Made by a program: the position numbers and the translations under genes. A DNA stretch of 64,000 nucleotides from Synechococcus sp. WH 8016 (GTDB taxonomy: Bacteria; Cyanobacteriota; Cyanobacteriia; PCC-6307; Cyanobiaceae): positions 1-64,000 of the forward strand of contig NZ_AGIK01000007.1 of NCBI RefSeq assembly GCF_000230675.1. Reading direction: 5' to 3'. Shown here piece after piece: positions 1-64,000 of this stretch. Within the stretch, counting starts at the first letter, position 1. Each line of letters begins with the position of its first letter. The notes beneath the pieces are model-generated. The model searched no databases. It was given only the letters and a program-made list of their open reading frames with translations, and was not told the DNA's origin.

Positions 1-1292
1 CTGGTGAATGAATTGGCCAATGGAGTGCCATTACCGGCGTAGAGAGTGCCAGCATTTTTTGAGGTGTAGTTGTAAGCAGCTGCGAGGCCCCAATTCTCAG
101 GAGCGTATGCAATCTGAACAGTTCCGTTGGAGCCAGCACAATCGGTAGCGAGACCGCCAGTGCCTGCTCCACATGTGTCATCGAAAAGACCATCGGACGC
201 ATTCCCTGGATTCGAGAAAGCTCCGTTGGTGCTCAGATAATTAGCACTGATTATGAAATCATTAGATTGCCACCAAAGACCACCGCCGGCTCCGAGAGCA
301 GAGTTATAGGTCGCAGGAGCACCGGCGTAGGTGAAGAAGTCAAGAACAGTGTCAGCTGGGTAAGCACTAGGCCAGACAGCCAACATATCGTCCTGTTGCA
401 CATAAGCACCAACAGTTGCAGTGAAGCCCGCACCAATAGGAAATTGATAATAAATACGTTCTACACCAAGGCTGTCTGCACCTGAAGGCTCTTCAAACGC
501 AATCTCCAAGGCATCAAGACCGACATAGCCATCACCACCAAAAGCAGAGTTACCGAAGTTCCCGGCACGGAGCATGGTGCGGAAAAGATCCTTACCGGTA
601 AAGCTCGTGTCGAGAGTTATCTGGAGGTCGTAGTTGAAACTCACAGCACCAGACTGAGCGGCAGCAGCATCAGCACGCTTCTGGCCGTCGACTTGCTCAG
701 CGTTTCCGCCGAAGCTGTTAGCACCGATCACGAAGGTGGCTACACCTTTCAGCTTGGTGGTGGTGGAGAACTGAGTTGCTTCCAGTTCGCCAACGCGAGC
801 TTCCAAACCGTCAACACGGCCCTTGAGGATGGCGAGTTCTTTTTCGAACTCTTTCATCAGGCGCTTCAGCTCGTCGGTCACTTCGGTGACGCGGTCGAGA
901 CAAGCGTTCAACAGAGCAGCCGCTTCATAGCGAGTCATCGCCCTGTTACCGCGGTAGGTGCCGTTGGGGTATCCAGCCACACAGCCGTAGCGCTCGATCA
1001 GGTTGCTAAGTGCCTGATAAGCCCAGTCGGTTGGGTAAACGTCGGAAAACTGAGTGATGCTGGTGACTTGCTCGCGGCTGTTCGATGCAGAGCTGGCGGC
1101 GTAGTCAGAAACACCGTTGATGTTCAGCTCAGTCGCTTTGAAGTCAGTGGCTTTGAAGTCAGTCGCTGTGAAGTGAGTGGCCTTTCGATCTGAAGCGTTC
1201 GCAATATTTAAGTCAGATGCCGACAACAGAGCGAGCAATGTGAGACTCAAAGGCTGAAGTTGAGAAAGTTTTGACACTCGTTTAACGGGCAA
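1..1292 (-). CDS. SLH-domain outer-membrane porin, C-terminus beyond window
   Basis: Outer-membrane porin of the marine Synechococcus Som type. It should form a beta-barrel for passive solute entry and be anchored to the cell wall by its S-layer-homology domain. The minus-strand translation shows a hydrophobic leader (LSLTLLALLSA), a short threonine-rich stretch, then an SLH domain with FSDVYPTDWAYQAL and a GYPNGTYRG / MTRYEAAALLNACLDR block. A heptad-like coiled coil follows (ELKRLMKEFEKELAILKGR), then the barrel, rich in Gly, Asn and aromatics (TKLKGVATFVIGANSFGG). The gene runs off the left edge, so the last strands are missing. There is no ATG in front of the leader. TTG at 1292 and GTG at 1277 are in frame; I chose TTG. 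A 15-base tandem repeat sits just after the leader. It points the same way as dnaK but lies beyond dnaK's terminator, so it is probably transcribed separately. The family call is firm, the start is not. Confidence 0.88.
   Translation of the reverse strand, partial: MPVKRVSKLSQLQPLSLTLLALLSASDLNIANASDRKATHFTATDFKATDFKATELNINGVSDYAASSASNSREQVTSITQFSDVYPTDWAYQALSNLIERYGCVAGYPNGTYRGNRAMTRYEAAALLNACLDRVTEVTDELKRLMKEFEKELAILKGRVDGLEARVGELEATQFSTTTKLKGVATFVIGANSFGGNAEQVDGQKRADAAAAQSGAVSFNYDLQITLDTSFTGKDLFRTMLRAGNFGNSAFGGDGYVGLDALEIAFEEPSGADSLGVERIYYQFPIGAGFTATVGAYVQQDDMLAVWPSAYPADTVLDFFTYAGAPATYNSALGAGGGLWWQSNDFIISANYLSTNGAFSNPGNASDGLFDDTCGAGTGGLATDCAGSNGTVQIAYAPENWGLAAAYNYTSKNAGTLYAGNGTPLANSFT
1132..1176 (-). 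repeat. Three 15-base tandem repeats inside the porin gene
   Basis: Three consecutive 15-base units (1132-1146, 1147-1161, 1162-1176) differ at a few positions. On the coding strand they add copies of a five-residue unit, reading ATHFT, ATDFK, ATDFK, ATELN. The units fit the loose pentapeptide-repeat pattern, with a Phe or Leu every fifth residue. They lie between the signal peptide and the SLH domain. Confidence 0.8.
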
Positions 1293-1363
1293 TCTGCTAA
1301 CTCTTTCATCAAACAATCCATCTTCAACTCAATAAGACCAGCCATCCAGGTGGCCGTAAACAC

Positions 1364-1386
1364 AAAAAAGCCCCCTAAAGGGGGCT
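1364..1386 (-). terminator. Rho-independent terminator of dnaK
   Basis: The stem AGCCCCC (1369-1375) pairs perfectly with GGGGGCT (1380-1386) around a TAAA loop. Reading on the minus strand, the stem is followed by six T (1369-1364). It lies about 37 bases past the dnaK stop codon, so it ends the dnaK transcript and separates it from the porin gene. Confidence 0.9.
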
Positions 1387-1422
1387 GAGTGAATTCAAGC
1401 CACAAATAGTAGGGCTTTTAAA

Positions 1423-3336
1423 TTACTTCGTTTCCGTGAATTCAGCGTCAATGACATCATCACCAGCATTACTGGATCCATCGCCAGAGTTACCAGTAGC
1501 GGCACCATCATCACCAGAAGCTGCTGCCTCAGCACCCGCCTGTTGGTAAACAGATGCACCAACGGTGTATAGCTCCTGCTGTAACTCCTCAAGGAGGGTC
1601 TTCATCGACTCAAAGTCCTCTTTTTCCGTTGCTTCCTTGAGCTTGGTGGACTTCTCTTCAACCTTGGACTTGGCGTCGGCGTCAACCTTGTCGCCGAGTT
1701 CAGCCAGTTGCTTTTCGGCTTGATACACAAGAGTTTCAGCCTGATTCTTCAGGTCAATCTTCTCGCGCTTCTCCTTATCAGCACTGGCATTGCTCTCGGC
1801 ATCCCTCACCATCTTCTCGACTTCATTGTCAGAAAGGGTGGAGGCGCCTGTGATCGAAATCGACTGCTCTTTGCCGCTGCCCTTGTCCTTCGCAGTCACG
1901 CTCAAAATGCCATTGGCATCGATGTCGAACGTGACTTCGATCTGAGGCACACCGCGAGGGGCAGAGGGGATGCCATCCAGACGGAAGGTCCCAAGACTCT
2001 TGTTGTCGGAAGCCATCTCGCGCTCACCCTGGAGCACGTGAATTTCCACGTTGGTCTGACCATCCACAGCCGTGGAGTAAGTCTCAGATTTTTTGGTTGG
2101 AACGGTGGTGTTCCTCGTAATCATTTTCGTCATCACCCCCCCGAGCGTCTCGACGCCCAGAGATAGAGGTGTGACATCAAGGAGCAAGATGTCTTTGACT
2201 TCACCGGCCAACACACCGCCTTGAATGGCGGCTCCGATAGCCACCACCTCATCAGGGTTCACGGTCTGATTGGGATCCTTGCCGGTGGTGCGCTTCACAA
2301 GCTCCAGCACAGCCGGAATCCTGGTGGAACCACCCACCATCACAATCTCGTCAAGCTCACTTGATGAAAGCTTGGCATCTTTCAAAGCCTGCTCAACTGG
2401 GATGCGGCAACGATCGATCAGCTTGGAAGCCAGCTCTTCAAACTTGCCGCGCGTCAGGGTGAGATCGAGATGCTTGGGTCCTTCAGGAGTCGCCGTGATG
2501 AAGGGCAAGTTGATTTCGCTCTGGGTCGCGCTCGACAGCTCAATTTTTGCTTTCTCAGCCGCTTCGGTCAGACGCTGCAGAGCCTGCTTGTCCTGACGAA
2601 GATCAATGCCTTCGTTGGATTTGAAGCTGTCGGCGAGATGGTCAACAATCACTTTGTCGAAGTCATCGCCGCCAAGATGCGTGTCACCTGAAGTGGAGAG
2701 CACTTCAAACACGCCATCACCGACTTCCAGCACAGACACATCGAAGGTGCCGCCGCCAAGGTCGAAGACAAGAATGCGTTCGTTGCTTTTTTTGTCGAGG
2801 CCGTAAGCCAACGCCGCAGCGGTGGGCTCATTGATGATGCGCAGCACTTCAAGGCCAGCGATCTTGCCGGCGTCTTTCGTGGCTTGGCGCTGAGAATCGT
2901 TGAAATAGGCGGGCACGGTGATAACCGCTTGGGTCACCGTTTCACCGAGGTACTTACCTGCATCTTCAGCCAGCTTGCGCAGCACCTGGGCACTCACCTC
3001 TTCAGGGGCGAACTGCTTGTCGAGAACAGGACATTTGACTTTGACGTTCGAGCCTGCCTTCTCAACTGAATAACTCACCTCTTTGGATTCATCATTCACT
3101 TCATCAACACGACGTCCGATGAAACGTTTGACGGAATAAAACGTGTTGTCGGTGTTCATCACCGCTTGACGCTTGGCGATCTGACCGACCAGCTGATCCT
3201 GGTTTTTTGTGTAGGCCACCACCGATGGCGTGGTGCGAAAGCCCTCAGCATTGGCGATAACGGTGGGCTTGCCGCCCTCCATCACCGAGACACAACTGTT
3301 GGTGGTACCTAAATCAATGCCGACAACCTTGCCCAT
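1423..3336 (-). CDS. dnaK: Molecular chaperone DnaK (Hsp70), DnaK2-like
   Basis: ATP-driven Hsp70 chaperone that binds exposed hydrophobic segments. It works with a J-protein and with GrpE, both encoded near 50-52 kb in this window. The 637-residue protein starts [14 protein letters not shown], the phosphate-1 loop of the nucleotide-binding domain. It also has [11 protein letters not shown] near residue 170 and [14 protein letters not shown] near 195. The substrate-binding beta domain covers about 390-505 and is followed by the helical lid and a Gly/Ala/Ser-rich linker. It ends in an acidic [10 protein letters not shown] tail, as in the major cyanobacterial cytosolic DnaK2; the paralogue assignment rests on that tail and is less certain. 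A strong ribosome site (AGGAGG) precedes the ATG. The gene is monocistronic, with its own terminator, and divergent from aroE. I saw no CIRCE operator upstream. Confidence 0.97.
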
Positions 3337-3466
3337 TAGTGCCCTCCTATCCCTCGAAAAAATGTGACTAGAACACGTGCATCTTCGTCAGAGACATCAC
3401 CAAGAGGCGAGGTGTGGTTCCCGAACAGCCCGAACGGCAGGCTGGTCTGGTCTGACAAACAAAGGA

Positions 3467-4360
3467 ATGATCAGCGGAACCACGGCACTGGTCGCACTGT
3501 TGGGACAACCAGTGAGCCACTCACTCTCACCGGTCATGCAAAACGCAGCTCTGAAGGTGATGGGGCTCGACTGGAGCTTCATGGCACTGCCCTGTAGCGC
3601 TGATGATCTCGCCAGCGTGCTCAAGGGACTAGAGGCCGTGGGGTGCCGTGGGCTCAACGTCACCATCCCCCATAAACAGGCCGTCTCGCTGCTCTGTAAG
3701 GAACTCAGCCCGCTAGCTCAACGACTTGGGGCCGTCAACACGCTGACTCCTTTGCCCCGTGGTGGCTGGCACGGGCACAACACCGATGTAGAAGGCTTTC
3801 TCGCCCCGCTCCTACAAAATCATCCGGACTGGAGCGAAAGGCGAGCCGTGGTGGTGGGTTGTGGAGGAAGCGCCCGGGCGGTTGTAGCGGGTTTGCAGGA
3901 CGTCAACCCAAGCGAAATCACAATCGTGGGGCGTCGGGCTGAAACACTCGAACCGTTTTGCAGCTCGCTCCAGCAAGGAAGACCAACCAACGCTGTCCGG
4001 TTACAACCTCTTTTAAACAACGACCCACAACTGCAAACCCGAATTCAACAAGCAGATCTGGTGGTCAACACCACCCCGATTGGCATGAGCAGCCATCAGC
4101 CTGATCAAGGTCCCGCTCTGCCGCTCGGCGAAGACATCTGGAACAACCTCTCTGCTCACACCGTGCTCTACGACCTGATCTACACACCACGACCCACGCC
4201 ATGGCTGCAGCGCGGGGAAACATTGGGCTGCCGCACCTATGACGGCCTGGAGATGCTGGTGCAGCAAGGGGCCGCCGCTCTCCGGCGTTGGAGTGGCATT
4301 GATGAGATTCCGGTGGACGTGATGCGGAAAGCAGCTCTCAAAAACCTGAGCCATTCCTAA
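3467..4360 (+). CDS. aroE: Shikimate dehydrogenase
   Basis: NADPH-dependent reduction of 3-dehydroshikimate to shikimate in aromatic amino-acid and chorismate synthesis. The 297-residue protein shows the substrate-binding SHSLSP (17-22) and NVTIPHK (63-69) with the catalytic Lys. It also has GAVNTL, the GHNTD motif with the catalytic Asp, a Rossmann loop VVGCGGSARAV (usually GAGGAARA, so slightly unusual), NTTPIGM, and a C-terminal DGLEMLVQQGA. The open frame extends upstream to 3377, but those 30 codons look non-coding and family members start at MISGTT, so I use the ATG at 3467. An AAAGG is unusually close to it. It is divergent from dnaK and followed by a Tic20-type gene. Confidence 0.96.
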   Translation: MISGTTALVALLGQPVSHSLSPVMQNAALKVMGLDWSFMALPCSADDLASVLKGLEAVGCRGLNVTIPHKQAVSLLCKELSPLAQRLGAVNTLTPLPRGGWHGHNTDVEGFLAPLLQNHPDWSERRAVVVGCGGSARAVVAGLQDVNPSEITIVGRRAETLEPFCSSLQQGRPTNAVRLQPLLNNDPQLQTRIQQADLVVNTTPIGMSSHQPDQGPALPLGEDIWNNLSAHTVLYDLIYTPRPTPWLQRGETLGCRTYDGLEMLVQQGAAALRRWSGIDEIPVDVMRKAALKNLSHS

Positions 4361-4398
4361 ACGCCACCTAGCCTTTAGGCATTCACCAGCTTCAACCT

Positions 4399-4863
4399 GT
4401 GCCCATCCCCATCTGGCAGCGCCTGCTTGGTTTGTTGGTTTATGTGTTGCCTTGGAGCGATGCCATCCCCATCGGCCAACACCTGCTTATTCAATTCCCT
4501 GTGTTGCAGTGGCTGACCCTGCCGGCCTTGCCTCTCTTCATTTTGGAGCGGGGAATTCCTTTTGGTCTGGGGAACCTTCTGGTGTTTTTCTTGTTGTTCT
4601 TAGCGGTGGTGAGGAATCCAAACGTTCCTTACTTCATTCGCTTCAACACCTTGCAAGCTCTGTTGGTTGACATCATTGTGGTGATTATTAGCTATGCGTT
4701 CGCCATCCTGCCCATCGGTGGCGGATTGATGATGCGCACCCTTTCCAGCACGGTGGTGGTGGGTGTTCTGGCGGTCGTGATCTTTGCCCTGATCGAGTGT
4801 TCTCGAGGTCGTGAGCCCGACCTGCCCGGCTTAAGTCAAGCGGTTCGCATGCAGTTGTACTGA
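4399..4863 (+). CDS. Tic20-family membrane protein
   Basis: Small integral membrane protein of the Tic20 family. In chloroplasts Tic20 forms part of the inner-envelope protein import channel; the cyanobacterial role is not settled. The 154 residues contain four predicted membrane segments (about 8-25, 38-50, 55-72 and 85-130, the last long enough for two). The family hallmark PYFIRFNTLQALLVDI begins at residue 77. The start is GTG at 4399, 38 bases after aroE. The gene is followed by the rpsF leader on the same strand. Confidence 0.9.
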   Translation: MPIPIWQRLLGLLVYVLPWSDAIPIGQHLLIQFPVLQWLTLPALPLFILERGIPFGLGNLLVFFLLFLAVVRNPNVPYFIRFNTLQALLVDIIVVIISYAFAILPIGGGLMMRTLSSTVVVGVLAVVIFALIECSRGREPDLPGLSQAVRMQLY

Positions 4864-4891
4864 TCCCCATAACACCAGGAGATAAGGTGGT

Positions 4892-4935
4892 AGATCCGTC
4901 GCTCATTCACTGAGCCTTCAGTCCCCGTCGGATCT
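4892..4935 (+). promoter_or_regulatory. Structured rpsF leader, candidate S6:S18 autoregulatory element
   Basis: AGATCCGTCG (4892-4901) pairs with CGTCGGATCT (4926-4935) over ten positions with a single T-T mismatch. Inside it is a small hairpin CTCA-TTCAC-TGAG (4902-4914). The 3' side carries an unpaired stretch ending in CCCCG. The structure ends six bases before the rpsF ATG, so folding would cover the ribosome site. Leaders of rpsF in several bacteria are known to bind the S6:S18 complex through a bulge with a CCG box. The match here is by eye and inferred. Confidence 0.5.
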
Positions 4936-4941
4936 GTCTCC

Positions 4942-5307
4942 ATGACCCAACAGCCTTATTACGAGACCATGTACATCCTCCGTCCGGATATTCCGGAAGA
5001 GGAAGTGGAGTCTCACGTAACCAAGTACCGCGACATCTTGGCTGAAGCGGGTGCCGAGGTTCTCGACAATCAAATGCGCGGCAAGCGTCGTCTGGCCTAT
5101 CCGATCGCCAAGCACAAAGAAGGCATCTACGTGCAGCTGAGCCACAACGGTGATGGCCAACAAGTGGGTGTCATCGAAAAAGCGATGCGTCTCAGTGAAG
5201 ATGTCATCCGTTATCTCACCGTGAAGCAAGAAGGCCCCTTGCCTGCTCCTCGCGTGGCACCAGGAACAGAAGCACCAGCAGAGCCAGAAGCCGCTGCTCC
5301 TGCCTGA
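4942..5307 (+). CDS. rpsF: 30S ribosomal protein S6
   Basis: Small-subunit ribosomal protein that binds 16S rRNA together with S18 in the platform. The 121-residue protein starts with [16 protein letters not shown], the first strand of the ferredoxin-like S6 fold. It continues through [19 protein letters not shown], a conserved rRNA/S18 contact region, to VIRYLTVK. The tail after about residue 99 is rich in Ala, Pro and Glu and is probably disordered, a common S6 variation. No rpsR follows; the next gene encodes a coiled-coil protein. A folded leader immediately upstream suggests translational feedback. Confidence 0.97.
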
Positions 5308-5348
5308 AGGCCATTGTGCAAGCCATGGCTGGGCGATAACGTCCGGCC

Positions 5349-5666
5349 ATGGCGCATCAGGACTCCAGCTATTGCTCACCTCCACCCGTCTGGAAAGCCG
5401 CTCGACCCCCCAGTGGTGACGTCGAAGCACTCAAAGCCAGGGTGAACGAACTTGAACAGCAGGTCAGGGACTACGAAACGCTGCTGAGCGAACTCCCCGA
5501 CCTCTTTGAACGCAAATTCCAACAGCGCTTGGAACCACTGCTTGAGCGCTACCGGTTGTTAGCTCAGGCACAGCAATTAATGGCTGGACCAGCTGAAGCC
5601 GAGATCGTTCCTCTGCCCTTACGCGCCGATCGACAAGGGCAGCAGCAACGCAACATCGCAGCCTGA
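5349..5666 (+). CDS. Conserved small coiled-coil protein, unknown function
   Basis: 105 residues with no enzyme motif that I recognise. The middle (about 26-75) is a heptad-rich helix (VEALKARVNELEQQVRDYETLLSE) followed by a second helix containing QRLEPLLERYRLLAQ, so it is probably an elongated helical hairpin or coiled coil. The ends are Pro/Ser- and Gln-rich. Start ATG 5349, 41 bases after rpsF on the same strand, possibly cotranscribed. It converges with argG 15 bases away, and a 13-base tandem repeat covers its stop codon. It reads like a real gene (codon use and helix periodicity), but I assign no function. Confidence 0.7.
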   Translation: MAHQDSSYCSPPPVWKAARPPSGDVEALKARVNELEQQVRDYETLLSELPDLFERKFQQRLEPLLERYRLLAQAQQLMAGPAEAEIVPLPLRADRQGQQQRNIAA

Positions 5667-5683
5667 ACTCGCAGCCTGAACTC
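5658..5683. repeat. 13-base perfect tandem duplication at a gene junction
   Basis: GCAGCCTGAACTC occurs twice in a row (5658-5670, 5671-5683). The first copy contains the stop codon of the coiled-coil gene, and the second ends inside the stop codon of the convergent argG. It looks like a recent slippage duplication in the short spacer. Confidence 0.85.
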
Positions 5684-6887
5684 AACGCCGATGCTTGGCG
5701 GCCCACAAGCGCGTGGGTAAGCCCCAAACATAGATAAAGCCCTCAGCAGCACGATGATCAAACGTGTCTTCGCTGCCGTATGAGGCCATCTCGGGGACGT
5801 ACAAGCTGTTGTCTGTAGAGGATCTACCGGTGACCGTGGCATTGCCCTTGTGAAGCCTCAGGCGCACGACCCCATTCACATGCACCTGAGTGCGATCCAT
5901 GAAGCCATCAAGGGCATCTTTGAGAGGACCAAACCAAAGGCCCTGATAGACGAGATCGGCCCATTGCATCTCAAGCTGGCGCTTTGTCCGCAACACATCG
6001 GCAGCAAGGGTGAGACTCTCCAACTCCTGATGCGCCTGAATCAACAGCAGCAATCCAGGCGTTTCGTAAATCTCCCGACTTTTGATTCCCACCACACGGT
6101 TCTCGATCATGTCGAGACGACCAATGCCATGGGTGCCTGCCAAGCGGTTGGCTTCCCGGATCAAGGCCACGGGGTCCAGCCGTTTGCCATTGATGGCCAC
6201 AGGATTGCCACCTTCAAACTGAATCTCGATCTCCTCGGCATCGTTAGGGGCTTGATCCACGGAACGGGTCATGGCAAAGACCTCTTCAGGTGGTGCCACC
6301 ATCGGGTCTTCCAAGGGACCAGCTTCAATGCTGCGCCCGAGCAGGTTGAGGTCGATCGAATACGGGGATTTTTTGCTCACGGGGGATGGCATGCCAAACC
6401 GCTCGCCATAGGCAATCGTTTCCTCCCGGCTCATGCCCCATTCACGCGCTGGGGTTAACACCTTCAAATCGGGTGCAAGCGAAGCAATCGCCACATCAAA
6501 ACGCACCTGATCGTTTCCCTTGCCGGTGCAGCCATGGGCCACAGCATCAGCGCCTACCTCTCGTGCCACCTCCACGAGCCGACGGGCGATCAAGGGACGC
6601 GCCAAGGCTGTTGAGAGGGGATAGCGACCCTCATATAAGGCATTCGCGCGAATCGCTGGAAAGGCGAATTCCTCGATGAAGGGCTTAATGAGATCACCAA
6701 CCAAAGACTGACTGGCTCCCGCCTCAAGGGCCTTGAGTCGTATGGGTTCCAGTTCATCGCCCTGACCGAGATCAGCAGCGAAGGTGATCACCTCCTCCAC
6801 ACCCCACTCCTGCTTGAGATAGGGGATGCAGACGCTGGTGTCCACCCCACCGGAATAGGCAAGAACGACTTTGGTTGCGCGTCCCAT
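5682..6887 (-). CDS. argG: Argininosuccinate synthase
   Basis: Condenses citrulline and aspartate with ATP to argininosuccinate, the penultimate step of arginine synthesis. ArgH, the final enzyme, is encoded at 40.9 kb in this window. The 401-residue protein has the N-type ATP-pyrophosphatase P-loop AYSGGVDTS (9-17), the [13 protein letters not shown] citrulline/ATP motif, [13 protein letters not shown], and YETPGLLLL near residue 280. Length matches the family. The start ATG overlaps by one base the stop codon of the upstream 84-residue membrane protein, so the two are cotranscribed and probably translationally coupled. Confidence 0.97.
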
Positions 6888-7141
6888 CAGGTGGACTCCT
6901 GCTCTGAATCAGATTGCACTGATTCTCCACTCCCGCCGGCCCGCTGGACCGATTGGGGGGCCAGCCGAGCGAGCCAAAGCAGCCAAAGCGCCATGAAAAA
7001 GGCAGGCACAAACAACAGGGAAAGCACCGGAACCGTGGACACCACCAGCGGATCGGGATGCAAGCGCCCCCATTTCCATAGGCCAAAACTCAGTAACAAA
7101 GCCCCGCCCCACACAGAGAGGAGCAGCCACACCTTGGCCAA
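6887..7141 (-). CDS. Small two-helix membrane protein, unknown
   Basis: 84 residues: an N-terminal hydrophobic helix (about 4-22, [17 protein letters not shown]), a loop with Pro, and a second helix (about 35-60, [22 protein letters not shown]). A hydrophilic tail rich in Ser, Glu and Gln ends it. Its stop overlaps the argG start. No family is recognised. The hydrophobic pattern, the coupled position and the clean start make a real gene likely; a role in arginine metabolism is only suggested by position. Confidence 0.72.
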
Positions 7142-7161
7142 GAGACATCCTCAAGACTGCA

Positions 7162-7458
7162 TTGAACTATGATGATCGATTACGGAACTGGACAGTGTCG
7201 TCTGAGTTGAGCGCCCTCGACAACATCAATCCAGCTCTGACGCGTTATGGGCGGAAGGAACCTGCACCGGTGCTGCCCCTGCGCGAAGAGCCCGATTTGC
7301 TCAGCTGGCTGGAAACCAGTGGCCGCCTTGTAGAAGACGAGGAGTCCAGCACAGCTGAAGTGAGCACCGTGGAAGAAGAAGAGCTCTCTGCTCTCATGGG
7401 CGAGAAAGAGGATTACAACGCTGCCGATGAGCAAACAGAAGAGAATTGGGAAGATTGA
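7162..7458 (+). CDS. DUF3134 family protein
   Basis: Cyanobacterial protein of unknown function. The diagnostic block [28 protein letters not shown] is followed by an acidic, disordered tail ([18 protein letters not shown]). The frame opens at TTG 7162 (98 residues). GTG 7195 and TTG 7204 are alternative starts, and the last would begin [12 protein letters not shown], close to the conserved domain. There is no ATG in frame before the domain, so the start is uncertain. The next gene, mraY, begins 38 bases downstream on the same strand. Confidence 0.82.
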
Positions 7459-7496
7459 TTCAAGGTCCCTGCCCTAAGCCGTTAAAGGAACGGGAC

Positions 7497-8594
7497 GTGA
7501 ACGACGCACAAGAGACTCCTCCACCCCTTCAGGGGAAAGTCTCTGCGGCTGTGCTTGCCGTTGTTGTGGTTGCAGCAGCGTTCGCATCAGACCGCTGGAT
7601 CCCCAACAGCCTGCTGAGCCTCCCTTTGCTGATAGCGACCTTGATCGCTGCAATCGTGACCTGGTGGGGGGTACCCAAGCTCCGTGACTTAAAGCTGGGG
7701 CAAGTGATCCGAGAAGAAGGGCCTCAGGCCCATCTCAACAAATCAGGCACCCCCACCATGGGTGGACTGCTGGTGGTGCCGGTCGGCGTGATCGTGGGCG
7801 GCCTGATCAGCTGGAGCGGTCGACCGGCTGAACAACTCTTAGCCGTGGCCTTCATCACACTCGCCTACATGGTGGTGGGAGGAATTGACGATTGGCGCAG
7901 TCTCACCAAACACACGAACACGGGTTTAACGCCACGCGGAAAATTACTTCTTCAAGCCCTAGCCGCTGTGATCTTTCTGATCTGGGCAGGAATGCGCGGT
8001 TGGATCGGTGGTGATGTGGCCTTGCCGTTTGACATCACCCTTCCCTTGGGCTGGCTGATTTGGCCTCTTGCCGTTTTTGTGTTTTTAGCCGAAAGCAACG
8101 CCACCAACCTCACCGATGGCTTGGATGGTCTTGCCGCCGGTTGCGGGGCCCTAGTGTTCACCGGCATGGCACTCCAGCTCACATTGCGGGGAAACAGCGG
8201 AGACCCAAACCTTGCTGGGTTCTGCATGGCCATGGCGGGCTGCTGGATTGGTTTCCTTGTGCACAATCGCAATCCAGCCCAAGTGTTTATGGGCGACACC
8301 GGCTCTCTAGCCATGGGCGGCGCTCTCACGGCTGTGGCCCTACTCACAAACAGCCTTTGGCCCTTGCTGGTGATGGGTGGAGTGTTCCTAGCGGAATCCC
8401 TCTCCGTGATCATACAAGTGTGGGTTTTTAAAGCAACCAAAGGCGCTGATGGTGTGGGTCGCCGGGTGTTCCGAATGTCGCCCTTGCACCACCATTTCGA
8501 ATTAGGAGGAACAGCAGAACAAACGGTAGTACCGGGATTTTGGTTGGCAACGATGGGGCTCGTATTAATCGGTTTAGCCTTGCGCCCCCTCTAA
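7497..8594 (+). CDS. mraY: Phospho-N-acetylmuramoyl-pentapeptide transferase
   Basis: Membrane enzyme that transfers phospho-MurNAc-pentapeptide from UDP to undecaprenyl phosphate, forming lipid I of peptidoglycan synthesis. The 365-residue protein has about ten membrane helices. Hallmarks are [10 protein letters not shown], the DDW Asp pair after [43 protein letters not shown], and the [10 protein letters not shown] loop with its HHH motif. The frame is open from 7446, but a good ribosome site (AAAGGA, 7484-7489) precedes GTG 7497, which gives a typical N-terminus. MurB and MurC are encoded separately at 53-56 kb. Confidence 0.96.
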
Positions 8595-8652
8595 TCAAAA
8601 ATCCAGCTCATCGCATGGCGTATGTGCCCTTGAAAAAGTCAGATCGCTGCAA

Positions 8653-9345
8653 TTAGGCAGCACGATCTTCTAAGCGTGAAAGATTCCAACCCATAGGCAT
8701 AGGAACAACCTTTGGCTTCGGCATTAACAGTTCGATTTCATGGCAAGCTTGCGAGTAGGCGAAAAATCCCGACATTCTTCGCCGATCAGATCTCCCACTT
8801 TTCGTGACTGCACGATCAACAGTGACTCCCTCAGTCTCAGCATTTTCAAAAGCATTCAACAATGGAATCTCTGTGTCAAGAACTTGGACATTGAAACCAC
8901 TCAAGATACTCCGAGCAAGTTGAATCGAAGCCTTCTTTCTCGCATCTGCCTTCACAATGAGTGCTGCATAAGGGATATCAAACTTATTGAGCATGCATGA
9001 CATTTCTACCGTTAATTCTATTGATCTACTTTGTGCCGTTGTAGGGAGAACAATAAAATCAGACCCTTCCACTAGATTCTTTAGTTCCTCTTCATTGCTA
9101 CTGGCCTGACCATCAGTCACGACAATTTCCGCACCTCTTGTTGCTTTTGCCGCCGCTTCCATCGGCACAACATCAAACGGGAGCAAACCTCTTGAGGCGT
9201 ATGCAGTGGCTGATCGATTGCGATCAGAATCAACCAGGACAACAGAGCGGCCACTATTGGCCCAATGAGCAGCAAGATGAATGCTTGTGCAAGTTTTAGC
9301 TACTCCTCCTTTTTGCCCAAAAGTAGTAACAAACACAATGTGCAT
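8653..9345 (-). CDS. Orphan ParA/MinD-type P-loop ATPase
   Basis: 230-residue ATPase of the deviant-Walker (ParA/Soj) class. The N-terminus carries QKGGVAKTCTSIHLA, with the signature Lys of KGGxxKT; the usual Gly before KT is Ala here. Walker A-prime is VVLVDSDRNRSA and Walker B is EIVVTDGQ. ParA proteins move plasmids, chromosomes or large protein assemblies by patterning on DNA. No parB-like or cargo gene lies next to it. It lacks a helix-turn-helix N-terminal extension, so it is a short ParA. It converges with mraY, and its upstream region is A/T-rich and full of direct and inverted repeats. Transfer from a plasmid or island is an inference. The family call is firm, the cargo unknown. Confidence 0.87.
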   Translation of the reverse strand: MHIVFVTTFGQKGGVAKTCTSIHLAAHWANSGRSVVLVDSDRNRSATAYASRGLLPFDVVPMEAAAKATRGAEIVVTDGQASSNEEELKNLVEGSDFIVLPTTAQSRSIELTVEMSCMLNKFDIPYAALIVKADARKKASIQLARSILSGFNVQVLDTEIPLLNAFENAETEGVTVDRAVTKSGRSDRRRMSGFFAYSQACHEIELLMPKPKVVPMPMGWNLSRLEDRAA

Positions 9346-9467
9346 TCATAGTGATAAATCCCTTATACCTCATAATCTAATTACCGCAAGAGGGGATGCA
9401 GAAAATTGTGATTATCAGAAGAGATACATGGATAAAAAAGACAGTCCCTTGATTCCAAGACTTAATC

Positions 9468-9489
9468 TAACCTTGCAATAACCTTGCAA
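9468..9489. repeat. Tandem 11-base repeat upstream of parA
   Basis: TAACCTTGCAA occurs twice head to tail (9468-9478, 9479-9489), about 125 bases upstream of the parA start. Spacing of one helical turn is typical of protein-binding iterons or operators. The second copy runs into the inverted repeat that starts at 9486. Confidence 0.8.
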
Positions 9490-9606
9490 ATGAGGCCCTC
9501 CTGCTCCCACAACTAACTATCGCGACAAAAGGCATCTTTCTGATTCTAATTAGAGCGATACCAATGAAATAAGTTAATATAAGTTTTAGCATTTAGCCTC
9601 ATTTGC
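9486..9606. repeat. 11-base perfect inverted repeat, 99-base spacer
   Basis: GCAAATGAGGC (9486-9496) and its exact complement GCCTCATTTGC (9596-9606). CTCCTGC (9498-9504) and GCAGGAG (9612-9618) form a second complementary pair just beyond, in non-nested order. It could be terminal repeats of a tiny element, paired binding sites, or an RNA structure. Confidence 0.75.
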
Positions 9607-9614
9607 GGCAGGCA

Positions 9615-9686
9615 GGAGTCATTGAGCCAATCAGAAACCAGCATCGGAGACTCTTTTTCTATCGTTTTCTATATCTCAGTGACTCC
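9615..9686. repeat. 12-base inverted repeat with one mismatch
   Basis: GGAGTCATTGAG (9615-9626) and CTCAGTGACTCC (9675-9686) are complementary at 11 of 12 positions with 48 bases between. On the plus strand the enclosed segment is pyrimidine-rich (CTCTTTTTCT). It lies between parA and the 87-residue gene, so it could be an operator pair or a structured transcript. Confidence 0.7.
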
Positions 9687-9832
9687 TACAACCGATCGCT
9701 TTTATAGATCTGGTAGAAGATGTTCATTGAGATCCACTATTGGCTGCAGACCAACCCAAGACAAGCAGGATCAGAGAAAACCCTAAAGCCCTAACACCAG
9801 TCCTCATCGACAGTCCCTTGGATCATCAGACC

Positions 9833-10096
9833 ATGAGCTACTTCACCTGGAAAGAAGCCGGCCTTACCAGCGACTGCCCCAGCCTTGAAGCGATGGCCTC
9901 CCGCTTTGAAGAAGCCGCCAGCCTGATGCGCCGGATGGCAAAAGAGGGCTTTGAGCTCCACTCACAGGGTCGTCAACAACGCATCACCCACAACGATGCC
10001 GAAGTCTTTGCCTCTTGGGGCTTCGTGAATGAAGAGCCCGCCTTCCGCCAGCTCACCTTGATCAGCAATCCAGCCAACGAGCCGCCCTCCCCCTAA
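9833..10096 (+). CDS. Conserved small picocyanobacterial protein, unknown
   Basis: 87 residues from the ATG at 9833, beginning MSYFTWKEAGLT. Two amphipathic helices (PSLEAMASRFEEAASLMRRMAKEGFEL) are followed by a short strand-like region with RITHNDAEVFASWGFVNEEPAFRQLTLI. The pattern resembles a small cyanobacterial family of unknown function that I recall from marine strains. Codons upstream of this ATG (from 9740) look non-coding. The stop TAA is directly abutted by the stop codon of the minus-strand gene at 10097. No function can be assigned. Confidence 0.75.
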   Translation: MSYFTWKEAGLTSDCPSLEAMASRFEEAASLMRRMAKEGFELHSQGRQQRITHNDAEVFASWGFVNEEPAFRQLTLISNPANEPPSP

Positions 10097-10258
10097 TCAA
10101 CGACGGCGGAACCCGCCAATCACCCACACCAAGACAAACAAAAACGAAGAGAGCCCGAGGTAGATCAAGGCCCACTTTTGAACGGTGGCAATCTCCCAGC
10201 CAAACAGCAGACCATTGGCCGCATCTCCAGCCGTTGTAAACGCAAGCGGCAAAGGCAT
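10097..10258 (-). CDS. 53-residue single-span membrane protein
   Basis: Short gene read from ATG (complement of 10256-10258) to TGA (10099-10097). It gives 53 residues: a polar N-terminus (MPLPLAFTTAGDAANGLLFG), an amphipathic stretch (WEIATVQKWA), one strong membrane helix (LIYLGLSSFLFVLVWVIGG) and a positive FRRR end. This positive-after-helix layout is typical of the small single-span subunits of thylakoid complexes, but I cannot match it to a named subunit (NdhP/NdhQ-type proteins were considered without proof). It abuts the preceding plus-strand gene stop to stop and is divergent from purT. The longer minus-strand frame in the same place (10062-10280) is not hydrophobically organised and is a shadow. 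Confidence 0.62.
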   Translation of the reverse strand: MPLPLAFTTAGDAANGLLFGWEIATVQKWALIYLGLSSFLFVLVWVIGGFRRR

Positions 10259-10303
10259 GAGGGCAAAGCGAGAAGATCAAGCCATGCTGCCTTGAAATTC
10301 ACC

Positions 10304-11473
10304 ATGACGACCTTCCCTAAAACAGTGATGCTGCTCGGCAGCGGCGAACTGGGAAAAGAGGTGGCGATCGCCGCCCAGAGACTGGGTTGCCACGTGATCG
10401 CCTGCGACCGTTACGCCGGTGCACCAGCCATGCAGGTCGCTGATCAGGCCGAGGTGCTCACCATGACCGATCCAAACGCCCTGAAGGCTGTTGTAAACAA
10501 ACATCAGCCGGATGTACTGATCCCAGAAATCGAAGCGCTGGCTGTGGATGCCCTGCAAGCACTGGAAGACAACGGCATCTGCGTCATTCCCACCGCCAGA
10601 GCCACTGCAGTCACGATGAATCGCGACCGAATCAGGAATCTGGCGGCAGGCGAACTCGCACTGCGCACCGCACGCTTTGCTTATGCCTCCAATGCAGAGG
10701 AGCTCCACCGTGCCGCGGCTCCGTTGGGTTGGCCCGTGGTCGTCAAACCGGTGATGAGTTCATCTGGAAAAGGCCAAAGCGTGGTTCACTCCGCTAATGA
10801 ATTAGATCGGGCCTGGGAGATCGCCATGGCAGGAGCTCGAGGCAGCTCAGCCCAGGTGATCGTGGAGGAATTTCTTGATTTTGATCTTGAAATCACCCTG
10901 CTCACCATTCGTCAACACGATGGAACCACCGTGTTTTGCCCGCCGATTGGTCATCAACAAGCCAACGGCGACTATCAATGCAGTTGGCAGCCCGCGCCGA
11001 TCTCGGCCGCCCAACTGCAACAGGCCCAAACGATGGCACGCACCGTCACAGACAATCTTGGCGGTGCCGGTTTGTTTGGGGTGGAATTTTTCTTATGTGG
11101 CGATGAAGTGGTGTTTTCCGAGCTCTCACCTAGACCTCATGACACCGGTCTGGTGACCTTGATCAGCCAAAACCTGAGCGAATTCGACCTGCATCTCCGT
11201 GCCGTTTTGGGCCTACCCATCCCCTCGATCACGACTGCCGATGCTGCGGCCAGCCGCGTGATCCTGGCCGAAAGCCAAGGCAATCAAGTTCAATTCAGTG
11301 GTGTGGAACAAGCCCTCACGGAACCAGACACCAAGCTTCTGCTGTTTGGAAAACAAGAGGCCCGGCCAGGGCGTCGAATGGGCGTTGCCTTAGCCCGCGG
11401 CACCGATATCAACGAAGCCTTAGCCAAGGCAGACCGCTGTGCAGCGGCGGTCAAGATTCAGGTCAGTGACTGA
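10304..11473 (+). CDS. purT: Formate-dependent GAR transformylase
   Basis: Uses formate and ATP to formylate glycinamide ribonucleotide in purine synthesis, an alternative to folate-dependent PurN. The 389-residue ATP-grasp protein begins with TVMLLGSGELGKEVAIAAQRLG (pre-ATP-grasp Rossmann fold). It has the IPEIEAL motif and MNRDRIRNLAA, the ATP-grasp PVVVKPVMSSSGKGQSVV, GGAGLFGVEFF and the metal-binding ELSPRPHDTG. The frame is open from 10178, but the upstream codons are basic and non-conserved; ATG 10304 gives the family N-terminus. It converges on and overlaps the sps stop by 16 bases. purL and purF are at 27-31 kb. Confidence 0.95.
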   Translation: MTTFPKTVMLLGSGELGKEVAIAAQRLGCHVIACDRYAGAPAMQVADQAEVLTMTDPNALKAVVNKHQPDVLIPEIEALAVDALQALEDNGICVIPTARATAVTMNRDRIRNLAAGELALRTARFAYASNAEELHRAAAPLGWPVVVKPVMSSSGKGQSVVHSANELDRAWEIAMAGARGSSAQVIVEEFLDFDLEITLLTIRQHDGTTVFCPPIGHQQANGDYQCSWQPAPISAAQLQQAQTMARTVTDNLGGAGLFGVEFFLCGDEVVFSELSPRPHDTGLVTLISQNLSEFDLHLRAVLGLPIPSITTADAAASRVILAESQGNQVQFSGVEQALTEPDTKLLLFGKQEARPGRRMGVALARGTDINEALAKADRCAAAVKIQVSD

Positions 11474-13608
11474 TCATGCCGGGCGCGTCCGCCCAAAAAC
11501 CGATAGTGCTGGATCCCTTCCAGCACGCCCGGTAATTGGGAGCGGCTTGCAAAGTAAACACGCTGTTGCTGTCGAAAATCATCCAAACAAGGATCGTGAT
11601 CACCCAAGACAACCGTGGCGGGTCGACCGCAAACCAACTCGCCATCACCCTGTTCACTAGCCACCACCAACATCTGTTCCAGGGGAAGCCCCCAACGCAG
11701 GGCTAGGAACCGAATCGCTTCGCTACGGGATGCCCGCAGCGGCAGCACGTCTAGATACCAATGACAGCGAAGCTGGGGACGCGCCGCCTGTTGACGCTGG
11801 CGCAGACGTTGGCGGATCAAAGGAAGGATCTCTTCTCCGGCATCGCGAATCGTGTAGCTCAGCTTGAACAATCCTTGCTGCTCTGCTGGCTGCAAATCAA
11901 TGTGATCGGTGAGGTCGGCCAGGGCACTTTCCACACCTGCGCGGTCCCAATCCACTCCGATCTGCGCCGACCAAAACAAATCGGACTCACTCTCCTGGCC
12001 GTAATGAATTTCCGTACCAGCGCCAGTGATCCAAACCTTCGGTTCGGGTAGCAACAGCTCCCTAAACCGTTGTCTTGCGGCAGGCAACGAACGGCCCGAC
12101 AAGATCCCTAACGAACACCGATCAAGCTGCTCACGCAAAACCCTGAGCGCATCCCCATCGGGCTGTTCCAAACTGCTATCGAGATCAAGCAGCAGCAAGC
12201 GATCGCCCAATGGCTGGAAACCTGGCGTGGAGGGGGTCTGCCTGGAGGCCAATGACATTGGCTGGGGTACCGCCTTCATGCGCTCCTGCATCAAGGCCAG
12301 GTAAGAACAAACGTGGGCATCCCAACTGAAATGGCGACTCACCGCCTCCACGCCGTTGTCACTCCAGCGGCTCCAGCGTTGAAGGTCAGAACCAGCACAC
12401 TCCAAAGCATCTTGAAGGGCCTCTCGATCCGTCACATCTGCAAGGAGGCCGTTGTCACAGCGAGCAAGGATGTCCCGTGGTCCTCCGTCATCGGTGGCAA
12501 CCATCGGCAATCCGCAAGCGGCAGCCTCCAACAAGGTGAGTCCAAAAGGCTCCGTCAGAGCAGGATTCACGAAGAGGCCTCGACGCTGAGCAGCCCAGCG
12601 ATAGATGGCAGGGATCTGATCGCGACGATGCTGCTTGGGATAGGCAATGCGGCCATAGAGGTCGTAGCGATCAACAAGATCAAACACCTGCTGAAACACA
12701 TCGCGCTGCTGTTTCTCCATCTGCCGGGGATCCTCCCGACACCCGAGCACCAGCACCAAATTGTGACGCTGCCGTAAAACTGCAGACCGGCCGAACGCCT
12801 CGACCAGAGCAGGAATGTTCTTGCGACGAACAGCCCTAGAAATCGCCAACAGCGGCGGAAGCTCAGGCTGACGCAGGAAAGGAGTTAAGAGTCCCGCAAC
12901 CTCACTCTCCTCTGCAGCCACCAAACCAGGGTGAAAGCGACGTGCGTCCACACCGGGAGGAACCACCTGAGCGCGATCAGCACGAAATCCGCCGTAACGG
13001 GAATACTGCTGATCACATTCCTGGCGCGTGCTAGTGATCACCAGATCGGCATGAGCCAGCGCCAACTCCTCCGCATCAATGCGACGGCTAATCGAATAGG
13101 TCTGCTCGAGCTGTTGATGATCCCCACCTCCAGCTAACAGGCGACGCTGCTTCTCACGACCAAGGGAATGCCCTGTAAACACCAAGGGAATCCCAAGCCG
13201 ACGACTCAGCAATGCCCCGACGTAACCAGCATCGGCGTAGTGCGCATGAATCCAATCAGGTCGATTTTCGGGCTTCTGAAGGTGCACCACAAGCTGGTCA
13301 GCCAAATCCTCGAGATAGGGCCACAGCAATTCTTTGCGGAGATAGCGCTTCGGGCCGAAAGCAAAACGCTGGATGTCAGCACCGGCCGCAATCGCTTCAA
13401 CTGGCTGAGCGTAATCAGCTGAAACCCGTCGGTCCTGAATCAGACGAGTGACCACATCGACGCGATCCACTTCGGCCCGAGCCGCAAGGCTGCGCACCAG
13501 TTCGAGCACATAGAGGGTTTGACCACCGGTATCGGCGTCCCGTCCCAACTCCAAATCATGGGAGCGAAACAGTCCGTGGAGATGGAGATGAAGAAGCCGA
13601 AAACCCAC
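11458..13608 (-). CDS. sps: Two-domain sucrose-phosphate synthase (SPS with SPP-like domain)
   Basis: Transfers glucose from a nucleotide sugar to fructose-6-phosphate, giving sucrose-6-phosphate; sucrose is a salt-stress compatible solute in marine cyanobacteria. The GT-B glycosyltransferase half (about 1-450) has DADTGGQTLYVLELVR, HAHYADAGYVG, TGHSLGREK and EPFGLTLLEAAACGLP. The C-terminal half (about 465-700) is a HAD-type sucrose-phosphatase-like domain. There the first motif reads DLDSSL instead of DxDxT, and the usual GDSGND reads ASEQGD, so phosphatase activity is doubtful. The length of about 716 matches bacterial SPS-SPP fusions. AGGG at 13615-13618 is well spaced from GTG 13608; TTG 13614 is the alternative start. 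The stop overlaps purT convergently. Confidence 0.93.
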   Translation of the reverse strand: MGFRLLHLHLHGLFRSHDLELGRDADTGGQTLYVLELVRSLAARAEVDRVDVVTRLIQDRRVSADYAQPVEAIAAGADIQRFAFGPKRYLRKELLWPYLEDLADQLVVHLQKPENRPDWIHAHYADAGYVGALLSRRLGIPLVFTGHSLGREKQRRLLAGGGDHQQLEQTYSISRRIDAEELALAHADLVITSTRQECDQQYSRYGGFRADRAQVVPPGVDARRFHPGLVAAEESEVAGLLTPFLRQPELPPLLAISRAVRRKNIPALVEAFGRSAVLRQRHNLVLVLGCREDPRQMEKQQRDVFQQVFDLVDRYDLYGRIAYPKQHRRDQIPAIYRWAAQRRGLFVNPALTEPFGLTLLEAAACGLPMVATDDGGPRDILARCDNGLLADVTDREALQDALECAGSDLQRWSRWSDNGVEAVSRHFSWDAHVCSYLALMQERMKAVPQPMSLASRQTPSTPGFQPLGDRLLLLDLDSSLEQPDGDALRVLREQLDRCSLGILSGRSLPAARQRFRELLLPEPKVWITGAGTEIHYGQESESDLFWSAQIGVDWDRAGVESALADLTDHIDLQPAEQQGLFKLSYTIRDAGEEILPLIRQRLRQRQQAARPQLRCHWYLDVLPLRASRSEAIRFLALRWGLPLEQMLVVASEQGDGELVCGRPATVVLGDHDPCLDDFRQQQRVYFASRSQLPGVLEGIQHYRFLGGRARHDQSLT

Positions 13609-13626
13609 AATCAACCCTCAACGAAA

Positions 13627-13649
13627 CAAGACATGCATCTGATGTCTTG
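13627..13649. promoter_or_regulatory. Perfect palindrome upstream of sps
   Basis: CAAGACAT (13627-13634) and ATGTCTTG (13642-13649) are perfect complements around seven bases. It lies about 20 bases upstream of the sps start codon, where it could be an operator or a 5'-UTR hairpin close to the ribosome site. No regulator can be named. Confidence 0.45.
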
Positions 13650-13821
13650 ATTAAGGGTTAAGGCGTTCAAACACGTTCAAAGCTGAAGACATCCTTAGAA
13701 ATCAACAGCTAAAGGCGTTTTCTTCGGTTAGAAGCCAGTCTGAGTCTGGATCTTTCGCCATCAGCGCAGAAACAAGCAAACGCAAACTGATGATGAAATG
13801 CAACGCAAATCAGTGCAAATA

Positions 13822-13839
13822 GATCAGCTTGTTCTGATC
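13822..13839. other. Short hairpin downstream of the hydrolase gene
   Basis: GATCAG (13822-13827) pairs with CTGATC (13834-13839) around CTTGTT, about 35 bases beyond the hydrolase stop on the minus strand. It has no T-run on either side, so it could be a weak transcription end or 3' stabiliser, but it is not a canonical terminator. Confidence 0.3.
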
Positions 13840-13872
13840 ATTTCAAGACGTCGTTTTAAGAAAGGCTGTTTT

Positions 13873-15387
13873 TTAGAGCTGTCCAGTGACATCGACCAAA
13901 GGAACGGACGCATTCCCCCAACCACCTCCGCTGAAGGTATGAGATGAGGGAACAGCCAGCTGTTCATTGATCCAAGCCAAGATCATTGGCCCAAGAATCG
14001 GCGCTTCCTTCTGATCTGCAGGCGCCCAAAGATTGAAATGACTGCCACCTGAAGCCAGCACGAGGCGGTGACCATTCGCCAATGGCTTCCCCCCCTGCAA
14101 AGGGACCACGGCCTCAGGATCGGAGGGCACCACCCAATCTTTTGTTCCACTCACCAACAACACCTTCGCCTGAAGGGAAGGTCCGCTCGACTCATCAAAA
14201 AGAAGCCTCATGGGTGGACTGACCACAACCGCTGCCTTGACACGAGGGTCGGCCAGGGATCCTTGATCAGCTCCTGACAACCAACTGCATTGCAACACCC
14301 AACTGAGATTGCGATCTGGATCACGAGGGTCCTGACATCGCATTTTCAGCTTCCTGCTGGTGGTCTGTAGACCACTTAATTGCAACGCCGCTGTGGCACC
14401 CCATGAGTGCCCCACAACCGCTACGTCATCGATAGCAATCTGTTGTCCAGACAACAAGTTCCCTGCTTGCACTCCATCCAGAAGAGCTGAGACATCCAAG
14501 GGACGAAACCGTAGCTCCTCAGAACTCGGCGGAGGAGAGGCTCCATCAAGCAACTGCTTTTGCTGCTTAGCGTCGCTGCCTGGATGATCTGGAAGAAGAA
14601 CGGTGTATCCATTAGCAGCCAACAAACGGCCCCAGCCTTCGAAACTATCGGGCTCGTCCCACAATCCATGGGAAATCACCACAAGCTTCCCGTTGGACGT
14701 TCCCTTTGGAGTCAACATCGTGATCTCGAGGGGTTCAGAGCGATGGGCCACAGCAAAGCGGATCTCAGCCCGCGACCAGCCCTCAGACCCCGATTCAGCC
14801 AGAGACGTTGGCGCCGGGGCCATCGCTGTTCCTTGCTGAACGAGCGCGCGGGCATCATCCTGATTGGCCCGCAAGCGTTTGGAGTAAAAAGCCAAAGCCT
14901 GAAAGTCGATCGATAACGACTCCCCCGGAACGCGACGAAGCATTCCCAGCAAATGGGGCTCTCCAGCGCGATAGGCCGCTTGAAGAGAATCCGACAGCAT
15001 TTGTCCACTGGTATCTGGCGGCAGACCCTCCACCTTCACCAGCTCGGACGCCGCCAATAAGGCTTGCTCCAGCAATGGATGGCCCACCGATTGCTCCAAC
15101 ACGCTCGACGTCCGCTGGGGAAGAGGTGCAGTCAGGAACTGGGCAAGCAGTCGAGACACGGAACCATCACCAGCCCGATCTAATTCCTGCAGGTCAGGGT
15201 TGGCCTCAATCAACTCCGCAGCGGTGCCTGCTCCCTTCAAATTGAGCGAAACACTTACATCCAAGAGGGGTAGATCAAACTTGAGTCGCTCAACTGCAGA
15301 AACGGATCCTGCCCCTAAAAAAGTGAATACGGAGGCCAGAGCAGCCGCACGAACGCCATCAACCCAACGATGAAACAAAAAAGTCAT
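13873..15387 (-). CDS. Secreted alpha/beta hydrolase (DUF1400-type N-terminus)
   Basis: Probable exported serine hydrolase of 504 residues. An N-terminal hydrophobic leader ends at SVSAVE (about residue 32). It is followed by a helical region (about 33-190) resembling the DUF1400 domain that precedes cyanobacterial alpha/beta hydrolases. The hydrolase domain has VVISHGLWDEP (oxyanion region), the nucleophile elbow GHSWGAT, KVLLVSGTKDWVVP (acid region) and a His in GGSHFNLW. The substrate is unknown; dienelactone hydrolase-like or lipase-like are both possible. Its ATG overlaps the uvrA stop by four bases, so it is cotranscribed and translationally coupled with uvrA, a pairing with no obvious functional logic. 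Confidence 0.85.
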   Translation of the reverse strand: MTFLFHRWVDGVRAAALASVFTFLGAGSVSAVERLKFDLPLLDVSVSLNLKGAGTAAELIEANPDLQELDRAGDGSVSRLLAQFLTAPLPQRTSSVLEQSVGHPLLEQALLAASELVKVEGLPPDTSGQMLSDSLQAAYRAGEPHLLGMLRRVPGESLSIDFQALAFYSKRLRANQDDARALVQQGTAMAPAPTSLAESGSEGWSRAEIRFAVAHRSEPLEITMLTPKGTSNGKLVVISHGLWDEPDSFEGWGRLLAANGYTVLLPDHPGSDAKQQKQLLDGASPPPSSEELRFRPLDVSALLDGVQAGNLLSGQQIAIDDVAVVGHSWGATAALQLSGLQTTSRKLKMRCQDPRDPDRNLSWVLQCSWLSGADQGSLADPRVKAAVVVSPPMRLLFDESSGPSLQAKVLLVSGTKDWVVPSDPEAVVPLQGGKPLANGHRLVLASGGSHFNLWAPADQKEAPILGPMILAWINEQLAVPSSHTFSGGGWGNASVPLVDVTGQL

Positions 15388-18377
15388 GCCGCCGCCTCGA
15401 TCAATTCAGGTGGATGTTGCTGCAAAATCTTGCTGAGATAGCGACCGGTATGACTGGTTTCATGCTGGGCAACCTCCTCAGGCGTGCCAGTCACCACAAC
15501 ATGACCTCCCTTGTCACCGCCTTCTGGACCTAAATCAATGATCCAATCTGAACAACGGATCACATCCAGATTGTGCTCAATGCAAATAATCGAGTTTCCC
15601 TTATCAACAAGACGCTGCATCACATCCATCAACTTGTGGACATCATAAAAGCTGAGTCCAGTGGTTGGTTCGTCGATTAAATAGAGCGTTTTTCCCGTAG
15701 CGCGACGCGACAATTCAGTAGCAAGTTTGACGCGCTGAGCTTCACCTCCAGAAAGGGTTGGCGCTGGCTGGCCAAGTTTCACGTACCCCAAACCAACATC
15801 CACCAGGGTCCAAAGACGATCTGCAGCCTGGGGGATCGCAGAAAACACATCCGCTGCCTGCTCCACTGTCATTTGGAGCACGTCGGCGATCGTGTGCCCT
15901 TTGTACGTGACCTGAAGCGTTTCGCGGTTAAACCGAGCCCCCTTGCAGACATCACATTGCACATAAACATCTGGTAAAAAATTCATTTCAATCACATTCA
16001 CACCCTGGCCACGACAGGCCTCACAACGACCACCCTTCACATTGAAACTGAACTGTCCAACCTGATAACCGCGGGCCTTCGCTTCCACCGTTGCGGCAAA
16101 AATCTGACGAATAGGATCAAAAGCGCCTGTATAGGTAGCCGCATTCGAACGGGGAGTACGACCGATCGGAGACTGATCGATCACAATCACCTTGTCGATC
16201 GATTTGAGCCCGCGAAGTTCTCCCAATCCTTGTGGGAAAGGCACTTTATGGCCAAGTCCGTGCTCCAGTGCTGGATGGAGCAACTCATTCACCAAGGTGC
16301 TTTTACCGCTGCCGCTTACGCCTGTAACCGAAACCAGACGTCCAAGCGGAAACTCCACATTCAATCCCTCAAGATTGTTGCGAGAGCAATCGAGAAGTTT
16401 CAAACTACGGGTACCAACATTGCGTCGCTCTGCTGGAGTGGGAATACTCTTTCTTCCACTTAAATAAGCACCCGTTAAAGAATCCTCAGCGCCTAATAAA
16501 TCATCAATCGACCCCTCGGCCACGATGTGACCGCCATGCACTCCGGCTCCAGGGCCAATATCGACAAGATGATCGGCAGCGCGAATCGTGTCTTCATCGT
16601 GCTCAACCACCACCAAGGTGTTGCCTAGATCTCTTAAACGTTCAAGCGTGGCCAACAAACGATCGTTGTCGCGCTGATGCAAGCCAATGCTCGGTTCATC
16701 AAGCACATAAAGAACGCCCGTCAGCCCAGCACCAATTTGAGTGGCAAGGCGGATCCGCTGAGCTTCACCACCCGACAGCGTCATCGCTGGTCGATCCAAG
16801 CTCAGATAATCCAATCCCACGTCAAGGAGAAAACGCAGGCGCATCCGGATCTCCCTCAAAACAAGATCACCGATCTGAATCTGACGAGAGTTCAGCAAGG
16901 GCTCAGAGCCTTCATGGCTACCCACCCCCATCAAACGTTCAATGCGTTCAAGAGTTTGACCCACGCTGACAGCCGTAAGTTCAGTGATCCGAAACGGACC
17001 AACTTTCACCGCGAGCGCCTCGGGTCTTAAGCGCAAACCCGCACAACTAGCGCAGGGGACTAGTTCGAGATATTTTTCAAGCTTTTGCCTCTGAGCTTCT
17101 CCACTTGCATCGCGAAGTTGACGCTCAAGGATCGGTAAAATCCCCTCAAAAGGTCTCATATAGGTTTGAGACTTTCGATAGCGACTATCCGCCTGAATTT
17201 GAATCGGCTCGCGACTCCCATTCAATAAAATATCCTTCTGTTCATCCGTTAGGTCCTTCCAAGGGGTCTTGATTTCAAATCCAAAGGCTTCGCCTACAGA
17301 ATACAAAAGTGAGAAGTAATAGGAATTATCTTTTTCTGCCCATGGAACAACAGCGGAATACACCGGTTGTGATGGATCTGGAACAACCCGCTCCGACGTG
17401 AACTTTCGTAGATGACCTAATCCATGACAATCATCACAGGCACCATAAGGACTATTAAATGAAAACAACCTTGGTGATAACTCTTCAATAACAGAGCCAT
17501 GCTCTGGACAAGCAAAATTCTCTGAATAAAGACGCTCTTGTTCCACTCCCTCTGGTAATTCCTCTCCTTTTTTAGGAACCACTTCCACAATCGCTAAACC
17601 ATCTCCCCGCTTCAAAGCCGTGCGCAAAGAATCATTGAGCCGTTCCTGAATTCCTTCCCGAGCGACAAGACGATCCACAACCACCTCAATGTTGTGCAGA
17701 TGGTTTTTATCAAGTTCAATATTGTCCGCAAGCTCACGCACCTCACGATTAATCCGGATTCGAGCAAAACCCTCCGCAGCCAATCCACTAATTAATTTGC
17801 TGTGGGTTCCTTTTTTGCCACGGACCACCGGGGCTAAAAGTTGATAACGCGTCCCCTCAGGAAGCTTGAGAATTTGATCAACCATTTCATCAATGGTTTG
17901 AGGTCGAATCGCTCGATTGCACTGCGGGCAATGAGGTTCTCCTGCCCTACCAAACAACAGACGCAAATAATCCTGAATCTCCGTCACCGTGCCAACGGTG
18001 GAGCGAGGGTTGTGGCTGGTTGATTTCTGATCAATCGAAATCGCTGGTGATAGCCCTTCAATGGCATCCACATCAGGTTTATCGACCTGGCCAAGAAATT
18101 GACGCGCATACGCAGACAAACTCTCTACGTAGCGACGCTGACCTTCCGCAAAGATCGTGTCGAACGCCAATGAGCTTTTACCGCTGCCACTGACACCGGT
18201 GAAGACCACCAATTTGTTCCGCGGAATCGTGACGTCCACGTTTTTGAGGTTGTGCTGACGGGCGCCTCGCACCCGAATCACTTCCTCTAAGGACCCCCCA
18301 CTCAAATTCACAGTCTTCGACGAAGAATCCTTCGATGAAGCGGACTTTTCCTTTGCAGTCGGAGCAGGGCGCCCCAT
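15384..18377 (-). CDS. uvrA: Excinuclease ABC subunit A
   Basis: Damage-recognition ATPase of nucleotide excision repair, which loads UvrB on lesions. The 997-residue protein has two ABC ATPase modules. The first Walker A is GVSGSGKSSLAFDT near residue 60, the second GVSGSGKSTLVNEL near 690. There are two LSGGEAQR signatures, an insertion with CPQC, and the essential C-terminal zinc finger with CEAC and CDVC around residue 800. About 50 N-terminal residues (Ser/Lys-rich, MGRPAPTAKEKSASSKDSSS) precede the conserved start, a modest extension. Downstream it overlaps the hydrolase by four bases; upstream, recN is on the same strand 46 bases away, forming a small repair cluster. Confidence 0.97.
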   Translation of the reverse strand: MGRPAPTAKEKSASSKDSSSKTVNLSGGSLEEVIRVRGARQHNLKNVDVTIPRNKLVVFTGVSGSGKSSLAFDTIFAEGQRRYVESLSAYARQFLGQVDKPDVDAIEGLSPAISIDQKSTSHNPRSTVGTVTEIQDYLRLLFGRAGEPHCPQCNRAIRPQTIDEMVDQILKLPEGTRYQLLAPVVRGKKGTHSKLISGLAAEGFARIRINREVRELADNIELDKNHLHNIEVVVDRLVAREGIQERLNDSLRTALKRGDGLAIVEVVPKKGEELPEGVEQERLYSENFACPEHGSVIEELSPRLFSFNSPYGACDDCHGLGHLRKFTSERVVPDPSQPVYSAVVPWAEKDNSYYFSLLYSVGEAFGFEIKTPWKDLTDEQKDILLNGSREPIQIQADSRYRKSQTYMRPFEGILPILERQLRDASGEAQRQKLEKYLELVPCASCAGLRLRPEALAVKVGPFRITELTAVSVGQTLERIERLMGVGSHEGSEPLLNSRQIQIGDLVLREIRMRLRFLLDVGLDYLSLDRPAMTLSGGEAQRIRLATQIGAGLTGVLYVLDEPSIGLHQRDNDRLLATLERLRDLGNTLVVVEHDEDTIRAADHLVDIGPGAGVHGGHIVAEGSIDDLLGAEDSLTGAYLSGRKSIPTPAERRNVGTRSLKLLDCSRNNLEGLNVEFPLGRLVSVTGVSGSGKSTLVNELLHPALEHGLGHKVPFPQGLGELRGLKSIDKVIVIDQSPIGRTPRSNAATYTGAFDPIRQIFAATVEAKARGYQVGQFSFNVKGGRCEACRGQGVNVIEMNFLPDVYVQCDVCKGARFNRETLQVTYKGHTIADVLQMTVEQAADVFSAIPQAADRLWTLVDVGLGYVKLGQPAPTLSGGEAQRVKLATELSRRATGKTLYLIDEPTTGLSFYDVHKLMDVMQRLVDKGNSIICIEHNLDVIRCSDWIIDLGPEGGDKGGHVVVTGTPEEVAQHETSHTGRYLSKILQQHPPELIEAAA

Positions 18378-18423
18378 ACGAGATGTGTTCAGCAGCCCAA
18401 GAGTCTAAGGAGACTGCTGCTGT

Positions 18424-20112
18424 TCAGGCTGCTCGCTGATCCAACAAACTTGCCGCATAGGCCTGAGCATCATCAAAATCCCCTCCAGCCAATTCAGCCA
18501 ATTCTTGACGTCTGGCCTGAGTGTCCCGCAGGTGGGACACTCGCGAGCAGGTTTCACCGTTCAGCACCTCCTTGCTAACTCGGAAGTGATGATCTGCAGC
18601 TGCGGCCACTAAGGGTTGATGGGTCACACAAAACACCTGGCGGTGCTCGGCCATGGTTCGCAGCAAGTTGGCCATCTCTCCACTGACGCGGCCGCTCACG
18701 CCACTATCAATCTCGTCGAACAACAAGGTGCTGGAACCATCCACATCGGCCAGACAGGTTTTGAGTGCCAACAGAAAACGCGACATCTCCCCTCCTGAGG
18801 CCACCTCTCCTAACGGGGACAGGGGCTGGCCTGGATTCGCCGAAAATAAAAAGCAGATCGCATCTGCGCCTAGATCCATGGGCTCAGCTGCAGAGAAATC
18901 CACCCGAAAGCGCACATTTTCAAGGCCCATCGGTCGCAAGTGGGCCGTCAAGCGCTCCTCCAAGCCCACGGCGGAAGCCTGTCGCAAAGCCGTGAGCGAT
19001 TGGTTGCAGGAATCGCGATGCTTGCGAGCCTCCTCTTCCTGGTGGCGCAACACCTCCAACGCCGCGTCGGCACCCCCAGCGGCATGTTGATCGCGCAGCG
19101 CATTACGCCGCTCAATCAACACCTTCAGTTCAACGCCATAACGCCGCTCCAAGCGTTTCAGCAAAGCCAGCCGTTCCTGCAGCACACCCAATCGTTCTGG
19201 ATCGCTCTCCAAAGCCGCTCCATACGCTTCCAGGCCCCGGATTAAATCGAGAACACCAGCCTCCAGATCAAGGCAGCTCTCAGCCGAAACGCTCAGGGAG
19301 GCATCAAGGGTCTGCAATTGCTGCAGCTCGTGGCAGCAGGCCGTGAGGTGATCCAAAACCGATGGAGCCTGCTCAGCGCCGTCTTGAAGCCGGCCAATCA
19401 ACACAGCAAGACCCTCGAGCAAGCGCACGCCATGGACCAAGCGGTCTTGCTCCTGTTCCAACTGTTGAATTTCGGAGGGGTCATCAAGGGAAGCGGCCTC
19501 GAGTTCCAGCAACAACGCGTCTTGCTCCTGCTGCTCCTCTTGGAGACGACGTCGATCTGTCTCCAACTTCAACACCTCGGCATGGCAGGTCTGCCAAATC
19601 TGGAAACACTCCCGCACGGTTTGTAAACACTGCGCGAGCGGCTCACCGCCGAGTCGATCGATCCAACGACGTTGCTGACCCGAATAGGCAAGCTGCTGGG
19701 TTTGACCCTGCACGGTGAGATCAATCAACAAGGGCCTGAGCTGAAGCAATTGCTGCCGGTTCACGACGGTGCCATTCAGCCTTGAGCGACTGCTCAAGCG
19801 TTCGTCTTGTCGTCGCCACTCCCGCGACAGAACCAAATCACCTCCGTCATCATCCAGTTGATGCTCTTGAAGCCAACGTCGCGCAGCGGCGTCGGGGGTG
19901 AAAGTCGCTTCAATCACCGCGCGATCACAACCCGTCCTGACCAACCGCCCCGCAGACGTCCCCTGCATGCCACCCAGGAGGGCATCAAGCGCATCTAACA
20001 GCAGTGACTTTCCTGCCCCTGTCTCACCGGTCAGCACGGTAAAACCTTGTTCGAACGCCAACTCCAAGCGCTCGATCAGTGCGATGTTGTCCAGTCTCAG
20101 ACCGGTCAGCAC
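18424..20112 (-). CDS. recN: DNA repair protein RecN
   Basis: SMC-like ATPase acting in double-strand break repair. The 562-residue protein shows the N-terminal Walker A GETGAGKSLLLDAL near residue 31 and a long Gln/Leu/Glu-rich coiled coil (about 150-370). The C-terminal SPLGEVASGGEMSRFLLALK signature and the Walker B LLFDEIDSGVSG follow, then a CVTHQPLVAA switch region. Start ATG at 20112 gives MLTGLRLDNIALIERLEL, the standard N-terminus. It is divergent from the ubiB-type gene and cotranscribed, or nearly so, with uvrA. Confidence 0.96.
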   Translation of the reverse strand: MLTGLRLDNIALIERLELAFEQGFTVLTGETGAGKSLLLDALDALLGGMQGTSAGRLVRTGCDRAVIEATFTPDAAARRWLQEHQLDDDGGDLVLSREWRRQDERLSSRSRLNGTVVNRQQLLQLRPLLIDLTVQGQTQQLAYSGQQRRWIDRLGGEPLAQCLQTVRECFQIWQTCHAEVLKLETDRRRLQEEQQEQDALLLELEAASLDDPSEIQQLEQEQDRLVHGVRLLEGLAVLIGRLQDGAEQAPSVLDHLTACCHELQQLQTLDASLSVSAESCLDLEAGVLDLIRGLEAYGAALESDPERLGVLQERLALLKRLERRYGVELKVLIERRNALRDQHAAGGADAALEVLRHQEEEARKHRDSCNQSLTALRQASAVGLEERLTAHLRPMGLENVRFRVDFSAAEPMDLGADAICFLFSANPGQPLSPLGEVASGGEMSRFLLALKTCLADVDGSSTLLFDEIDSGVSGRVSGEMANLLRTMAEHRQVFCVTHQPLVAAAADHHFRVSKEVLNGETCSRVSHLRDTQARRQELAELAGGDFDDAQAYAASLLDQRAA

Positions 20113-20178
20113 GGCGAATCTCGAGGTTCAACAAACCGTAGCGACGGCTTCGGTCGTTTAGAAGGGACCACCAACGCA

Positions 20179-22053
20179 GTGGCGGCTGTGGCACAACAAG
20201 AGCTAGGAGATTTCATTGAGGCCGCCGGCCTGCTGGAGTACGACCCGGCTGCCATCACGCGGATCTATGCCGGCCATCCACAACGCCTCCTGCGCCGCCT
20301 CTGGCAAACCCTGGTCCCCATTGGGCTTTTGCTGCTCGGAGTTGGTGTTGACAAGCTTCTAGGACTGCTCAGCAATCAGGAGCGAGCCCGAACGAGAGCC
20401 AGGGAATGTGCCAATTTGCTCGTAGATCTAGGCCCTGCATTCATTAAGGCGGGCCAAGCGCTTTCCACGCGCCCAGACATCGTTCCTCCTGTGCTGCTCG
20501 AGGAACTGGCCCAACTCCAAGATCAACTTCCTGGCTTCGATAGCGACCTTGCCATGGCCTGCATCGAGGATGACCTCGGTGCACCGGTCGACAGCATCTA
20601 CTCCGAACTCGACCGCGAACCTATCTCCGCAGCATCGCTGGGCCAAGTGCACCAGGGGTATCTCAAGAATGGCCAAAAAGTTGCCGTCAAGGTGCAACGC
20701 CCTGGGTTGCGAGAACAAATCACTCTTGACCTCTACATCGTTCGCAACATTGCTGCATGGCTGAATAGCAACATCGGCCTTATTCGTAGCGATCTTGTTG
20801 CACTGATCGACGAATTAGGGAGCCGCGTTTTTGAAGAGATGGATTATCTCAACGAAGCAGCTAATGCAAATAAATTCCGCGAATTACACAAACAAAATCC
20901 GCGCATCGCCGTTCCCAAAATTTTTGCAGAAGCCACCAGTCGACGGGTGCTCACAATGGAATGGATCGATGGCGTCAAACTCACCAATCTCGAAGCTGTT
21001 CGGGAGTTAGGAATTGATCCCAATGACATGGTGGAAGTGGGAGTGAGCTGCAGCTTGCAACAGCTGCTCGAACATGGGTTTTTCCACGCTGATCCCCACC
21101 CTGGAAACCTCCTAGCGATGGCCGATGGTCGACTCTGCTACCTCGATTTCGGGATGATGAGCGAGGTCAGCCGTGAATCCCGAACCGGACTCATCCAAGC
21201 GGTTGTTCATCTTGTAAATCGAAATTTTGGAAAACTCTCCAAGGATTTCGTCACGCTCGGATTTTTAGCCGAAGACGTGAATTTGGAGCCGATCGTGCCT
21301 GCTTTTGAATCCGTCTTCAGTCAAGCGATCGAGATGGGCGTTAATCGCATGGATTTCAAAAGCGTGACCGATGATATGTCCGGTGTGATGTACAAATTCC
21401 CCTTCCGAGTTCCCCCTTACTACGCCCTCATCCTCCGCTCTCTTGTCACCCTTGAAGGCATTGCCCTGAGCGTGGATTCGGAGTTCAAAATTCTTGGTGC
21501 GGCCTACCCCTACTTCGCCAGACGTTTGATGGAAGATCCAGATCCTCAATTGCGTCAAAGTCTCAAAGAAATGTTGTTCGAAGGTGATGCATTCCGTTGG
21601 ACAAGGCTGGAAGGTCTTGTTGCAAGTGCAGGGAGTCAAAACCAATTAGATCTCGAGTCGTTGCTCGATCAAGTGCTCGACTTTCTGTTTTCAGCCAACG
21701 GCGGCATGCTCCGCAATCAACTGGTTGAAGCGGTAGCGGATCGTTTGGATGCGATTGGCTGGACAGCTCTACAACGCATCGGACGCCGTTTGCCCCGACC
21801 TTTACAACCGCCACTGCTCCTCGATATTCCGCCATCCCTCAACGAAGACAACTATCTCGACCTTGAACCGATCAGACAGCTCATCAACGTTTTGCAGCAG
21901 TTGCCAGGGTTTAACCCAGATCTTGTGTTTAGTCGGCTTCCTCGCTTGATTCGTGAGCGCGACGCGAGACAAATGGGTGTTGCGCTGGCACAAGGATTAG
22001 CCGAACGAGGAGTTGTCCGCCTCGTTAAAGCAGCAGCAGGAAGTCCGAATTAG
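20179..22053 (+). CDS. ABC1/UbiB-family atypical kinase-like protein
   Basis: Member of the UbiB/ABC1/ADCK family of protein-kinase-like ATPases linked to quinone or lipid metabolism; cyanobacteria carry several paralogues. Hallmarks are KAGQALSTRPDIVPP (the family KxGQ motif), VAVKVQRPGLREQI (the nucleotide-binding Lys), EMDYLNEAANA, HADPHPGNLL (catalytic loop) and YLDFGMMSE (DFG-like). A hydrophobic stretch (LVPIGLLLLGVGV, about 45-60) precedes the kinase fold. The frame is open from 20047, inside recN, but an AAGGGA precedes GTG 20179 and family similarity begins near there; GTG 20188 is an alternative. The substrate is unknown. Confidence 0.9.
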   Translation: MAAVAQQELGDFIEAAGLLEYDPAAITRIYAGHPQRLLRRLWQTLVPIGLLLLGVGVDKLLGLLSNQERARTRARECANLLVDLGPAFIKAGQALSTRPDIVPPVLLEELAQLQDQLPGFDSDLAMACIEDDLGAPVDSIYSELDREPISAASLGQVHQGYLKNGQKVAVKVQRPGLREQITLDLYIVRNIAAWLNSNIGLIRSDLVALIDELGSRVFEEMDYLNEAANANKFRELHKQNPRIAVPKIFAEATSRRVLTMEWIDGVKLTNLEAVRELGIDPNDMVEVGVSCSLQQLLEHGFFHADPHPGNLLAMADGRLCYLDFGMMSEVSRESRTGLIQAVVHLVNRNFGKLSKDFVTLGFLAEDVNLEPIVPAFESVFSQAIEMGVNRMDFKSVTDDMSGVMYKFPFRVPPYYALILRSLVTLEGIALSVDSEFKILGAAYPYFARRLMEDPDPQLRQSLKEMLFEGDAFRWTRLEGLVASAGSQNQLDLESLLDQVLDFLFSANGGMLRNQLVEAVADRLDAIGWTALQRIGRRLPRPLQPPLLLDIPPSLNEDNYLDLEPIRQLINVLQQLPGFNPDLVFSRLPRLIRERDARQMGVALAQGLAERGVVRLVKAAAGSPN

Positions 22054-22075
22054 ATTCCGGCAATTGTTCAAGATC

Positions 22076-22645
22076 ATGCCCCGCAAATCCAGCCGCCAAA
22101 CCATCCTGGCGCTTGGTGCCGCAATCGGTCTCAGCATTTCATCTGCGTTTCAACCGGTCCATGCTGCAAAGGATGTTGCTCTCGTCAGCGGAGCCTATAA
22201 ACGATCGATCTCTGTGAGTGACCTTGTCTATCTCGCAGACACTGGCAAAGCCAGAGGCATTCTTTCTGATGTTCTTCGCTTTGGAAAACAGGATCCCAAA
22301 GAGGTCGCCAAATTACTGAACCAGAAGCTTGATCTTCCCTTAGTTCTTACCAGTCGTTTGATGTCCACTCGGATTGGAGACGTCATCATCCGCCGTGTCG
22401 CAACGATCATTTATCCCCTCAAAGTGCCCGATCCCTCGGTGAGCGTTCCTGCCATCCGAGCCGGTGTGATTAACGGTCTGCAAAAAGAAGAGGGTGGCCT
22501 CACCGTGATCAACTTTCTGGATGCCTATCCAGCAGAGGTGATGGAGGTGAATATTCCTTCCCTCATGGCCTTGATCGCAAAAGCTGAATCCATTGCTGGC
22601 TTGGTGAAATTCTTCTCCGATTCACCCCTCGACGGTTTGAAATAA
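22076..22645 (+). CDS. Free-standing DUF1400 protein, exported
   Basis: 189 residues. An N-terminal signal peptide (RKSSRQTILALGAAIGLSIS, ending near AHA-like VHAAKD) is followed by a domain strongly reminiscent of DUF1400. It includes YKRSISVSDLVYLADTG, then a helical region and RIGDVIIRRVATII. In related cyanobacterial proteins this domain sits in front of an alpha/beta hydrolase; here no hydrolase follows, and the protein ends at FFSDSPLDGLK. It starts 22 bases after the UbiB-type gene and is probably cotranscribed with it. The frame is open from 22013, but ATG 22076 gives the signal peptide. Function unknown. Confidence 0.8.
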   Translation: MPRKSSRQTILALGAAIGLSISSAFQPVHAAKDVALVSGAYKRSISVSDLVYLADTGKARGILSDVLRFGKQDPKEVAKLLNQKLDLPLVLTSRLMSTRIGDVIIRRVATIIYPLKVPDPSVSVPAIRAGVINGLQKEEGGLTVINFLDAYPAEVMEVNIPSLMALIAKAESIAGLVKFFSDSPLDGLK

Positions 22646-22709
22646 AGGCTTCGTACACCCGACCTCTCGATCCAGACACATAGATTTCTGGAATTGCTGC
22701 TCTCTGCGG

Positions 22710-23816
22710 GTGTCCGTACTCAAGAACCTCCGCCGGCGTTTCACGGCCAAACCAGTCATGCAGGACTGGCCAGGACTGATTGAAGCCTATCGATCCTGGC
22801 TTCCCGTTTCCTCAGCCACTCCAGTGATCACCCTCCACGAAGGTGCCACTCCGCTGATCCCTGTCCCATCCATTGCGGAACGGATTGGTCGTGGCGTGAA
22901 GGTGTTCATCAAATACGACGGTCTCAATCCCACCGGATCCTTCAAGGATCGGGGGATGACCATGGCGATCAGCAAGGCCAAAGAAGCGGGCTGTGAAGCG
23001 GTGATTTGTGCCAGCACAGGCAATACGAGTGCTGCCGCGGCCGCCTATGCCCGCCGAGGCGGGATGCGGGCCTTCGTGTTGATCCCAGACGGATACGTCG
23101 CCCAAGGGAAACTGGCGCAGGCCCTGGTCTACGGAGCAGAAGTGCTCGCGATCCGGGGAAATTTCGACCGTGCTCTCGACATCGTTCGCGAAGCAGCCGA
23201 GAAATACCCCATCACCCTGGTGAATTCGGTGAACCCTTACCGATTGCAGGGACAGAAAACAGCAGCCTTTGAAATCGTCGATGCCCTAGGAGATGCTCCC
23301 GACTGGCTGTGCATTCCGATGGGCAATGCCGGAAATATCACGGCCTACTGGATGGGATTCCAGGAATATCAACAAGCTGGTCGCAGTCGGCGTTTGCCGC
23401 GAATGATGGGGTTTCAGGCCAGTGGCTCCGCGCCGCTGGTGAATGAAACCACCGTGAGTGATCCAGAAACAATCGCGACCGCGATTCGCATTGGCAACCC
23501 GGTGAATCGAGACAAAGCGATCGCAGCCCGTCAGGCCAGCAACGGAGCCTTCCTAGATGTCACCGATGAGGAAATCATCGCTGCCTACAAACTTCTCGGC
23601 GGCCAGGAGGGAATCTTCTGTGAACCCGCCAGTGCAGCCTCTGTGGCGGGCTTGATCAAACGGGCAGCAGAGGTGCCAGACGGATCCACCGTGGTCTGTG
23701 TGTTGACCGGGAATGGTCTAAAAGATCCGGACTGCGCGATCAACAACAATGACGCCGCCTTTTACGCCGATCTTGATCCCGATCTAAGCACCGTGGCCAA
23801 GGTGATGGGTTTTTAA
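22710..23816 (+). CDS. thrC: Threonine synthase
   Basis: PLP enzyme converting O-phosphohomoserine to threonine. The 368-residue protein has GSFKDRGMTMA with the PLP-binding Lys, ASTGNTSAAAAAYARRGG (phosphate/PLP loop), and GNAGNITAYWMGFQEY. It ends in the family's CVLTGNGLKDPD. It is the short class of threonine synthase found in many bacteria. The start is GTG 22710, with a 64-base gap from the DUF1400 gene. The next gene on the same strand is the PiT-like permease, 56 bases further on. Confidence 0.96.
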   Translation: MSVLKNLRRRFTAKPVMQDWPGLIEAYRSWLPVSSATPVITLHEGATPLIPVPSIAERIGRGVKVFIKYDGLNPTGSFKDRGMTMAISKAKEAGCEAVICASTGNTSAAAAAYARRGGMRAFVLIPDGYVAQGKLAQALVYGAEVLAIRGNFDRALDIVREAAEKYPITLVNSVNPYRLQGQKTAAFEIVDALGDAPDWLCIPMGNAGNITAYWMGFQEYQQAGRSRRLPRMMGFQASGSAPLVNETTVSDPETIATAIRIGNPVNRDKAIAARQASNGAFLDVTDEEIIAAYKLLGGQEGIFCEPASAASVAGLIKRAAEVPDGSTVVCVLTGNGLKDPDCAINNNDAAFYADLDPDLSTVAKVMGF

Positions 23817-23872
23817 AGCGGCACGCGATTGAAGCGCGAACACACAGGCTGGAGTTTGTTGATGTCATCCGG

Positions 23873-24871
23873 ATGAGCGGATTCATGGATGTCAACACCT
23901 GGATGATCGTTGGCTTCTTATTGGCGGCCTACTCGGTTGTTGCCAACGACTCACTTCAAACCCTCGGGACTTACATCTCTTCGAACAAGACACGCAGTCC
24001 AAAAGTGGTGCAGATGGCCTTCATCAGCACGGTCACGATTGCGGTGCTGATGCTCGGTTGGTTCCTCAAGAACGGTGATCCTGCCTGGGGTCGCCTCAGT
24101 GTTCCTGGTCAGGAGTTTCCACTTCCTGAACCCTTCACCTGGGTCTACATCCTTCCTCCCCTCGCCGTTCTGGCGCTTACTCAATGGGGTGCCCCCGTGA
24201 GCACCTCCTTTCTGGTGCTCTCCTCGTTCCATCCAGCCAATATCGGACAGCTGCTAACTAGCTCTCTGACGGGTTACATCGTGGCGTTTCTCGTTGGTCT
24301 CAGCGCCTACGGCCTGGGCGTGTGGCTGCTGGAGCGCTGGGTCTTCCTGCGGACTCAAGAAGGCAAACAAGTCAACAAGATCTGGTATGGCCTGCAGTGG
24401 TTCTCCACCGGTTTTCTATGGAGCATGTGGCTGGTGCAGGACCTCGCGAACATTTTTGTTTTCCTGCCTCGCCAACTTGACTTCTTGGCCATGGCGATCT
24501 GCACGGCGGTGCTCTGCGTGGGCCTATGCGTGCTGGCCGCCACCGGTGGCGGCCCGCTCCAGGCCGTCTTAGGCACCAAAACCAACACCTCCGATCTGCG
24601 ATCGGCCACGGTGATTGATTTCTTCTTTGGGCTGTGCCTGCTCTACAAAGCCTTCCTATCCAGCTTCCCCCTCAGCACCACATGGGTGTTCCTGGGATTG
24701 ATCGGTGGTCGGGAGATCGCCCTGCGGGTCAAGGAACAGGAGTTTGAGGTTGTATTCACCAATCGTGAGGGGGGAAATCTTGGCAGGATCATCGGTATGG
24801 ACCTTTGGAAGGCCTTCGTTGGCCTTGTTGTGAGCCTCGGGATTGCGCTCGGCATTCAAACCCTGGTTTGA
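23873..24871 (+). CDS. PiT-like membrane permease, substrate unknown
   Basis: 332-residue membrane protein with about eight hydrophobic helices. The N-terminal half has AYSVVANDSLQTLGTYISS and WGAPVSTSFLVLSSF; the C-terminal half has FFFGLCLLYKAFLSSFPLSTTWVFLGLIGG. These two STS/STT-containing elements and the ND motif recall the inverted-repeat design of inorganic phosphate transporters (PiT/PF01384). The canonical GANDVANA signature is not present, so the substrate could be phosphate, sulfate or another anion. The start ATG 23873 lies 56 bases after thrC, and the gene ends where the presumed replication origin begins. The family link is by motif reading and should be treated as tentative. 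Confidence 0.65.
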   Translation: MSGFMDVNTWMIVGFLLAAYSVVANDSLQTLGTYISSNKTRSPKVVQMAFISTVTIAVLMLGWFLKNGDPAWGRLSVPGQEFPLPEPFTWVYILPPLAVLALTQWGAPVSTSFLVLSSFHPANIGQLLTSSLTGYIVAFLVGLSAYGLGVWLLERWVFLRTQEGKQVNKIWYGLQWFSTGFLWSMWLVQDLANIFVFLPRQLDFLAMAICTAVLCVGLCVLAATGGGPLQAVLGTKTNTSDLRSATVIDFFFGLCLLYKAFLSSFPLSTTWVFLGLIGGREIALRVKEQEFEVVFTNREGGNLGRIIGMDLWKAFVGLVVSLGIALGIQTLV

Positions 24872-25292
24872 CGCACCGGCATCAATGCAACGGCATTAAT
24901 GGGCACCAAATCAGCTGGGTTCAGACCAGAAACTGCCTGAGGAATCCACTGATTCGCCCGACTCAAAACCGTGGAAAACTAAGGACAACTCCTCACCCCA
25001 AGTAGCTAGAAGTTTTCCCCAGGGTGTGAGTGATGGGGAAACGGGGCGAATCTCCCCATCGCTCTCTATTCATTCCACAACGCACCGGCTTCAAAAGCGG
25101 GCAGTAACAGGAGGTTTTGGGCTTATTTCCCCTGTTTCCACAAGACCTACTACGGCTGTTTTAGTAGTTCTTTTAAGAGAATAAAAACAGCCCTTAAGCC
25201 GGGGAACACGAAAAAAACGTGAAAGCATTGCGCTTCTCCCAACCGTGTGAAATCGTGAGGTGAGATTTGTTCACGCCGTTGACTCGGACCTC
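24872..25292. other. Probable replication origin region upstream of dnaN
   Basis: About 420 gene-free bases in front of dnaN. Several 9-mers resemble the DnaA box TTTTCCACA: TTTTCCACG (minus strand, 24970-24978), TTTTCCCCA (25013-25021), GTTTCCACA (25134-25142), and weaker CATTCCACA (25071-25079) and GTTTCCCCA (minus strand, 25034-25042). An A/T-rich inverted repeat follows at 25154-25192. In many cyanobacteria the origin is next to dnaN. Here, many genes to the left are leftward and many of the longer genes to the right are rightward. The placement is inferred. Confidence 0.6.
25154..25192. repeat. A/T-rich inverted repeat within the presumed origin
   Basis: GGCTGTTTT (25154-25162) and AAAACAGCC (25184-25192) are perfect complements around 21 A/T-rich bases (TTCTTTTAAGAGAATA in the centre). 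It sits between the DnaA-box-like cluster and dnaN, where an unwinding element or the dnaN promoter would be expected. As an RNA hairpin it could also end transcripts coming from the permease gene. Confidence 0.55.
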
Positions 25293-26450
25293 ATGAAACT
25301 GGTCTGTTCCCAGGCAGAACTCAACGCAGCCCTTCAGTTGGTCAGTCGAGCTGTCGCCTCGCGTCCAACCCATCCGGTGTTGGCCAATGTTTTGCTCACC
25401 GCTGATGCCGGCACCGATCGCCTCAGCCTCACTGGATTCGATCTGAATTTGGGAATTCAGACGTCACTCCCCGCTTCTGTCGAAAGCAGTGGTGCCGTGA
25501 CCTTGCCTGCCCGCTTGCTAGGCGAAATTGTTTCCAAGTTATCCAGCGATTCGCCGGTGTCGTTGTCTTGTGATGCCGGCGCTGAACAGGTGGAGCTCAC
25601 CAGCTCGAGCGGCAGCTATCAGATGCGAGGAATGCCTGCGGATGATTTTCCCGAGCTTCCTCTCGTGGAGAACGGCACCGCCTTACGGGTGGATCCCTCA
25701 TCTCTGCTGAAAGCCCTGCGTGCAACCTTGTTTGCCAGTAGTGCTGATGAAGCGAAACAGCTCCTCACTGGAGTTCATCTGCGCTTCAATCAAAAGCGTT
25801 TGGAGGCCGCATCCACCGACGGGCATCGGCTTGCGATGTTGACGGTTGAGGATGCCTTGCAGGCTGAAATCAGTGTCGACGAGTCTGAGCCTGAGGAATT
25901 AGCCGTCACGCTTCCGGCACGTTCCCTGCGTGAGGTGGAGCGATTAATGGCGAGCTGGAAAGGAAACGATCCGGTCAGCCTGTTTTGTGAGCGAGGTCAG
26001 GTTGTGGTGCTCGCGGCCGATCAAATGGTGACGAGTCGCACCTTGGAAGGGACCTATCCCAATTACCGCCAGCTGATTCCCGATAGTTTTAGCCGCACGA
26101 TTGATCTCGATCGGCGGGCTTTTATTTCCGCTTTGGAACGCATTGCTGTCTTGGCCGACCAACACAACAATGTGGTCAGGATCGCTACGGAGTCAGCCAC
26201 GGGACTGGTTCAGATCAGTGCGGATGCCCAGGACGTGGGCAGTGGTTCTGAGTCTTTACCGGCAGAGATCAACGGTGATGCCGTGCAAATTGCCTTCAAC
26301 GTGCGCTATGTGCTCGATGGTCTCAAGGCCATGGATTGTGATCGGGTCCGACTGTCTTGCAACGCCCCCACGACGCCGGCGATTCTGACCCCCGCTAATG
26401 ATGATCCAGGCCTCACCTATCTGGTGATGCCTGTTCAGATTCGTTCCTGA
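25293..26450 (+). CDS. dnaN: DNA polymerase III beta subunit (sliding clamp)
   Basis: Ring-shaped clamp that tethers DNA polymerase to the template. The 385-residue protein has the three-domain clamp architecture: MKLVCSQAELNAALQLVSRAV at the start, GVHLRFNQKRLEAASTDGHRLA in domain 2, and TYPNYRQLIPDSF and the terminal YLVMPVQIR in domain 3 (hydrophobic partner pocket). The frame is open from 25260, but the first 11 codons are not family-like; ATG 25293 is the standard start. It is the first gene after the presumed origin and is followed 16 bases later by a PRC-barrel-like gene. Confidence 0.97.
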   Translation: MKLVCSQAELNAALQLVSRAVASRPTHPVLANVLLTADAGTDRLSLTGFDLNLGIQTSLPASVESSGAVTLPARLLGEIVSKLSSDSPVSLSCDAGAEQVELTSSSGSYQMRGMPADDFPELPLVENGTALRVDPSSLLKALRATLFASSADEAKQLLTGVHLRFNQKRLEAASTDGHRLAMLTVEDALQAEISVDESEPEELAVTLPARSLREVERLMASWKGNDPVSLFCERGQVVVLAADQMVTSRTLEGTYPNYRQLIPDSFSRTIDLDRRAFISALERIAVLADQHNNVVRIATESATGLVQISADAQDVGSGSESLPAEINGDAVQIAFNVRYVLDGLKAMDCDRVRLSCNAPTTPAILTPANDDPGLTYLVMPVQIRS

Positions 26451-26466
26451 CACCGTTCACGACACC

Positions 26467-27267
26467 TTGACTGTTCCGGACCAGCTCCTCTTGAGCGATC
26501 TGTTGCACCACCGGGTGCGCTGTGATCAGGGCCTTGACCATGGACCAGGGGTCATGGCTTGGATGCACCCACCAGTGCACCGTCTGCTCGGTTGGGTGAG
26601 TCGCCCGTCTGCGTTGCGTACAAGCCGAGACGTTTGGCGTCTTGATCAATGTCGGGGATTCGACGATCAGCAGGTGTTTGTGAAAGGGGCTCCTGCTGAA
26701 GCCGATCAGATCACCTTGGATCGCTTGCCAACCCTGCTGGATGCCGATCTTCTCAACGTGGATGGAGAGAGGATCGGGATCATCGCTGATTTGGCCTTTT
26801 TGCCTGCGAGCGGGCAGATCAGTCATTACCTCGTGGCACGCAGTGACCCTCGGCTGCCTGGAACCAGTCGCTGGCGCTTGTTGCCGGATCGAATCGTTGA
26901 CCAACAGCCCGGCTTGGTCTCCACGGCGATCCATGAACTTGATGATTTACCTCTGGCTCGGGCCAGTGTTCGTCAGGATTTTCTTCAGCGCTCAAGACAC
27001 TGGAGAGAACAGCTGCAGCAGTTTGGAGATCGCGCTGGTGAGCGCTTAGAGGGTTGGTTAGAAGAACCCCCATGGGACGAGCCTCTTGGGGCCTCTGACC
27101 TGGAGTCTTCCTATCCGACGGAAGCATCGCCTTCCGTGGACCCCATCGATGACTGGGATGATGCTGATTGGCCCGATGATCCTCCGGTTGAGCGTGGCCG
27201 TTCCGTTCGAAATGATTCGAGGGCTCGAAATGATTGGCCCGATCATGAGGAAGATCCTTGGGTCTGA
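26467..27267 (+). CDS. PRC-barrel-like protein conserved after dnaN
   Basis: 266 residues. The N-terminal part begins SDLLHHRVRCDQGLDHGPGVMAWM. A middle segment LDADLLNVDGERIGIIADLAFLPASGQISHYLVAR looks like a PRC-barrel strand set, a fold found in RimM and photosynthetic reaction-centre H subunits. It is followed by PRLPGTSRWRLLPDRI. The C-terminus after about residue 205 is acidic and Trp/Asp/Pro-rich (DDWDDADWPDDP) and probably disordered. The start is TTG 26467; no ATG is available before the conserved part. The position between dnaN and purL is, as I recall, conserved in picocyanobacteria. Function unknown; RNA processing or photosystem roles would be guesses. Confidence 0.82.
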   Translation: MTVPDQLLLSDLLHHRVRCDQGLDHGPGVMAWMHPPVHRLLGWVSRPSALRTSRDVWRLDQCRGFDDQQVFVKGAPAEADQITLDRLPTLLDADLLNVDGERIGIIADLAFLPASGQISHYLVARSDPRLPGTSRWRLLPDRIVDQQPGLVSTAIHELDDLPLARASVRQDFLQRSRHWREQLQQFGDRAGERLEGWLEEPPWDEPLGASDLESSYPTEASPSVDPIDDWDDADWPDDPPVERGRSVRNDSRARNDWPDHEEDPWV

Positions 27268-27303
27268 TCGTCGGCAACACTGGGTACAGATGACTCATCG
27301 GTT

Positions 27304-29637
27304 GTGACCCAGTCCTCTCATGCGGTTGCGGCATTTGATCTTGGGGCAGCTCTGCGCCAGGAAGGGCTCACCGAAACGGATTACAGCGAAATTCAGCGGC
27401 GTCTTGGACGGGACCCCAACCGTGCTGAGTTGGGCATGTTTGGTGTGATGTGGTCCGAGCATTGCTGTTACCGCAATTCCAGACCCCTGTTGAGTGGCTT
27501 CCCCACAGAAGGCCCACGCATCCTTGTCGGTCCTGGAGAAAACGCTGGCGTGGTGGACCTGGGTGAAGGTCACCGCTTGGCGTTCAAGGTGGAAAGCCAC
27601 AACCACCCATCCGCTGTGGAGCCTTTTCAAGGTGCGGCCACTGGCGTTGGCGGCATCTTGCGTGACATTTTCACGATGGGTGCCAGGCCGATTGCGTTGC
27701 TGAACGCCTTGCGCTTTGGACCGCTGGAGGAACCCGCTACCCGTGGATTGGTGGAAGGGGTTGTGGCTGGCATTGCTCACTACGGCAATTGCGTTGGCGT
27801 GCCAACCGTGGGTGGAGAGGTGGCATTCGATCCGTCGTATCAGGGCAATCCCTTGGTGAACGCCATGGCCCTGGGCCTGATGGAAACGGATGACATCGTC
27901 CGCTCGGGAGCCGCGGGCGTCGGCAATCCCGTGGTGTACGTGGGCAGCACCACGGGCCGGGATGGCATGGGAGGCGCCAGTTTTGCGAGCGCTGAGCTCA
28001 GTGCCGATTCACTGGATGATCGCCCGGCTGTTCAGGTGGGCGATCCCTTTCTGGAGAAGGGCTTGATCGAGGCTTGTCTTGAAGCCTTTCAAAGCGGGGA
28101 TGTGGTTGCTGCTCAGGATATGGGTGCTGCGGGGCTCACCTGTAGTTGTTCGGAGATGGCGGCGAAGGGGGATGTGGGTGTCGAGTTGGATCTCGATCGG
28201 GTGCCCGCAAGAGAACACGGCATGACCGCCTATGAATTCCTGCTTTCGGAATCTCAAGAGCGCATGTTGTTCGTGGTGCGTTCGGGTCGGGAGGAGCAGC
28301 TGATGCAACGTTTCCGCCGTTGGGGACTCCAGGCAGCGGTGGTTGGTCGCGTTTTGGAGGAGCCGGTGGTGAGGGTGCTGCAGCACGGTGCCGTGGCGGC
28401 AGAAGTTCCGGCCCGGGCCTTGGCGGAAGACACCCCGATCAACAAGCACGAGCTGCTGTCCGAGCCCCCAGAGGACATCCAGACGCACTGGACCTGGCGT
28501 GAATCAGATCTTCCCAGTCCTGCCATCGATCGCGATTGGAATGCCGATCTGTTGCGTTTGCTCGATGACCCCACGATTGCCAGCAAGCGCTGGATCTATC
28601 GCCAATATGACCAGCAGGTGTTGGCCAATACGGTGATTCGAGCCGGTGGTGCGGATGCTGCTGTGGTGCGACTGCGTCCTCAACAGGGTGAGGCGTCACT
28701 GCAAACGTCTCAGCGTGGCGTTGCGGCCACGCTGGATTGTCCCAATCGCTGGGTGGCCCTCGATCCAGAGCGAGGAGCGATTGCAGCGGTCGCTGAGGCT
28801 GCTCGCAATCTCAGTTGTGTGGGAGCCCAGCCGATCGCTGTGACCGACAACCTGAACTTCCCATCTCCAGAAACCCCCAGGGGGTATTGGCAGTTGGCGA
28901 TGGCATGCCGCGGCCTATCCCATGCCTGTCGCAGCTTGGGCACCCCTGTCACCGGCGGCAACGTTTCTCTCTACAACGAAACCAGGGCCGACGATGGCAG
29001 TCTTCAGCCCATTCATCCCACGCCTGTGGTGGGCATGGTGGGACTGGTGGAAGATCTCGACTGCTCCGGAGGATTGGCTTGGCGCCAACCTGGCGATCTT
29101 GTGGTGCTGCTTGGTGTCTCCACCGATGAGGAGGGGAATGAAGGCCTTGGTTTGGCGGGCAGCAGCTATCAGGGAGTTGTTCATGGGTTGCTCACAGGCC
29201 GTCCACCAAGCGTGGATCTGGAGTTGGAGGGGCAAGTTCAGGCTTTGGTGCGTCAGGCGTTTGCCCAGGGCGTGTTGGCCTCAGCCCATGACAGCAGTGA
29301 TGGTGGGTTAGCCGTAGCGCTTGCGGAAAGTGCCCTGGCCTCGGGACTTGGCGTTGATCTCAACCTGCCACAGGGGTCCGCTCGGCTGGATCGTGTTTTG
29401 TTTGCTGAGGGCGGAGCACGCATCGTCGTTTCGGTGCGCGCCGAACAGCGCCCGGCTTGGCAAGCCTTAGTGGCTTCTCAAGAGCATCAACATGTTCCTG
29501 TGACAGAGATTGGAACCGTTGCCGACCATGGTTGTTTCCGCTTGTCGGTGGGACAACATCCAGTGATTGACCTTGCCGTTGAGTCGCTGCGAGAGCAATA
29601 CGAACAAGCCATTCCCCGTCGCCTTGGTGCGGTTTGA
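27304..29637 (+). CDS. purL: Phosphoribosylformylglycinamidine synthase, large subunit
   Basis: Converts FGAR to FGAM with ATP and glutamine-derived ammonia, step four of purine synthesis. The 777-residue size is that of the small-type PurL, which needs separate PurQ (glutaminase) and PurS. Neither is in this window. Motifs include [68 protein letters not shown] and [11 protein letters not shown]. The start is GTG 27304. Its stop TGA overlaps the ATG of purF, giving tight coupling. Confidence 0.97.
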
Positions 29638-31142
29638 TGCAGAATCTGAACACCCATCCGAAGTCGAGGCGGCCGGTGCATCAGCTCGAGATAGAGCGTC
29701 CCGATCGCATGGAAGAAGCCTGCGGCGTTTTCGCTGTTCAGGCCCTCGATCAGCCAGTCGCCAACCTGGTGTATTTCGGTCTTTACGCCCTGCAGCATCG
29801 CGGTCAGGAATCTGCTGGCATTGCTGTTTTCAACGAAGGCAAGGTCAGGCTCCACAAGGACATGGGCCTGGTGAGCCAGGTGTTTGATCAGGAGGTGCTC
29901 GAGCGCATGCCTGGTGGTTTAGCCGTCGGCCATAACCGTTATTCCACCACTGGGAGCAGCAAGGTTTGCAATGCCCAGCCCGTGGTCCTGATGACCCGTC
30001 TCGGGCCTTTTGCGCTGGCGCACAACGGCAATCTCGTGAATGCACCAGAGTTGCGAGCTCTGGTGGATGACGGTGAGGTGGAGTTCACCTCTTCCACGGA
30101 TTCAGAGTTGATCGCTTACGCGGTTCAGCAGGCTGTGGATGGGGGCTTGGATTGGACTGAGGGGATTAAAGCGGCTGCATCCCAGTGTCAGGGGGCTTTC
30201 AGTTTGGTGATTGGAACGCCAGATGCCCTGTACGGCCTGCGGGATGGTTATGGGATTCGCCCCCTGGTGTATGGCTACCTCGGTGATCAAGATCTTGGAC
30301 ACTGGGTTCTCAGTAGTGAAACCTGTGGGCTCGACATCATTGGCTCTCCGTTCGTTGCCGATGTTGAACCTGGCGAATTAGTGGTGTTCCGTTGTGGGGA
30401 CCCCACTCCAGAACGGCATCGCTGGATTGAACCCACCACCCGCATGTGCGTGTTTGAAATGATCTATTTCGCGCGCCCTGATAGTCGTTTCTTTGGTGAA
30501 TCGCTCTACAGCTATCGACAGCGCATCGGCCAGATTCTGGCCCGTGAATCTGCGGTCGAGGCGGATCTCGTGATTGGGGTTCCTGATTCCGGAATTCCAG
30601 CTGCGATCGGGTATTCCCAGACCAGTGGTATTCCCTATGCCGATGGACTGATCAAAAACCGCTACGTCGGCAGAACCTTCATCCAGCCCACTCAGGCGAT
30701 GCGTGAGGCCGGGATTCGCGTGAAGCTCAATCCACTGCCAGATGTTTTAACTGGCAAAAGGGTTTTGGTGATTGATGACTCGATTGTTCGTGGCACCACC
30801 AGTAAAAAATTGGTTCAGGCGCTCCGTGATGCAGGCGCCACTGAGGTGCATATGCGGATTAGTTCCCCACCAGTGACCCATCCCTGTTTTTACGGTATCG
30901 ATACCGATACGCAGGATCAGTTGATCGCCGCTCGACTCACGCTCACAGAGATCGAAGAGCATCTCAAGGTTGATTCGCTCGCCTATCTCAGCAAGGAGGG
31001 GATGGTGGAAGCTGCCCATGCTCAGTCGGAACATTTCTGTACGGCTTGCTTCGACGGGGATTACCCGGTTCCGATGGACGCCTCGATCAAGGCGAGCAAA
31101 TTGATGTTGGAACCAGCAGGGGTGGCGGCAACCAATCTCTAA
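29637..31142 (+). CDS. purF: Amidophosphoribosyltransferase
   Basis: First committed step of purine synthesis: PRPP plus glutamine to phosphoribosylamine. The 501-residue protein has a 30-residue propeptide before EEACGVFAV, whose Cys becomes the N-terminal nucleophile. The glutaminase domain has LQHRGQESAGIA and GHNRYSTTG, and the PRPP loop is VLVIDDSIVRGTTSKKLV. C-terminal cysteines (EHFCTACFDGDYP) fit the iron-sulfur type seen in Bacillus and plants. ATG 29637 shares bases with the purL stop (TGATG). It converges with gyrA 17 bases away. Confidence 0.97.
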   Translation: MQNLNTHPKSRRPVHQLEIERPDRMEEACGVFAVQALDQPVANLVYFGLYALQHRGQESAGIAVFNEGKVRLHKDMGLVSQVFDQEVLERMPGGLAVGHNRYSTTGSSKVCNAQPVVLMTRLGPFALAHNGNLVNAPELRALVDDGEVEFTSSTDSELIAYAVQQAVDGGLDWTEGIKAAASQCQGAFSLVIGTPDALYGLRDGYGIRPLVYGYLGDQDLGHWVLSSETCGLDIIGSPFVADVEPGELVVFRCGDPTPERHRWIEPTTRMCVFEMIYFARPDSRFFGESLYSYRQRIGQILARESAVEADLVIGVPDSGIPAAIGYSQTSGIPYADGLIKNRYVGRTFIQPTQAMREAGIRVKLNPLPDVLTGKRVLVIDDSIVRGTTSKKLVQALRDAGATEVHMRISSPPVTHPCFYGIDTDTQDQLIAARLTLTEIEEHLKVDSLAYLSKEGMVEAAHAQSEHFCTACFDGDYPVPMDASIKASKLMLEPAGVAATNL

Positions 31143-31159
31143 TCACTGTTCTGTTCTGA

Positions 31160-33622
31160 TCAGCTGATTAAGGGCACCAATCGCAGGATGGATTCGTTGT
31201 CTTTCAGCGTGAGCTGATCCTGCTCGTGCACCTTCAGGCGTCCGTGGCGACCGTTGGACGTCACCACACCAATCAGGGAATCGGCGAGGCAAGCTGCTGC
31301 AATGCGCTCGCTCCCTTTGTTGGACTCGGAATTCAGTTCCCAACCAATTTCACCGAGATCGCCCCGTTTGCAGGGGCGGATTGTCGTGAGGTCCAACCAG
31401 TGGAGACGGCCTGTTTGACTCGCCAGAAGGATGGTTGTTGGTCGTTCAGCATGCCCCGCGATTGCGGTGACCAGCTGTTCGCCAGGGAGCAAACGCATCG
31501 TGATCGGTCCTTGGGCCAACTTGCCCATCAACGGCAGATTGGCTTCCCCTGCTTGCAGACGAAGAATCCTGCCGATATCGCTGATGACGGCGACATCAGC
31601 GCCGTCTTGACAGATCAAGGCCGCTTTCAGGTTCACCCCTTCTTTCAGTTTTAAAACGGTCGCGGCGCGCCCCGACAATTCCTGGATGTCTTTGAGAGGA
31701 AGCCGTTTGAACCGGCCATCACTGGTTAATAATCCAAGCGATCTTGTCTCATTGGCACTGAGATCCTCTGGATTGGGTAAGGGCAGTAGGGACACCACCA
31801 CATCCCCTTCAAGGGCTGTGGGGAGGAATCGTTCGAGGGTTCCTTGTTGCTGTCCTGCAAATTCCCAGCGCACAAGTGCTACACGACCGCTCACCGTCAC
31901 AGCCAAAAGTCGTGGCGGAGGCTGGATGGGCAAGCTGATGAGAGCTGGAGAGGGTTCATCCCCCATCGGAGCTGGATCGTTGAGATGCAGGCGTCCCAGC
32001 AGCTGTGGACTGATGATTTTTACCTGACCATCGTCTTGAATCAGCAACCTGGACTCGCTCGGAAGGGCATCCAGGGCTTGGCGCCTCTGTAGTTCGGCAT
32101 TGGGCCGTTGACTGGCGGCCCGCTCGGCAAGCAGATGGTCACCACCCTCCACCAGCCGGGTGCGCCTTGGTGTTGCAAAGCGTTTTTTGAGTTGGCGCAG
32201 TTCCTGGATCAAGGCATCCAGCAATTGGTCACGGTTTTCCAGCAGCAGGGTGAGTCGCTGTCTTTCTTTGCGTAGATCATCCGCTTCTTTGCGCAGGCTT
32301 TCCTGTTCCAAGCCTGTGAGCCTGCGCAAGGGCATGGCCAGCACGGCATCAGCCTGCCGTTCGCTCAGATCGAAATGCACCATCAAGCTGGCCCGTGCTT
32401 TGGCCGCATCTCTGGCTTCTTGGATCATCGCAATCACTTGTTGCAGTGAGGCGAGGGCAGTGGTCAGGCCCTCCACCACTTCCAGCCGATCTTCCGTTTT
32501 ACGGAGCGCATGGGTGGTACGCCGAATGATCGTGAGCTCTCTGTAATCCAGGAAGGTTTGGAGAAGCTGCCGGAGCGTCAGTTGCTGCGGTCGGCCATCG
32601 ACGAGGGCGAGCAGGATCGCGCCAAAGTTGCTTTGCAGTGACGTGCGCCTTTGCAAGTCAGTCAGCACGGTTTCTGGATCGGCATCACGGCGGAGTTCCA
32701 CCACCACGCGCATCCCTTCCCGGTCGCTTTCATCACGGATATCGGCAATGCCACCAATCTTTCCGTCGTTGACGTGTTCAGCCAGCTTTTCGATCCAGCC
32801 CGCCTTGCTGAGTTGGTAGGGGAGCTCGGTCACGACCACAGCGTTCCGCCGATGCTTTCCTTTGCCGGGATGCACTTCCTCGATATGGGCCACGCCGCGC
32901 ATGGGAATGCTGCCCCGGCCTCTTAAGTAGGTTTCGCGGACGCCGCTTCCAAGAAGCACTTCTCCGCCTGTGGGGAAATCGGGCCCGGGGATCAGCTTTA
33001 AGACGTCGTCTTCGCTTAGATCGGGGTTTTTAACGAGGGCAATGAGACCGTCCACCACCTCGCCGAGGTTGTGGGGAGGAATGCTGGTGGCCATGCCAAC
33101 AGCGATGCCCGAGCAGCCATTGAGAAGTAAAAACGGAAGCTGGGCAGGGAGAACCGTGGGCTCCTGTTGGGATCCATCAAAGTTGGACGCAAAATCGACG
33201 GTGTCGTCGCCGATTTCATCCAGTAACCCTTCGTGGGAGATCCGCGCTAGCCGGGTTTCTGTGTAGCGCATGGCTGCTGGTGGATCGTCATCCACCGAGC
33301 CAAAATTTCCGTGACCATCAAGCAATGGATGACGGCTGGAAAAGGTTTGGACCAAACGCACAAGGGCGTCATAAACGGCTTGATCCCCATGTGGGTGGTA
33401 TTTACCAAGCACGTCCCCGACGACACGGGCACATTTGCGATAGGGACGATCGGGGGTGAGCCCCAATTCATGCATCGCAAACAGAATTCTGCGTTGGACG
33501 GGTTTCAGTCCATCACGCACATCCGGGAGGGCTCTGCCCACGATCACGCTCATCGCGTATTCGAGGTATGAGCGCTGCATCTCGTGATGCAGGGCGATCG
33601 ATTGAACGCGCTCCTCGGCCAT
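31160..33622 (-). CDS. DNA topoisomerase subunit A (GyrA/ParC family)
   Basis: Breakage-reunion subunit of a type IIA topoisomerase. The 820-residue protein starts [15 protein letters not shown] and has [29 protein letters not shown]. It also has the winged-helix segment with [18 protein letters not shown] and the active-site Tyr in AMRYTETRL. The C-terminal half forms blades of the beta-pinwheel. I could not find the GyrA box (QRRGG-like); the nearest is [10 protein letters not shown], so it may be the ParC-like paralogue rather than true gyrase A. Cyanobacteria commonly have two such genes. It lies on the minus strand and converges with purF. The family is certain, the gyrase versus topoisomerase IV choice open. 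Confidence 0.95.
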
Positions 33623-33691
33623 CCTGCAGGGAAATAAGAGGGCAGTCGAGTGTCAGCCTACAGATCTTCTTCTGCTTGACCAGGGTTTTGG

Positions 33692-34591
33692 TTAGTTGGC
33701 GCTTTTGGGATCTGCATTCGCCTCGGCCCGTTCGACGGCGTTTTGAAGGCTGGGATTGTTGAAAAGTTCAGCCGTCGCTCGGCGTAATTTCAGGCCCCAT
33801 AGTTGTTTTTTCTGGTGGCCTGGCAGAACGTAATTCGGAGATTCGGCAAGAGCTCTTTGAGCGAGCTCCAAGGATTCCTCATCTCCAGGCCTCACTTTGT
33901 TTAATGCGGCAGCCAAGGCCAACATCGGCTCTGGGTTGGCATTGATCTTTAAAACGGAACGCCAGCGTCGAATCGCTTCCTTGGTGTTTCCCATTTCAAA
34001 CAACACAAGGCTTTGGTTGTTTAAGGCTTCCCAAAAACTGGGTTTAATCGACGTGGCGCGCTCAAAAGCCTTCAGGGCCCGCTTTTGATCGGATTGCATC
34101 ACCCTGGCGTTGCCAAGATCGAAGTAGGCCGTTGCGTTTTTTGGATCCAGACTGAGACCGCGATCCAACAGGGGGATCGCGTCGTCGGGACGGTTGTCGC
34201 GCAGCGCTAAGGATGCTTCTGCGAACCAAAGTCCCGCGTTGGTTGGGTTGAGTGATTTCGCCCGTGCCAGGGATCCAGCTGCGTCGTCGAGTTGTTCGCT
34301 CCGCAGTTGCGCTTCAGCCAGGACAGACCAAAGCCGTTCGTCGTTGGGTTGTAAACGCACCGCTAAGGCGGCTAAGCGGGCGGCTTCTTTGGGTTGTCCC
34401 AGCCTTAGCAACTGCGCTGCAGTGCGACCGATGCCGATCCCAGCCCCTTCTAATTCTTGGGTGCTGGGCGTGAACACATAGGGGATGAGGGCTTTCGCGG
34501 GTTCAGCGCTGCACAGACCGATCGCGCTCATCAGGGCGGCTAACACCCACGCTTTGTTGAACGATTGGCTTGAACGCCTATGGGATCCCAT
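33692..34591 (-). CDS. Exported TPR-repeat protein
   Basis: 299 residues. An N-terminal signal peptide (NKAWVLAALMSAIGLCSAEPAKA, cleavage likely after AKA) is followed by about six tetratricopeptide repeats. They include AAQLLRLGQPKEAARLAALAVRLQPNDERLW, NPTNAGLWFAEASLALR, DPKNATAYFDLGNARVM and KPSFWEALNNQSLVLFEMGN. A basic C-terminal helical part completes it. It is a likely scaffold in the periplasm or thylakoid lumen, partners unknown. ATG 34591 overlaps the queG stop by one base (TGATG); GTG 34594 is an alternative start. Confidence 0.88.
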   Translation of the reverse strand: MGSHRRSSQSFNKAWVLAALMSAIGLCSAEPAKALIPYVFTPSTQELEGAGIGIGRTAAQLLRLGQPKEAARLAALAVRLQPNDERLWSVLAEAQLRSEQLDDAAGSLARAKSLNPTNAGLWFAEASLALRDNRPDDAIPLLDRGLSLDPKNATAYFDLGNARVMQSDQKRALKAFERATSIKPSFWEALNNQSLVLFEMGNTKEAIRRWRSVLKINANPEPMLALAAALNKVRPGDEESLELAQRALAESPNYVLPGHQKKQLWGLKLRRATAELFNNPSLQNAVERAEANADPKSAN

Positions 34592-35568
34592 CACCGAATC
34601 TCAGATGAAGACACAGTAGGTGGATCTACTGACTTTGCTGAGGCGGCATTGCGGCGCCACATCCAAGGTTTGATGCGCCTCAGTGCGGATCCGCGCAGCT
34701 TCTGATCCCAGGTCGCAGGATCCCACTGCATTACCTGGGCAGCGCTCAGATCCAACACCCAGGGACGTGGCTGCACCTCGGGATCCTGATTCGTTGGGAG
34801 CTCCGTTTGGTTAAACGGACAGACGTCCTGGCAAATATCACAGCCAGCCACCCATGGACCCATCCCAGCCTTAATCAAGTCGGGAAGCTGTTCGTCTCGG
34901 TTTTCGATTGTGTGATAAGCGATGCAGCGCCGTGAATCGACTACGAACGGTTCCCGGATGGCGTCGGTGGGGCAAGCGTCCATGCACGCTCTGCAACGGC
35001 CGCAGCGAGGCTCTGCCGGTTGATCCGCCACTAAATCTTCGGTGCTGAGCAGGTGGCCGATCACCATCCAAGACCCTCGTTGTGGATGAATCACGTTGCT
35101 GTGTTTGCCAATCCATCCCAAACCAGCTTCTTCTGCCCAGGCCTTATCCAAGAGGGGTTCGGCATCCACGCAAACCCGCCAGCGCGATTCGGGTCTTTGT
35201 GATTCAAGCCAGCGACCAATGCGGCGCAGCCTTTGGTTGACGACGCGGTGATAGTCGCGGCCCCATGCATAGCGAGCGATGGCAAGGCTGTTTGGTTGGC
35301 GTGATTCGGAAACGTAGTAATTCAGCCCAACGGCAAGCAAGCTCCGAGCTCCATCCAGAAGTGTTCTGGCGTCGAGCCTGCGCGGAGCAGCCATCCAGCC
35401 CATTTCCGCTTGAAAACCAGCGTCAAGCCAGCGCTGTAACGCTGCTGTCCGCATCTGCAGCCTTGAACTTCCCGGTAAACATGCGATCCCAACAGGATCG
35501 AATCCTTCCAGGCGGGCACGCTCCTTGAGAGCCGCACTGAGTTGGGATTGTCCAGTGGAGGACGTCAC
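34591..35568 (-). CDS. queG: Epoxyqueuosine reductase
   Basis: Cobalamin- and iron-sulfur-dependent reduction of epoxyqueuosine to queuosine in tRNA wobble positions. The 325-residue protein has FDPVGIACLPG at the start, KAWAEEAGLGWIGKHSNVIHPQRGSW in the cobalamin/substrate domain, and two 4Fe-4S sets, CGRCRACMDACPTDAI and CDICQDVCPFN. The HEAT-like C-terminal extension of some QueG proteins is absent, as in the shorter class. It is translationally coupled to the downstream TPR gene and divergent from the HpsJ-like gene. Confidence 0.95.
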   Translation of the reverse strand: MTSSTGQSQLSAALKERARLEGFDPVGIACLPGSSRLQMRTAALQRWLDAGFQAEMGWMAAPRRLDARTLLDGARSLLAVGLNYYVSESRQPNSLAIARYAWGRDYHRVVNQRLRRIGRWLESQRPESRWRVCVDAEPLLDKAWAEEAGLGWIGKHSNVIHPQRGSWMVIGHLLSTEDLVADQPAEPRCGRCRACMDACPTDAIREPFVVDSRRCIAYHTIENRDEQLPDLIKAGMGPWVAGCDICQDVCPFNQTELPTNQDPEVQPRPWVLDLSAAQVMQWDPATWDQKLRGSALRRIKPWMWRRNAASAKSVDPPTVSSSEIR

Positions 35569-35609
35569 GGAAGCGGGCCGTAAAATTAATCACCTTTCAT
35601 CATCGTGAC

Positions 35610-36272
35610 GTGTCCGCATCCCCATCGGGTTCTCAATCCTTACGACTGTCGTTTGTTCTGAGGTGGTTGGGCATCACTCTGGTTGCGCTGCTGGCATTGC
35701 AGATGGCTGTGCTGCTGAGTGCAGCTGATTGGGCTGATGGAGTTTTTAAGCAACTGCTCATTGAGCGCTTGGTTAATCAAGCCCCCATGGGGCTGATCGG
35801 CCTCTTGCTCATGCTTCTGGGCTCGCGTCTTGATCAACCGGAGACAGCAAGACCTCCCATTCGTTGGTTCGTTTGTGTGATTTCCGGGCTGTTGGCGATT
35901 TTGATGATCGTGGTTGTTCCCGTCTCGATCTCAGGCAATCAGAACCTCTCGGGTGAATCGGATCAAACGCTTGAGCAGCAAAAGGGTCAATTGGAGATGG
36001 CTCGTCAGCAATCGGCGAATCCTGAGAACGTGAAAATGCTGGGTAACCAGCTCACTCAGGCAGGACAGTTGCCTGCTGATGCCAGTGAGGAAGACAGGGT
36101 CAAAGCTGCTCAGGCTTTCATCGATAAGCAGCTGGCGCAGATGGAACAGCAGATCAAGCAGGGGGAACGTCAGCGCAACCTTGCTGTGAATCAGCGTCGT
36201 TTCGGTGGCACCTTGAGCGCGGTGATTCTTGCCGTTGCCTTTGTGCTCTTGGCTCTAGGGGCCGTGATCTAA
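35610..36272 (+). CDS. Three-helix membrane protein, HpsJ-like
   Basis: 220 residues. Two N-terminal membrane helices (about 15-40 and 57-72) and a third (about 85-107, VCVISGLLAILMIVVVPV) precede a long Gln/Glu-rich soluble coiled coil (about 115-195, TLEQQKGQLEMARQQ and EQQIKQGERQRN). A last membrane helix closes it (about 200-220, LSAVILAVAFVLLALGAVI). The layout resembles cyanobacterial HpsJ-family proteins, but I cannot confirm that. GTG 35610 is the start, with no strong ribosome site. It precedes the DUF502 gene on the same strand. Confidence 0.75.
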   Translation: MSASPSGSQSLRLSFVLRWLGITLVALLALQMAVLLSAADWADGVFKQLLIERLVNQAPMGLIGLLLMLLGSRLDQPETARPPIRWFVCVISGLLAILMIVVVPVSISGNQNLSGESDQTLEQQKGQLEMARQQSANPENVKMLGNQLTQAGQLPADASEEDRVKAAQAFIDKQLAQMEQQIKQGERQRNLAVNQRRFGGTLSAVILAVAFVLLALGAVI

Positions 36273-36327
36273 TCGATCTGCTGGTTAGGTTGGTGAGATC
36301 ACGTCAGCCTTCGGCCACAGGCGTTCC

Positions 36328-37077
36328 TTGGTGCAGTCCAATACAAGACCTGACCTGCCGCTTAGCGCCAGGCTTCAGCAAGATCTGAAAAACGATTTAA
36401 TCGCTGGGTTGTTGGTGGTCATTCCACTGGCAACCACGATTTGGTTGGCCACCACGGTCAGTCGTTTTGTTCTGGCTTTTCTTACCTCGATTCCCAAGCA
36501 GTTCAACCCGTTCATCACCCTCAATCCTCTTCTCCAGGATTTGATCAACCTGGCGCTGGGATTGACGGTGCCACTCTTCGCGATTCTGCTGATCGGTTTG
36601 ATGGCGAGGAACATCGTCGGTCGCTGGTTGCTGGAGTTTGGCGAGGAAACCCTGCAACGCATTCCTCTTGCTGGCTCGGTTTACAAAACCTTGAAACAGC
36701 TGCTCGCCACGTTTTTGAGAGATAACTCTCAGCGTTTTCGGCGTGTGGTTCTAGTGGAATATCCCCGCGAGGGCCTTTACAGCGTGGGTTTTGTGACCGG
36801 CGTGGTGGGTCCTTCCCTCCAAGCTGAGCTCAAGGAGCCCCTTCTCAGTGTGTTCATCCCCACAGCACCAAACCCCACAACGGGCTGGTACACCTTGGTT
36901 CCCGAAACATCTGTCAAAGATCTGGACATTTCCGTGGAAGATGCGTTCCGAACGATCATTTCCGCTGGCATTGTGAATCCTGATGAGCGTGAAGCTCCTG
37001 TGAATCGAAGTTTCTCCAGCCTGATTTCTCAGCTGAGGGGTTCTGTCTCACCTTCGTCGTCCACCACTGGAGCCTGA
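36328..37077 (+). CDS. DUF502 membrane protein
   Basis: 249-residue member of the DUF502 family, found in cyanobacteria and in plants (COV/LCV proteins). Two membrane helices (about 25-50 and 68-93, LALGLTVPLFAILLIGLMA) are followed by RIPLAGSVYKTLKQLLATF, the family core IPLxxxxYxxxK, and a soluble beta-rich domain containing VVLVEYPREGLYSVGFVTG and PTAPNPTTGWYTLVP. The start is TTG 36328 or GTG 36331; the AGG at 36318-36320 does not decide between them. The Ser-rich C-terminus looks disordered. nusB starts 16 bases later. Role unknown. Confidence 0.9.
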   Translation: MVQSNTRPDLPLSARLQQDLKNDLIAGLLVVIPLATTIWLATTVSRFVLAFLTSIPKQFNPFITLNPLLQDLINLALGLTVPLFAILLIGLMARNIVGRWLLEFGEETLQRIPLAGSVYKTLKQLLATFLRDNSQRFRRVVLVEYPREGLYSVGFVTGVVGPSLQAELKEPLLSVFIPTAPNPTTGWYTLVPETSVKDLDISVEDAFRTIISAGIVNPDEREAPVNRSFSSLISQLRGSVSPSSSTTGA

Positions 37078-37092
37078 ACTCGACTCGGCCGT

Positions 37093-37731
37093 ATGTCCAT
37101 GCAGTCCCGATCCCTGTCCCGTGAACTAGCGCTGCTGGTGCTCGGTCAATGCCCTGAGAGGGTGGATCATCCCCCTGATCTCTCCCTGGACACCTTGCTC
37201 CAAAAGGCCCTCGATAGCTTGATGCAGCACTGGACTGAAGTCCTGGATTGTTGTGCTGGAGATTTGGAAAAAGCTCAGCAACATTTGCTCGAAAGTGAAC
37301 TAAAAGATGGCCCTTCCTCCGATCAGGGTTCGGTTCGTGCGTCGTTGCAGTCGTCCCTTACGGGGGCCGAACAAGTTCTGAATGGTCTTTCAGCCAGTCT
37401 TGAGTTGCCCCGCTTGTTGGCTCTATCCAATCAAGACCAGGTGCGTCGCGAGGCCATGCAACGCGTGACGCTCGTGCTGAAAAAACGCAAAGCCATTGAT
37501 CAGTTGCTCGATGGTGTGATGGAGGGCTGGCGCCTCACCCGGCTACCGCGCATTGATCGCGATATTTTGCGCTTGGCTGTGATTGATCTTTCCGAACTCA
37601 ATACTCCCGCGGCTGTGGCTTGCAACGAAGCTGTGGAATTAGCCCATCGCTTCAGTGACGAGCAAGGCCGAAAGATGATCAATGGCGTGCTGCGTCGTCT
37701 GCAGAACGCCCCCTCACTGGTGTTGTCCTGA
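37093..37731 (+). CDS. nusB: Transcription antitermination factor NusB
   Basis: RNA-binding factor that with NusE (S10) binds boxA of rRNA operons for antitermination. The 212 residues are longer than the usual ~140. The typical NusB core, all-helical, is interrupted by an extra segment rich in Glu, Ser and Gln (about 55-100). Conserved features are SRELALLVLGQ at the start, and TRLPRIDRDILRLAVIDL and TPAAVACNEAVELAHRFSDEQGRKMINGVLRRL near the end. The following gene, ftsY, starts four bases after its stop. Confidence 0.94.
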   Translation: MSMQSRSLSRELALLVLGQCPERVDHPPDLSLDTLLQKALDSLMQHWTEVLDCCAGDLEKAQQHLLESELKDGPSSDQGSVRASLQSSLTGAEQVLNGLSASLELPRLLALSNQDQVRREAMQRVTLVLKKRKAIDQLLDGVMEGWRLTRLPRIDRDILRLAVIDLSELNTPAAVACNEAVELAHRFSDEQGRKMINGVLRRLQNAPSLVLS

Positions 37732-37735
37732 AATC

Positions 37736-39415
37736 ATGGTCTACGACTGGTTTAATCGCGGATCCGTTCCTCCTGAAACCCCAGTGGACCCTCCAGTGGA
37801 TCCAGAGGTTCAACCCGATCAGTCTTCTGCGTCGCAACCAGCAGACGTGCAGGCGGCTGAACCCCAATCGTCTGAGCCGGAAGACGATTCTCTTGAATGG
37901 GCCCGCCAGGCCTATGCCCGTTTAAAAGCTCAGAAAGCTGAGGCTGCTGAGGCCGCCAAGACGGCCCAGATCGATTCGACGTCGGAACAGAACGTGGTGG
38001 TTCCTCCAGTGATGGAGCCTCCAGCGGTGATGCCAACAGCTGTTGTCGCTCCTCCAGAAGCCGTTCCTTCTGAAGTGGCTCCTTCAGAAGCCTCTCCTGC
38101 TAGCGAAACTTCTTCGGTTGAGCCCCAGGAGCCTCCGGTTGAGACGGTCGAGCCGGCACAACAGGCCCCGGTGGTGGAGTCTGCTGTTGTTCCCGGGCCT
38201 ACTCCGACCGCACCGGCGTCTCCTGCCCCAACTCCTACGCCACCTGCCCCGGCGCTGTCTTTGCTTGAACAGGCAGCTGCCCAGCGGGATCAGCGTCAGC
38301 AAGAGCTAGAGCAACCCGCTGAGCCTGAACGCGTTCCCGACGTTCCTGCGGCAGCACAAGGACAAGGCGCTCCCACAATTGATGAGGATGAACCAAGTCT
38401 TGGAGACTTTGACGATGCCTTCACCTGGTCGGCTGAAGTTTTAGCGGCCCAAGGGCGGAGCGCGGAGCAGGTCACCCTCGAGGAGATCGATTGGTTAGGG
38501 CGATTGCGCCAAGGCCTGGAGAAAACCCGCCAAGGCTTTGTTACCGGTCTGCTGGAAAACCTGGGCGACGATCCGTTGACCCCAGAGGTGGTTGATGACC
38601 TCGAATCCCTTTTGCTGAGGGCTGATGCGGGGGTTCAAGCCACGGATCAGGTTCTGGATGCCCTTCGCCAGCGGATGAACGAACAGGTCGTTGATCCCAG
38701 CGAAGGCATTCGTTTTCTGAAGGAACAGCTCCGCGACCTGCTTGATGAGCCGATCAAGGCCAGTGCTGTTGACCTCCTCGCTCCTCAAAGGGATCGCCTG
38801 AATGTGTGGCTTTTGGTGGGTGTGAATGGCGTTGGTAAAACCACCACCCTCGGCAAGCTCGCCAATCTTGCTGTTCGCAGTGGGTATTCCGCCTTAATCG
38901 CAGCGGCCGATACCTTTCGTGCCGCAGCTGTTCAGCAAGTTCAGGTTTGGGGGGATCGCAGTGATGTGCCAGTTGTGGCCAATCCTTCAGCGAATGCGGA
39001 TCCTGCAGCGGTGGTGTTTGATGCGATCGGTGCCGCCCGTTCCAAGGGCACTGATTTGGTTCTGGTGGACACGGCCGGGCGTTTGCAGACCAAGCACAAC
39101 TTGATGGAGGAGCTGGAAAAGATCCGTCGTGTGGTGGATCGTCTTGCCCCCGAAGCTCATGTGGAATCGTTGTTGGTGCTCGATGCCAGTCAGGGCCAAA
39201 ACGGCTTGAAGCAGGCGATGGCCTTTGCCCGTGCTGCTGGGCTCACAGGTGTGGTGATTACCAAGCTTGATGGCACAGCCAGAGGCGGTGTGGCGCTGGC
39301 TGTTGCTTCAGAAGCAAAGTTGCCGATTCGCTTTATTGGCGCTGGTGAGGGGATTCGCGATCTTCGTCCTTTCAATAGTTTTGAATTTGTGGAGGCTCTC
39401 TTGGCATCGCGTTGA
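37736..39415 (+). CDS. ftsY: Signal recognition particle receptor FtsY
   Basis: SRP receptor GTPase that docks ribosome-nascent chain complexes to the translocon. The 559-residue protein has a long acidic, Pro/Glu/Val-rich N-terminal region (about 15-225) and then the NG domain. Motifs include LLVGVNGVGKTTTLGKLA (G1), AADTFRAAA, VLVDTAGRLQTKHNLM (G3), TKLDGTARGG (G4) and GAGEGIRDLRPF. The frame opens at 37682, inside nusB; ATG 37736 gives MVYDWFNRG, the amphipathic N-terminal start of cyanobacterial FtsY. It is cotranscribed with nusB. Confidence 0.96.
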   Translation: MVYDWFNRGSVPPETPVDPPVDPEVQPDQSSASQPADVQAAEPQSSEPEDDSLEWARQAYARLKAQKAEAAEAAKTAQIDSTSEQNVVVPPVMEPPAVMPTAVVAPPEAVPSEVAPSEASPASETSSVEPQEPPVETVEPAQQAPVVESAVVPGPTPTAPASPAPTPTPPAPALSLLEQAAAQRDQRQQELEQPAEPERVPDVPAAAQGQGAPTIDEDEPSLGDFDDAFTWSAEVLAAQGRSAEQVTLEEIDWLGRLRQGLEKTRQGFVTGLLENLGDDPLTPEVVDDLESLLLRADAGVQATDQVLDALRQRMNEQVVDPSEGIRFLKEQLRDLLDEPIKASAVDLLAPQRDRLNVWLLVGVNGVGKTTTLGKLANLAVRSGYSALIAAADTFRAAAVQQVQVWGDRSDVPVVANPSANADPAAVVFDAIGAARSKGTDLVLVDTAGRLQTKHNLMEELEKIRRVVDRLAPEAHVESLLVLDASQGQNGLKQAMAFARAAGLTGVVITKLDGTARGGVALAVASEAKLPIRFIGAGEGIRDLRPFNSFEFVEALLASR

Positions 39416-39482
39416 TGCGTTGCACATTGCGGCCTGATCAGGCTGAACTTGCTACGTTGCGCCTTCTGCTGGGTGCGATGGC

Positions 39483-40898
39483 GTGAGCAGCACACCTTCA
39501 CCTTCATGGCGACATCCGGCAACGCCTCAACGTGGAATCAACCAATCGTTGACGGCTACAGCCTCGCTACGACAGCTGTTAGAGAGCATGTCGCGGGAGC
39601 AGCGTTCCAATCAGGAGCTGCTGGTGTCGCTTGGCTTTGCGTTGCGCAGCTTCAGCAACCTCAACCGCTTTTTGGAGTTGGTGCCGGTGGTCGCTGCCCG
39701 GCTTGTCGGGGTTCAGGGTTCCCTGCTGGTTCCTTTTCAGGCTGACGGACGTCTTTGGCGTGAACAGCTGCAGATGCTTCCTGGTCCACGCAGGGAGGGC
39801 TTGTTGCGGGCGCTTGCTGCCCATGAGCCTGGCAACGTTGTTGGTTTTGGATCCGACGAAGGTCTTGTGCGGGCGATGGATCGCTTGGTCCAGCGACAGC
39901 TTGGTAGTGCAGGACTTTTTGCGACTTCGTTGATCGCTCGTGGTCGGCCGAGGGGACGCCTTTACGTGTTCAACCCGTCGAGTCCCCTTGCTTGGAGTGA
40001 TGTCTATCGCCGCCATGTGCAATTGGTGGCCGATCTCACCGGGGTTGCGATTGAAAATGATTTGATGCTTCAGGAGGCCCGTCGTCATGAACGGGTTGAT
40101 CGTCAGCTCAGCATCGGAGCGGATATCCAGGCTCAGCTGTTGCCCGATCACTGCCCTGTGATCGAAGGCGTGGATCTTGCGGCGCGTTGCCGGCCGGCTT
40201 TTCAAGTTGGCGGTGATTACTACGATTTCATTCCGACCCGGCCAGAACTGATCGGCCGCCGTAGGGAGCGTGGCCGTTGGGCTTTCGTGATGGGGGATGT
40301 GATGGGTAAGGGGGTGCCAGCGGGATTATTGATGACCATGCTCCGCGGCATGCTGAGGGCAGAGGTTTTGAGTGGTCTGCCGCCCGATCGCATCCTTTAT
40401 GACCTCAATCAATTAGCGCTGGAAGACCTGTCTCAGTCCCATCGCTTCGTCACGCTCTTTTATTCCGATTTCGATCCACGCACGAGGCGACTTCGTTACG
40501 CCAACGCCGCCCACAACCCACCGTTGATTTGGCGTGCCCAGTCTCGGAAATTGATGCGATTGGATGCCCCCGGGCTCCTGATTGGCCTTCAGCCTGAGGC
40601 GGAATATGGCTGTGAATCGCTCGTGCTTGAGCCTGGTGACGTTCTTCTTTATTACACAGACGGAGTCACTGAAGCCCCTGGGATCACAGGTGATCGCTTT
40701 GATGAGGCGCGCTTGATGCGCTCACTTGAGCAAGCCTGTCGATCGGGAACTGGATCCCAAGGGATTCTTGATCACTTGTTTACTCGGCTCGATCGGTTTG
40801 TGGGACCCACCCGTCAGTTGGATGACGATGCCTCGATGGTGGTGCTCAAGGTCAAAGAGGAGATCATGCTGCCCTCTGTCCCCCGGTCTTTGGCCTGA
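39483..40898 (+). CDS. GAF-SpoIIE (RsbU-type) protein phosphatase
   Basis: 471-residue sensor phosphatase. After a short disordered start, residues about 45-200 form a GAF-like domain ([22 protein letters not shown]; ending in [16 protein letters not shown]). A linker helix leads into a PP2C-type SpoIIE domain with [52 protein letters not shown] and the metal-binding Asp in the final [10 protein letters not shown]. Such enzymes dephosphorylate anti-sigma-factor antagonists in partner-switching. No antagonist or anti-sigma gene is adjacent. The start is GTG 39483. Confidence 0.92.
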
Positions 40899-40929
40899 CA
40901 AGCTGAGGACAAGCGCAGAGGAGAGTGAC

Positions 40930-42339
40930 ATGGCAGGGGGGGTGACGGGTGGAGACTCCGCAACCTGGAGTGACCGGTTTGAGCAGGGCTTGCATCCGGC
41001 GATTGAACGTTTTAATGCGTCGATTGGCTTTGATATCACCCTCCTCCAGGAAGATCTGGATGGGTCGATCGCCCATGCCCGCATGCTTGCTCAGTGCGGT
41101 GTGATCCAGGAAGAGGAGGCTAATCAACTTGTGGCTGGTCTTGAACAAGTCCGCCAGGAAGCGGCATCAGGACAGTTTCAGCCAGGGCTCGCCGATGAAG
41201 ATGTGCACTTCGCTGTTGAGCGACGTCTGATTGCTTTACTTGGCCCGGTTGGCAAGAAATTGCACACCGGTCGGAGTCGTAACGACCAGGTGGGGACCGA
41301 TTTGCGGCTTTGGCTCAGGCGTCGTTTGGATGAGCTTGAACAGCATTTGCTTGGCTTTCAACGTGCCTTGCTTGACCAGGCCAACCTTCACAGCAACACC
41401 CTGATTCCTGGCTACACGCATCTGCAGCGTGCCCAGCCTCTTTGCCTCGCTCACCATCTTCTTGCCTACGTGGAGATGGTGGAGAGGGATCGGCAGCGGA
41501 TGGCGGACTTGCGCAAACGGCTGAATCTCTCCCCTTTGGGTGCCGCAGCTTTGGCGGGCACTCCGGTACCGATCGATCGCAGGAGCACCGCGTCGGCCCT
41601 TGGCTTCGATGGCATCTATGCCAACAGCTTGGATGCGGTGAGTGATCGTGATTTCACGGTGGAATTTTCGGCCGCGGCCTCACTGGTGATGGTGCATCTC
41701 AGTCGTCTTGCTGAGGAGGTGATTTTTTGGGCGTCAGAGGAATGTGGCTTTGTACGGCTCACCGATCGCTGTGCAACGGGCAGCAGCTTGATGCCGCAGA
41801 AAAAAAACCCTGATGTTCCTGAATTGGTGCGGGGCAAATGCGGGCGGGTGTTCGGCCACTTACAAGGCCTGCTGACGATGATTAAGGGCTTGCCACTGGC
41901 CTACAACAAAGATTTTCAGGAGGACAAAGAGGCGCTGTTTGATGTGGTGGCGACCACATCGCAATGCCTTGAGGCGATGACGATTTTGCTTCAGGAAGGC
42001 TTGAGTTTCAGGACCGAACGCCTTGAGGCGGCTGTTGCTGCGGACTATTCCAATGCCACGGATGTGGCCGACTATCTCGTGGCGAAGCAGGTTCCTTTTC
42101 GAGAGGCCTATCAATTGGTTGGTGCTGTCGTGAAACATTGCCTTCAGGAAGGCGTGCTGCTTCGCGAACTGACGCTGGAGCGTTGGCAGCAGTTTCACCC
42201 TGCGATCGAGGCTGATTTGTTTGAGGCGTTAACACCTCGCAATGTGGTGGCAGCTCGAACCAGCGAAGGGGGAACAGGTTTCGACCGCGTCAACGAACAG
42301 CTGGCGATTTGGAACAAACGATTTGGGCTTACGAATTAG
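40930..42339 (+). CDS. argH: Argininosuccinate lyase
   Basis: Cleaves argininosuccinate to arginine and fumarate, the final step of arginine synthesis; argG is at 5.7 kb. The 469-residue protein belongs to the aspartase/fumarase superfamily. It has [25 protein letters not shown] and [14 protein letters not shown], and the [26 protein letters not shown] signature with the catalytic Ser. The frame is open from 40726, inside the phosphatase gene, but ATG 40930 gives a family-like N-terminus. Confidence 0.96.
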
Positions 42340-42473
42340 GTTGTTTGATTGGTGATCATTCGGCTGAGATCGGACTACGCTTAAGGAGCCAGAGATTCAA
42401 TGATCTTCTTTAGGTCCATGAATTTTGGCCCTTTGATCCCATTGGCCCCTCTTAACTTCGGTCCATCAGATAA

Positions 42474-43004
42474 GTGAGCATTTTTGTCGGCAATCTTCCG
42501 TTCCGCGCTGAGCAGGAAGACATCATTGAATTGTTTTCCACCTATGGAGAGGTCACGAATTGTGCCCTCCCTCTAGAGCGCGACACCGGTCGCAAACGCG
42601 GCTTTGCCTTTGTCGAAATGAGCGACGAAGCGGCCGAAGCATCTGCCATCGAGGCGCTTCAAGGTGCTGAATTGATGGGTCGTCCCCTGCGCATCAACAA
42701 AGCTGAGCCCCGTGGCAGTGCCCCCCGTCGCGATTTTGGCGGCGGTGGCGGTGGCGGCAACTACGGCGGCGGCGGTGGCGGCGGTGGCAACTACGGTGGC
42801 GGCGGCGGCAACTACGGCGGTGGCGGCGGTGGCAACTACGGCGGTGGCGGCGGCGAGCGTCGCTCTGGTGCGAGTGGTTGGGAAGATCGCAGCTACGGCA
42901 GTGGAGCTCCTCCAGCTGGCGGCAGTGCCTACGACGATGGCCGTACCCGTCGTCGCCGTGGCGGAGCTGATGACAACAGTGGATATGGCGGCGCCGAAGG
43001 CTGA
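42474..43004 (+). CDS. Glycine-rich RRM RNA-binding protein
   Basis: 176 residues. An RNA-recognition motif occupies about 1-80, with RNP2 (IFVGNLP) and RNP1 (KRGFAFVEM). It is followed by a Gly-rich region (about 89-127) of repeating GGGGNYGG blocks, an Arg/Ser/Gly tail and RTRRRRGG. Cyanobacterial Rbp proteins of this kind bind U-rich or structured mRNA and respond to cold or localise photosynthesis mRNAs. The start is GTG 42474. The 134-base upstream region holds no gene. The shadow frame rich in Ala and Val is an artefact of the GGC/GGT repeats. Confidence 0.93.
   Translation: MSIFVGNLPFRAEQEDIIELFSTYGEVTNCALPLERDTGRKRGFAFVEMSDEAAEASAIEALQGAELMGRPLRINKAEPRGSAPRRDFGGGGGGGNYGGGGGGGGNYGGGGGNYGGGGGGNYGGGGGERRSGASGWEDRSYGSGAPPAGGSAYDDGRTRRRRGGADDNSGYGGAEG
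42738..42854 (+). repeat. GGN low-complexity repeat tract in the RRM gene
   Basis: 117 bases of near-perfect GGC/GGT repeats interrupted by AACTAC (Asn-Tyr) at irregular spacing, coding for four NYGGGG-type units. The tract is slippage-prone, so its length is expected to vary between strains. Confidence 0.9.
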
Positions 43005-43022
43005 CCTCGCTGTTAGGCCTGC

Positions 43023-44027
43023 TCAGTGCCCGGCATCAAGCAGCTGCTGAGCTGCTTCCTCAATGATTTCAATCCCAGCACCAGCTTTTTGAGCTTTGGT
43101 GCTGAGGTTGTTTCGCCAATGCCTGGCTCCCGGGACTGCTTCCACAACCTGAACGAGATGGCGGCATAGATCCCAAAGCCTTCCTCCTCGCTGAAGATGA
43201 CGTTCGGCATGGGGAATCAGCCCAAGCACGACATCGGAGGCCAACACTTGGCGTGGCGCTGCGCCGTAGATCAAGCTGTCGATGTCGCGCCAGCGCAGTG
43301 GGTGGGCATAGGCGGCCCGCCCGACCATCGCCCCATCGCAGTGCTTTAAGGCCTTGAGGCAATCCTCAGGGGTATCGAGGCCACCATTCAATTCAATGGT
43401 GAGATCGGGTCTGGATTCCTTTAAAGCAATCACGCGATCATGCTGAAGAGCAGGAATCGTGCGGTTTTGCTTGGGATCTAATCCTTCCAGCCATGCCTTG
43501 CGGGCATGCACGGAAAAGCGCAAGGCTCCGGCTTCAGCCACTTGGTCAACAAACTGTCTGAGCAGGTCATCACTGTCGAGATCATCAATACCCACCCGAT
43601 GTTTCACCGTGACGGGGAGGGATGAGGCCGCCACCATCGCTTCCACACAACGCGCCACGGTCTGCGGTTCTGCCATCAAACAAGCCCCAAAATTCCCGGC
43701 TTGCACCCTTGGACTCGGGCAGCCCACATTGAGGTTGATCTCGTCGTACCCCCAATCGGCTGCCATCCGTGTGGCGTCGGCCAGCAAGGCCGGATCGTCG
43801 CCCCCCACCTGTAGCGCTAGGGGATGTTCTTCGGCGTCAAAGTCCAGCAGCCGTTCACGGCGCTTGCTGTGGTGGAGAGCTTGCGCCACCACCATTTCGC
43901 TGTAAAGCAGGCATTGTTTGCTGATCTGGCGCATCAGCATGCGGAAATGTCGATCCGTGCAATCCAGCATGGGCGCCACACTGAAGCGCCAGGCGGGTTC
44001 CCGATCGGGGTTGAGTGGGGAATCCAT
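43023..44027 (-). CDS. dusA: tRNA-dihydrouridine synthase, DusA type
   Basis: FMN- and NADPH-dependent reduction of uridine to dihydrouridine in the tRNA D-loop. The 334-residue TIM-barrel protein has FSVAPMLDCTDRHFRML (FMN phosphate side), EMVVAQALHHSKRRERLLDF, and INLNVGCPSPRVQAGNFGACLM with the catalytic Cys (CPSP). It also has VKHRVGIDDLDS and ELNGGLDTPEDC. The AQALHH and KHRVGIDD blocks match the DusA subgroup (U20/20a). It converges with the RRM gene and is divergent from msrB 69 bases away. Confidence 0.95.
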   Translation of the reverse strand: MDSPLNPDREPAWRFSVAPMLDCTDRHFRMLMRQISKQCLLYSEMVVAQALHHSKRRERLLDFDAEEHPLALQVGGDDPALLADATRMAADWGYDEINLNVGCPSPRVQAGNFGACLMAEPQTVARCVEAMVAASSLPVTVKHRVGIDDLDSDDLLRQFVDQVAEAGALRFSVHARKAWLEGLDPKQNRTIPALQHDRVIALKESRPDLTIELNGGLDTPEDCLKALKHCDGAMVGRAAYAHPLRWRDIDSLIYGAAPRQVLASDVVLGLIPHAERHLQRGGRLWDLCRHLVQVVEAVPGARHWRNNLSTKAQKAGAGIEIIEEAAQQLLDAGH

Positions 44028-44095
44028 TCCTCCATGCTGCCTCGCTCCCTGCCCTTGTCGCTTTAGAAAGAAGGCAAAATTTCAACACACTGCAG

Positions 44096-44608
44096 ATGAC
44101 GACTTCGATCCAGCCTTGGTTGTTGAGCAGACGTTCGATGCTTTTTGCCTCGATCGCCGGGATGGTGGGTGTTTTGAGAGCTCCGGATCAAGTGTTGGCT
44201 GCCTCCAAGGCTGGCGAGGCGGCATGGGATCTCAGCGATGGGGAATGGAAAAAGCGTCTGTCACCTGAGGCTTATCAGGTGTTGCGTCAGGAAGGCACTG
44301 AACGCCCCTTCACCAGTCCTTTTAACAACGAAAAACGAGAAGGCACCTACCACTGCGCCGGCTGTGACCTGCCCTTGTTTGCTTCCACCGCCAAGTTTGA
44401 TAGCGGTACCGGATGGCCGAGTTTTTGGGAGCCCCTTCCGGGTGGTGTGGATACAAAAGTAGATTTCAAATTAATTCTTCCTCGCACTGAATATCACTGC
44501 AGCCGCTGCGGTGGGCATCAGGGCCATGTTTTTAATGACGGTCCCCGACCGACGGGCAAGCGCTACTGCAACAACGGAGTCGCCCTGCGTTTCCAGCCCA
44601 CGGCATGA
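44096..44608 (+). CDS. msrB: Peptide-methionine (R)-S-oxide reductase, exported
   Basis: Reduces methionine-R-sulfoxide in proteins. The 170-residue protein has WKKRLSPEAYQVLRQEGTERPFTSP, two Zn-binding CxxC pairs (CAGC and CSRC), GTGWPSF, GHVFNDGPRPTGKRYC and the resolving/catalytic Cys. A twin-arginine-like leader, SRRSMLFASIAGMVG, sits at about residues 12-26, and the predicted leader end follows near VLAASKA, so it is likely sent to the lumen or periplasm. The frame opens at 44015, but ATG 44096 gives this leader. Its 3' end overlaps the flavoprotein frame that follows by about 70 bases. Confidence 0.94.
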   Translation: MTTSIQPWLLSRRSMLFASIAGMVGVLRAPDQVLAASKAGEAAWDLSDGEWKKRLSPEAYQVLRQEGTERPFTSPFNNEKREGTYHCAGCDLPLFASTAKFDSGTGWPSFWEPLPGGVDTKVDFKLILPRTEYHCSRCGGHQGHVFNDGPRPTGKRYCNNGVALRFQPTA

Positions 44609-45851
44609 CCTGATCGTGATCGGTGGTGGGCCTGCCGGATTTATGGCAGCGATCACCGCCGCAGAACGGGGGGTTCGTGATGTTCTGATCTTGGAGGCGA
44701 CCCCAGAGGTGCTCACAAAAGTGCGCATCAGCGGTGGCGGTCGTTGCAACGTCACCCATGCTTGCTGGGATCCCATGGAGTTGGTGGGTCACTACCCCCG
44801 GGGAAGCAAACCCTTGCGGGGTCCCTTTAGCCAGTTTGCGTGCGGAGATTCGATCGCTTGGTTCGATGAGCATGGACTCACGCTTGTGGAAGAGCCCGAT
44901 GGACGGATGTTTCCTGAGCAGAATCGCTCCGAGGCGGTGGTGGAGTGCTTGAGGCGGGCCGCATTAGCGGCAGGAGTGAAGATTCACTGCGGTTCTGCCG
45001 TGCGTCAACTCAGCTGCTCGAAGGCTGGTGGGTTTCAACTTTCCGATCAACGCTCTGTCCTTCATCACGCCAAGCGGGTGTTGCTGGCCAGTGGGGGCCA
45101 TCCCAGTGGGCGACGTCTTGCTCAGGATTTAGGTCACACGATTGTTCCGCCGGTGCCGTCGCTGTTCAGCTTGAGATTGCAGGCTCCTGCTTTAACCGCA
45201 TGCAGCGGGATTGCCTTGGATGACGTGAGCTTGGATTTAAAGGTTGGTGAGCAGCGCTTTCGTCAGACGGGCCGGGTGCTGATCACCCATCGGGGGGTGA
45301 GTGGGCCTGCGGTCTTGCGGCTCACCGCGTTTGCAGCGCGGGCCCTCCATGCCAGTCGTTACCAGGGCGAGTTGCGGGTGGATTGGAGCGGCGGGTTGGG
45401 TCGTGAGCGTGTTCAGCAGAAGTTGCAGCAGGCGCGCCTTGAGCAGGCGCGGCGCACGGTGGTGGCTGCCAAGCCGTTTGAGCATCTGCCACGGCGTCTT
45501 TGGCTTGCCTTTTTGACCCAAGCGGGAGTAGCCGCGGAACAGCGTTGGGCGGATCTTCCAGCGAAGGTGGAACGACAGTTGGTGGAAACGCTTTGCGCGC
45601 AGCGATTATCGATTCAGGGCCGCGGCCCGTTTGGGGAAGAATTTGTGACCGCGGGTGGCGTGGATCTGGGCGAGGTGAACTTGGCGACCATGGAAAGTCG
45701 GCGTTGTGCTGGGTTGTACTTAGCGGGTGAATTACTGGATGTGGATGGGGTCACTGGAGGCTTTAATTTCCAGGCCTGTTGGAGCGGCGGCTGGTTGGCC
45801 GGTGAGGCGATCGCAACTTCTTTTCTTACTGAATCTGATCAAACACCGTAA
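44535..45851 (+). CDS. HI0933/BaiN-type FAD-dependent oxidoreductase
   Basis: Flavoprotein of unknown substrate. It has the N-terminal dinucleotide fold DLIVIGGGPAGFMAAITAAERG with GxGxxG, then KVRISGGGRCNVTHACWDP, typical of the HI0933 family. LLASGGHPSGRRLAQDLGH and ITHRGVSGPAVLRLTAFAAR follow, and it ends with the second FAD site YLAGELLDVDGVTGGFNFQ. The start is unclear: ATG 44511, 44526 and 44535 are in frame but overlap msrB by 70-98 bases, and no in-frame ATG lies after the msrB stop; GTG 44616 would cut the first strand. I used 44535 (about 438 residues). It converges with pilC and overlaps it by 26 bases. Confidence 0.88.
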   Translation: MTVPDRRASATATTESPCVSSPRHDLIVIGGGPAGFMAAITAAERGVRDVLILEATPEVLTKVRISGGGRCNVTHACWDPMELVGHYPRGSKPLRGPFSQFACGDSIAWFDEHGLTLVEEPDGRMFPEQNRSEAVVECLRRAALAAGVKIHCGSAVRQLSCSKAGGFQLSDQRSVLHHAKRVLLASGGHPSGRRLAQDLGHTIVPPVPSLFSLRLQAPALTACSGIALDDVSLDLKVGEQRFRQTGRVLITHRGVSGPAVLRLTAFAARALHASRYQGELRVDWSGGLGRERVQQKLQQARLEQARRTVVAAKPFEHLPRRLWLAFLTQAGVAAEQRWADLPAKVERQLVETLCAQRLSIQGRGPFGEEFVTAGGVDLGEVNLATMESRRCAGLYLAGELLDVDGVTGGFNFQACWSGGWLAGEAIATSFLTESDQTP

Positions 45852-47100
45852 ACATCGGTAAGTACATCGCCAGCAGGATCGACCCCACAATTCCTCCAAC
45901 AACAACAATCATGGCTGGTTCCAACATCGATGTGAGTGCCTTTACGGATGCGGAGACTTCGTCCTCATAAAAGTCGGCCACTTTGCTCAGCATTCGGTCC
46001 ATTTCACCAGTTTCTTCACCAATGGAGAGCATGCTGAGGGCCATGTCTGGTAAGACTTGTTGGCGAGTTAATGCCGTGCTCAGCAACACACCTTCTTGCA
46101 CCAGGGTGCGTGAATCGAGGATGGCGTCAGAGATGATCGAGTTTCCAGCGGTTTCACTGGAGATCTCCATTGACATCAGGATTGGAACACCAGCGCGGGT
46201 CAGTGAGCTAAAGATTCTGCAAAACTGAGCGGTGGCTGTTTTCATGATGAGATCACCAAACAACGGCAGCTTGAGCATTAGTTTGTCGAGCACTCTGCGC
46301 CCTTTATGGGTGTTGTAATAACGGGCGATCATCCATACGCCGAGCATAAGAATGCCAGCAAACACAAGGGAGGCGGAGGAGCGAAGCAAGGCGCTTAAAT
46401 CCACCATCAATTGCGTAAATAATGGTAATTCGGCTCCTAGGTCTTCAAAAATTCCGGCAAAGGTAGGAATCAAAAAGATCGTCATTCCTAAAAACACCAA
46501 AATGGCGATCACTAACACCGCAACGGGGTAACCCAACGCCCCTTTGATTTGGTTTTGGAGTCTGGCGTTGTCTTCCAACAGCTTGGCGAGGCGTTTGAGA
46601 GATTCATCCAGAACACCACCGGCTTCCCCTGCTTCCACCATGGCGATGGTGAGCTGATCAAACACCTTGGGCCATCGCCGCATCGCTGCTGCCATCGCCG
46701 TGCCCTGATTCACCTCAAGTCCCACGCTGGTGAGAGCTTTTTTAAACATGGGCAGCTTTTGCTGCGTGGCCATGAGATCGAGGCTGCGCACAATCGGCAC
46801 CCCTGCATCCACGAGTGCTGCCAGCTTGCTGGCCCAAATGGCCTTTTCTTTGACCCCGGGTGGTTTCTGGAACGCTTCGCCTAGATCCATCGATAGCCAA
46901 CTGGCTGATGAGCTCCCAGCTGCGGTTTTGGAGTCGCCCTTGGCTTTGTCTTTTCCTCTGCCTGAATCTTGGCGCAGTTCTTCCGCTTTAATTCCTCGCC
47001 GCCGTAGCTGACGACGGGCTGATACAGCATCACTTGCTTTGACCGTGACCGTGCGCGGTTGGCCTGTGGATGAGGTGTATGTAGCGGTGAAAGAAGCCAT
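45826..47100 (-). CDS. pilC: Type IV pilus inner-membrane platform protein PilC
   Basis: GspF/PilC family platform protein of the pilus assembly machine. The 424 residues have an N-terminal soluble linker with a Lys/Ser/Gly-rich tail (about 45-70), then two homologous T2SF domains. The first contains WASKLAALVDAGVPIVRSLDLMA, the second CRIFSSLTRAGVPILMSMEI and GEETGEMDRMLSKVADFYEDEV. Three membrane helices follow the usual PilC plan. The start ATG 47100 is 15 bases downstream of the pilT stop, so pilB-pilT-pilC is one minus-strand operon. No pilin or pilM-Q genes are seen in the window. Confidence 0.96.
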   Translation of the reverse strand: MASFTATYTSSTGQPRTVTVKASDAVSARRQLRRRGIKAEELRQDSGRGKDKAKGDSKTAAGSSSASWLSMDLGEAFQKPPGVKEKAIWASKLAALVDAGVPIVRSLDLMATQQKLPMFKKALTSVGLEVNQGTAMAAAMRRWPKVFDQLTIAMVEAGEAGGVLDESLKRLAKLLEDNARLQNQIKGALGYPVAVLVIAILVFLGMTIFLIPTFAGIFEDLGAELPLFTQLMVDLSALLRSSASLVFAGILMLGVWMIARYYNTHKGRRVLDKLMLKLPLFGDLIMKTATAQFCRIFSSLTRAGVPILMSMEISSETAGNSIISDAILDSRTLVQEGVLLSTALTRQQVLPDMALSMLSIGEETGEMDRMLSKVADFYEDEVSASVKALTSMLEPAMIVVVGGIVGSILLAMYLPMFTVFDQIQ

Positions 47101-47114
47101 GCCCTTAGACCGAT

Positions 47115-48188
47115 TTAGTTGTTCATCAGGCGTTCCAGCTCCGAGGGTTTGCTGGCTTTGCTGTGACCTTCATCAAGGCTGATCTCTCCCTGTTCAATCA
47201 GATCGGCAAGGGCTCTCTCCAGGGTTTGCATGCCGCGTTCGCCGCCGGTTTGAATTTGGGAATACAACTGGGCTGTTTTGCCTTCACGGATCAAATTGGC
47301 GATGGCTGGTGTGTTGATCATGATTTCTTGAGCCATCACGCGACCGAACTGCCCAGGGGCAGGATTTTGGCGTTTGCAGAGTGTTTGAGAGAACACAGCA
47401 GCCAGGCTTCCTGAGAGTTGCACGCGGATTTGGGTTTGCTGGCCAGGTGGAAACACATCCACCATCCGATCCACGGTCTGTGCCGCAGAACTGGTGTGCA
47501 GGGTTCCAAACACCAAATGCCCGGTTTCAGCAGCGCTGATCGCCAGTTGAATCGTTTCGAGATCGCGCATTTCACCTACCAAGATCACGTCTGGGTCTTC
47601 GCGCAATGCAGCGCGCAGAGCATTGGCAAAACTGCGCGTGTCTTCATTGAGTTGGCGTTGATGCACCAAGCTCAGATCACTGTTGTACACAAATTCGATC
47701 GGGTCTTCGATGGTGAGGATGTGCTCAGCCCTCGTGTGGTTGATGTGATCAAGAAGCGCTGCGAGGGTGGTGGTTTTGCCTGAGCCAGTTGGACCTGTGA
47801 CCAAGACAAGACCACGGGGGCGTTTGCTTGTTTCCACCACGACTGGAGGCAGATTCAGCAACTCAACGCTGGGGATTTTGCTTCCAAGAGCACGCAAGCA
47901 GGCGGCATAGCTGCCTTTCTGCCGGTACACATTCACGCGAAAGCGGGCGACCCCTTTCAATCCATACGCGCAATCCAGCTCCCACGTTTGTTCCAGCGTT
48001 TTGCGTTGGCTGTTGTTGAGCATGGAGAAGATCAGGCGGTTGCAGCCTTCTTCACTGAGTGGTTCCTCCTGCATCGGTCGCAGTTCGCCACTGAACCGTC
48101 CATAGGGCGGCTGTCCGCTGGCGATGTGGAGGTCGCTTCCGCCTCCATTCACCAGCTGTTCCATCAGGTCTTCGATCATTTGTTCCAT
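47115..48188 (-). CDS. pilT: Type IV pilus retraction ATPase PilT
   Basis: Hexameric ATPase that depolymerises pili for twitching motility or DNA uptake. The 357-residue protein has GGGSDLHIASGQPPYGRFSGEL, the Walker [19 protein letters not shown] near residue 145, the Asp box LTIEDPIEFVY, Walker B DVILVGEMRDLETIQLAI and the His box HLVFGTLHTSSAAQTVDRMVD. Candidate starts are ATG 48188 and ATG 48230 (inside pilB, which stops at 48200). I chose 48188, which gives the family N-terminus MEQMIEDLMEQL. Operon pilB-pilT-pilC. Confidence 0.95.
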   Translation of the reverse strand: MEQMIEDLMEQLVNGGGSDLHIASGQPPYGRFSGELRPMQEEPLSEEGCNRLIFSMLNNSQRKTLEQTWELDCAYGLKGVARFRVNVYRQKGSYAACLRALGSKIPSVELLNLPPVVVETSKRPRGLVLVTGPTGSGKTTTLAALLDHINHTRAEHILTIEDPIEFVYNSDLSLVHQRQLNEDTRSFANALRAALREDPDVILVGEMRDLETIQLAISAAETGHLVFGTLHTSSAAQTVDRMVDVFPPGQQTQIRVQLSGSLAAVFSQTLCKRQNPAPGQFGRVMAQEIMINTPAIANLIREGKTAQLYSQIQTGGERGMQTLERALADLIEQGEISLDEGHSKASKPSELERLMNN

Positions 48189-48199
48189 GCTCGGAGCTC

Positions 48200-49972
48200 T
48201 CACTGACGGGGTGTCAGGCAATACAGGCATTCCAGCCAACCTTCTTGAAGTCCGCCACCACATCCACGGCAAGTAACAGTGGTGAGGGCCCTGGCCCGTT
48301 GTTCCGATTCCAGGCCCGCATCCGTCAGCACCATCCGGTCCACCTCCTCCAGGGTGGTGTGACCTTCGCGTACGAGATCAAGGCTGTAGCCGAGCAGGGT
48401 TTTCATGCCTGATTCCAGGGCCAACTGGCGGACGAGATCAGTGGTAGCGCCTTTGGCAACGGATGCCGCCAGGGCTTCATTCATCCGCAGCACTTCGTAC
48501 ACACCGATACGGCCCTTGTAACCCGTGCCCTGACAGCTGGGGCAGGGTGGTTCAGGTCCTTCATGATGCTTCGCCTTGAAAAAGGTGACATCGCCTTCAT
48601 GGCTCGTCATTAGGCCGAAGCGTCCTAATTCTTGGGACTGTGGGTGGTAGGGAATGCGGCAATCGCTGCACACGCGCCTCAGCAAGCGTTGAGAGACGAT
48701 GCCAAGCAAGGATGCGCTCACCATGAACGGTTCAACACCCATTTCGTCGAGGCGGGCGATGGCGCTCGGGGCATCGTTGCAGTGCAGGGTGGTTAAAACC
48801 AGGTGTCCTGTAAGAGCCGCTTCGATGGCAGTTTTTGCTGTTTCCTGATCGCGGGTCTCACCCACTAACAGCACGTCTGGGTCCTGGCGCATGAAGGCGC
48901 GAAGAGCTGTGCTGAAGTCAAATCCTTTCTCACGATTCACTTGACATTGAGTAATGCCAGGCAATGTGTATTCAATGGGGTCTTCTACGGTAGAGATATT
49001 AATCCCTGGTTGGTTGCGCTCAGCTAAGAGGGAATAAAGAGTTGTGGATTTACCAGATCCTGTTGGACCGGTCACAAGAATCATCCCGAATGGTTTGGAG
49101 CCAAGGGTTCGCACTAGCTCGAGTGTGGTGGGATTAGAGATAAGTTTGTCCAGCCCTAATTGAGTGGATTGGCTATCGAGTAAGCGCAGGCAAATTTTTT
49201 CTCCGTAGCGGCTGGGCAAGCTATTCACACGGAAGTCAACGGTTCGTCCTTTGTATTGCCGTCGAATACGACCGTCCTGGGCCTGCCTCCGTTCAGCAAT
49301 ATCAAGATCGGCCATGATCTTGAAGCGAGAGGTAATGGCTGGAATTAATTTGGATGAAATAGGTTGCGTCAAATTGTTGAGCACACCATCCTTTCTTAGT
49401 CTGATCTGCAATCCAGATTGTTGGGGTTCAACATGAATATCGCTGGCATTCATGTCTAACGCTTTGATTAAAATACGGTCGACCAGTGTGACGATCGGAG
49501 ATTGATCATTTCCTGATGGGGTGATGTCTACTAGGGAAACCGAATTGTTCTGAATATCGCTTTCATTTGGATCGCTTGTTAATATGCCTTCAACATCAAA
49601 TCCATCTAGAAGGGATTTTGCTGTCTCGCTGATTGATGTTTGGTTTGTAGTGGAATCTGATTCGAAGGCTTGTGGATCAAGAACCCGCTTTAGATCCGCT
49701 GCATTGGCAAGGACGAGCTTGGAGATATAGCCATGGCTTCTCAAAACCTGCTTGAGTTGTTCTCGATGGTCTCGGTCGCTGCTGCTTGCGATGGCCACCA
49801 TCAGGCCGTCGTCGCTGAGATGGATGGGGAGCGCTTGAAGTTGCTTCCAGGTTTCCAGGTCCAAAACCTTCCCTGATTGGAGGAGTGCTTCGCCAGAGGC
49901 GAGCTCTGCTTCTGAAATCAGCTTTGCCGGCAGAGCAGGCGGCAGGGGCATTCGGTTGGAGTCGGCGCTCAT
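48200..49972 (-). CDS. pilB: Type IV pilus extension ATPase PilB with Cys4 tail
   Basis: ATPase that polymerises pilins. The 590-residue protein has an N-terminal GspE/MshEN-type region (about 20-120) and the ATPase core: the Walker [18 protein letters not shown] near residue 320, the Asp box [10 protein letters not shown], Walker [19 protein letters not shown], the His box [19 protein letters not shown] and a CxxC-x-CxxC zinc site (CSDC, CPSC). Beyond the usual end, after [12 protein letters not shown], there is a [18 protein letters not shown] segment resembling a zinc ribbon. ATG 49972 gives MSADSNRM; the open frame upstream to 50236 is antisense to grpE. It is divergent from grpE. Confidence 0.95.
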
Positions 49973-50051
49973 GCTGATTCGGCTTTCCGCGCTTGTGGTG
50001 GGTCCGTGTGACCCTTCAACATGTCTAGACGTGATTTCGCATCTGGTCAGC

Positions 50052-50777
50052 ATGAGCGGCGACGCTTCCATCCCGGCTAACGAATCGGCATCGGATGTTC
50101 CCGAAGCCCAGCAGGACCCCACCCCCTCTGTTGAGGAAACCCCCGGCGCTGCTTCTCCCGACGCTGTTTCAGAGGGAGCTCCCTCTGAGCAGAAAAATGA
50201 GGCGCGGCTTGAGCAACTGGAGCGCGAGCACAGCACCCTTCGCCAAGAACACGAAACCCTGAGTGCTCAGTACGTGCGCATCGCGGCCGACTTTGACAAT
50301 TTCCGCAAGCGTCAGAGCCGGGATCAGGACGATCTGAAGTTGCAGATCACCTGCAGCACCCTGAGTGAAATTCTGCCTGTGGTTGATAACTTTGAACGCG
50401 CTCGTCAGCAACTTGATCCCCAAGGAGAAGAAGCGCAATCGCTGCACCGCAGCTATCAGGGTCTCTACAAGCAACTCGTTGACGTTCTCAAGCAATTGGG
50501 TGTGGCCCCGATGCGGGTGGTTGGTCAAGAGTTCGACCCCAGCCTTCATGAAGCGGTGCTGCGCGAACCCAGTGACGAACATCCAGAAGACGTGGTGGTT
50601 GAAGAACTGCAGCGTGGTTATCACCTCAGCGGCAAGGTGTTGAGACACGCTTTGGTCAAGGTGTCGATGGGACCTGGACCTCAGCAGTCAGATTCAGCAG
50701 CCCTTGGAACTGAGGGCGGTGATAGTGCACCAACCCAAGGGGATGACGGTTCTTCGACGCCGGAGGCGAGCGAATGA
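50052..50777 (+). CDS. grpE: Nucleotide exchange factor GrpE
   Basis: Releases ADP from DnaK. The 241-residue protein has an acidic, Pro/Ser/Glu-rich N-terminal region (about 1-60), a coiled coil ([43 protein letters not shown]), then the beta-wing domain. The latter has [26 protein letters not shown] and [17 protein letters not shown]. The frame is open from 49956, but ATG 50052 gives the usual start. dnaJ follows 42 bases later on the same strand, forming a heat-shock operon; dnaK is separate at 1.4 kb. Confidence 0.96.
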
Positions 50778-50819
50778 TTCAAAACTTGTGCCTAGTGTGC
50801 GCAGCGGAATGACGAGCTG

Positions 50820-51950
50820 ATGGCCGATTACTACGACCTCCTAGGCGTGAGCAGGGATGCAGACGCCGACACCCTGAAGCGCGCCTACAGGCGTATGGCT
50901 CGCCAATATCACCCTGACATCAATAAGGATGCAGGAGCTGAAGATCGCTTCAAGGAGATTGGTCGCGCCTATGAGGTGCTGAGCGATCCCCAAACCCGCG
51001 GGCGCTATGACCAGTTCGGTGAGGCCGGGCTCGGTGGCGGCGGTGGCATGCCCGATATGGGCGATATGGGTGGCTTTGCAGACATCTTCGAAACCTTTTT
51101 CAGTGGGTTCGGTGGTGCTGCTAGTGGCGCAGGTCGTCAGCGCAGGCGAGGGCCTCAACAGGGAGATGACCTCCGCTACGACCTCACAATTGATTTTGAT
51201 CAGGCTGTGTTCGGTCAAGAGCGGGAGATTCGCATCCCCCACCTCGAGACTTGCACCACCTGTAGTGGTAGTGGCGCCAAAACAGGGAGTGGTCCCACCA
51301 CCTGTACCACCTGTGGCGGAGTTGGGCAGGTGCGTCGCGCCACGCGGACGCCATTCGGGAATTTTGAGCAGGTGGCTGAATGCCCCAGTTGCAATGGCAC
51401 GGGACAGGTGATTGCTGATCCCTGTAGTTCCTGTGGTGGTCAAGGGGTCACGCAAGTCCGTAAGAAATTACGAATCAACATTCCCGCTGGTGTCGATACA
51501 GGCACCCGATTGCGGGTGTCTGGTGAGGGCAATGCCGGTCTGCGTGGTGGACCGTCCGGAGATTTGTATGTTTTCCTCACGGTTAAGTCCCATCCGAGCT
51601 TGAGGCGCGACGGGCTCACCGTCCTGTCAGAGGTGAAGGTGAGTTACCTGCAGGCGATCCTTGGCGACACCATTGAGGTGGAAACTGTGGATGGACCTGA
51701 ATCGCTGGAGATTCCAGCCGGCACCCAGCCCAATTCCGTTTTAACGCTTGAAAACAAGGGCATTCCCAAGCTGGGCAATCCAGTGGCCCGTGGTCATCAG
51801 CGCATCTCCGTCACGGTGACCTTGCCGACCCGTCTCAACGATGAGGAACGCGGTCTTCTTGAAGATCTGGCTGGACACCATTCAGCCCGTGGTGAGCAGC
51901 ATCACCACCATAAAAGCGGTCTGTTTGCCCGACTCTTCGGGCAACGCTGA
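50820..51950 (+). CDS. dnaJ: Chaperone DnaJ (type I J-protein)
   Basis: Stimulates DnaK ATPase and delivers substrates. The 376-residue protein has a J domain with [14 protein letters not shown] and the HPD motif in QYHPDIN. It also has a G/F-rich linker with [14 protein letters not shown], four zinc-finger repeats ([32 protein letters not shown]) and the C-terminal substrate-binding domains. It ends in a His-rich stretch ([10 protein letters not shown]). All four classic DnaJ (type I) elements are present. The TusA-like gene begins three bases after its stop. Confidence 0.97.
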
Positions 51951-51953
51951 CGG

Positions 51954-52196
51954 ATGCGTGACGCCCCCTCCGATCATTATCTGGATCTAAGGGGCACCCC
52001 CTGTCCAATCAATTTCATTCGTTGTCGTTTGGCCTTAGAGGCCATGGCCCCCGGTCAGCATTTTCAGGTTGATCTCGATCGGGGAGAGCCTGAGGAGATG
52101 GTGATACCGGGGCTCACTCGGGAGGGTCATCAGGTGGAGGTGATCGACCAAGCCAAGGATTGGGTGCGTCTTCAGGTGGTGTGTGGTGGTGGTTGA
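51954..52196 (+). CDS. TusA-family sulfur-carrier protein
   Basis: 80-residue protein of the TusA/SirA fold, small sulfur relay proteins in thiolation of tRNA or other targets. YLDLRGTPCPINFIRCRLALEAM contains the Cys-Pro of the family CPxP motif (here CPIN). It is followed by a two-helix/four-strand pattern ending [11 protein letters not shown]. The downstream rsgA frame overlaps its end. Its partner is unknown. Confidence 0.9.
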   Translation: MRDAPSDHYLDLRGTPCPINFIRCRLALEAMAPGQHFQVDLDRGEPEEMVIPGLTREGHQVEVIDQAKDWVRLQVVCGGG

Positions 52197-53091
52197 TCAG
52201 CCGGCTCAGTCCGGCATGGTTGTGGCGCTCCAGGCCAACTACTTGGAGGTGGAGCTCGATCAGGTTTCCGAGTTGATTCCCTCACGACTGCTTTGCACGC
52301 GGCGCACGCGCTTGAGTCATCGCGGGGAGGCGGTCTTTGTTGGAGATCGGGTCAGGGTAGAAGCCATTGATGTGAGCCATGCCCGTGCGGTGGTCGCTGA
52401 TGTGGAACCTCGCTTCAGTTTTCTGACACGCCCGCCTGTCGCCAATGCCACCACGGTGGTCGTGGCATTGGCCGTGGACCAACCAGCGTTTGATCCGGAT
52501 CAGGCCAGTCGTTTTTTGTTGACAGCAGAGCGAACGTCCCTTGTTGTGCAGCTGGTTCTCACGAAAACCGATCTCTTAGAGCCGGAGGCATTGGAGACCC
52601 TGCGCCTGCATGCCTGGGGGTATCCCCCTTTATTGGTGTCGACGAGCAACGGCCTTGGGCTCTCCAATTTGAAAGAACGTCTTGCTGGATCGCCTCTTTC
52701 TGTGCTTTGTGGGCCCTCAGGCGTTGGCAAGAGCTCCTTGCTGAATGCCCTGATCCCTGATCTCGAGCTGCGGATCGGCGCCGTTTCCGGACGGTTACAG
52801 CGGGGACGTCACACCACGCGGCATGTGGAGTTGCATCGCTTGGGCGCTGAGGCACGCGTTGCTGATACACCCGGTTTCAACCGGCCAGAGTTGCCAGATG
52901 ACCCCAGAAATCTTGAGGTGTTGTTTCCAGAATTACGCGCGCAACTCGAGCATCATCCCTGCCGTTTTCGGGATTGTTTGCATCGTGATGAACCTGGATG
53001 CGGAGTCACGCGCGATTGGGAGAGATACCCGATCTACAGGCGAGCCGTAGAGGAACTTCTGGGTCTTAGCCGCCCATCCCGGGGAGGTTGA
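52183..53091 (+). CDS. rsgA: Ribosome small-subunit GTPase RsgA
   Basis: Circularly permuted GTPase that assists late 30S assembly. The order of motifs is G4 (TKTD) then G1 ([14 protein letters not shown]) then G3 (DTPGF), the hallmark of RsgA. The OB-fold N-terminal part has [14 protein letters not shown], and the C-terminal zinc domain has [15 protein letters not shown]. The start is GTG 52183, overlapping tusA by 14 bases; ATG 52216 is an alternative, 20 bases after the tusA stop. It converges with the ybaB-type gene and overlaps it by 26 bases. Confidence 0.95.
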
Positions 53092-53407
53092 GATTGAGTC
53101 CGCCAGTGAGTTCTTCCATGCGTTCTTTCATCGTGCCGGTGGAGCGTTCATAGGCGGATTGCAAAGCCGCGAGTGTGGCGGCTTCTGTGGCTTCCTGTCC
53201 TTCGCTCAGCAGGGTTGGATCCAGCCGCACCCTCAAGGGTTGTTGATTGCCGGATAACCAGATACTGGCTCGACCGTCTTCACTGTTGCCCTCGATCTCC
53301 ATGGCATCGAGTTCTTCTTGCAGTTTTTGCGCGTCTTGCTGGATTTGTTGAGCCTTTCGGAAGGCCTCGGTGAGCTGTCCGAAATTGGGAAGTCCAAACC
53401 CTGCCAT
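53066..53407 (-). CDS. YbaB/EbfC nucleoid-associated protein
   Basis: 113-residue DNA-binding protein of the YbaB/EbfC family. A coiled region [27 protein letters not shown] is followed by [30 protein letters not shown] and a Gly/Met C-terminus. It bends and coats DNA as a dimer and may regulate genes. In many genomes it neighbours dnaX-recR; here it sits beside rsgA and murB. It starts at ATG 53407 and its stop lies inside the end of rsgA. Confidence 0.92.
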
Positions 53408-53431
53408 GACGCCAATGAAGTGACGCGAAGG

Positions 53432-54370
53432 CTAATCGGTCGTTTGAAAGCCCAGGCGTTTCACTTCAGGATGCAAAGTGATTCCGTGGATTCGCTCCAC
53501 TTCGTTCTGCACGAAGTCGATCAGGGAGCGGATGTCATCGGCCGTGGCATCGCCAACGTTGACGATGAAATTGGCATGCACCGGTGAGACCTCGGCGCCT
53601 CCGATGCGTTTCCCCTTGAGCCCTAAGCCTTCGATGAGCTGACCAGCTTTTTCGGGTTCTGGGTTGCGGAACACACTTCCGCAGCTTGGCCATTGGTATG
53701 GCTGGGTGGTGGTGCGATGACTGAGGTTGCCACTGGTCTTTCGCATTAACTCCTTGGCGTCGTGGCCTGGCTCTAATTGGAACTGCGCCGCAATCACTAA
53801 GTGTTCGCTGCCTTGAAGAAGGCTGTGGCGGTAGTCGTAGTCGAGCTCGGCGTTGCTGAGCATCGTGGTGGTCTTCACCGCGTCCGTTAGCGATCGATCG
53901 ATCACCTCCACGTAGGTCAGCGAGTCGGCTGTGGAGCCGCCCTGAGCTCCTGCGTTCATGGCCGCGGCCCCTCCCACGGTTCCAGGGATGCCAACGGCCC
54001 ATTCCAGCCCGTGCAAGCCGAGTCTCGCCGCGCGCCTGGCAAGCGTGGGAAGCGGTTCACCCGCTAGAGCCTTCACCTGACCTGTTTCAGCATCTAGTTG
54101 GCTGCCTTGCAGGCGGCGTAAGCACAGAGTGAGGCCTGGAAGACCAGCGTCAGCAATCAGCAGGTTTGATCCCGCTCCAATCACTCGGGTGGTGAGCCCT
54201 TCCGTTTGGGCCCACTGGAGAAGCGCGAGACATTGTTCAGCATCGTTGGGCTCGGCTAACCATTGCGCTGGACCTCCCACCCGCCAAGTGGTGTAGTTCG
54301 CGAGGGACACCTGTTGTTGGAGAACCCCAGACTCGAGAAGGGCATTCAGGCTGCGATCGCCGGTGAACAT
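53432..54370 (-). CDS. murB: UDP-N-acetylenolpyruvoylglucosamine reductase
   Basis: FAD enzyme that reduces enolpyruvyl-UDP-GlcNAc to UDP-MurNAc in peptidoglycan precursor synthesis. The 312-residue protein has [78 protein letters not shown] and [10 protein letters not shown]. The last two blocks are the type II MurB motifs with the catalytic Ser. The start ATG 54370 lies inside the 3' end of murC, overlapping it by 25 bases, so it is coupled with murC. Confidence 0.96.
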
Positions 54371-55797
54371 GACGCCTCTCCTCCAATTCCTTGCTGGGAC
54401 AGACGGTCCCAGAGACTGTTCACATCACCAGCGCCCATCGCCAAAATCAAGTCTTCAGGCTGACTGTGCTGCATCACCAGTCCTGTGAGCTCATCCATCG
54501 TGTTGGCCACAAAGACGGGTTGATGGGGATCCATCAGCCGAATGGAGCGTGCCAGAAGCTCACTATCGATGCCCTCGATTGGTTGTTCACCGGCGCCATA
54601 AATCGGCGCAAGAACGAGGGCGTCAGCGGATAAGAGTGCCTGGGCAAACGCGTTGAGAAACTCTTGAGTCCGGCTGTAGCGGTGCGGTTGGAAAACAGCG
54701 AGAAGGCGTTGGGGTGTGCGTGGTAGGGGGCTTCGGCCGCTTTGCACCATCAGTTGGGCCATGGTCAGAGTGGCCTGAACTTCGCTGGGGTGATGGGCAT
54801 AGTCATCCACCACTTGTCGGTTTTGCCACTCCCCACGGAAATCAAAGCGGCGACCTGGTGAACGCAGTTCTGTCACAGCCGACAGAAGGGCCTCCAAGGG
54901 AACACCTTCCATGCGGCAGGCCGCTAAGGCCGCCACCACGTTGCTCAGGTTGTGCAGACCAGGCAGGGGAAGGGTGATTCGACCCATCCGTTGTCCTTGC
55001 TCGTAATAGTCGGCGATGGTGCGATCCCCATCAAGTTGCACAGGCAAAGCGGCGTAATCGGCGGTTTCGCAGTGGTGAACAGACCAACAGGCATCGGCTT
55101 GAAAGTGTTCTTGAAGAATCGGATCGTCTTGATTGATCAGCAGGCGTTTGCAGCTTCGGCCAAAGGTTTTCATCGTCTCGATCAGGTCGTCGAGATTGCG
55201 GTAATGGTCCGTATGGTCCAGTTCGAGATTGGTGATCATCCCGAGGCTGGCCTTGAACTTCACCAGGGATCCATCCGATTCGTCTGCCTCAGCCACCAGC
55301 AGACGACCGTTTCCGCTGTGGCCGTTGCTGCCATAACAGGGGACGACACCACCAATCACGGCGGTGGGATCTTCGCCAACGGTGGCAAGGAGCGTGGTCA
55401 CCACAGTGCTTGTGGTGGTTTTTCCATGGCTACCGGCAACAGCGATCGCGGGTTGTTGTTCGATCAACCAGGCCAGAAGGTCGGAGCGATGCCAAATCGT
55501 TAAATCCAAGCGTCGCGCTTCGATCAGCTCTGGATTGGTGCTGGGAATGGCCGTGCTGACCACCACCAAGGGCGCGTTAATGCCTCGCTCGCTGAGGTGG
55601 GTGAAATTGTTGGAGACCTGGCTTTCGAAGAGGGCGAGTGCTTTCGTCTCAAGCGCCTGCATGGCAGGTGTGAGTTTGCGATCGGATCCGCTCACGGAAT
55701 GGCCACGTTCCGCAAGAATCAGGGCCAAGGCCGACATGCCGATGCCGCCCATCCCAATGAAGTGAATGTGCTTCTGGGATTGGATCGAATCGGCCAA
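54346..55797 (-). CDS. murC: UDP-N-acetylmuramate-L-alanine ligase
   Basis: ATP-dependent ligase adding L-Ala to UDP-MurNAc. The 483-residue protein has the N-terminal [19 protein letters not shown], a P-loop [54 protein letters not shown] and [11 protein letters not shown], all standard for Mur ligases of the C type. It leads a murC-murB operon on the minus strand, divergent from gap2. MraY is encoded at 7.5 kb. Confidence 0.96.
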
Positions 55798-55878
55798 GGG
55801 GAGTCAACGTGAGGACAAACGATAATCCAGCTTTTCCTTGTGGCCAACTGCCCGAAGCTCATTCGCTTGAATTTTTTG

Positions 55879-55951
55879 GCAGATCAATAGGAGGATTTTC
55901 CAAATAAATTCTGTATGATCTGCGGCCAAAACCCCTACGCGGTAAGACCGC
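55879..55951 (+). promoter_or_regulatory. Candidate gap2 promoter and leader with inverted repeats
   Basis: In the murC-gap2 gap a -10-like TATGAT lies at 55914-55919; no good -35 is visible. GCAGATCA (55879-55886) and TGATCTGC (55916-55923) are perfect complements flanking and overlapping it. Downstream a short hairpin GCGGT-AAG-ACCGC (55939-55951) lies 12 bases before the ATG and is followed by TTTATTTCT. It could be an operator plus leader hairpin. All by eye. Confidence 0.4.
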
Positions 55952-55963
55952 TTTATTTCTGCC

Positions 55964-56989
55964 ATGACCTTGCGCGTTGCCATCAATGGATTCGGCCGAA
56001 TTGGTCGCAATGTGCTGCGAGGTTGGATCAGTCGCGGTGCTGACACTGGTCTGGAAATCGTGGGCATGAACTCCACGTCTGATCCCAAGACCAGCGCACA
56101 CCTGCTCACCTACGACTCGATTTTGGGTCGTCTGGATCCATCAGTGGACATCAAAACCACCGATGACTCCATGTTCATCAATGGCAAGGAAATCAAATTC
56201 TTCGCCGATCGCAACCCCCTCAATTGCCCCTGGAAGGAATGGGGAGTGGATCTGGTGATCGAATCCACCGGTGTGTTTAACACCGATGAGAAGGCCAGCA
56301 TGCACATCCAGGCTGGTGCCAAGAAGGTGATTCTCACCGCCCCTGGTAAGGGTGCTGGGGTCGGCACATTCGTGGTTGGAGTCAACGACGATCAGTACCG
56401 CCACGAAGATTGGGACATCCTCAGCAACGCCAGTTGCACCACCAACTGCTTGGCGCCCATCGTCAAAGTTCTGGATCAGAACTTCGGCATGGAATGGGGT
56501 TTGATGACCACTATTCACAGCTACACCGGTGACCAGAGAATCCTGGACAACAGCCACCGCGACTTGCGTCGTGCCCGTGCAGCTGCCCTGAACATGGTGC
56601 CAACCACAACCGGCGCAGCCAAGGCTGTTGCCCTGGTTTACCCCGAAGTGAAGGGCAAGCTCACCGGCTTCGCCATGCGCGTTCCCACTCCCAACGTGTC
56701 CGCTGTTGACCTCACCTTCGGAACCTCCAAGGGCCCATCGGTTGAAGATGTCAAAGCAGTGATGAAGAGTGCCTCGGAAAATGGCATGAAGGGAATCATC
56801 AAGTACAGCGACTTGCCCCTCGTTTCCACCGATTACGCCGGCACGAACGAATCAACAATCTTTGATGCTGATCTCACCTACGCCATGGGTGACAAAGCTG
56901 TGAAAATTCTTGCTTGGTATGACAATGAGTGGGGCTACAGCCAGCGCGTCGTCGACTTGGCTGAGGTTGTTGCCAAAGGTTGGAAGTAA
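55964..56989 (+). CDS. gap2: Glyceraldehyde-3-phosphate dehydrogenase, Gap2 type
   Basis: The photosynthetic Calvin-cycle GAPDH of cyanobacteria, reducing 1,3-bisphosphoglycerate and able to use NADP(H). The 341-residue protein has [15 protein letters not shown] at the start, [18 protein letters not shown] with the catalytic Cys, [21 protein letters not shown], and the C-terminal [16 protein letters not shown]. The longer C-terminus, the [14 protein letters not shown] block and the cyanobacterial setting support Gap2 rather than glycolytic Gap1. It has its own terminator and is divergent from murC. Confidence 0.96.
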
Positions 56990-57020
56990 CCCTCAGCTTC
57001 AAGATCGCCTTCATCTCCAG

Positions 57021-57044
57021 CCCTCCCTTAGGGGAGGGTTTTTT
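57021..57044 (+). terminator. Rho-independent terminator of gap2
   Basis: CCCTCCC (57021-57027) pairs perfectly with GGGAGGG (57032-57038) around a TTAG loop and is followed by six T (57039-57044). It lies about 30 bases after the gap2 stop. It ends the gap2 transcript before the convergent thiL, whose stop is at 57055. Confidence 0.93.
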
Positions 57045-57054
57045 ATGCGCCTGA

Positions 57055-58035
57055 TTAGCCGTAATGGGAGAACCCTGATGGCTGGAGCAGCGCACCATCG
57101 TCGGCCCAGAGGATCTTGCCTTCGTCGGTCGTGATGGCTCCGAAGCAATAACTTCCAGGCTGATGCTGTGTCCAGGATTCAGCCCACTCAGGAGGCAGGC
57201 TCAGCACGAGTTCGAAATCTTCGCCTCCACAGAGGCACCAGCGATCCCATGGGCCGTCACAGGGCCAGCTAGCGGCGCGTGGGAGAGCCTCTCTGCGCAG
57301 AACAGCGCCGCAGCCACTGCTTCGACAGAGACCGGTCACGGCAGCAAGCAGGCCATCGCTGCTATCGGTCCCACCGGCTCGCCAGGGAAGGTGGTCGGGT
57401 TTGCAGGCGATGAGGGTCTGAAGGGCGTCAAACCTTGGCCATGGGCGCTGGTGGCATCGAATCGCTTGCTCTTTCAGCGTGAGAGGAAGAGAGCGTGCGC
57501 TGGGGAGCGGTGTGTCTTGCAGGAGTGCCAGGCCAAGTCGGCTCAGTCCATGGGGGCCGCTGCTCATCAGCAGATCACCCGGTTGGGCCTCTGCTCGATG
57601 CAGTCGCAACGGTCCGACCCGTGCAAAGGCACTGATGGAGAGCAGTCGTTGGTTGCCGGTGCTGCAGTCACCTCCCAGCAGAGTTCCACCAAAGTGCTCG
57701 AGAGCTTCTGAGATGCCTTGATACACCTGTTCGACCCACCACCAGGATGTGGTTCCTGGGGCTACCAAGCCCACCGTGATCCCCTCCACCTGCTCGGAGC
57801 CGCTGGCCGCTAGATCAGACAGGTTGGCGACAACGGCACGCCAACCCACATCGGCGGGGGCGGTGGTGGCATCGCTGAAATGAACACCTTCCACCATGAC
57901 GTCGGTGTTCACGAGCAGAGCCCTGGAATCAGGTGGAAGCAAGGCTGTGTCGTCGTTGAGCTGGCCGGGGGGAGCAAAGCCGGCTAGACGGTCCAGCAGC
58001 TCCGCTTCTCCGAGTTCGGCCAGCGTGATGCTCAC
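57055..58035 (-). CDS. thiL: Thiamine-monophosphate kinase
   Basis: ATP-dependent phosphorylation of TMP to thiamine diphosphate, the last step of cofactor synthesis. The 326-residue protein belongs to the PurM/ThiL superfamily. It has NDTALLPPDSRALLVNTDVMVEGVHF, DVGWRAVVANLSDLAASG, and LGGDCSTGNQRLLSISAF (normally GGDTT-like, so slightly divergent). DSSDGLLAAVTGLC and LCGGEDFELVLSLP follow. No TPP riboswitch is visible upstream. It converges with gap2. The cyclophilin gene lies upstream on the same strand with an eight-base gap, so the pair is probably cotranscribed. Confidence 0.95.
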   Translation of the reverse strand: MSITLAELGEAELLDRLAGFAPPGQLNDDTALLPPDSRALLVNTDVMVEGVHFSDATTAPADVGWRAVVANLSDLAASGSEQVEGITVGLVAPGTTSWWWVEQVYQGISEALEHFGGTLLGGDCSTGNQRLLSISAFARVGPLRLHRAEAQPGDLLMSSGPHGLSRLGLALLQDTPLPSARSLPLTLKEQAIRCHQRPWPRFDALQTLIACKPDHLPWRAGGTDSSDGLLAAVTGLCRSSGCGAVLRREALPRAASWPCDGPWDRWCLCGGEDFELVLSLPPEWAESWTQHQPGSYCFGAITTDEGKILWADDGALLQPSGFSHYG

Positions 58036-58042
58036 GGCAGCA

Positions 58043-59116
58043 TCAGGCGTGATCTTGTAGGCGATCGGCGCCTTCGATCACTTGGATGCGTTTAATTCCA
58101 TCGTCAACGCCCAGCTCTTCGAGAACGTCAAAGCCATCCACCACGTAGCCAAAGGCGGCATTGCGCCCGTCTACGAGGTTGAGGCCAGCAGGCGTGAGTT
58201 CTGCTTCGTAAAGGAACAGGAAGAATTGCGATGACCCATCATCAAGGGCCTGGTCGGAATGGGCCCAGCCCAGAGTCCCGAGGGTGGAAAAAGGAAGCAC
58301 GGCTGCTGCTTTAAACAGACCAACGTCCTCGAAGGTTTCGTTGTAGAGGGTGTCGGTTTCGCCTGGAACGCGAATCTCTAGGGGAACGTGGCGTTCCTCT
58401 TTGGTTTTTGGGTCGACGTAGCCGATGTCTGGACCTTCCGGGTCTCCGGTTTGAAGGATGTAGAAATCTTCAGCGCGGTTGAAAGGGAGACCGTCATAGA
58501 AGCCCTTCAGGCTGAGATCGATAAAAGCGCCTGCTGTGAGAGGGGCGTTGTAGCCGTCCACAACGGCTGTGAGGTTTCCCTGGGTGGTTTCGATCACCAC
58601 GGTTGCCCGCCCAGCAAGCCTTGGTAGGGCATCGAATTCGGAGGGGATGTCAGGAAGACGATCGTCGATCAGCAGGGCTTCGAGATCACCGACTCGGCTC
58701 AGAGTGTCGCGACGGATCTGGATGAATCCATCTCTGTCATTGGCATCTGTTTCGTCTTGAAGCTTGACCAGGTCAGCGCGCACCTCATTGAGGAGCAACT
58801 CAGCCTGACTGCGTTGCTCCGCAGGAACGGCTTCAAGAATGCTGTTGCCTCTGGTGGCCACCAGTTTCTGCGTGCGGCTCACCGTGCGTCCCAAAGCACT
58901 CCAGCGCTTCGCACGTAAATCGTTACTCGTGGATTCCAGCCGATGTTGAAGCTCGCGGAGATCCTCTTGATTCATCGGCAACGAATCGCGCAGGATCGCC
59001 GCAGGATCCTGTACGGCATTGCCTTGAGGGAGATCTGCCCATACCGGTTTGGCAAGCCAGAGGCCAAAGGCGGCTAGCCAGGCAAGAAGCAGAGCGGTCA
59101 GACGGCGGTGAGCCAA
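58043..59116 (-). CDS. Lumenal peptidyl-prolyl isomerase, TLP40/CYP38-like
   Basis: 357-residue exported cyclophilin. A signal peptide ([24 protein letters not shown]) is followed by a helical domain (about 30-165, with LREDL-like [15 protein letters not shown] and [16 protein letters not shown]). A cyclophilin domain follows ([58 protein letters not shown]). It matches the plan of plant TLP40/CYP38, a photosystem II biogenesis factor in the thylakoid lumen, of which cyanobacterial homologues are known. It lies directly before thiL on the same strand and is divergent from efp. Confidence 0.92.
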
Positions 59117-59181
59117 GGAGAACCCCAGGTGCTATCAGGACTTTGGCACAGCCGTATGATCCACTGAACCGTTCAGCGGGA

Positions 59182-59745
59182 ATGATCTCCAGCAACGACT
59201 TTCGCACCGGCACCACGATCGAGCTGGACGGAGCTGTCTGGCGCGTTGTCGAATTTCTGCACGTCAAGCCAGGCAAGGGATCTGCGTTTGTACGGACCAA
59301 GCTCAAGGCTGTCCAAAGCGGCAGTGTGGTGGAGAAAACTTTTCGGGCTGGAGAGATGCTTCCCCAGGCTGTGCTCGAGAAGTCGAAGCTTCAACACACC
59401 TACATGGAAGGCGAAGATTTTGTCTTCATGGACATGTCCTCCTATGAAGAGACGCGCCTAACCGCCAAACAGATCGGAGAGAGTCGTAAATATCTCAAGG
59501 AGGGTATGGAGGTGAATGTCGTCACCTGGAATGACAAGCCATTAGAGGTTGAATTGCCGAATTCGGTTGTGTTGGAGATCGCTCAGACCGACCCCGGTGT
59601 GAAGGGAGACACGGCAACCGGCGGGACGAAACCTGCCATCTTGGAAACCGGTGCTCAGGTGATGGTTCCCCTGTTTTTATCGATCGGCGAAAAAATTAAG
59701 GTTGATACTCGCAACGACACCTATCTGGGACGGGAGAACGGTTAA
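59182..59745 (+). CDS. efp: Elongation factor P
   Basis: Relieves ribosome stalling at poly-proline. The 187-residue protein is of the three-domain type and starts [17 protein letters not shown]. The tip loop reads [15 protein letters not shown], with a Lys at the modification position, so a lysyl-type modification is likely rather than the Arg-rhamnose type. Domains 2 and 3 contain [11 protein letters not shown] and [16 protein letters not shown] at the end. The frame opens at 59143, but ATG 59182 (with GCGGGA before it) is the standard start. accB follows two bases after the stop. Confidence 0.96.
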
Positions 59746-59747
59746 TC

Positions 59748-60227
59748 ATGCAGCTCGACCACGATCAGCTTCACACCCTGCTTGCCGCTCTCGTCGAGAG
59801 CGATATCCAGGAATTCCGCCTCGAGGGAGACGACTTCCGTTTGGAAGTGCGTCGCAACCTTCCTGTCACCACGGTGGCTGCACCCTTGGCGCCCGTGGCG
59901 TCTGTACCGGTTGCGCCCCCCCAGGACAGTCCTGCTGTTGAGTTACCCGCAGGAACCCCGCCGCCGCCGGCTGGATCTCGTTCAGACCTGTTGGAGGTGA
60001 CGGCGCCCATGGTGGGCACCTTCTACCGAGCTCCGGCGCCAGGAGAACCTTCTTTCGTTGAGATCGGAACCCGCATCGGTGTAGGCCAAACGATCTGCAT
60101 CCTTGAGGCCATGAAGCTGATGAACGAGCTCGAATCTGAGCTGGCTGGTGAGGTGGTTGAAATCCTGGTGGAGAACGGCACCCCTGTGGAATTTGGTCAG
60201 GTGTTGATGCGCGTTAAACCCGGCTGA
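59748..60227 (+). CDS. accB: Biotin carboxyl carrier protein of acetyl-CoA carboxylase
   Basis: Carries carboxybiotin in fatty acid synthesis. The 159-residue protein has a variable N-terminal part with DHDQLHTLLAALVESDIQEF, a Pro/Ala/Val-rich linker (about 40-80) and the biotinyl domain (about 85-159). The latter contains VTAPMVGTFYRAPAPGEPSFVEIG and the biotin site EAMKLMNELESE, in which the Lys is biotinylated. efp-accB is a common cyanobacterial pair. The stop overlaps the pdxA stop by 14 bases. Confidence 0.97.
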   Translation: MQLDHDQLHTLLAALVESDIQEFRLEGDDFRLEVRRNLPVTTVAAPLAPVASVPVAPPQDSPAVELPAGTPPPPAGSRSDLLEVTAPMVGTFYRAPAPGEPSFVEIGTRIGVGQTICILEAMKLMNELESELAGEVVEILVENGTPVEFGQVLMRVKPG

Positions 60228-61242
60228 GGTCCCAGGCGGCCCGAATCGCTGCCACCATGCTTGTCGATCTCGCCACCCCTTGTCCTGCGATGTCGAAGCC
60301 GGTCCCATGATCTGGCGAGGTGCGCAAGAACGACAGTCCCAGAGTGGTGTTGACGGCCTCATCGAAGGCCATCAGCTTCATGGGGATCAAGCCTTGGTCG
60401 TGATATAGCGCAAGGATCCCATCGGGTGATTCAGGTTGGCCTCCCCGCTGCCAGGCCATGGCTGCGCTCAGCCAGCAGGTGTCGGGAGGCAGCGGTCCGC
60501 TCAAATGGATGTGGGGATGGTTCTGCTGCCACTGGTGGAGTGCTGGGATCAGCCAGGTTGTTTCTTCGCTGCCAAGGCGGCCCTGTTCTCCAGCGTGGGG
60601 ATTGAGGCCAGCGACGAGTAGGCGTGGGTTGGGATTGAACCTCAGGCAGAACGCGCTCAGCACGTCCAGCTTGCGGAGTACGAGCTCGGGAGTGAGTGCA
60701 GCGGGAACGTGTTGAAGGGGAATATGCGTTGTGGCGAGAAGGGTGTTCAGCCGCCAGCCATGGTTGGGTGAGACGGCTGTGAACAGCATCGAAGCTTGCG
60801 GTGCGCCGTCGAGTTCTGCCAGGCGTTCTGTTTGGCCCGGATAGTCATGTCCTGCGGCATGCCAGGCATGTTTCGCAATGGGTGCTGTGACCAGAGCTCT
60901 TCTGTGCTCCTGTTTCACACGCGAGACGGCATGGCTCAGCCAGCGAAAACTGGCTGCCCCGCTTTCAGGGCTCGCTGCCCCAGGGGTGATCTCGTCATGG
61001 ATCGGAAGGTCGTCCATGTCGAGATCGCTGGGGTCGATCAGGAGGGGGCACTGTTGGGTTTTCAGCCTGGCGTACGTTTGCTCCAAACTTTTTCGGCAAC
61101 CCACAACGAGGGGGTTCAGTTCCTCGGGCAGTCGTGGATCGGCGAGGGCTTTCAAGGTCACCTCCATGCCGATTCCAGCAGGATCACCGAGAGCAATCAC
61201 CAGGCGGTCGGTAGCGTCAGGGGAGGGTTGAGAGAAGGACAT
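60214..61242 (-). CDS. pdxA: 4-hydroxythreonine-4-phosphate dehydrogenase
   Basis: NAD-dependent step of pyridoxal phosphate synthesis (DXP-dependent pathway). The 342-residue protein has LVIALGDPAGIGMEVTLKAL, APIAKHAWHAAGHDYPGQTERLAEL (metal-binding His), NTLLATTHIPLQHVP, VAGLNPHAGEQG and ALYHDQGLIPMKLMAF. The start ATG (complement of 61240-61242) shares a CATG with the ATG of the divergent 64-residue gene, so the two start codons overlap. No other ATG lies before the conserved part. Confidence 0.95.
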   Translation of the reverse strand: MSFSQPSPDATDRLVIALGDPAGIGMEVTLKALADPRLPEELNPLVVGCRKSLEQTYARLKTQQCPLLIDPSDLDMDDLPIHDEITPGAASPESGAASFRWLSHAVSRVKQEHRRALVTAPIAKHAWHAAGHDYPGQTERLAELDGAPQASMLFTAVSPNHGWRLNTLLATTHIPLQHVPAALTPELVLRKLDVLSAFCLRFNPNPRLLVAGLNPHAGEQGRLGSEETTWLIPALHQWQQNHPHIHLSGPLPPDTCWLSAAMAWQRGGQPESPDGILALYHDQGLIPMKLMAFDEAVNTTLGLSFLRTSPDHGTGFDIAGQGVARSTSMVAAIRAAWDLSRV

Positions 61243-61435
61243 GCTGCGCTGGTTGCTCCTGGGGTTATTGCTTTATGGGTTGGGAACGGCGTTGCGGAAG
61301 GGTTGGATTGAAGTGCAATGGCAGCGGTTGTTCGAGGATGCGGGACTCACGGAAACCGATTCAGACAAGCCGATTCCGTTGCACGAATTGCCGATGCTTA
61401 AGGCTCCACCTCGGGTTCAGGATTCATCGCGTTGA
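61241..61435 (+). CDS. 64-residue membrane-anchored protein, unknown
   Basis: Starts with a hydrophobic helix (LRWLLLGLLLYGLGTALRK, residues about 2-20). A Trp/Gln-rich region and a polar C-terminal tail (ETDSDKPIPLHELPMLK) follow. GAGAAGG is six bases upstream, inside the 5' end of pdxA. Its ATG overlaps the pdxA start in CATG, and its 3' end overlaps the epimerase gene by 38 bases on the opposite strand. The ribosome site and hydrophobic start support a real gene; function unknown. Confidence 0.62.
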   Translation: MLRWLLLGLLLYGLGTALRKGWIEVQWQRLFEDAGLTETDSDKPIPLHELPMLKAPPRVQDSSR

Positions 61436-62327
61436 AGCCTTCCGCATCGAAACAATCCTTGAGCCCGCAGGAAAAATCGGGATGCAAAAAGGTGTACCCC
61501 AGCTCGTCTCGCAAGAGCGCATTGCTCACTTTGCGGTTGTCTGCCCAGAACGAGAGTGCCATGGGGCTCATGCTGGCTTGGGCTTCCCTGAAGGGGATCG
61601 CTGCTGGGAGGGTGCATCCCAAGAGTTCAGCGGCAAACCGTTGAAGCTCGAGCCGGGAGGCGGGTCTGTTGTCGCTGATGTTCACCACCGTTGGTCGCTG
61701 TCCTGCTGCGGCGCGATGCATGAGATGCCAGCAGGCTCCTGCGAGGTCATCCACATGGATTCGGCAGAACATCTGCCCTGGTTGATCCACAGGCGTCAGG
61801 TTGCCTGAGCGGATGGCAGCTAGGGGGGAGCGGCCAGGCCCATAGATCCCTGGTAGGCGCAGGATCTGGACTGGCAGGCCGCTGTTGCGCCAAAGCTGCT
61901 CACACTCCAACCGTTTTTGGCTGCGGAGTTGAGTGGGTTGGGGCTCGTGGGTTTCATCCACCCAGTTGCCATGGCTATTCCCATAGACGCCTGTGGTGGA
62001 GAAATAGCCCACCCATTGCAGGGGCAGCTGCTGCAGCTGCTCTCCTAGGCACGACAGCACGGGATCCGTTCCCTCTTTGCTGGGTGGGATGGTGCTGATC
62101 AGATGGGTGACGGAGGCGAGCGCGTCGTGGCTTGGCACGATCCCCTGGGCGCTGTCGAAGGCCAGATCATCGCTGCTGGATTCTGGGCGGCGGCGCGTGC
62201 AGATCACTCTCGTTCCAAGCGCTTTGGACAACTGGGCCAGATGGCCCCCGCTGAATCCAGCGCCGAGGATGCACAACGTGGCATCCGGTGGGAGTGGAAC
62301 ACAACGGTTGACAAGAGCGTTCAGCAT
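61398..62327 (-). CDS. NAD(P)-dependent epimerase/dehydratase-like protein
   Basis: 309-residue extended SDR-like Rossmann protein. The N-terminus has LCILGAGFSGGHLAQLSKALG (GxGxxG-type) and TRRRPESSS (basic residues for a 2'-phosphate, suggesting NADP). LQWVGYFSTTGVYGNSHGNWVDE contains the YxxxN/Ser-Tyr-type active region, and QILRLPGIYGPGRSPLAAIRSG follows. It resembles SDR atypical proteins of the YeeZ/NAD-dependent epimerase type. The substrate is unknown. The 3' end overlaps the 64-residue gene, and the 5' end is divergent from the 63-residue gene. Confidence 0.9.
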   Translation of the reverse strand: MLNALVNRCVPLPPDATLCILGAGFSGGHLAQLSKALGTRVICTRRRPESSSDDLAFDSAQGIVPSHDALASVTHLISTIPPSKEGTDPVLSCLGEQLQQLPLQWVGYFSTTGVYGNSHGNWVDETHEPQPTQLRSQKRLECEQLWRNSGLPVQILRLPGIYGPGRSPLAAIRSGNLTPVDQPGQMFCRIHVDDLAGACWHLMHRAAAGQRPTVVNISDNRPASRLELQRFAAELLGCTLPAAIPFREAQASMSPMALSFWADNRKVSNALLRDELGYTFLHPDFSCGLKDCFDAEGFNAMNPEPEVEP

Positions 62328-62399
62328 CAGTACAAACGTATTAATTGCAGTTTCGTTGTGGCTGATTCTTCCTTTTCACTGGTCCCCTCACGGGATTCC

Positions 62400-62591
62400 A
62401 TGCTGCCTCAGGGTCGGCTGTCGCGTCGTGATCGTGCCCAGGCCCAAGACACTCCAAGGCTTCGCACGGTTTCAGCGCTTTTGGCAGCGGCTCTGGTGAC
62501 GGGCGCCTTCTTGCTGGCTCCAGATCGGCCTGAACAAAGCGCCTCGATCTGTGAGCAGTATCACTCGGAGGCGGCCTGTCGGGTGTGGTGA
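62400..62591 (+). CDS. 63-residue single-helix protein, unknown
   Basis: MLPQGRLSRRDRAQAQDTP is followed by a hydrophobic helix (VSALLAAALVTGAFLLAP, about 24-41) and a Cys-containing tail ending ICEQYHSEAACRVW. The last residues resemble a C-terminal motif I recall from other picocyanobacterial proteins of unknown function. The basic N-terminus and one helix suggest an inner-membrane protein with the two-Cys tail on the outer face, where a disulfide is possible. The frame is open from 62103, but the earlier codons overlap the epimerase antisense. Its TGA abuts the stop of the HNH gene. Confidence 0.65.
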   Translation: MLPQGRLSRRDRAQAQDTPRLRTVSALLAAALVTGAFLLAPDRPEQSASICEQYHSEAACRVW

Positions 62592-63023
62592 TCAGGCCGT
62601 ACGAAGCCCCCAGTTCTGTTCGTCATCCCCATGGGGGTGGGAGCCTTTTGGCCGTTCAGAATGGGGTGGTTGGTTGTGTTCAGGCTGAGCCCATTGCAGC
62701 AATTTCATGGCGAGGCTCAGATCGCTATCAATCCAGGCACGAATCGCCATGGCGCGGCGCGGATCATAAAAGCGTTGACGCCGGTACCAATCAAAAACAT
62801 CGGCGTCAGATTTCTGTCCGTTGCACGACAGGCAAGCTGGAACACAATTTTCAGTCACGCTCATCCCCCCCCGGCTCAGGGGGAACACATGGTCGATGGA
62901 TTCAGAAGGTTTGCCGCAATAAATGCAACGGTTGCTGGTGTGGAGATGGATCGATTGACGCCAGCGTCGATTGCGCAGCTTGGGACAGAGATCCTCTAGG
63001 AAAACCGCATCCCGGCTGTGCAT
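62592..63023 (-). CDS. HNH endonuclease
   Basis: 143-residue nuclease of the HNH family. The core is NRCIYCGKPSESIDHVFPLSRGGMSVTENCVPACLSCNGQKSD, containing two zinc CxxC pairs (CIYC, CLSC) and the HNH residues DHVFP and N...N. The N-terminal region is basic (PKLRNRRWRQSIHL). Stand-alone HNH proteins like this are common in cyanobacteria, and their targets are mostly unknown. It abuts the 63-residue gene stop to stop in the palindrome TGATCA. The C-terminal 30 residues are His/Pro-rich. Confidence 0.9.
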   Translation of the reverse strand: MHSRDAVFLEDLCPKLRNRRWRQSIHLHTSNRCIYCGKPSESIDHVFPLSRGGMSVTENCVPACLSCNGQKSDADVFDWYRRQRFYDPRRAMAIRAWIDSDLSLAMKLLQWAQPEHNQPPHSERPKGSHPHGDDEQNWGLRTA

Positions 63024-63244
63024 CCCGATACCTCAGCTACGGGGAGTCTGACGTGAGGGCAGGGTTCGTCAACGTGTCGAACGCTGCATTTTCAAGGTCA
63101 TGCAGTTTTTGATTGATCGATAGATCAGTGAATAGACCAGTCAGGCTTGTGTGGGCTAGGGCACTTCAGAGCTGTTGAGAGGATTAGCGTCTGAATCCTT
63201 GAATCTGAATCACGGCTTCATCACCATCAGCGTGCACGCTGGGA

Positions 63245-64000
63245 TTGACTCCGTCTGGATTGGTGCAGGCTCGTTACCCCTTCGATGCGGTAACCCATGC
63301 GGAGATGCGCAGAATTCGTCCCCGGGGCGTATGGCGTGGTTCTCGGCTGGGTTGGGAATTTCCGCTTGCGGCAGCTGAGGCTCTGTTGCAACGGTTTGAA
63401 CGGCGCTTCCGGGTGGATGAGGAGCTGATGCGTTGGTTGCATTGGCATCGTCATCCGCTCCCCCCTCTGCCGCCTCATCGAGAGCTGATTGCGCACGCTG
63501 ATCTGGATCAACGCTTGCGTGACGGCCGCTTACCAATGCCTCATCAGCGCTCTGGTGCTCGCTGGTTGTTAGCGCGGCGCGGGGCGGTGCTGGCCGATGA
63601 GATGGGTCTCGGTAAAACCCTCACCGTGTTGCTGGCGGCGAGAGCTTTGCTGCGCGCCTTGCCGCTGCGGTTGTTGGTTGTGGCCCCTGTGGGGTTGCAT
63701 TCGCATTGGCGCCGTGAGGCCGCGGCCCTTGAGCTCATGCCGGAGCTTTGTAGTTGGGCGCGCCTTCCGTCTGAGCTCCCGGAGGCGGGCACCTTGCTGC
63801 TCGTCGATGAGGCCCATTACGCCCAAACTCTGCGGGCGCAACGCACCCAGGGTTTTTTGCGTCTTGCCCGGCATCCCCGCCTGCGAGCCATTTGGATGCT
63901 CACGGGCACACCCATGAAGAACGGCCGGCCTGATCAGCTGTATCCCTTACTCGCTGCCATGGACCATCCCATTGCTCGGGATCAGCACTCCTATGAGGAA
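63245..64000 (+). CDS. SNF2-type helicase, C-terminus beyond window
   Basis: Start of a SNF2/SWI2 superfamily 2 ATPase. The visible 252 codons have MPHQRSGARWLLARRGAVLADEMGLGKTLTVLLAA (Q motif and Walker A), LLVVAPVGLHSHWRREA (Ia), LLLVDEAHYAQTLRAQ (DEAH box) and WMLTGTPMKNGRPDQLYPLL (III), all characteristic. The N-terminal part (RGVWRGSRLGWEFPLAAAEALLQRF) is compact and may act as a small DNA-binding or regulatory segment. There is no ATG before 63305. TTG 63245, TTG 63260 and GTG 63263 are in frame; I used 63245. The right edge cuts the gene in the middle of the first RecA lobe. Confidence 0.88.
   Translation, partial: MTPSGLVQARYPFDAVTHAEMRRIRPRGVWRGSRLGWEFPLAAAEALLQRFERRFRVDEELMRWLHWHRHPLPPLPPHRELIAHADLDQRLRDGRLPMPHQRSGARWLLARRGAVLADEMGLGKTLTVLLAARALLRALPLRLLVVAPVGLHSHWRREAAALELMPELCSWARLPSELPEAGTLLLVDEAHYAQTLRAQRTQGFLRLARHPRLRAIWMLTGTPMKNGRPDQLYPLLAAMDHPIARDQHSYEE

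Follow-up and report, generated by a model that had tools for sequence, protein, structure and literature searches.

An orphan ParF-type ParA ATPase at a variable spot beside mraY in Synechococcus sp. WH 8016

Introduction

The 64,000-nucleotide stretch of Synechococcus sp. WH 8016 analysed here (the window) encodes a short ParA-type ATPase, with A/T-rich, repeat-bearing DNA upstream and a gene for a small protein beyond. The locus raises the question of what such an ATPase does. A sequence-only reading had proposed an uncharacterised partition or positioning locus with the repeats as its DNA site, or else the remnant of a mobile element. We have examined the ATPase and its relatives, the DNA that surrounds the gene in other strains, and the genomes for a partner protein.

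Results

Identity and fold of the ATPase

The gene lies between mraY and a gene for a protein of 87 residues.

8653-9345, minus strand: parA, orphan ParF/type Ib-like ParA ATPase of 230 aa (CbiA, NF041546 and 3cwq matches)
7500-8594, plus strand: mraY, left flank of the spot, converging on parA
8595-9832, no strand: variable insert from mraY to the 87-aa gene, exchanged among strains; the exchange extends into the mraY 3' end, from about 8493
9833-10093, plus strand: 87-aa core protein, right flank of the spot, in 29/31 genus genomes

The short ParA-type ATPase with KGGVAKT that had been read from the letters is borne out by Pfam, NCBIfam and PDB matches. Its Walker motif, GQKGGVAKT, is the deviant Walker A of ParA/MinD ATPases, and the protein begins at the Walker A strand (MHIVFVTTFGQKGGVAKT) with no N-terminal HTH. 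The Pfam search identifies CbiA (E 1.4e-10, above the cut-off), and the NCBIfam model NF041546 (ParA_partition) matches at 7e-22 with 77.9 bits, below its 180-bit cut-off. The PDB sequence search gives 3cwq, a Synechocystis ParA (1.5e-21). The NCBIfam MinD models match at the P-loop only (E about 1e-4). The AlphaFold model of the protein is moderate (pLDDT 65.7, pTM 0.66); with this moderate model, Foldseek places 3cwq at rank 1 and TP228 ParF at ranks 3-7, and MinD, MipZ and McdA fall far below both.

The protein has the features of ParF-type (type Ib) ParAs, which have about 200-230 aa, lack an N-terminal HTH and are closest to ParF. The ParF/ParG type Ib system (TP228; 3cwq) shares with it a short ParA, the absence of an N-terminal DNA-binding domain and the deviant Walker A, and is the known system closest to it in fold and sequence. 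Plasmid relatives of the ParF/ParG type have a small overlapping downstream partner. The window copy, in contrast, is chromosomal, has neither partner gene nor centromere, and ends in a tail unique to its own clade. This C-terminal tail, IPMPxGWNxSRLEDRxA, is conserved, and its G-W and E-x-R recur in the wider clade.

Phylogeny, distribution and selection

Homologues of the window ParA (E 1e-10 or better) are found in 104/300 genomes of the family. The presence of the gene is patchy (82/197 good genomes) and parA is therefore dispensable. In a tree from which McdA was left out and in which MinD was not placed, the Cyanobiaceae ParAs are monophyletic and stand apart from other cyanobacterial and plasmid ParAs. 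The best matches outside the family show 31-38% identity over most of the length; the exception is one plasmid ParA at 41%. Clade A, which includes the window ParA, has the tail GWxxxxxExRxA and occupies many genomic locations with no common neighbour. The Cyanobiaceae group also holds clade C and the 28-row clade D/E. By sequence, the window ParA is a member of a Cyanobiaceae-specific branch of the ParF-type (type Ib) plasmid ParAs.

Pairs of parA sequences within the window subclade show 22-110 synonymous differences and give dN/dS values of 0.04-0.11, and this strong purifying selection indicates that the window ParA is probably functional. Broken copies are seen in relatives: parA is split by a stop in G089 and truncated in G295. 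Interruption or truncation at L097 (G089) and L098 (G205) indicates repeated loss in some lineages.

The insertion spot

The gap between mraY and the 87-aa gene is about 18 bp in most members of the genus. An intact parA is located at this spot in the window strain and four relatives, and 302 and 345 bp of A/T-rich DNA are located there in G075 and G295; the 87-aa protein of G075 is 97% identical to that of the window. Other strains have other genes at the spot, encoding a membrane protein, glutaredoxin-like at its N-terminus, in G101 and an outer-membrane-barrel-like protein in G222 (both read from the sequence), and a protein that by eye resembles CDP-glycerol transferases in G253, G156 and G169. 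Between the window and G075, identity drops abruptly at about 8493, within the 3' part of mraY, and resumes where the 87-aa gene starts. The pattern fits an exchange of cargo in which homologous recombination would act on the genes at either side. The variable junction of mraY and the 87-aa gene can be seen at window 8595-9832 and at L114, L118, L120, L121 and L137-L139.

Neither an integrase nor a tRNA nor attachment repeats were seen, and the window as a whole has no tRNA, which rejects a tRNA-associated island. A phage origin was also rejected; no viral contig matches, and the phage matches are distant mycobacteriophage ParAs. PADLOC matches are at the P-loop level only, which argues against a defence system, and Rfam gave no match for an RNA element.

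The small protein had been noted as conserved and as a possible part of the system. It is real and conserved, and has no tie to ParA: 29/31 genus genomes have the gene, with or without ParA, and the 87-aa protein is therefore not a partner. We have rejected it in that role as the product of a core gene kept in strains that have no ParA.

Upstream DNA and repeats

About 490 bp separate parA from the 87-aa ORF. With 41% GC, the DNA upstream of parA is confirmed as A/T-rich; the window has 56% and mraY 57%.

9346-9395, minus strand: shared upstream stretch, presumed parA promoter/leader (alignment to the other-locus copies, 76% invariant columns)
about 9472-9493, no strand: tandem 11-mer AACCTTGCAAt-AACCTTGCAAa, a duplication specific to one strain
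9486-9496 / 9596-9606, no strand: 11-bp perfect inverted repeat GCAAATGAGGC / GCCTCATTTGC, not conserved and probably due to chance

Two of the three repeats described in the earlier reading, the tandem 11-mer and the 11-base inverted repeat, are present in the sequence. The third, a 12-base perfect inverted repeat, was not found upstream of parA, where the only 12-base match, GACAGTCCCTTG at 9440 and 9809, is in direct orientation. Inside parA there is an inverted pair of 12 bases that is near-perfect (8799/9114). When 9346-9832 was shuffled 2000 times with dinucleotides preserved, 2.9% of the shuffles contained an 11-bp inverted repeat and 0.4% a tandem run of at least 11. The repeats are mildly unusual as sequence.

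The relatives G123, G034 and G283, whose ParAs are 93-95% identical to that of the window, are 11 bases shorter precisely at the tandem, and the second tandem copy is therefore a duplication in the window strain. One arm of the inverted repeat is left in G123 and neither arm in G034 and G283. Across the four strains, 20-48% of the columns are invariant in the repeat region versus 76-84% in the start of parA and the first 50 bp upstream; for the stretch 9346-9395 the figure is 76%, compared with 20-38% farther upstream. For the parA copies at other loci in relatives (G242, G297 and G089; L042/L043/L097), which show 79% DNA identity, homology ends at 9390-9395. As the other-locus copies align only this far, the transmitted unit is parA with about 50 bp, and the repeats are outside. 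The proposal that the repeats serve as the system's DNA site, a parS, is thus rejected by the strain comparison, a check that the earlier reading had itself set; the repeats lie in the most variable stretch of the block and are missing around the copies at other loci.

Search for a partner

There is no partner gene 3' of parA (none in 8595-8652, with mraY converging) and no neighbour on the same strand. McdB is likewise not found downstream, as there is no downstream gene. A PF02195 ParB, by which a chromosomal ParABS system is recognised, is represented in the window genome only by a sub-cut-off match of 24 bits in a 149-aa frame (G000:C4:129265-129456). In 20 ParA-bearing relatives the best match reaches at most 27 bits (88-aa frame), and there are a few sub-threshold or marginal ParB_N matches in frames of 88-100 aa. 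These short frames of the relatives, and the 149-aa frame of the window genome, probably encode sulfiredoxin rather than ParB. Apart from MinD, Mrp and other long-known relatives, the names of which were inferred from size and motif, the window genome encodes no further ParA. Of the components of a type Ib partition system, neither a small downstream partner nor centromere-like repeats are found at the locus.

A candidate partner in the sister clade

At 28/28 clade D/E loci, an ORF of 67-85 aa starting with MP[DN]FE[AK]L overlaps the 3' end of parA; it starts about 58-67 nt ahead of the parA stop, in a different frame. The encoded protein (the MPDFEAL family) consists of the N-terminal motif MPDFEALIRRQQ and one strongly hydrophobic segment, a membrane helix. 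The loci with this ORF at the parA 3' end include L055, L056, L057, L058 and L072-L092. A profile search found the family in 65/300 genomes, and a comparison of coordinates showed that 62/62 full-length matches overlap the parA 3' end. For the non-overlapping part of the ORF, dN/dS is 0.07-0.24 where a pair has sufficient synonymous changes; among the closest pairs it is 0.41-0.44 or, in one pair that has just one such change, uninformative. Neither Pfam nor NCBIfam has a family for the protein.

In all plasmid relatives inspected (8/8), the 3' end of parA abuts or overlaps a small gene on the same strand, and one of these genes is annotated as ParG. The closest plasmid match to the window ParA is that of S. 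elongatus UTEX 3055, at 41% identity. Its partner, encoded after parA (L143 3696-4340), begins MPNFEKLNR, the N-terminal motif that is also seen in the picocyanobacterial membrane partner; not one of 459,349 nine-residue windows taken from unrelated ORFs reaches its score. The remainder of the UTEX 3055 protein has a marginal DUF3102 match and no membrane helix. The MPDFEAL protein is probably a membrane-anchored ParA partner, previously unnamed. The most economical reading of the two proteins is that they carry a common ParA-docking N-terminus on two different bodies. Unlike the locus studied here, the UTEX 3055 pair is plasmid-borne, and no such partner is encoded in the window genome; the best match to the MPDFEAL family in a genome-wide profile search has an E of 0.41. 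The absence of a recognisable partner gene, already remarked on from the sequence, therefore stands at the locus, and genome-wide for ParB and the MPDFEAL family.

The tail of the window ParA is a weak candidate for a docking motif carried in cis, with a score of -5 and a rank of 2-12 when set against the protein's own windows. The tail ranks first only in the GWDF subclade, and there with low scores. In clade C, an 89-aa gene is located upstream of parA on the same strand, about 9 bp away, at nine loci (L050, L052, L069, L070, L082 and L101-L104); it has no PHROG match and possibly encodes another partner. The gene is absent from the window genome, and it was rejected as a general partner for that reason.

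Discussion

Our verdict is that the window ParA is an orphan and probably a domesticated ParA. On balance, it is probably a functional ParF-type (type Ib) ATPase that the host maintains; it would derive from a plasmid partition ATPase and is carried as accessory cargo at the mraY spot. It may have a role in positioning.

The strongest rival is that the window ParA acts as an incompatibility (anti-plasmid) factor, poisoning the partition of incoming plasmids that have related ParA-partner pairs. The precedent is ParI, an anti-plasmid ParA from Pseudomonas putida (PMC9178275); like the window ParA it is an orphan in an accessory island, a likeness of context. Plasmid ancestry, relatives on cyanobacterial plasmids and the accessory position in a cargo spot are all consistent with such a factor, which would need no partner. 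However, identity to the nearest plasmid ParA is just 41%, these marine strains have no known plasmid that matches in the collection searched, and the clade-wide conservation of the tail suggests an interaction with the host; we regard an anti-plasmid role as unlikely. That the locus is instead a decaying mobile-element remnant is improbable. The A/T-rich insert, the variable spot and the broken parA copies of G089 and G295 would be expected of a remnant, and two parts of the earlier suggestion survive, namely descent from a plasmid ParA and transfer into a variable spot. Decay does not, given the low dN/dS and a parA that is intact at the spot in five strains, and no integrase, tRNA or attachment repeats were seen.

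The two remaining alternatives are less probable again. Alpha-cyanobacteria reportedly lack McdAB (PMC12918739) and need some other means of spacing their carboxysomes, and the window ParA, the sole ParA of its type in the genome and like McdA a ParA-type ATPase of cyanobacteria, could be an unrecognised positioning ATPase in the McdA role. It differs from McdA in having no adjoining McdB-like gene and in its patchy presence, only 82 of the 197 good genomes, though carboxysomes are expected in all these organisms; McdA structures also rank far below ParF. We think this role very improbable. A partition or positioning locus that uses the upstream repeats as a centromere-like site is hardly credible. 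The repeats do exist and are mildly rarer than chance, yet they lie where the block is least conserved, are not conserved alongside ParAs of 93-95% identity and are missing around the other copies.

For the domesticated orphan that we favour, a mechanism can be proposed. The ATP-bound ParA dimer would coat the nucleoid nonspecifically. A partner encoded in trans would dock, probably on the conserved tail GWNxSRLEDRxA, and would stimulate ATP hydrolysis. Repeated binding and release would serve to position a cargo or to drive off a competing replicon. In the sister branch, the partner with the MPDFEALIRRQQ start would have exchanged its DNA-binding part for one membrane helix, and ParA would be predicted to act between the nucleoid and the membrane. 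More tentatively, the domesticated plasmid ParA and its membrane partner in small-genome lineages (1.5-2.0 Mb, a size that suggests Prochlorococcus-like organisms) may represent an undescribed form of nucleoid-membrane positioning, of which the window branch would be a derived version without the partner, spreading as single-gene cargo and acting on a host target bound by the tail; we consider this possible rather than probable.

The value of the window locus is mainly corrective, as the repeats and the 87-residue gene are not parts of the ParA system. For picocyanobacteria, the placement of nucleoid and carboxysomes is a question in its own right, with McdAB reported absent and no convincing ParB in the ParA-bearing genomes tested. 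A ParA under selection, together with the overlapping, membrane-anchored candidate partner of its sister branch, would provide a two-gene handle on this question, and they suggest a route by which plasmid partition ATPases may become host positioning proteins.
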